This document shows positions 1 through 17,979 of a DNA stretch of 17,979 bases, in pieces (within the stretch, counting starts at the first letter, position 1; every line of letters begins with the position of its first letter). The notes under the pieces are model-generated. The model searched no databases. It worked only from the letters and a program-made list of their open reading frames with translations, and was not told where the DNA came from. The DNA is taken from the NCBI GenBank assembly GCA_022566355.1, contig JADFJB010000098.1, positions 1 through 17,979 of the forward strand. The letters are read 5' to 3'. The DNA comes from a candidate division KSB1 bacterium. GTDB taxonomy: Bacteria > Zhuqueibacterota > JdFR-76 > DREG01. The translations under genes were made by a program, and so were the position numbers.

Positions 1-3
1 AAA

Positions 4-8
4 CCTCC
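4..8 (-). promoter_or_regulatory. Shine-Dalgarno-like GGAGG for a gene just outside the window
   Basis: The minus strand reads GGAGG here, 22 bases after the stop codon of the AbiEi-like remnant. A start codon at normal spacing would fall just beyond the left edge. In AbiE-type modules the gene after the antitoxin normally encodes the AbiEii nucleotidyltransferase toxin. That identity is only a prediction, because no coding sequence is visible. Confidence 0.4.
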
Positions 9-30
9 AGCTTAAATTCTTACTGCTTAA

Positions 31-522
31 TTAAATCCCGCATAATCTCCGTACAACCTTTTTTGTTTTTTCCGGAAAAACTGCAATCAACTTATTCACC
101 CTTTCCATATCAAGCTTTGCTAAATCTATTGCGGTTAGATCCAACTTATATTTTCCGAAAGAAAATAAATAAATAGAATCCACAAAAGTTTTTTCTTTGG
201 AAGCCATGAAGATATTATTATTCTTTTTAAAATCAAAATAGTAGGAATTCTTAAGTTTCATAAAGTTAAAGATAATGCCCTCAACCTCATAAGAAACCGT
301 CCTTTTGAGACAAACGCTTTCAAAAAACCTATGGTGAACCTGGGTGGTAACTTCATAAAAAGAGAGCGCCGATAAAAGGGAGAGATAGGAGGGAACTTGC
401 AGAAAGTTGCCAACCCGGTAAAAGTCTTCACGTGTGTACATTTCCCAGCGATTGGCTAAAACATAGAAATTATTTTTCAGCCGAATAAAGAACCCTCTTT
501 TGACGTATCGACTGATTCCGGA
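31..522 (-). pseudogene. AbiEi-like type IV antitoxin, N-terminally truncated remnant
   Basis: An open frame of 136 codons starts at an ATG at 441, but the same frame stays open upstream to a TAG at 523-525. It adds about 28 residues (SGISRYVKRG..., then LANRWE) that look like the wing of a winged helix-turn-helix. The body carries features typical of AbiEi antitoxins: a VPSYLSLLSALSFYE segment right after the wing, a central beta-rich part, an ASKEKTFVDSIYL helix (the usual 'EKALLDLLY' position), and a C-terminal FPEKTKKVVRRL helix. The first winged-helix helices, perhaps 30-40 residues, are missing, and there is no ATG between the TAG and 441. Family members are usually longer, near 200 residues. 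Such proteins repress their own operon and neutralise the cognate toxin. A short product from 441 would lack DNA binding. Family call fairly sure; pseudogene status is an inference. Confidence 0.6.
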
Positions 523-527
523 CTAAA

Positions 528-549
528 CCTGCCACTAAGTAGGGGGAGG
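528..549. repeat. Imperfect GC-rich palindrome (REP-like) abutting the truncated antitoxin
   Basis: The arms CCTGCCAC and GGGGGAGG flank TAAGTA and pair with two mismatches. A second G-rich stretch (GGAGGGG) follows to about 561. The element starts three bases beyond the stop codon that ends the antitoxin reading frame. G/C-rich palindromes of this kind are frequent intergenic repeats in many bacteria. The rest of the spacer to 635 shows only a small AGCT-CTAT-AGCT palindrome at 585-596. Confidence 0.45.
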
Positions 550-635
550 TCTAGGAGGGGTAATTGAGATAAACAAATGACTACAGCTCTATAGCTCCGC
601 TTAAAAATGCGTCACCGAATTTATGAAACAGACCA

Positions 636-1526
636 CTAAGCTATCTTAACAAGATCCTCTTCAACTGTCTCTTTGCCCATTTCTAAACGAGATGCTTCCC
701 AGCCCAGTATCGCCATTTTACGGGCTTTGCCGCTTGCGTAGTTGCCAAACTCACCTATCTTGCGGATAACCCGGTGACACGGGATTATGAATGCGATTGG
801 ATTACTGCCGACGGCATTGCCTACTGCCCGCTGTGCCTTGGGTTCGCCAATATATTTTGCAACAGACTCGTAGGATGCAGCGCCGCCGGGAGGGATACTC
901 AAAAGCGCTTGCCAAACCTTTAACTGAAAATTACTGCCTTGCAGAAACAAGTGCAATGGCGCCGGTTCTGTATTTTTTCCTCGTGTAAATATTTGAGCAA
1001 TTACCCGTTTTGTCTTTGTCTCGTCCTCTTTAATCTTTGCATATTTCCACTTCTTTTTGAGATCATTTAAGCTTTTTTGTCTGTCCTTATTTTGAACGAA
1101 AGTAAAACCGCATATCCCACGATCAGTGAGGGACAAAAATCCTTCACCAAATGGCGTTGAATGAAATCCGCAAGAGATCTCGATCCCTTCCCCTTTGCTT
1201 TTATATTCGCCTGGAGTTACAGCTTCCGTAACTAAAATTAGATCGTGTAAACGACCCGGACTGGATAAACCCGTTTGAAAAGTGATGTCCAGCATATTCC
1301 TGGATTCTTCCAATAGCTGTATGGCGTATTCCTTGCTCAAGAATTGCAAAAACCGTTTCGGGCTGATGCCGACCCAATTGCTAAAAATTCTCTGAAAATG
1401 ATATTCGCTCATGTAAGCGCTCGCTGCAATTTCTTTGAGAGTGGGTTGCCGGCGAAAATTTTCATGCAAAAATTCCAACGCCCTTTCGATCCGATAATAG
1501 TTTTCTGATAAGGTTGATAATTCCAT
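636..1526 (-). CDS. AraC-type HTH / methylated-DNA-[protein]-cysteine S-methyltransferase fusion (Ada-like)
   Basis: A 296-residue protein. Residues 8-110 form an AraC-family helix-turn-helix pair (IERALEFLHENF, then TLKEIAASAYMSEYHFQRIF). Residues 115-180 fit the N-terminal alkyltransferase lobe. Residues 196-280 are the catalytic domain: FQLKVWQALLSIPPGG, the RAVGNAVGSNP segment with the arginine finger near 233, and the active-site PCHR with Cys250. The family irreversibly transfers the methyl group of O6-methylguanine to this cysteine, repairing DNA in the cytoplasm. The N-terminal Ada zinc domain, which repairs phosphotriesters and switches E. coli Ada into an activator, is absent, so methylation-dependent activation is not expected by that route. 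The start is supported by AGGAGAG at 1531-1537. It is apparently transcribed alone. High confidence in the alkyltransferase; its regulatory targets are unknown. Confidence 0.92.
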   Translation of the reverse strand: MELSTLSENYYRIERALEFLHENFRRQPTLKEIAASAYMSEYHFQRIFSNWVGISPKRFLQFLSKEYAIQLLEESRNMLDITFQTGLSSPGRLHDLILVTEAVTPGEYKSKGEGIEISCGFHSTPFGEGFLSLTDRGICGFTFVQNKDRQKSLNDLKKKWKYAKIKEDETKTKRVIAQIFTRGKNTEPAPLHLFLQGSNFQLKVWQALLSIPPGGAASYESVAKYIGEPKAQRAVGNAVGSNPIAFIIPCHRVIRKIGEFGNYASGKARKMAILGWEASRLEMGKETVEEDLVKIA

Positions 1527-1568
1527 AATGCTCTCCTGCTAATAATAAATTTTTTCAACGATGCCTAA

Positions 1569-1596
1569 AATATAGAAAGCTCTGGAAGGAAAACAA
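1569..1596 (-). promoter_or_regulatory. Candidate promoter of the Ada-like gene
   Basis: On the minus strand, TTGTTT (1591-1596) lies 16 bases before TATATT (1569-1574), a sigma-70-like arrangement about 43 bases upstream of the start codon. TATATTTT also resembles the Bacteroidota -7 element TAnnTTTG, so the sigma type is uncertain. It was read by eye only. Confidence 0.35.
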
Positions 1597-1882
1597 CCCG
1601 ATTCTTGCTGAATTGATTTAGGTTGTTTCTCAAAGTATTTGTGCCCCCTAAATATTCGCTAAATCCTAGCGCAGCTTCGCCTTAAACCGTTAAGAAAAAC
1701 AAGCTAATAAACTCGAAATGTTAATATCGAAATCCTAAACAAATTTCAATGATAAAATTCCAAATACACCAAACAAAACGAAGAAACCTATTGAGGAGAG
1801 TAAATACGTTTTGTCCTGTTTTAAATTTTGCAGATTCGAATTTACCATGTTGTTTTTTTCTGATAAACCATTTAAATACGAA
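1597..1882. other. Intergenic region, AT-rich, no gene seen
   Basis: This spacer lies between the promoter region of the Ada-like gene and the stop codon of the second permease. It holds one small perfect palindrome at 1658-1672 (CGCTA-AATCC-TAGCG). There is no hairpin followed by a T-run that would make a convincing terminator for the ABC operon, and no plausible coding region. Confidence 0.5.
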
Positions 1883-3349
1883 TCACCTCACATCGTACCG
1901 CAAAAAAGCGACAAACGCACCTGCAAATGACAGAATTGTGTAAAACGCCAGCAACCCAAAATCTATTATTGTTGGTGAAATGGCTTCTAAATTTCCTAAT
2001 ATAGATGCTTCGAATCTAGGTAAATCGGTTACATCCAATGTACCCCTGTCTCTGCTACTGGTCATACTAAATCCTGTTTCCGAATTTATAGTAATCCGAA
2101 TCCCACCTCTACCCCCACCCTCTTCTTGCTTTTTCGCGACATATTGCTTGAATGTACCCCGGTAATTGTTCATGGCATCTTCGTAGCGGGATTTTAAGGT
2201 GATATTCGTTCCGCCAAGGTTCATCGCTGCCAATTGGTAGGCGGAAGCTGGTGAAAAACGAGACAGAGTAAACGCCATTCGTTCTTGAACCTGCCTGCGA
2301 TTTCGAACGTCTTCCAACAGTTTACGTGAAAATTCATCGATATCTTGTTCAACCGCATTTCGCGCTTTGTCATCTTCTTGCATCCATCCCCACTCATTGT
2401 CATCACGAAAAGCTTCACGTTCATCTTCATCCATTCCCTCCATTGTCACACTTCGCTCTTGCCAGCGAGCCATTAACTCGTCCCTGTAGTTATCCCATCT
2501 TTGTTTGGCAAAGCCATCTTGTTGGCCATCAATTTCTCCTACTGATGGCACAGAAATGAACTGGCCGGCAGCTATTACAGATGCACGGGGAATGATTAAC
2601 ACAAATACCACCCAAACAACCAATGATATCAAAAACGAAACTGCTGATCGCCGGACCAAAGCTGAGATCAATAAACCCATTGAGACAAACGTTGTGAAGA
2701 ATAAAAATGAAACCCCTAACCAAACCAAAAGTCTCAACCAATGATCGCTGGTTAATGGCACTCGAAAAACCAATAACAGCATACACCCTAATAGCAATGG
2801 AATGAGCAGAGGAACAATCAATGCAATTAGAGACCCTATAAATTTTGCCATTAAATATTTCGCCCGGGGGACGGCGTTTGCGAATGTCAATTGCAGGGTT
2901 CCTCCTTCACGTTCTCCATTAATTGCATCAAAAGTAAATAGGATAGCGAATAATGACAACACAACTTGAAAAATAAAAGTGAGATCGATATAGCGAAATA
3001 CGGCGAAGATCGGATCATCGGAATAATTGCTATTTTGTAGTTTAACTGATTGTGATGAATGGATGATTGAATAGCGTCCGATGTCATTATTCACACCGGA
3101 GACAAATATTTGCATAGGATCCGGTTTCCTAAATGCCCGATTATTTACCCCATGCCAACTGGTCGATTCTCGAATTTGCTGATCGGTTAATTGCGTAGCT
3201 GTTTCGTACTGCCGAATCGCTGACTGGTAATCTTTGATCCCAACAAAAACACTTAGTAAAATCAGAATTGAACACGCCAAAAATGTTGTGGCGAATTTGG
3301 GGCTCAGTATAATAGCTTTTAGTTCTTTTTCCAACAAAGTTCTAAACAT
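1883..3349 (-). CDS. ABC-2 type transporter permease, second paralogue
   Basis: A 488-residue polytopic membrane protein. Segment 1 is near residues 17-38. An extracytoplasmic loop follows, then four segments (FIFQVVLSLFAILFTF; LIALIVPLLIPLLLGCMLLL; LLVWLGVSFLFFTTFV; FLISLVVWVVFVLIIP). A large hydrophilic insertion of about 170 residues comes next, and a sixth segment ends in FVAFLRYDVR. The conserved INGEREGGTL...PRAKYLMAK stretch after segment 2 is the cytoplasmic coupling region typical of ABC-2 permeases. AGGAG seven bases before the ATG supports the start. The protein aligns end to end with its neighbour, 23 bases upstream, including an identical C-terminal decapeptide. The two probably form a heterodimer served by the ATPase encoded upstream. 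It is the last gene of the cluster. The substrate cannot be inferred; family call confident. Confidence 0.85.
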   Translation of the reverse strand: MFRTLLEKELKAIILSPKFATTFLACSILILLSVFVGIKDYQSAIRQYETATQLTDQQIRESTSWHGVNNRAFRKPDPMQIFVSGVNNDIGRYSIIHSSQSVKLQNSNYSDDPIFAVFRYIDLTFIFQVVLSLFAILFTFDAINGEREGGTLQLTFANAVPRAKYLMAKFIGSLIALIVPLLIPLLLGCMLLLVFRVPLTSDHWLRLLVWLGVSFLFFTTFVSMGLLISALVRRSAVSFLISLVVWVVFVLIIPRASVIAAGQFISVPSVGEIDGQQDGFAKQRWDNYRDELMARWQERSVTMEGMDEDEREAFRDDNEWGWMQEDDKARNAVEQDIDEFSRKLLEDVRNRRQVQERMAFTLSRFSPASAYQLAAMNLGGTNITLKSRYEDAMNNYRGTFKQYVAKKQEEGGGRGGIRITINSETGFSMTSSRDRGTLDVTDLPRFEASILGNLEAISPTIIDFGLLAFYTILSFAGAFVAFLRYDVR

Positions 3350-3372
3350 TTCAATCTCCTAAACAATTAGCA

Positions 3373-4788
3373 TTATCTCACATCATACCTTAGAAAAGCA
3401 ACAAAGGCTCCCATAAAAAATACCAGGTTAAAAAATGCCAGGATGCCAAAATCCACAGCAATTGCACCCGCTGTTTTATTCAATCTCATATCATTGTATT
3501 GGAATTCCGGCAACTCATGGGGATCGATGGCTTCCGGTTCTTCCTGTTCATCGTCAATCATTCTAAACATCATAACATGGCCACCCATGTTCATACCGGT
3601 TTTCTCTTTAATGAACCGGGCATAGGATTTTTGATAATTTGTAGCTTCATTCACAAAATGTTGACCGAGTCGAATTGAAGTATTGGCCAAATTGGTAGCT
3701 ACCAATGAAAAAGTCGCTGTTGGTGAAATTCTGGCAATTGTGAATGCTAACTTTTCCTGAACGGCTTGACGATTTCTTCTTTCTTCATTCAACTTTCCGG
3801 CAAATTCAAGCGTCTGTTTTTCCCGCTCATCTGCCAAATCCTGCATAAATTTGTTAAACTGTTCCATAATCTTCCCGGGTTCTTCTGTTGGATCAGGCTT
3901 AAAATTTCCCATCTTATCCCGATCTTCTTTCCACAACTGTGAGATAAATCTATTTTTTTGCGAGGCGATCTCATCCACAGAAGGCACATCAACAGCCCGC
4001 CCCGCGATCAACACCGAGGAACGTGGAATGATGAGAACGACAAATATCCAGATAACCAATAAAAACAAGAATGAACTGGATGATCGTTTTGTGAGAGCAG
4101 AAATGAAAATTGAAAGCGTAAGAAAAACACCAAAATACAGTAAGCCAGCAAACAAAACTCCTGCAAGACGAAGCCATTCCTCTGACGACAATGAGACTCC
4201 AAGAAGTGGAAGGAATAAACATCCCAACAAAATTGGGATTAGCAGAGGAATAGTCAGCGCCAGAAAACCGCCAAGAATCTTGCCGAGAATATACTGATCC
4301 CGAGGGATGGCATTGGCAAAAGAAAGCTTTAATGTGCCCTTCTCTTTCTCGCCATTGATAGCATCGTACATAAAAAGAATCGCAAACAGGGACAAGACAA
4401 TCTGGAAAATGAAGTTCAAATCCAGGAAGCGGAATACTGCAAAGATAGGATCACTGTTGAAACGACTGTCTTGAGACGCCAGTTCTCCACGCCCCTGGAC
4501 TTTCACCGTACGCCCGATATCACTGGAAACACCTGTGACCAAAGCTTCCAAAGGCCCTGGCGGCAAAAATATTCGATGGTTTCTTAACATCATCCAATCC
4601 GTCAATCCTTCCATCTGCCGCATATTTTCTGCCTTCGCCGCATCGTATTGCGAGGCACTAAGTTTGTAATTCTTTGCTCCAACAAAGAAACTCAGCAAAA
4701 TCAAAGTTGCACAAACTGCAAATGTAATAGCAAATTTTGTCGACCCGATAATTTCACGCAGTTCTTTTTCGATGATTAATTTTAGCAT
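3373..4788 (-). CDS. ABC-2 type transporter permease, first paralogue
   Basis: A 471-residue permease. The frame is open to a GTG at 4794, but AGAGG (4794-4798) overlaps that GTG and sits five bases before the ATG at 4788, so the ATG is chosen. The chosen start also makes the N terminus (MLKLIIEKELREII) align with MFRTLLEKELKAII of the paralogue. There are six predicted membrane segments: one near residues 17-38, four between about 126 and 256, and one at the C terminus. A loop of roughly 90 residues precedes segment 2, and a large charged domain with heptad-like character (residues about 265-435) precedes segment 6. INGEKEKGTLKLSF marks the ABC-2 coupling region. It differs from its partner mainly in the hydrophilic domain, which has a Met/Glu-rich stretch near residue 400. 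The pair look like an old tandem duplication specialised into two subunits. Substrate unknown. Confidence 0.85.
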   Translation of the reverse strand: MLKLIIEKELREIIGSTKFAITFAVCATLILLSFFVGAKNYKLSASQYDAAKAENMRQMEGLTDWMMLRNHRIFLPPGPLEALVTGVSSDIGRTVKVQGRGELASQDSRFNSDPIFAVFRFLDLNFIFQIVLSLFAILFMYDAINGEKEKGTLKLSFANAIPRDQYILGKILGGFLALTIPLLIPILLGCLFLPLLGVSLSSEEWLRLAGVLFAGLLYFGVFLTLSIFISALTKRSSSSFLFLLVIWIFVVLIIPRSSVLIAGRAVDVPSVDEIASQKNRFISQLWKEDRDKMGNFKPDPTEEPGKIMEQFNKFMQDLADEREKQTLEFAGKLNEERRNRQAVQEKLAFTIARISPTATFSLVATNLANTSIRLGQHFVNEATNYQKSYARFIKEKTGMNMGGHVMMFRMIDDEQEEPEAIDPHELPEFQYNDMRLNKTAGAIAVDFGILAFFNLVFFMGAFVAFLRYDVR

Positions 4789-4852
4789 GCTCACCTCTAG
4801 TAATGTATCATTTGTGTAATTTTATTCATCAAAGTGACTTTTTAACTTTCCA

Positions 4853-4882
4853 CCCTTCGACTCCGCTCCCTTCGACTCCGCT
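4853..4882 (+). repeat. Tandem CCCTTCGACTCCGCT x2
   Basis: Two perfect adjacent 15-bp copies (4853-4867 and 4868-4882), followed by CAGGGGG. The core belongs to a TTCGACTCCGCTCAGGG-type motif that recurs in intergenic DNA of many bacteria. The second copy forms part of the left arm of the larger inverted repeat. Confidence 0.8.
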
Positions 4883-4932
4883 CAGGGGGCTATTCATTTT
4901 TTTTGATTGTAAAATAAAGCTTCCTTTTTTAT

Positions 4933-4971
4933 CTGACATTTTTTCTATAGCTGCTACATTATTCCAAGCTG
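4933..4971 (+). repeat. Imperfect direct repeat, copy 1
   Basis: This stretch shares CTGACATTTTTTC and CTACATTATTCCAAGC with 5032-5066, 99 bases away. The copies differ by a four-base length difference in the middle and by scattered changes. Confidence 0.7.
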
Positions 4972-5031
4972 CTCTTTTAATCGAAAGTGGTTTTTTATGG
5001 ATATGTTCAAATATTTCAACTCCTTCTTTAG

Positions 5032-5066
5032 CTGACATTTTTTCAGTTCTACATTATTCCAAGCAG
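5032..5066 (+). repeat. Imperfect direct repeat, copy 2
   Basis: This is the second copy of the repeat at 4933-4971. It directly abuts the right arm of the 27-bp inverted repeat. The length difference shifts the minus-strand reading frame between the copies. Confidence 0.7.
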
Positions 5067-5107
5067 TTCCCTGAGCGGAGTCGAAGGGAGCGGAGGTAGT
5101 TTGTCAA

Positions 5108-5920
5108 TTATGCTTCTTCCTTTTCCAACTTCAGATCTTCTTTGTATACTTCTACATATTCCATGTAGAGCTTTTCCAGGTCTTCATTTTCAACTTCGGC
5201 GTGGGTTCGCTCCATTACCAATTTTCCCTCGTTCATGATTCCAATGACGTCTGAAATCTCCTTTGCCCGAAAGATATCATGCGTGAACATCAGGATAGCT
5301 TTGTTTTCACTACGGAGCTCTGCCAGTAATTTGATAAACTCGTAACCTGCTTTCGGATCAAGCCCGGAGGTTGGCTCATCCAATAGAATTGCGGGAGCAT
5401 CTTTCAAAATTGCGATGGCAATACCGCACTTTTGCCGCATACCTTTGGAAAAACCACCTAACCGTTTGTTATGGGCTTCTTCTTGCAGGCTTACCCGGGT
5501 CAACACTTCGCGATAATCGTCTTTACTGTATTTAGTTTTCCCGCCAAGCCGGGCGAAAAAATCCAGGTTCTGAATTGCCGTGAATTGCGGGTACAACATT
5601 ACATTTTCCGAGACAAACGCCGCTTTTTGTTTTGCTTTCAAGGGTTCCCTGTGTGTTACAATCCCATCAATTCTTGCCTCGCCTTCGGTGGGGTCAATGA
5701 AATTGAAGAACAGGTTAATGGTTGTGGTCTTGCCGGCTCCATTAGCACCGAGCATTGCATAAATTTGTCCAGGATACACAGAAAAAGACAAATGATCTAC
5801 ACCCATTACACCATCTTCGTAACGCTTGGTTAAATTATCCGTCTCCAACATTGGCGACTTTATATCTGGTTCTTTAACTTCATTTTGTTCTGGTTCGAAA
5901 TGATTCTCTTTGCTTTCCAT
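5108..5920 (-). CDS. ABC transporter ATP-binding protein (ABC-2 exporter type)
   Basis: The nucleotide-binding subunit for the two downstream permeases, 270 residues from the chosen start. In this numbering: Walker A GANGAGKTT at 58-66; Q-loop region FVSENVMLYPQ with Glu (near 105) where Gln is usual, a variant often seen in ABC-2 exporters; signature GGFSKGMRQK near 155-164; Walker B AILLDEP ending near 183; D-loop SGLD; switch His near 214 (FTHD). ATP hydrolysis at the cytoplasmic face would drive the permease pair. The frame is open to an ATG at 5965, but that codon lacks a ribosome site. GAAGGA stands six bases before the ATG at 5918-5920, so that start is preferred. Either way there is an acidic N-terminal extension of at least 20 residues before the conserved METDNLTKRYEDG-like region. 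An inverted-repeat element separates it from the permeases. Substrate unknown. Confidence 0.92.
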   Translation of the reverse strand: MESKENHFEPEQNEVKEPDIKSPMLETDNLTKRYEDGVMGVDHLSFSVYPGQIYAMLGANGAGKTTTINLFFNFIDPTEGEARIDGIVTHREPLKAKQKAAFVSENVMLYPQFTAIQNLDFFARLGGKTKYSKDDYREVLTRVSLQEEAHNKRLGGFSKGMRQKCGIAIAILKDAPAILLDEPTSGLDPKAGYEFIKLLAELRSENKAILMFTHDIFRAKEISDVIGIMNEGKLVMERTHAEVENEDLEKLYMEYVEVYKEDLKLEKEEA

Positions 5921-6063
5921 TTCATTTCCTTCAAATTTTGTAATTGCGTTAGTACTCATTTTCATTAGAATTTTTCTTTGCTTTCAATGAATTTAATTTT
6001 CTTATTCCTGGTTAATTGTTATTTTGAATTTGAATTTAGAAATTCGTTTTTCTTAATTATGTG

Positions 6064-7593
6064 TTATCTTCTTGACAACCGAATTCCAAAAACAACGATG
6101 CCTACAATCAATCCAACAATAGCTAAAATCAAGACAGTAATTCCTAATACATTTGCCTCGGCTTGAATTTCGATAGTTACCGTTTTATCTTCGCCATTTA
6201 CCGGCTGATCGTCAGACAAAGAACTGGAGCGAATCCTGACTTCATAACGGCCGACAGAAACATCTTCTTTTGGTTTAATATTTATGATAACAACTTTCTC
6301 TTCACCAATTTCCAGAGACGGAATTACCGGGGGCTCAATTACTTTTTGCCAGTTCAATGGCGGATCGACTTCAACGACTACATTGTCCAGCCGGCGCGTT
6401 CCTTCGTTGACCATTTCAATGCTAATAGAAACAGATTCATCAGCCAGAATCGTATGAAATAATTGGGGTGCACGTACCAAAAGCACACCAATTCCTCGTG
6501 GTACGATTTCCAAAGACACATAGCCGATTTTCATTTTCTTAATTTCTTCATGAGTCCATACTTTTCGACGAATATTGTTAGCGTCTAAGGCTTTATTTTT
6601 AGGAATCACCAATACATAAAAAAGAATAGGTTTATCGATAAGGACTTCCGCGGTTGGCCTGTCCGGTAAGTATACTTGCAGAGCTACCCGTTTGGTATTA
6701 CTGCTCTCGGTAAACTTAAACTGGCTGAGCCTTGCTTGACTGGATGGATCGCTAAAAAACCGGGTTATTTGATTTGGTAAATTTACAACTTCAAGTTTAA
6801 AAGTATTGGTTACACCGCTAAATAATTCCAGAGTCATGCTAAAGGTTGCGGTTCCACCCAATTCAACCTCCTGGGAAAACTGCTCTGATTGAACAATCAC
6901 TTTATTTGCACTGGCATCCTTTTGTAAATATACCTTAGGAGTACGTTGAGACCCGTTGCCATAAATAATATCTATTGTCACAATATCCACGTCTTGAAGT
7001 AACTCAAATTCAATCTCTTCAGGTCTCCCATATCGAAGCTCTTCAATCTTAATTTCGTAAGGCAGGCTAATGATGGCATTCTGATCGTTGAGCAAAGAGA
7101 TATACACATCGTTGATAATATCCGGCTGCAGAGATCGGAATAATTCATCATCAATATTCACCAGCTTACGAAACTCAGCGCTGCCTCCGGATGTGTTTTC
7201 CAATTGAACTCGAACTCGTTTGCGTCCATCTTCAGTTTGATATTTGACCGCTTTTCGTACCGAGACATATTGTTTTTCAAACAAAACAGCCAACAAGGAT
7301 TGTTGGTAATTCACTTCCGCATTTGCATACATATTGCGTGCACGATCTAACTCAAGCTGAGAAATCAAATCTTTTGCCCGCATTTCCTTCATGCGGTCAA
7401 ATTCCGTTCTTGCAACTTCGAAAGCTTCCTTTGCGCGCTTCAATCCTAACAGGCGGTACTGGTCATCCCGTTGATTAAACGGCGTACCTGTTTGAGACCA
7501 GGAGTGTTGAGGCAGACAGCCAATGAAACACAGGGTGAACAGGCAGATTCGTTTGAATCCAAGAATTTGTTTCAAGGTTTTTAACACAATCAC
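6064..7593 (-). CDS. Coiled-coil / NEW3-domain envelope protein with C-terminal membrane anchor
   Basis: A 509-residue protein in four parts. (1) A hydrophobic N-terminal signal, about residues 10-34. (2) An alpha-helical stretch, about 45-112, containing EFDRMKEMRAKDLISQLELD and NAEVNYQQSLL; this pattern resembles the helical hairpin of HlyD-type membrane-fusion proteins. (3) A long beta-rich region, with a C-terminal Ig-like domain (about 385-478) resembling the NEW3/NPCBM-associated fold. (4) A membrane helix (about 482-504) followed by IRLSRR. It should sit outside the cytoplasmic membrane, anchored at its C terminus. The start is GTG: either 7593, only three bases after AAGGGA, or 7587, nine bases after it. 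It follows the PDZ gene by 13 bases, so the two are probably translationally coupled, and precedes the ATPase gene. An accessory role for the transporter is inferred. Domain names rest on pattern recognition only. Confidence 0.7.
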   Translation of the reverse strand: MIVLKTLKQILGFKRICLFTLCFIGCLPQHSWSQTGTPFNQRDDQYRLLGLKRAKEAFEVARTEFDRMKEMRAKDLISQLELDRARNMYANAEVNYQQSLLAVLFEKQYVSVRKAVKYQTEDGRKRVRVQLENTSGGSAEFRKLVNIDDELFRSLQPDIINDVYISLLNDQNAIISLPYEIKIEELRYGRPEEIEFELLQDVDIVTIDIIYGNGSQRTPKVYLQKDASANKVIVQSEQFSQEVELGGTATFSMTLELFSGVTNTFKLEVVNLPNQITRFFSDPSSQARLSQFKFTESSNTKRVALQVYLPDRPTAEVLIDKPILFYVLVIPKNKALDANNIRRKVWTHEEIKKMKIGYVSLEIVPRGIGVLLVRAPQLFHTILADESVSISIEMVNEGTRRLDNVVVEVDPPLNWQKVIEPPVIPSLEIGEEKVVIINIKPKEDVSVGRYEVRIRSSSLSDDQPVNGEDKTVTIEIQAEANVLGITVLILAIVGLIVGIVVFGIRLSRR

Positions 7594-7606
7594 GATTCCC
7601 TTATGT

Positions 7607-8389
7607 TTAGTCCTGTCGGATTATGATATTACCGCGTGCCTTTGGTTTTACTACAGAGACACTCAATTTCTGACCATCACGGGATAGTTCAATGTCGAGT
7701 TTATCACCAACTTCAACTTTCCCATAGATTTCTTCAAATTGCTGGGTGGATTTTACCACTTGTCCATTTAGGGCTTGAATAATGTCACCATCTTTTAGTT
7801 CATTTTTGTCCATACCCGGTAAAGGCAAAACACGAGCAACTATAACCATTCCCTCCTCTTCGCCCAATATTACCGCGAGACCCATCACAGGCTTTAAATT
7901 CTCATAACCGTCCATTTCTTCAGGCGTGATCATCATCATTCTTTGTCCACCAGGGGAGTGTCCGCCTTCACCCGAACCACGGCCAGCCATTTGCATTTGC
8001 GGCAGATCTTTTGGATCTGCTTTATCAAAAGAAATAATGAAGGGATCTTTATCTCGCTTTATACCAATCTGAACTTTAGCGCCAATTTCTAAATCTGCAT
8101 ATTGTTCCTCAAAAGCCTTCACTTTTTTAATCCGCTTTCCATTCAAATAAAGTATAACATCCCCCTCCTGAATATCTACACCCCGGTATGGCTCACGCCG
8201 CATATCTTTGGGCATAGCCATTGCAACTTTAACAGTATTATCACCTTCTTCAGTCAACATAACAGACAATTCTGGAATACGAAACATTTCACCTTCAATT
8301 TCGATTGTCCGGACAATCTGGGTAAATCCTGGCAGATTCCAAAGCAGAAGAATCATAGATAATAAAATAGTTTTACATTTCCTGGTCAT
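7607..8389 (-). CDS. Secreted protein with two PDZ domains
   Basis: A 260-residue protein starting at the ATG at 8387-8389, seven bases after GGAG; a TTG six bases upstream is less likely. It has an N-terminal signal sequence (MTRKCKTILL then a hydrophobic run to about 23). Two PDZ-like domains follow: the first has VDIQEGDVILYLNGKRI near 71-87, the second LKDGDIIQALNGQVV near 198-212. They are joined by a Met/Gly-rich linker (about 130-155). No trypsin-like, S41 or site-2 protease domain is present, so it is likely a binding or scaffold protein rather than an enzyme. It is the first gene of the five-gene cluster and ends 13 bases before the NEW3 protein gene. PDZ domains bind C-terminal peptides or exposed strands, so a partner in the envelope is likely. 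Domain call confident; function unknown. Confidence 0.8.
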   Translation of the reverse strand: MTRKCKTILLSMILLLWNLPGFTQIVRTIEIEGEMFRIPELSVMLTEEGDNTVKVAMAMPKDMRREPYRGVDIQEGDVILYLNGKRIKKVKAFEEQYADLEIGAKVQIGIKRDKDPFIISFDKADPKDLPQMQMAGRGSGEGGHSPGGQRMMMITPEEMDGYENLKPVMGLAVILGEEEGMVIVARVLPLPGMDKNELKDGDIIQALNGQVVKSTQQFEEIYGKVEVGDKLDIELSRDGQKLSVSVVKPKARGNIIIRQD

Positions 8390-8418
8390 AATCAATCTCC
8401 TCTGTTTATAAAAATGAA

Positions 8419-8435
8419 TGAATCAACACGATTCA
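8419..8435. promoter_or_regulatory. Palindrome TGAATC-N5-GATTCA, operator-like
   Basis: Perfect 6-bp arms with a 5-bp spacer, 30 bases upstream of the PDZ-gene start. It falls where it could affect transcription or the leader of the ABC cluster. No protein in the window is a clear match for a dyad site. Confidence 0.35.
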
Positions 8436-8512
8436 GATATTTCCGGTTAAAATTCAATAGACACTGCATTTTTTCGAAAATTAAATTATCAAACTTTTAG
8501 ACGAATAATAAT

Positions 8513-8527
8513 ATGAATTTGATTCAT
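8513..8527. promoter_or_regulatory. Palindrome ATGAAT-TTG-ATTCAT, operator-like
   Basis: Perfect 6-bp arms around a 3-bp centre, near the middle of the divergent region and ten bases before the GTTA box array. The arms share the TGAAT/ATTCA core with the palindrome at 8419-8435. Confidence 0.35.
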
Positions 8528-8536
8528 TACCCTGTA

Positions 8537-8570
8537 GTTAAAGAGTGTTAGGAAATGTTAAATAATGTTA
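8537..8570 (+). promoter_or_regulatory. Four GTTA boxes at exact 10-bp spacing: putative response-regulator site
   Basis: GTTA occurs at 8537, 8547, 8557 and 8567; the last three are TGTTA. OmpR/PhoB-family regulators bind head-to-tail half-sites spaced 10-11 bp. The array lies 41 bases upstream of the histidine kinase start and 147 bases upstream of the divergent PDZ-gene start. Autoregulation by the regulator at 10311-11021, and control of the ABC cluster, are inferred. Confidence 0.5.
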
Positions 8571-8611
8571 ATTAGCAAGAATTCGAGGAGAATATTTCGT
8601 AATTTCGAATC

Positions 8612-10354
8612 ATGAAACAAAAACGTAAAACCATGGTGGTTATAATCGTTCTGATTTCAGCCGCGCTTCTCGGGTTGATCTGGCTACAAATAGTACTGCT
8701 GGATAGAGCTTTCGAATTAAAAAACCAGGCATTTCAACAAAATGTAAATTCAGCGCTCAATTCCATAGTCCACAGGCTGGAAGATAAAGAAATGGTTTCT
8801 AAAGTGATTCGGGTTATGATTAAAGCGGATTCAAATAAACCTGCACAAAAAATTCATAGGGAAGTAAAAGTGTTAACTTCAGATGTGGAATTTGGCGACA
8901 GTTCAATAGTTTGGAATTATAAGTATTCAAATATACCAAGGTTTGATGTCGAAAAAGGAAAATTTTACTATAATCTCACATCACCACAGCATGTTCGCCT
9001 GCGAATTTTAGATACACTGGGAAATGAGATAGAAGAAGTGTTAAATGAGTACAAGCCGGCAGGCCATTATGAATTGTTAATTGATACACTAGGCACAAAA
9101 CCGGGCAAAACCGTTTTAAATTTTTTAGCCGACAGCAGTAGCTACAATATGATCGTTGTAGCTGGCAGTAAAATCAATTTTACGTCTGGATTATTATCTA
9201 ATGAAAAAAAATCGACAATAATAAACCGGATTTTATCGCAACTAACAGAGATTGAAACACAACCCATCGAAGCCAGGATTCAAAAGGCCGTGTTAGACTC
9301 GGTGGTTAAGACCACACTTGCTGAAAATCAAATCAATTTGCCGGTTGAGTATGGGATCCATGCTATCGAACAAGATACGATAAAATTTGCAGCATCAAGC
9401 ATGTCCATTACATCTTTGAAGGAAAGCAAGTTTCGCAGCAGGCTTTTTCCTGGCGATCCGTTTTATAGCCAAAACGATATTGTTTTATACTTTCCACAAC
9501 AAACTATGTACCTTCTTAAACAAAATGGCATTCTACTCATTGCATCGATGATTTTACTTTCCATTATTGTTTTCTTTTTTATCTTCACGATGCGAACCAT
9601 TTTTAAGCAAAAGCGATTTGCAATCTTACTGACAGATTTCATCAATAACATGACCCATGAGTTTAAAACACCCATCTCTACGATCTCATTGGCCAGCGAA
9701 GCCATATCAAATCCGGCAGTTTTGACTAATAAGAAAAAATTAAAGCAATACAATAGCATTATCAAAGATGAGAATACTCGCATGCGCAATCAAGTAGAAA
9801 AAATTTTGCAAATGGCGGTTTTGGAGGAAGGAGAATTCGAGTTAAACAAAGACTTTGTTGATGTCCATCAAATTATTAGAGATACAGTGGCTAATATACA
9901 TTTACAGATCGAAAAAAGAAAAGGATCTATTTCTTGTGATTTAACAGCAAATCCCTCAATCATCCAGGTAGATCCGATTCATTTTACAAATGTGATTCAT
10001 AACTTAATAGATAATGCCAATAAATACACAAAGTTACAACCAGCCATATCAATAACAACCGGAAACAATCACGATGGAATTAAAATCAATGTTTCGGATA
10101 ATGGTATTGGTTTGGCGCAAGAAGATAAAAAACATATCTTCGATAAATATTATCGCGTATCCACCGGCAATGTTCACGATGTGAAGGGATTTGGTTTGGG
10201 ATTGAGTTATGTGAAGTTAATTGTTGAAGCACATGGCGGCACCGTGTCTTTAGAGAGCGAAGAAAACAAAGGCAGTACTTTTTTACTATTTATGCCCTAT
10301 CAAAAAAACAATGGCAAATCCAAAAAAACAGCAGCAGCGAATTCTGCTAATTGA
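8612..10354 (+). CDS. Membrane-bound sensor histidine kinase
   Basis: A 580-residue kinase. Membrane segment 1 is near residues 9-30, followed by a periplasmic sensor region of about 270 residues without a domain I recognise. Segment 2 is near 304-327. The catalytic core follows directly, with no obvious HAMP or PAS domain. H-box MTHEFKTPIST has the phospho-acceptor His349. N-box is HNLIDNANKYT (about 463-473), G1 DNGIG (496-500), F-box IFDKYYRV, and G2 GFGLGLSYV (526-534). It would phosphorylate the regulator encoded next to it, whose start codon lies inside the last 44 bases of this gene. An in-frame stop 10 bases upstream fixes the start at or after 8612. The only good ribosome-site-like run, GAGGAG (8585-8590), is 21 bases away, which is too far for a normal site. 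This suggests weak or unusual initiation. Overall similar in style to Bacteroidota RprX-type kinases. Confidence 0.92.
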   Translation: MKQKRKTMVVIIVLISAALLGLIWLQIVLLDRAFELKNQAFQQNVNSALNSIVHRLEDKEMVSKVIRVMIKADSNKPAQKIHREVKVLTSDVEFGDSSIVWNYKYSNIPRFDVEKGKFYYNLTSPQHVRLRILDTLGNEIEEVLNEYKPAGHYELLIDTLGTKPGKTVLNFLADSSSYNMIVVAGSKINFTSGLLSNEKKSTIINRILSQLTEIETQPIEARIQKAVLDSVVKTTLAENQINLPVEYGIHAIEQDTIKFAASSMSITSLKESKFRSRLFPGDPFYSQNDIVLYFPQQTMYLLKQNGILLIASMILLSIIVFFFIFTMRTIFKQKRFAILLTDFINNMTHEFKTPISTISLASEAISNPAVLTNKKKLKQYNSIIKDENTRMRNQVEKILQMAVLEEGEFELNKDFVDVHQIIRDTVANIHLQIEKRKGSISCDLTANPSIIQVDPIHFTNVIHNLIDNANKYTKLQPAISITTGNNHDGIKINVSDNGIGLAQEDKKHIFDKYYRVSTGNVHDVKGFGLGLSYVKLIVEAHGGTVSLESEENKGSTFLLFMPYQKNNGKSKKTAAANSAN

Positions 10355-11021
10355 GGACGATCCTAACTTAGGATATATTTTACAAGAAAACTTGGAATTG
10401 CATGGATATCACGTGCATCGATGCATGGACGGTGAAGAAGGTTTGGATGCTTATCTTCGCAATAATTTCAACCTTTGCCTGATCGATGTAATGCTGCCAA
10501 AAAAAGATGGTTTTTGCCTTGCAAAAGACATTCGAAAAACTAACCAGAAAATACCCATTATTTTCCTGACAGCCAAATCCCTCAAAGAAGATCGGATAGA
10601 AGGATTTAAAATAGGCGGTGATGATTATGTTGTTAAGCCATTTAGTATGGAAGAATTGGTTCTGCGTATTCAGGCAGTTCTTAAAAGAACAGGGAAATCA
10701 TCGCAAGTTTCCATTGAAAAAGCAAAATTTCCCATTGGTCAATATACATTTGATTATGAAAATCAAATATTGATTTTACAAGATCATTCAACTAAGCTAA
10801 CTTCAAAAGAAGCCGAACTGCTGAAATTATTATGTATGCATGAAAATGATATTTTAGACCGTGAAATAGCGCTAAAACTGATTTGGAGCGATGATAATTA
10901 TTTCACTGGTAGAAGCATGGATGTGTTTATTTCTAGATTGCGTAAGTATTTGAGTAATGATACAAACGTCGAAATCAGGAATGTTCATGGTAAGGGATTT
11001 AAGTTGGTTGTTAAGACGTGA
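10311..11021 (+). CDS. OmpR-family response regulator
   Basis: A 236-residue regulator. The receiver domain (residues 10-125) has the acidic pair D16/D17 in ILLIEDD, phospho-acceptor Asp59 (LCLIDVMLPKKDG), Thr87 (FLTAKS) and Lys109 (YVVKPFS). The winged-helix DNA-binding domain (about 140-235) has LTSKEAELLKLL, the recognition helix SMDVFISRLRKYL, and the wing NVHGKGFKLVV. All catalytic receiver residues are present. Its start overlaps the kinase gene by 44 nt in the +1 frame, with no clear ribosome site, so translation probably depends on ribosomes finishing the kinase gene. OmpR-family proteins bind direct repeats; four GTTA boxes upstream of the kinase are the obvious candidate site. Targets beyond that are inferred. 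Confidence 0.93.
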   Translation: MANPKKQQQRILLIEDDPNLGYILQENLELHGYHVHRCMDGEEGLDAYLRNNFNLCLIDVMLPKKDGFCLAKDIRKTNQKIPIIFLTAKSLKEDRIEGFKIGGDDYVVKPFSMEELVLRIQAVLKRTGKSSQVSIEKAKFPIGQYTFDYENQILILQDHSTKLTSKEAELLKLLCMHENDILDREIALKLIWSDDNYFTGRSMDVFISRLRKYLSNDTNVEIRNVHGKGFKLVVKT

Positions 11022-11097
11022 GACGGCAAACGGCAGACGTGAAACAGAGAAGGTGTGAACAGAAGAATGGGAGAAAAGAGCAGCTAATAAAGCTGTC

Positions 11098-11122
11098 ATT
11101 CCTACATGCTCATAGTAGGAAT
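11098..11122. repeat. Palindrome ATTCCTAC-N9-GTAGGAAT
   Basis: Perfect 8-bp arms with a 9-base loop, in a GTCATTCCTAC...GTAGGAATCTG context. That context resembles the TCATTCC...GGAATC intergenic palindromes frequent in many bacterial genomes. It lies about 77 bases after the regulator's stop codon. Confidence 0.6.
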
Positions 11123-11221
11123 CTGTATACTATATGCTTAAAATAAAATACAAATGACAAAATACAGACAACAAATAAATCCAAAATCTAATTTTCAATT
11201 GTCAAAATGGAGACAGTAGGC

Positions 11222-11237
11222 CAGACATTTTTGTCTG
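11222..11237. repeat. Hairpin CAGACA-TTTT-TGTCTG
   Basis: Perfect 6-bp arms with a 4-base loop, in the spacer between two convergent genes. It could act as a weak bidirectional terminator, but no U-tract follows. Confidence 0.4.
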
Positions 11238-11449
11238 TCCAGACCAAAAGTGTTAACCATAATGGACAAATAGGAATATCTGAACACACAACATAAGGGA
11301 TTTACCGTAAACAGATAGACTAGTATCCTCCTACCATGGAAAACCGGTCCGGAGAAATTGACGGGAGGAGTGTTAAAAGCTCTTCCCAGTAGTTATGCCT
11401 AAAAAACCTTTATTCTCAATAGTTTGTACTCTCCTGTGGTCATTTGCTA

Positions 11450-13543
11450 CTATTTGACCAATATAAATTTCTTGGCAATACTAAACTCACCTGTATGTAG
11501 GCGATAAAAATAAATTCCTGTAGGTAAACCGATCGCATCAAACACCACATTGTGTGTACCTGCATTTCGGACTTCATTCAAAAGCGAGATGATTTCTTTT
11601 CCTTGCAAATTATAAATTTTTAGGGATACTTCCGAGCGTTCAAGTAAAGAAAATTGAATCACAGTAGTGGGATTAAAGGGATTGGGATAGTTTTGGTAAA
11701 GCTCGAATTGCTTTGGAATGCTACTATTCAAAGACTGGTTTTCTTCAACAACAGTCATGGCATCAGAAGTTTTAAGAATAGTGCCGCCATCTCCAACAAC
11801 CCATCCTGTTGATGAATCAATAAAAAACACCGAACTTAATTTTTTTGAGGTACCACTGCTTACTGCGTTCCATTGCTCTCCGCCATTTGATGTTTTAAGA
11901 ATCGTACCGCCAAATCCAACTACCCATCCAGTCATGTCATTAACAAAATGTAAAGCTAATAGACTCAATGCCGTTCCACTATTTTGAAATTCCCAATTTG
12001 AGCCTCCATTTGTTGTTTTCAGAATGGTACCATTGTACCCCGCTACCCAACCGGTTTTAGCGTCCCTAAAATGCACTGAACGCAATATTTCAACCGATCC
12101 ACTATTTTGAGGGCTCCATTGTTGTCCACCGTCTATAGTGTGAAGAATCGTACCGTTTTCTCCCACCGTCCAACCTGAATCCGCATGGGTAAAAAATGCA
12201 GAATACAACTGGTTACTTGTTCCACTCATTTGAGCATCCCAATTTTCACCTCCGTTTGTGGTCTTTAGGACGGTTCCATTTGCTCCCACCACCCAGCCAA
12301 TATCTGCGTTGGAAAAATACACTGAATTTAAATGATCCGTCGTTCCACTTGTAACGGTGATCCAGTTTTCACCGCTGTTTAATGTTTTACGGATGGCGCC
12401 ATTGATGCCAACTGCCCAGCCAACATCCGGATTATGGAAATAAACAGACCGTAAATTATTGGTTGTTCCACTTACCTGAGGTAGCCAATTCGTTCCTCCA
12501 TCCGAAGTATTGAGCAAGATACCGTTTATTCCCACCGCCCAACCGGTAGAAGCGTCTGCGAAATAAACAGATTCTAAAACATTTGTTGGTCCAAATGTCT
12601 GGGAAGTCCATTCTTTCCCTTTATCGGTTGTCTTGAGAATCATGCCATTGATTCCAACCACCCAACCTGGTGAGGTATTGCTAAATTTTACAGATTGTAA
12701 GTTAACAGAGGGTTCAATGGTTCTAGACGACCAGTTTAACCCGCCATTTGTAGTCTTGATTATTGTACCCGAATTTCCAACTGCCCAACCTGTATCCACG
12801 TCTGCAAAATAGACAGCATTCAATTGCTGAGGTGTTCCACTACTTTGGTGTGTCCAATTCACCCCGCCATCGATTGTATTTATAATGATGCCAAAACTTC
12901 CAACGGCATAGCCTGTAGTATCATCGATGAAAAAGACGGAAACCAGGCTATTCCCGATTCCTGTGTTCTGAATATCCCAGTTTTCTCCACCATCTATAGT
13001 CTTAAGAACAGTTCCATTGAAACCGGTCACCCAGCCTTTATCCGCATCGACAAAAAAGATTGACTGTAAATCACTCGAAGTTCCGCCGGTTTGAAAATCC
13101 CAGTTTTCTCCACCGTCGATAGTCTTGAAAATTCGACCAAACCTACCAACCACCCAACCGACATTGCCATCGACGAAAAAAACCGAATTTAAGTCAAATC
13201 CAAAGCCGGAGTTCTTTGCAGTCCAGGTTATCCCACCATCCACGGTTTTTACAATTGCATCACCATTACCAACAGCCCAGCCGGTATCTACATCTGTAAA
13301 ATAAATGGATTGTAAACGATTTGTTGTTCCACTATTTTGCAGGGTCCAACTCTGGCCGCCATCTCCTGTTTTAATGATGGCGCCATCGTTGCCGGCGGCA
13401 ATTGCAGTATTTTCATCAAAGACGAATATATCCTGCAGGGAATTGCCCTGGGGTTTTGGATTTTGCCATTGCCAGTTGCCCTGGGCATACGCCATAACAA
13501 AATGGAAAAAAGGAAGGACGAGTAAAATTAGAAAGCGTTTCAT
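11450..13543 (-). CDS. Secreted YCF48-like beta-propeller protein with type IX sorting domain
   Basis: A 697-residue protein. The signal peptide runs to about residue 21 (AYAQ|GNW). Then come fourteen consecutive 41-residue repeats (33-606) of the YCF48/BNR type, with consensus LxSVYFxDxxTGWxVGxxGTILKTxDGGxNW. The C-terminal sorting domain of about 85 residues has YPNPFNP at 619-625 and ends AKKFILVK. Repeat 14 lacks the final DGGxNW strand, while the mature N terminus (GNWQWQNPKP) matches exactly that strand. This suggests ring closure by pairing the two ends. Fourteen is twice the seven blades of Hcf136/YCF48, so a double propeller is possible. It should be exported by Sec and then by type IX secretion to the surface or outside. 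AAGGA six bases before the ATG supports the start. The ligand is unknown; photosynthetic function is not implied by the repeat name. Confidence 0.88.
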   Translation of the reverse strand: MKRFLILLVLPFFHFVMAYAQGNWQWQNPKPQGNSLQDIFVFDENTAIAAGNDGAIIKTGDGGQSWTLQNSGTTNRLQSIYFTDVDTGWAVGNGDAIVKTVDGGITWTAKNSGFGFDLNSVFFVDGNVGWVVGRFGRIFKTIDGGENWDFQTGGTSSDLQSIFFVDADKGWVTGFNGTVLKTIDGGENWDIQNTGIGNSLVSVFFIDDTTGYAVGSFGIIINTIDGGVNWTHQSSGTPQQLNAVYFADVDTGWAVGNSGTIIKTTNGGLNWSSRTIEPSVNLQSVKFSNTSPGWVVGINGMILKTTDKGKEWTSQTFGPTNVLESVYFADASTGWAVGINGILLNTSDGGTNWLPQVSGTTNNLRSVYFHNPDVGWAVGINGAIRKTLNSGENWITVTSGTTDHLNSVYFSNADIGWVVGANGTVLKTTNGGENWDAQMSGTSNQLYSAFFTHADSGWTVGENGTILHTIDGGQQWSPQNSGSVEILRSVHFRDAKTGWVAGYNGTILKTTNGGSNWEFQNSGTALSLLALHFVNDMTGWVVGFGGTILKTSNGGEQWNAVSSGTSKKLSSVFFIDSSTGWVVGDGGTILKTSDAMTVVEENQSLNSSIPKQFELYQNYPNPFNPTTVIQFSLLERSEVSLKIYNLQGKEIISLLNEVRNAGTHNVVFDAIGLPTGIYFYRLHTGEFSIAKKFILVK
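11726..13447 (-). repeat. Fourteen in-frame 123-bp coding repeats
   Basis: The 41-codon unit repeats fourteen times with no length change (1722 bases in all). Units encoding the third and fourth blades share almost identical DNA over the GGENWD-coding part, indicating recent duplication within the gene. Other units have diverged. Confidence 0.85.
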
Positions 13544-13569
13544 ATGTTTTCCTTTCTAAACAATTTTTT

Positions 13570-13628
13570 GACAGGATTAACAAGATATACTGGTTTTTTT
13601 TATCCTGATAATCCTGTTTATCCTGTCT
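13570..13628. repeat. Imperfect inverted repeat of the GACAGGATTAACA type
   Basis: GACAGGATTAACAAGATATA at 13570-13589 faces TGATAATCCTGTTTATCCTG around 13606-13625, which itself contains three ATCCTG units. ATCCTGTTAATCCTGTC-like palindromes are widespread intergenic repeats. It lies just upstream of the propeller gene, so it is in its leader or promoter region rather than its end. No T-run suggests termination of the gene to its right. Confidence 0.5.
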
Positions 13629-13727
13629 AAATTTTACAGCCTTGAGCTGCGTTAAGAATAATTCAAATTAAATTACCGCCGGATGATTTTTCGTAACATT
13701 CAAAAGTCTTGGTTCAGACATTAACCC

Positions 13728-16550
13728 TTATTTTAACAAAACAAATTTCTTCGTTTGCACAAAACGATCCTTGCTACTCGAGTGGGATTGAATCTGGTAA
13801 TAGTACACACCACTAGTCAATTCCGATGCATCTACAGTAACTAAATGCATACCCGCCTCTCGTTTTTCATGTAACAATGTCGTGACCTCACGGCCCTGGC
13901 TATCAAATATTTTAATAATTACTTCAGATGGATCCGGCAACGAGAATTGAATTGTCGTAACAGGATTAAAGGGATTAGGATAATTTTGCATTAACTGGTA
14001 TGAGTTCGGTTTCTCAATTGAAACAACTGATGTAGCCAAAGAGTCAAATACACCTATCTCACTGATCTCACTTATATTATTGAATTCATCCCAGGATTTC
14101 ATGGCAAAACGATAATCTTTTATATTGCCTGGAAGATCAAGGACCAAAGACTGCAATTGATTTCCGGCAGTCGGTAATGGTTCATTTTGGATATGTTCCA
14201 TTTCCCAATAGGCTGTCCCGTCCGTATTATTTAAACTGTGTAGATCTTTGATTGGCCCCTCCTGGTCAGTATACTTAATTTGTAATCGCACCGCATCCTG
14301 GACATTGCGCCAATACAAACGAATATTTCCAGTTGATGAATCCCGGTTAAAATAAATATTCGTTATTTTTGCAGGTGGATCATGATCTGGCTTTTGGTTC
14401 TCCGTGGCGTAAGCCGCCACAGAGGCAAATCCCAATCCACCACCTTCCCAGTAAACATTGCTCGTATTGAGTAAAGTATTTAATACCTCTGGATCACCAA
14501 AGAATTCATAAAAGATCGATATACTCGGAAAATCCTGGGCATTCCAAAAGTCCTGTGGCGCTGCAGATGATGGAGTGGTTTGATGCCATGCTCGATAACA
14601 ATAACCTGGGAATTCACCAACATTTAATGCACCATAGATTTGCATTAGCCATTTGCCACCTGCATAGATGTGATCCATCGCAGTTTCATATCCAGCCAGG
14701 AAAAATACATCATACGCTGATTGTATCCAATTACTTGCAAAAATCAGTTTGACTTCATCACCGGCAAAACCACAGTCACTTTCGAATGGCGTCCACGAGG
14801 CAAAAAACCCATTCTTGTGAATCGGATCCCAACTGTTGTTCCCTTCCACATTATGTCCCTTGTTATGCAAAAATTCCCAATAGTCATCAAGGAATTCTTT
14901 ATCTTGATTACTTCGAGTAATGGAGTAGTTCCTGGCAAAGTGTGTCAGATAATAGCTGGAGGGCCGTTGATCGTATCGAGTAGCCAGATCTGTTAAATAA
15001 ATATATTTTCCAGATTTATTAAGATTATCGAAAGCATTTGCGACTCGCTTTTTACCGGTTAAATAATAATATTCAGTAATCGGATAATGCCCGCGGTGAT
15101 TGGAATCCCACATTCTGCCTTCAACCGGATCGGTCCAATCCGTGCTTCCAAATAAGGCCTCAACGTCAGTATATCCTGTACCATCCAAGGTAATTTCAAC
15201 ATCATCCATAAATATCCCCCGGCTTTCCATACAGGCGACGGCTAGCTCCTCGGCCTGTAAAAATCGATCCATATCTCTAGTCACTAAGAATCGATTGAAA
15301 GCGCCTGTCATTTGGTCACTGAGTCCATGGCCGTTACCAGCTGCCTGTATTCTGTTTTCACCATAATTTAAATAACCGGGGCTTACTGGTGTGAAATCAT
15401 AATTCTCATCCCAACCAAAGATACCAGAAAACAATAATCGGGAGTCGCCTATAAACATGCCGTCCCAGGCATAGGTTTTCTGAATGAATGTGTGTTCCGG
15501 TAAAGCGAACCAGGGAAATTCGTAATAATCCGCCCATTCTTTTAATGCTTCATCACTCCAAACCTGAGGGTGAAAGTCGAAATGAACATCCACGCCATGA
15601 GCGGTCATCGGACGGATTTGGCCTGTTGTAAGCGCAAGGTTGAGATTGCCATTGTTATCCAATGAAATTGACCTGGGATACATTTCAGAAAATCGGTTGA
15701 TTAGCACAGAAACTGCGCCATTATCACCGCTTAACTGGGCAGCTCCTCGTTTTTGTGGTGTGATGTTCGAAGAGGAAACGGATATACCAGATATAACATC
15801 AGAACCATAAACAAGTGTGCTCAGATTTCCACCTGGATTCATCTTCAAATTCAGAGCTCCCGCTTTTGTTTGGGGGCTGGTACTTTTGCCATTTCGGATG
15901 GTATATTCCAAAGTGATTCTACCAGAATTTTTGTACGCAGTAATCCAGATATATACGCCAACGTCATTCGTATTATAGTCCTCCTTGAAAACAAAACGTT
16001 TTGAAATTGGACCATCTTCAATCAAAGAGATTGTTCCATTAAGATTACCTGGCCCATCGGAAGCGCCAGCAACAATGAACTGTTTATCATACACACCGTC
16101 TGAGTTAGTGCTAATCCACAATTCATCAAACAGGTTGAACAGGTTTTCTCTCATTGTAAACCGAATTGCACCCGTACTTATTGTCCAGACTGTGCCACTT
16201 TTAACCGCTGTAAATAAGTCGGATTGAGTTGTATTTACAACATCGGTTTGAACAGAATAGCCAGTTTGATCGTTTGTAACGAATGATACTTTTGCCCAAC
16301 GAATGCTGCCATCGGCCCAGTATGCAAGTGGATGAAAGTCGGCTTCTACCTGTTGGCCATTTTGCCAAAGGCTGAGCTGCGATGGATCGATATTTCTGGA
16401 CTGTGGAATAGGCACGCCATTTTCAATCCATTTCTCGGAATGGCCGTTACCCAGGTAAGTTGTGATGGAAAGAGGGATTTCCTGGGCAAGGTTAGTTTTA
16501 GTCAATGCCATTAGAATAATAAGAGTCAAGTAAATTATTTTAGTTTTCAT
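13728..16550 (-). CDS. Large secreted PcRGLX/YetA-like (putative polysaccharide lyase) protein with type IX sorting domain
   Basis: A 940-residue protein from the ATG at 16548-16550, preceded by AGGAAGG at nine bases; the frame stays open to 16622, but the signal peptide (MKTKIIYLTLIILMAL...LAQ) begins at the chosen start. Residues about 25-105 (ENGVPIPQSRNI, then HPLAYWADGSIRWAKVSF) match the pattern of the N-terminal RIFT-barrel domain of PcRGLX/YetA-like proteins. That superfamily includes an exo-rhamnogalacturonan lyase. A beta-rich domain and a long helical part rich in Trp/Tyr/His follow (e.g. WDSNHRGHYPITEYYYLTG), plausibly an (alpha/alpha) barrel. Then comes a fibronectin-III-like segment, then the sorting domain with YPNPFNP at 857-863 ending KKFVLLK. 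Activity on pectin-like or other uronic-acid polysaccharides is a hypothesis; catalytic residues were not identified. Secretion via type IX is well supported. Confidence 0.65.
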   Translation of the reverse strand: MKTKIIYLTLIILMALTKTNLAQEIPLSITTYLGNGHSEKWIENGVPIPQSRNIDPSQLSLWQNGQQVEADFHPLAYWADGSIRWAKVSFVTNDQTGYSVQTDVVNTTQSDLFTAVKSGTVWTISTGAIRFTMRENLFNLFDELWISTNSDGVYDKQFIVAGASDGPGNLNGTISLIEDGPISKRFVFKEDYNTNDVGVYIWITAYKNSGRITLEYTIRNGKSTSPQTKAGALNLKMNPGGNLSTLVYGSDVISGISVSSSNITPQKRGAAQLSGDNGAVSVLINRFSEMYPRSISLDNNGNLNLALTTGQIRPMTAHGVDVHFDFHPQVWSDEALKEWADYYEFPWFALPEHTFIQKTYAWDGMFIGDSRLLFSGIFGWDENYDFTPVSPGYLNYGENRIQAAGNGHGLSDQMTGAFNRFLVTRDMDRFLQAEELAVACMESRGIFMDDVEITLDGTGYTDVEALFGSTDWTDPVEGRMWDSNHRGHYPITEYYYLTGKKRVANAFDNLNKSGKYIYLTDLATRYDQRPSSYYLTHFARNYSITRSNQDKEFLDDYWEFLHNKGHNVEGNNSWDPIHKNGFFASWTPFESDCGFAGDEVKLIFASNWIQSAYDVFFLAGYETAMDHIYAGGKWLMQIYGALNVGEFPGYCYRAWHQTTPSSAAPQDFWNAQDFPSISIFYEFFGDPEVLNTLLNTSNVYWEGGGLGFASVAAYATENQKPDHDPPAKITNIYFNRDSSTGNIRLYWRNVQDAVRLQIKYTDQEGPIKDLHSLNNTDGTAYWEMEHIQNEPLPTAGNQLQSLVLDLPGNIKDYRFAMKSWDEFNNISEISEIGVFDSLATSVVSIEKPNSYQLMQNYPNPFNPVTTIQFSLPDPSEVIIKIFDSQGREVTTLLHEKREAGMHLVTVDASELTSGVYYYQIQSHSSSKDRFVQTKKFVLLK

Positions 16551-16588
16551 CTGCATCAACCTTCCTAATTCAAAAAGTGTTTTCATTG

Positions 16589-16605
16589 ATCCTCTACGAG
16601 GATCT
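16589..16605. repeat. Palindrome GATCCTC-TAC-GAGGATC
   Basis: Perfect 7-bp arms around TAC, 39 bases upstream of the lyase-like gene start. Same core (CTC-TAC-GAG / CTC-GTA-GAG) as the palindromes further right, so probably one member of a repeat family rather than a private operator. Confidence 0.6.
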
Positions 16606-16635
16606 TGAGCTTGAGACAACAATTGCTTCTACAAT

Positions 16636-16928
16636 AATTAAACATCTACGATGTTTTTCTGAAACGCACTGATTTCACAAATATACCCTTTACAATTATG
16701 GCTCAAATCTTTTCTTATTAGAGAACTTCAATTCCTGCACTAATTAAACATTTACGATATTTTCTGATACTCTCTGATTCATAAGTACATCTTCTAGATC
16801 GTTAACTCAAATTTGGGGATAGCTCATTTCTATTGAGTTAAGTTATTATTTGATCATAAATAACCTCGTAGAGGTTTCATTATTGTAGATATGATATTTC
16901 CGGGTTTTAAAATCCTTGTAGAGGATTC
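16636..16928. repeat. Cluster of related short palindromes in AT-rich spacer
   Basis: The members are AACATC-TAC-GATGTT at 16641-16655, a decayed copy AACATTTACGATATT near 16748-16762, AACCTC-GTA-GAGGTT at 16862-16876, and AATCCT-TGTAG-AGGATT at 16911-16927. The first two lie in an imperfect duplication of about 75 bases, offset by about 105 (TAATTAAACAT...TCTGA...CTGATT). Small palindromes with a TAC/GTA centre behave like REP-type elements. No gene is visible between 16623 and 17199. Confidence 0.6.
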
Positions 16929-17107
16929 ATTTATTCAAATAAATATTTAGATCATAATTAATCTCAAATTGTTTTAATAATTCAATATATTCCTGATTTC
17001 TTACCTAACCTGACCTATTCATAAACCTAATCACTTTCAATCTAGGAAATGGTTTTTTCACTATGTTTTATGCTTAAGTCTAAGCTTTTTCAAATGTATG
17101 GAAATAG

Positions 17108-17127
17108 ATCCCGTCGCGCGACGGGAT
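17108..17127. repeat. Perfect 20-bp palindrome ATCCCGTCGC/GCGACGGGAT
   Basis: Uninterrupted dyad followed by GACACAGATGG, strikingly GC-rich in an AT-rich spacer. It lies 72 bases after the stop codon of the TolB-like gene (minus strand). It could stabilise the end of that transcript, but lacks a T-run. More likely a dispersed intergenic repeat. Confidence 0.65.
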
Positions 17128-17199
17128 GACACAGATGGGAGTTTTAAACTTAAAAGCATGATTCATGAATTATCCAGGTTAACTAATTAATCCTGCATT

Positions 17200-17979
17200 T
17201 TACTTCAGTAAAATAAACTTTCTAGAACTCATAAAACTCTTTGTACTATTCAGGCTGGATTTGACATGGATTTGGTAAAAATAGACACCAGTGGGTAAGT
17301 GAGAAGCTTCTACCGTGATTATATGCAATCCAGCTTTTCTACTTTCTTGCAAAAGTGTCACAATATAACCACCCTGTATATCGAATATTTTCAGGATTAC
17401 TTCTGATGGTTCCGGAAGGGAAAATTTAATAGTAGTAGAGGGATTAAATGGATTTGGATAATTCTGATATAGCGTAAATGCATCTGGAATCTCACCAGGT
17501 TTAAAGTGATTTACTGATGTGGAAATTCCATCCAACGGGCCAGCCCAACGCGGAAAAAAGTCCTGGCCACCACTGGTAACTTGAACCACATTGTTGCCTT
17601 CAAGGTCGGATGTAAAAATATCACAGTTAAAGTTATTGCAGTTTGACATATACACAAAGTGTTCGCCGGAGGGACCAATCCATGGCTCAAATGAATCGTA
17701 GGAATAGTAGATGATTTCGCTTGTTTGTAAGTTGAAGCCAGCAAACTGGCCGGTTGAATTACTCCAGAAAAACAGTGTTTGGCCATCAGGTGAAAGGCTC
17801 ATATCTTCACCGCAAATGAAGTTATTAACATTATCTAGTAATGGGCCTGCCGCGCCACTATCAGATGGAACTTGCCAAACCTGGTAACATTCGTTTCTTT
17901 CAGCGACAAAATACACCGTCTGACCATCTGCCGAAAATACCGGATCTTCGTCTTGCAAACCTATATCAGCTAAAAACCG
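17200..17979 (-). CDS. TolB/WD40-like propeller protein with type IX sorting domain, 5' end outside window
   Basis: The frame is open to the right edge (RFLADIGLQDEDPVFSADG), so the 259 residues seen are the C-terminal part of a longer protein. Three PD40/TolB-type repeats are visible: DPVFSADGQTVYFVAE, MSLSPDGQTLFFWSN, and PWIGPSGEHFVYMSN followed by CDIFTSDLEGNNVVQVT. Then comes the sorting domain with YQNYPNPFNPSTTI, ending SSRKFILLK. Cysteines in NCNNFNCD and in the ECYQVW and NFICGED segments might pair. As in the two neighbours, the tail predicts Sec export and type IX secretion. The tail resembles that of the lyase-like neighbour more than that of the YCF48-like protein. What the propeller binds is unknown. 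Confidence 0.8.
   Translation of the reverse strand, partial: RFLADIGLQDEDPVFSADGQTVYFVAERNECYQVWQVPSDSGAAGPLLDNVNNFICGEDMSLSPDGQTLFFWSNSTGQFAGFNLQTSEIIYYSYDSFEPWIGPSGEHFVYMSNCNNFNCDIFTSDLEGNNVVQVTSGGQDFFPRWAGPLDGISTSVNHFKPGEIPDAFTLYQNYPNPFNPSTTIKFSLPEPSEVILKIFDIQGGYIVTLLQESRKAGLHIITVEASHLPTGVYFYQIHVKSSLNSTKSFMSSRKFILLK

Follow-up and report, generated by a model that had tools for sequence, protein, structure and literature searches.

Adaptors of tripartite pumps are regarded as a single domain family, and the adaptor hexamer is normally built by lipoyl and beta-barrel domains. NosDFY consists of the NosF ATPase, the NosY permease and the periplasmic protein NosD, which is a right-handed beta-helix. 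BceB of the BceAB-BceRS systems is an FtsX-type permease. YbhFSR has one ATPase and two permeases (PMC7190983, PMC8277102). RLS/RLT is a TolC-binding motif with experimental support (PMC3391258). Adaptors are modular, EmrA being without the membrane-proximal domain and BesA without the hairpin (PMC4158417, PMC3807786).

We compared these systems with a locus in a 17,979-nucleotide stretch of DNA from a candidate division KSB1 bacterium, the whole of which we call the window. Like YbhG-YbhFSR and MacAB-TolC, the locus groups the genes for a putative adaptor, an ABC ATPase and permeases into one operon, with an RLS-type tip on the adaptor hairpin and, in some relatives of the module, an adjacent TolC gene; the set of one ATPase and two permeases is that of YbhFSR. 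It differs in that its adaptor has no HlyD, lipoyl or beta-barrel domain (by Pfam and in the model) and consists of an N-terminal hairpin followed by an Ig/NEW3 chain and a C-terminal transmembrane anchor, and in having a PDZ protein and a dedicated pair of histidine kinase (HK) and response regulator (RR). The module would be the reverse of BesA, as it would retain the hairpin and substitute the remainder of the adaptor. It shares with NosDFY a NosY-like permease core (by sequence at E=9e-10, and by fold) and a periplasmic partner encoded alongside, but its two permeases are distinct from each other and much larger, with large extracytoplasmic loops, and the AF2 model shows the partner as a hairpin-bearing Ig chain instead of a NosD-type beta-helix. 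No nos genes were found within the window. As in BceAB-BceRS, the ABC transporter is genetically linked to its own HK/RR, whereas the ABC-2 permeases, the TolC-type adaptor hairpin and the PDZ protein set the module apart. The gliding-motility proteins were rejected, with 129.9 bits against a cut-off of 402.6 for GldA, and 24.0 and 29.1 bits against 288.5 for GldF. Our search of the open literature returned nothing on DUF3526 or COG1470 together with an ABC transporter, and nothing relevant on NEW3/NPCBM-associated domains together with ABC-2.

Gene content of the locus

The original prediction described five co-oriented genes, and all five were found as open reading frames on the minus strand with Pfam support (Table 1). 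Its gaps of 13 bases between the PDZ and NEW3 genes and 23 bases between the permeases are exact. The PDZ and NEW3 genes were also said to lie directly before the ABC and permease genes; this arrangement is looser at the step from the ABC gene to permease A than elsewhere, because the two are separated by 313 bases containing a repeat element whose inverted arms of 27 bp are perfect. The NEW3-ABC gap is 98 bases. The five genes are real, but the unit is larger than was predicted, as the divergent HK/RR pair had been left out.

Table 1. Features of the locus, with positions in the window
Feature	Position	Strand	Basis
ABC-2 permease B, paralogue of A	1883..3349	-	ABC2_membrane_2 + DUF3526; six TM peaks
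ABC-2 permease A, NosY-like core, large extracytoplasmic loops	3373..4794	-	ABC2_membrane_2, NosY profile match
ABC ATPase	5108..5965	-	ABC_tran E=3e-27; Walker A + B
NEW3 protein	6064..7593	-	NPCBM_assoc/NEW3 E=4e-10
C-terminal TM anchor of NEW3 protein (residues 482-508)	6070..6150	-	Hydropathy peak 3.08; AF2 helix
NEW3 domain (residues 370-477)	6163..6486	-	Pfam; corresponding sialidase domain Z 12.2
Alpha-hairpin of NEW3 protein (residues 44-106)	7276..7464	-	AF2 helices 44-73, 79-106; MFP-like by profile
RLS-like hairpin tip RMKEMRAKDLIS (R67, M71, S78)	7360..7395	-	Alignment of 67 relatives
PDZ protein, exported, two PDZ domains	7607..8389	-	PDZ_2 E=5e-18, two stretches
Probable RR operator, four TAAC direct repeats, 10-bp period	8537..8571	-	Conservation across loci
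Sensor histidine kinase (HK), divergent from module	8612..10354	+	HisKA, HATPase_c
OmpR-family response regulator (RR), RprY-like	10311..11021	+	Response_reg, Trans_reg_C

The PDZ gene has an ATG start at 8389, with a longer TTG form from 8395. Walker A (GANGAGKT) and Walker B (ILLDEP) motifs provide the ATPase expected of an exporter. Permeases A and B match ABC2_membrane_2 in Pfam with E=4e-29 and 1e-29, and DUF3526 is also matched. Each of them has six transmembrane peaks in the hydropathy profile, with one loop of roughly 90 residues and another of roughly 190-210; the large loop is predicted to be helical with moderate confidence, and the permease model as a whole is of no more than moderate quality (pLDDT 66). 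In the PDB, the permease profile matches NosY alone, which is also the top fold match by Foldseek.

Conservation of the locus

The gene order, RR and HK diverging from PDZ, NEW3, ABC, permease and permease, is not lost in relatives: it is kept at 28 loci in three phylum-level groups, and the idea of a conserved envelope transport system is thus upheld. Median intergenic gaps in the conserved loci are 2-25 bases. Chance clustering is ruled out, since the order recurs in distant relatives. Nor are the PDZ and NEW3 genes consistently found apart from the ABC genes, as NEW3 is accompanied by an ABC gene in 63 of the 71 NEW3 loci. NEW3 was found in 22 of 82 genomes of the window's own phylum, in 40 of 132 genomes of the phylum that contains Zixibacteriota and in 16 of 149 genomes of the one that contains Aminicenantes.

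The PDZ gene follows the HK, not NEW3. The HK is present in 40 of the 71 NEW3 loci, and 38 of these 40 have the PDZ gene; another lineage has NEW3 without PDZ. Two loci (L063 and L064) encode HK, PDZ, ABC and permeases without a local NEW3 gene, which lies elsewhere in those genomes.

In several relatives from the window's own phylum, the operon also contains inserted genes for serine beta-lactamase-fold and S41 hydrolases. Plasmid-borne spread was rejected, a tblastn search against PLSDB having returned no relative, and so was a role in anti-phage defence, for which PADLOC gave generic ATPase matches only.

The NEW3 protein and its hairpin

The NEW3 protein comprises a signal segment, an N-terminal alpha-hairpin, a row of Ig-like domains of which NEW3 is the last, and a C-terminal transmembrane anchor (AF2 model, pLDDT 83). 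The NEW3 domain and anchor had been predicted correctly, together with a coiled coil whose adaptor-type character was missed. This coiled coil appears to be a helical hairpin akin to those of periplasmic adaptors (MFPs), with pLDDT about 86-93 over most of its length. All four matches of a profile search in the PDB are MFPs, i.e. 4l8j (a putative efflux transporter), MexJ, AcrA and ZneB, the best with E=0.0022. A profile of the hairpin only scored up to 41 bits against MFPs, with 12 of 19 reaching at least 10 bits. The test set is biased in part, as the NEW3 profile had originally picked some of its MFPs; the MFPs of L218, L220, L221, L123 and L140 are free of this bias. Reversed and shuffled MFP decoys reached a maximum of 2.7 bits. 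Among 1,013 non-NEW3 ORFs, 25 scored at least 10 bits, and all of them are MFP/TolC-family proteins or fragments. Coiled coils may resemble one another through convergence. Foldseek and VIA-align searches with the NEW3 model were filled by Ig-domain matches and uninformative for the hairpin, but they bore out the NEW3 domain itself through the sialidase match (Z 12.2).

According to Pfam, the lipoyl/beta-barrel domains (HlyD_D23, HlyD_3) are absent from the NEW3 protein of the window, while true MFPs match domains of this type with E of 1e-16 to 1e-25. Ig-like sandwiches stand in place of the lipoyl/beta-barrel body in the model. Oligomerisation would need another mode, since the domains that build the hexamer are missing.

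The predicted tip of the hairpin matches the TolC-docking motif RxxxLxxxxxxS, with Met for Leu in the window. In the alignment of 67 relatives, the three positions hold R in 56 of 66, L or M in 64 of 67 and S or T in 57 of 67, and the full combination of R/K, a hydrophobic residue and S/T is found in only 45 of 66. The original prediction had the large permease domains as possible docking sites for the PDZ and NEW3 proteins; the MFP-like hairpin is a more specific clue and points to TolC as the partner, to which the NEW3 protein would dock. A TolC gene (PF02321, E<=1e-37 where scanned) adjoins NEW3 in five relatives, directly before it in L004, L039, L042 and L043 and divergent in L164; no MFP gene was seen at these five loci, and their NEW3 proteins are about 40% identical to that of the window. 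The window module itself contains no TolC gene, and none adjoins the locus. The window genome encodes eight TolC homologues, none of them beside the module; five of the eight were examined in context, all clustered with MFP genes, and no orphan TolC was seen near the module. OEP/TolC genes occur in all 73 NEW3 genomes scanned, which counts for little, as TolC is common to most diderms.

Two-component system and operator

The gap between the HK and PDZ genes contains four TAAC repeats with exact 10-bp spacing, which are probably the dedicated operator of the RR. All 16 of 16 positions are intact in 36 of 41 loci, and none of 8,200 shuffles gave the pattern at 16/16. The site has one copy in the 4.6-Mb window genome, even allowing 3 mismatches, so no further regulon target can be read from it, and a wider regulon was set aside as a clue to function. 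The pattern was found in 13 of 82 and 39 of 132 genomes, against only 2 matches for a reversed control pattern, and the sites checked adjoin this HK or PDZ. As for known regulators, the RR is nearest to RprY (NF051850) of the RprXY system of Bacteroidota, with 315.9 bits under the NCBIfam cut-off of 370, and it differs in having one dedicated site beside a transporter. The whole-HK profile matched the catalytic core alone, among the PDB matches listed.

Proposed function and alternatives

Our analysis moderately favors an envelope-spanning, tripartite ABC-2 exporter under two-component control, with a non-canonical Ig/NEW3 adaptor. The two NosY-like permeases would form an inner-membrane channel, with the single ATPase as its motor. 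The NEW3 protein would be the periplasmic adaptor, held in the inner membrane by its C-terminal helix, with the chain of Ig-like domains spanning up through the periplasm and the hairpin docking by its RLS-type tip to a TolC-family outer-membrane channel, as canonical adaptors do. In the window genome, one of the eight TolC homologues may supply this partner in trans. Points that speak against this reading are the window module without TolC, the Met at its hairpin tip, the missing hexamer-building domains, the two loci that have no local NEW3 gene, the chance of convergence between coiled coils and the moderate permease model. The divergent HK may respond to the substrate or to envelope stress that it causes, and the RR would bind the four TAAC repeats and activate both transcripts. 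Because PDZ follows the HK rather than the pump, we infer that its most likely role is to link the periplasm with the HK; the direction of transport is likewise inferred. Our guess for the substrate, based on the two-component linkage and the hydrolase genes inserted in some relatives, is a toxic peptide or another envelope-active compound. We see about an even chance that the NEW3 protein founds a separate adaptor class with a hairpin on an Ig chain, that PDZ links the pump to its own HK, and that the class extends over at least three phylum-level groups, one lineage being under two-component control and another TolC-adjacent.

The NosY matches by profile and fold, the window module without TolC and the NEW3 protein's own membrane anchor would also fit a NosDFY-like machine without an outer-membrane duct. 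Its NEW3 arm would pass movement powered by ATP on to a client or lipid carrier in the periplasm, with the hairpin merely a dimerisation coil and envelope lipids, lipoproteins or metal-enzyme maturation as targets. We consider this unlikely, though deserving of weight: the hairpin resembles MFP/TolC helices specifically and not general coiled coils, its tip keeps the docking motif, TolC adjoins NEW3 in the five relatives, and an Ig chain takes the place of the NosD beta-helix.

Resistance with flux sensing, as in BceAB/BceRS, seems more doubtful still. An antimicrobial peptide or antibiotic would be freed from its target and the two-component system would read transporter activity, with PDZ as the coupling protein and no need for TolC. 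The close linkage to the HK/RR pair, the dedicated operator present once per genome, the PDZ gene that follows the HK and the hydrolases in the operons of own-phylum relatives all agree with it, but the permeases are of the ABC-2/NosY type and not FtsX-type like BceB, and the hairpin favors an adaptor directed to the outer membrane. This reading can be combined with the tripartite exporter.

That an ordinary ABC exporter simply neighbors independent PDZ and NEW3 genes, as the 313-bp gap with its repeat element might suggest, is highly improbable given the order conserved across three phylum-level groups, the common divergent operator and the correlation in divergence among all seven proteins (r 0.56-0.86, confounded by species relatedness).

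Implications

The module, HK/RR included, appears to be an export pump conserved among little-studied bacteria, and its envelope-bridging protein seems to combine the docking hairpin of normal drug-pump adaptors with an immunoglobulin-like scaffold unrelated to theirs. As the operator is single and very strongly conserved, the regulatory claim can be tested directly, and the site can serve as a DNA tag to locate more members. If the tripartite exporter holds true, a hairpin on an unrelated scaffold would make the TolC-docking element a portable module, and a pump class overlooked by MFP-based annotation in little-studied phyla would come to light.

Extent and conservation of the locus

The original prediction of a module of five genes on one strand held for all five ORFs, for the strand on which they lie and for the gaps of 13 bases between the PDZ and NEW3 genes and 23 bases between the permease genes; its extent has to be enlarged, as a sensor histidine kinase (HK) and a response regulator (RR) adjoin the PDZ gene divergently. 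The five ORFs cover the Pfam families PDZ, NEW3 (NPCBM_assoc), ABC_tran and ABC2_membrane_2 with DUF3526. Based on hydropathy, the PDZ protein has a single N-terminal hydrophobic segment, the NEW3 protein a signal segment and a C-terminal transmembrane (TM) segment, and each permease six hydrophobic peaks with loops of ~90 and ~190-210 residues. The 313 bases that separate ABC from permease A hold a dispersed REP/MITE-like element, whose core CTTCGACTCCGCTCAGGG has 24 copies in the window genome (at most one mismatch).

Features of the window outside the five genes
Feature	Position	Strand	Remark
Ada-like protein	636-1526		fusion of an AraC-type HTH and a 6-O-methylguanine-DNA methyltransferase domain
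Repeat element arms	4861-4887 and 5069-5095		perfect 27-bp inverted arms enclosing 181 bp; between ABC and permease A genes
Putative operator	8537-8571	-	TTAAC/TTAAC/TAAC/TTAAC, exact 10-bp period; HK-PDZ gap
Histidine kinase	8612-10354	+	next to PDZ, divergent
OmpR-type response regulator	10311-11021	+	beside HK, divergent from module
YCF48-like repeat protein	11450-13543		C-terminal Por_Secre_tail sorting domain
PcRGLX-like protein	13728-16622		C-terminal Por_Secre_tail sorting domain

We found NEW3 relatives in 22 of the 82 genomes in the phylum of the window genome (4.6 Mb, the window being its contig C98), in 40/132 of the phylum to which a Zixibacteriota MAG belongs and in 16/149 of the one with an Aminicenantes MAG. 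About 80 loci were annotated by HMM, 71 of them with NEW3, and these 71 have an ABC gene nearby in 63 cases, PDZ in 43 and HK in 40. The NEW3 gene is hence seldom apart from ABC, and the gene order is conserved across relatives, with the complete set including two permeases in 28 loci; the predicted grouping is genuine, and its support goes beyond what the first reading could know. The median gaps are 2 (PDZ-NEW3), 25 (NEW3-ABC), 1.5 (ABC-permease) and 17 bases (permease-permease).

The presence of PDZ follows that of HK, with 38 of 40 HK loci having it. In a second lineage NEW3 and ABC occur with one to five permeases but neither HK nor PDZ. In the Aminicenantes-containing phylum, loci L161, L162, L166 and L170-L173 combine NEW3 and ABC with one to five permease paralogues, the order of the genes varying, and have no HK or PDZ. 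Loci L063 and L064 have HK/RR, PDZ, ABC and both permeases and lack a local NEW3, which their genomes encode at a separate locus beside TolC (L039, L043). The NEW3 gene is split in two between L152 and L153, loci ~730 kb apart on contig C1 of a single genome, the hairpin part lying with HK/PDZ and the operator and the Ig/TM part with ABC and permeases, which suggests a rearrangement through this gene.

All 16 TAAC positions of the operator occur in 36 of 41 HK-PDZ gaps, as against 0 of 8,200 shuffles. The pattern is single-copy in the window genome, even with three mismatches allowed. The pattern was found in 13/82 genomes of the same phylum and 39/132 of the Zixibacteriota-containing one, and a reversed control gave 2 matches in all in these 82 and 132 genomes. 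The checked sites, including those on contigs without NEW3, adjoin this HK or PDZ. Sites of the OmpR/PhoB family typically consist of spaced direct repeats, and the RR probably binds the TAAC repeats.

An adaptor-like hairpin on a different body

Weak matches of NEW3 residues 50-103 to periplasmic adaptors (MFPs) and outer-membrane channels (OEPs) gave the first hint of an adaptor role. The AlphaFold2 model (20-sequence alignment) has a hairpin (44-73 and 79-106), beta domains (110-477) and a TM helix (482-508). A search of the PDB with a NEW3-family profile gave four hits at E<1, each of them an MFP matched via the hairpin. The hairpin-only profile scored up to 41 bits on MFPs, at least 10 bits on 12 of 19, and at most 2.7 bits on reversed or shuffled MFPs; among 1,013 ORFs other than NEW3, its best 25 are MFPs, members of the TolC family or pieces of such proteins. 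The tip reads R-x3-L-x6-S in relatives (R 56/66, L/M 64/67, S/T 57/67) and R67-M71-S78 in the window, and this pattern matches the RLS motif of canonical adaptors, mutations of which affect TolC binding in MacA, AcrA and, as RLT, HlyD (PMC3391258). Membership of the HlyD/MFP family itself was rejected because Pfam finds no lipoyl or barrel domains in the window NEW3 protein while real MFPs from related genomes match them.

In L164 a TolC gene (PF02321) is divergent from NEW3, and in L004, L039, L042 and L043 one lies directly 5' of it. The TolCs of L039, L042 and L043 are closest to one window-genome TolC and the other two to a different one, so that the NEW3-TolC link is seen in at least two lineages. 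None of the eight TolC homologues in the window genome adjoins the module, and by analogy with E. coli one of them could be the partner in trans. OEP genes are present in all 73 NEW3 genomes scanned, a prediction open to failure whose success argues weakly for the link. The window genome also has ABC-2-like exporters with TolC, in clusters L218 and L220 (ABC ATPase, a permease-like protein of ~1,100 residues, TolC and MFP).

Proposed mechanism

Probably, ATP binding by the ATPase would drive permeases A and B. NEW3 would build or gate the route of the substrate through the periplasm, its C-terminus being fixed in the inner membrane and its N-terminal hairpin reaching a TolC channel. The sensor of substrate or stress would be the HK, with PDZ as its likely periplasmic partner, and the RR would switch on both divergent transcripts.

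In several relatives of the same phylum the operon contains inserted genes for serine beta-lactamase-fold proteins (PF00144) and S41 peptidases, between PDZ and NEW3 in L028, L029, L033 and L034 and after ABC in L029, L033 and L036; several of these hydrolases share an N-terminal 'LPDTPAG..AFNSGD'-like stretch. The inserts hint at peptides or antibiotics as the substrate and prove nothing.

Identities with GldA/GldF, and with RprY for the RR, were rejected as the cut-offs were missed. The core of the permeases is NosY-like, but their partner NEW3 is not NosD-like. The locus is best read as a variant of the tripartite ABC exporters, in which the proposed adaptor keeps the hairpin and has its body replaced.
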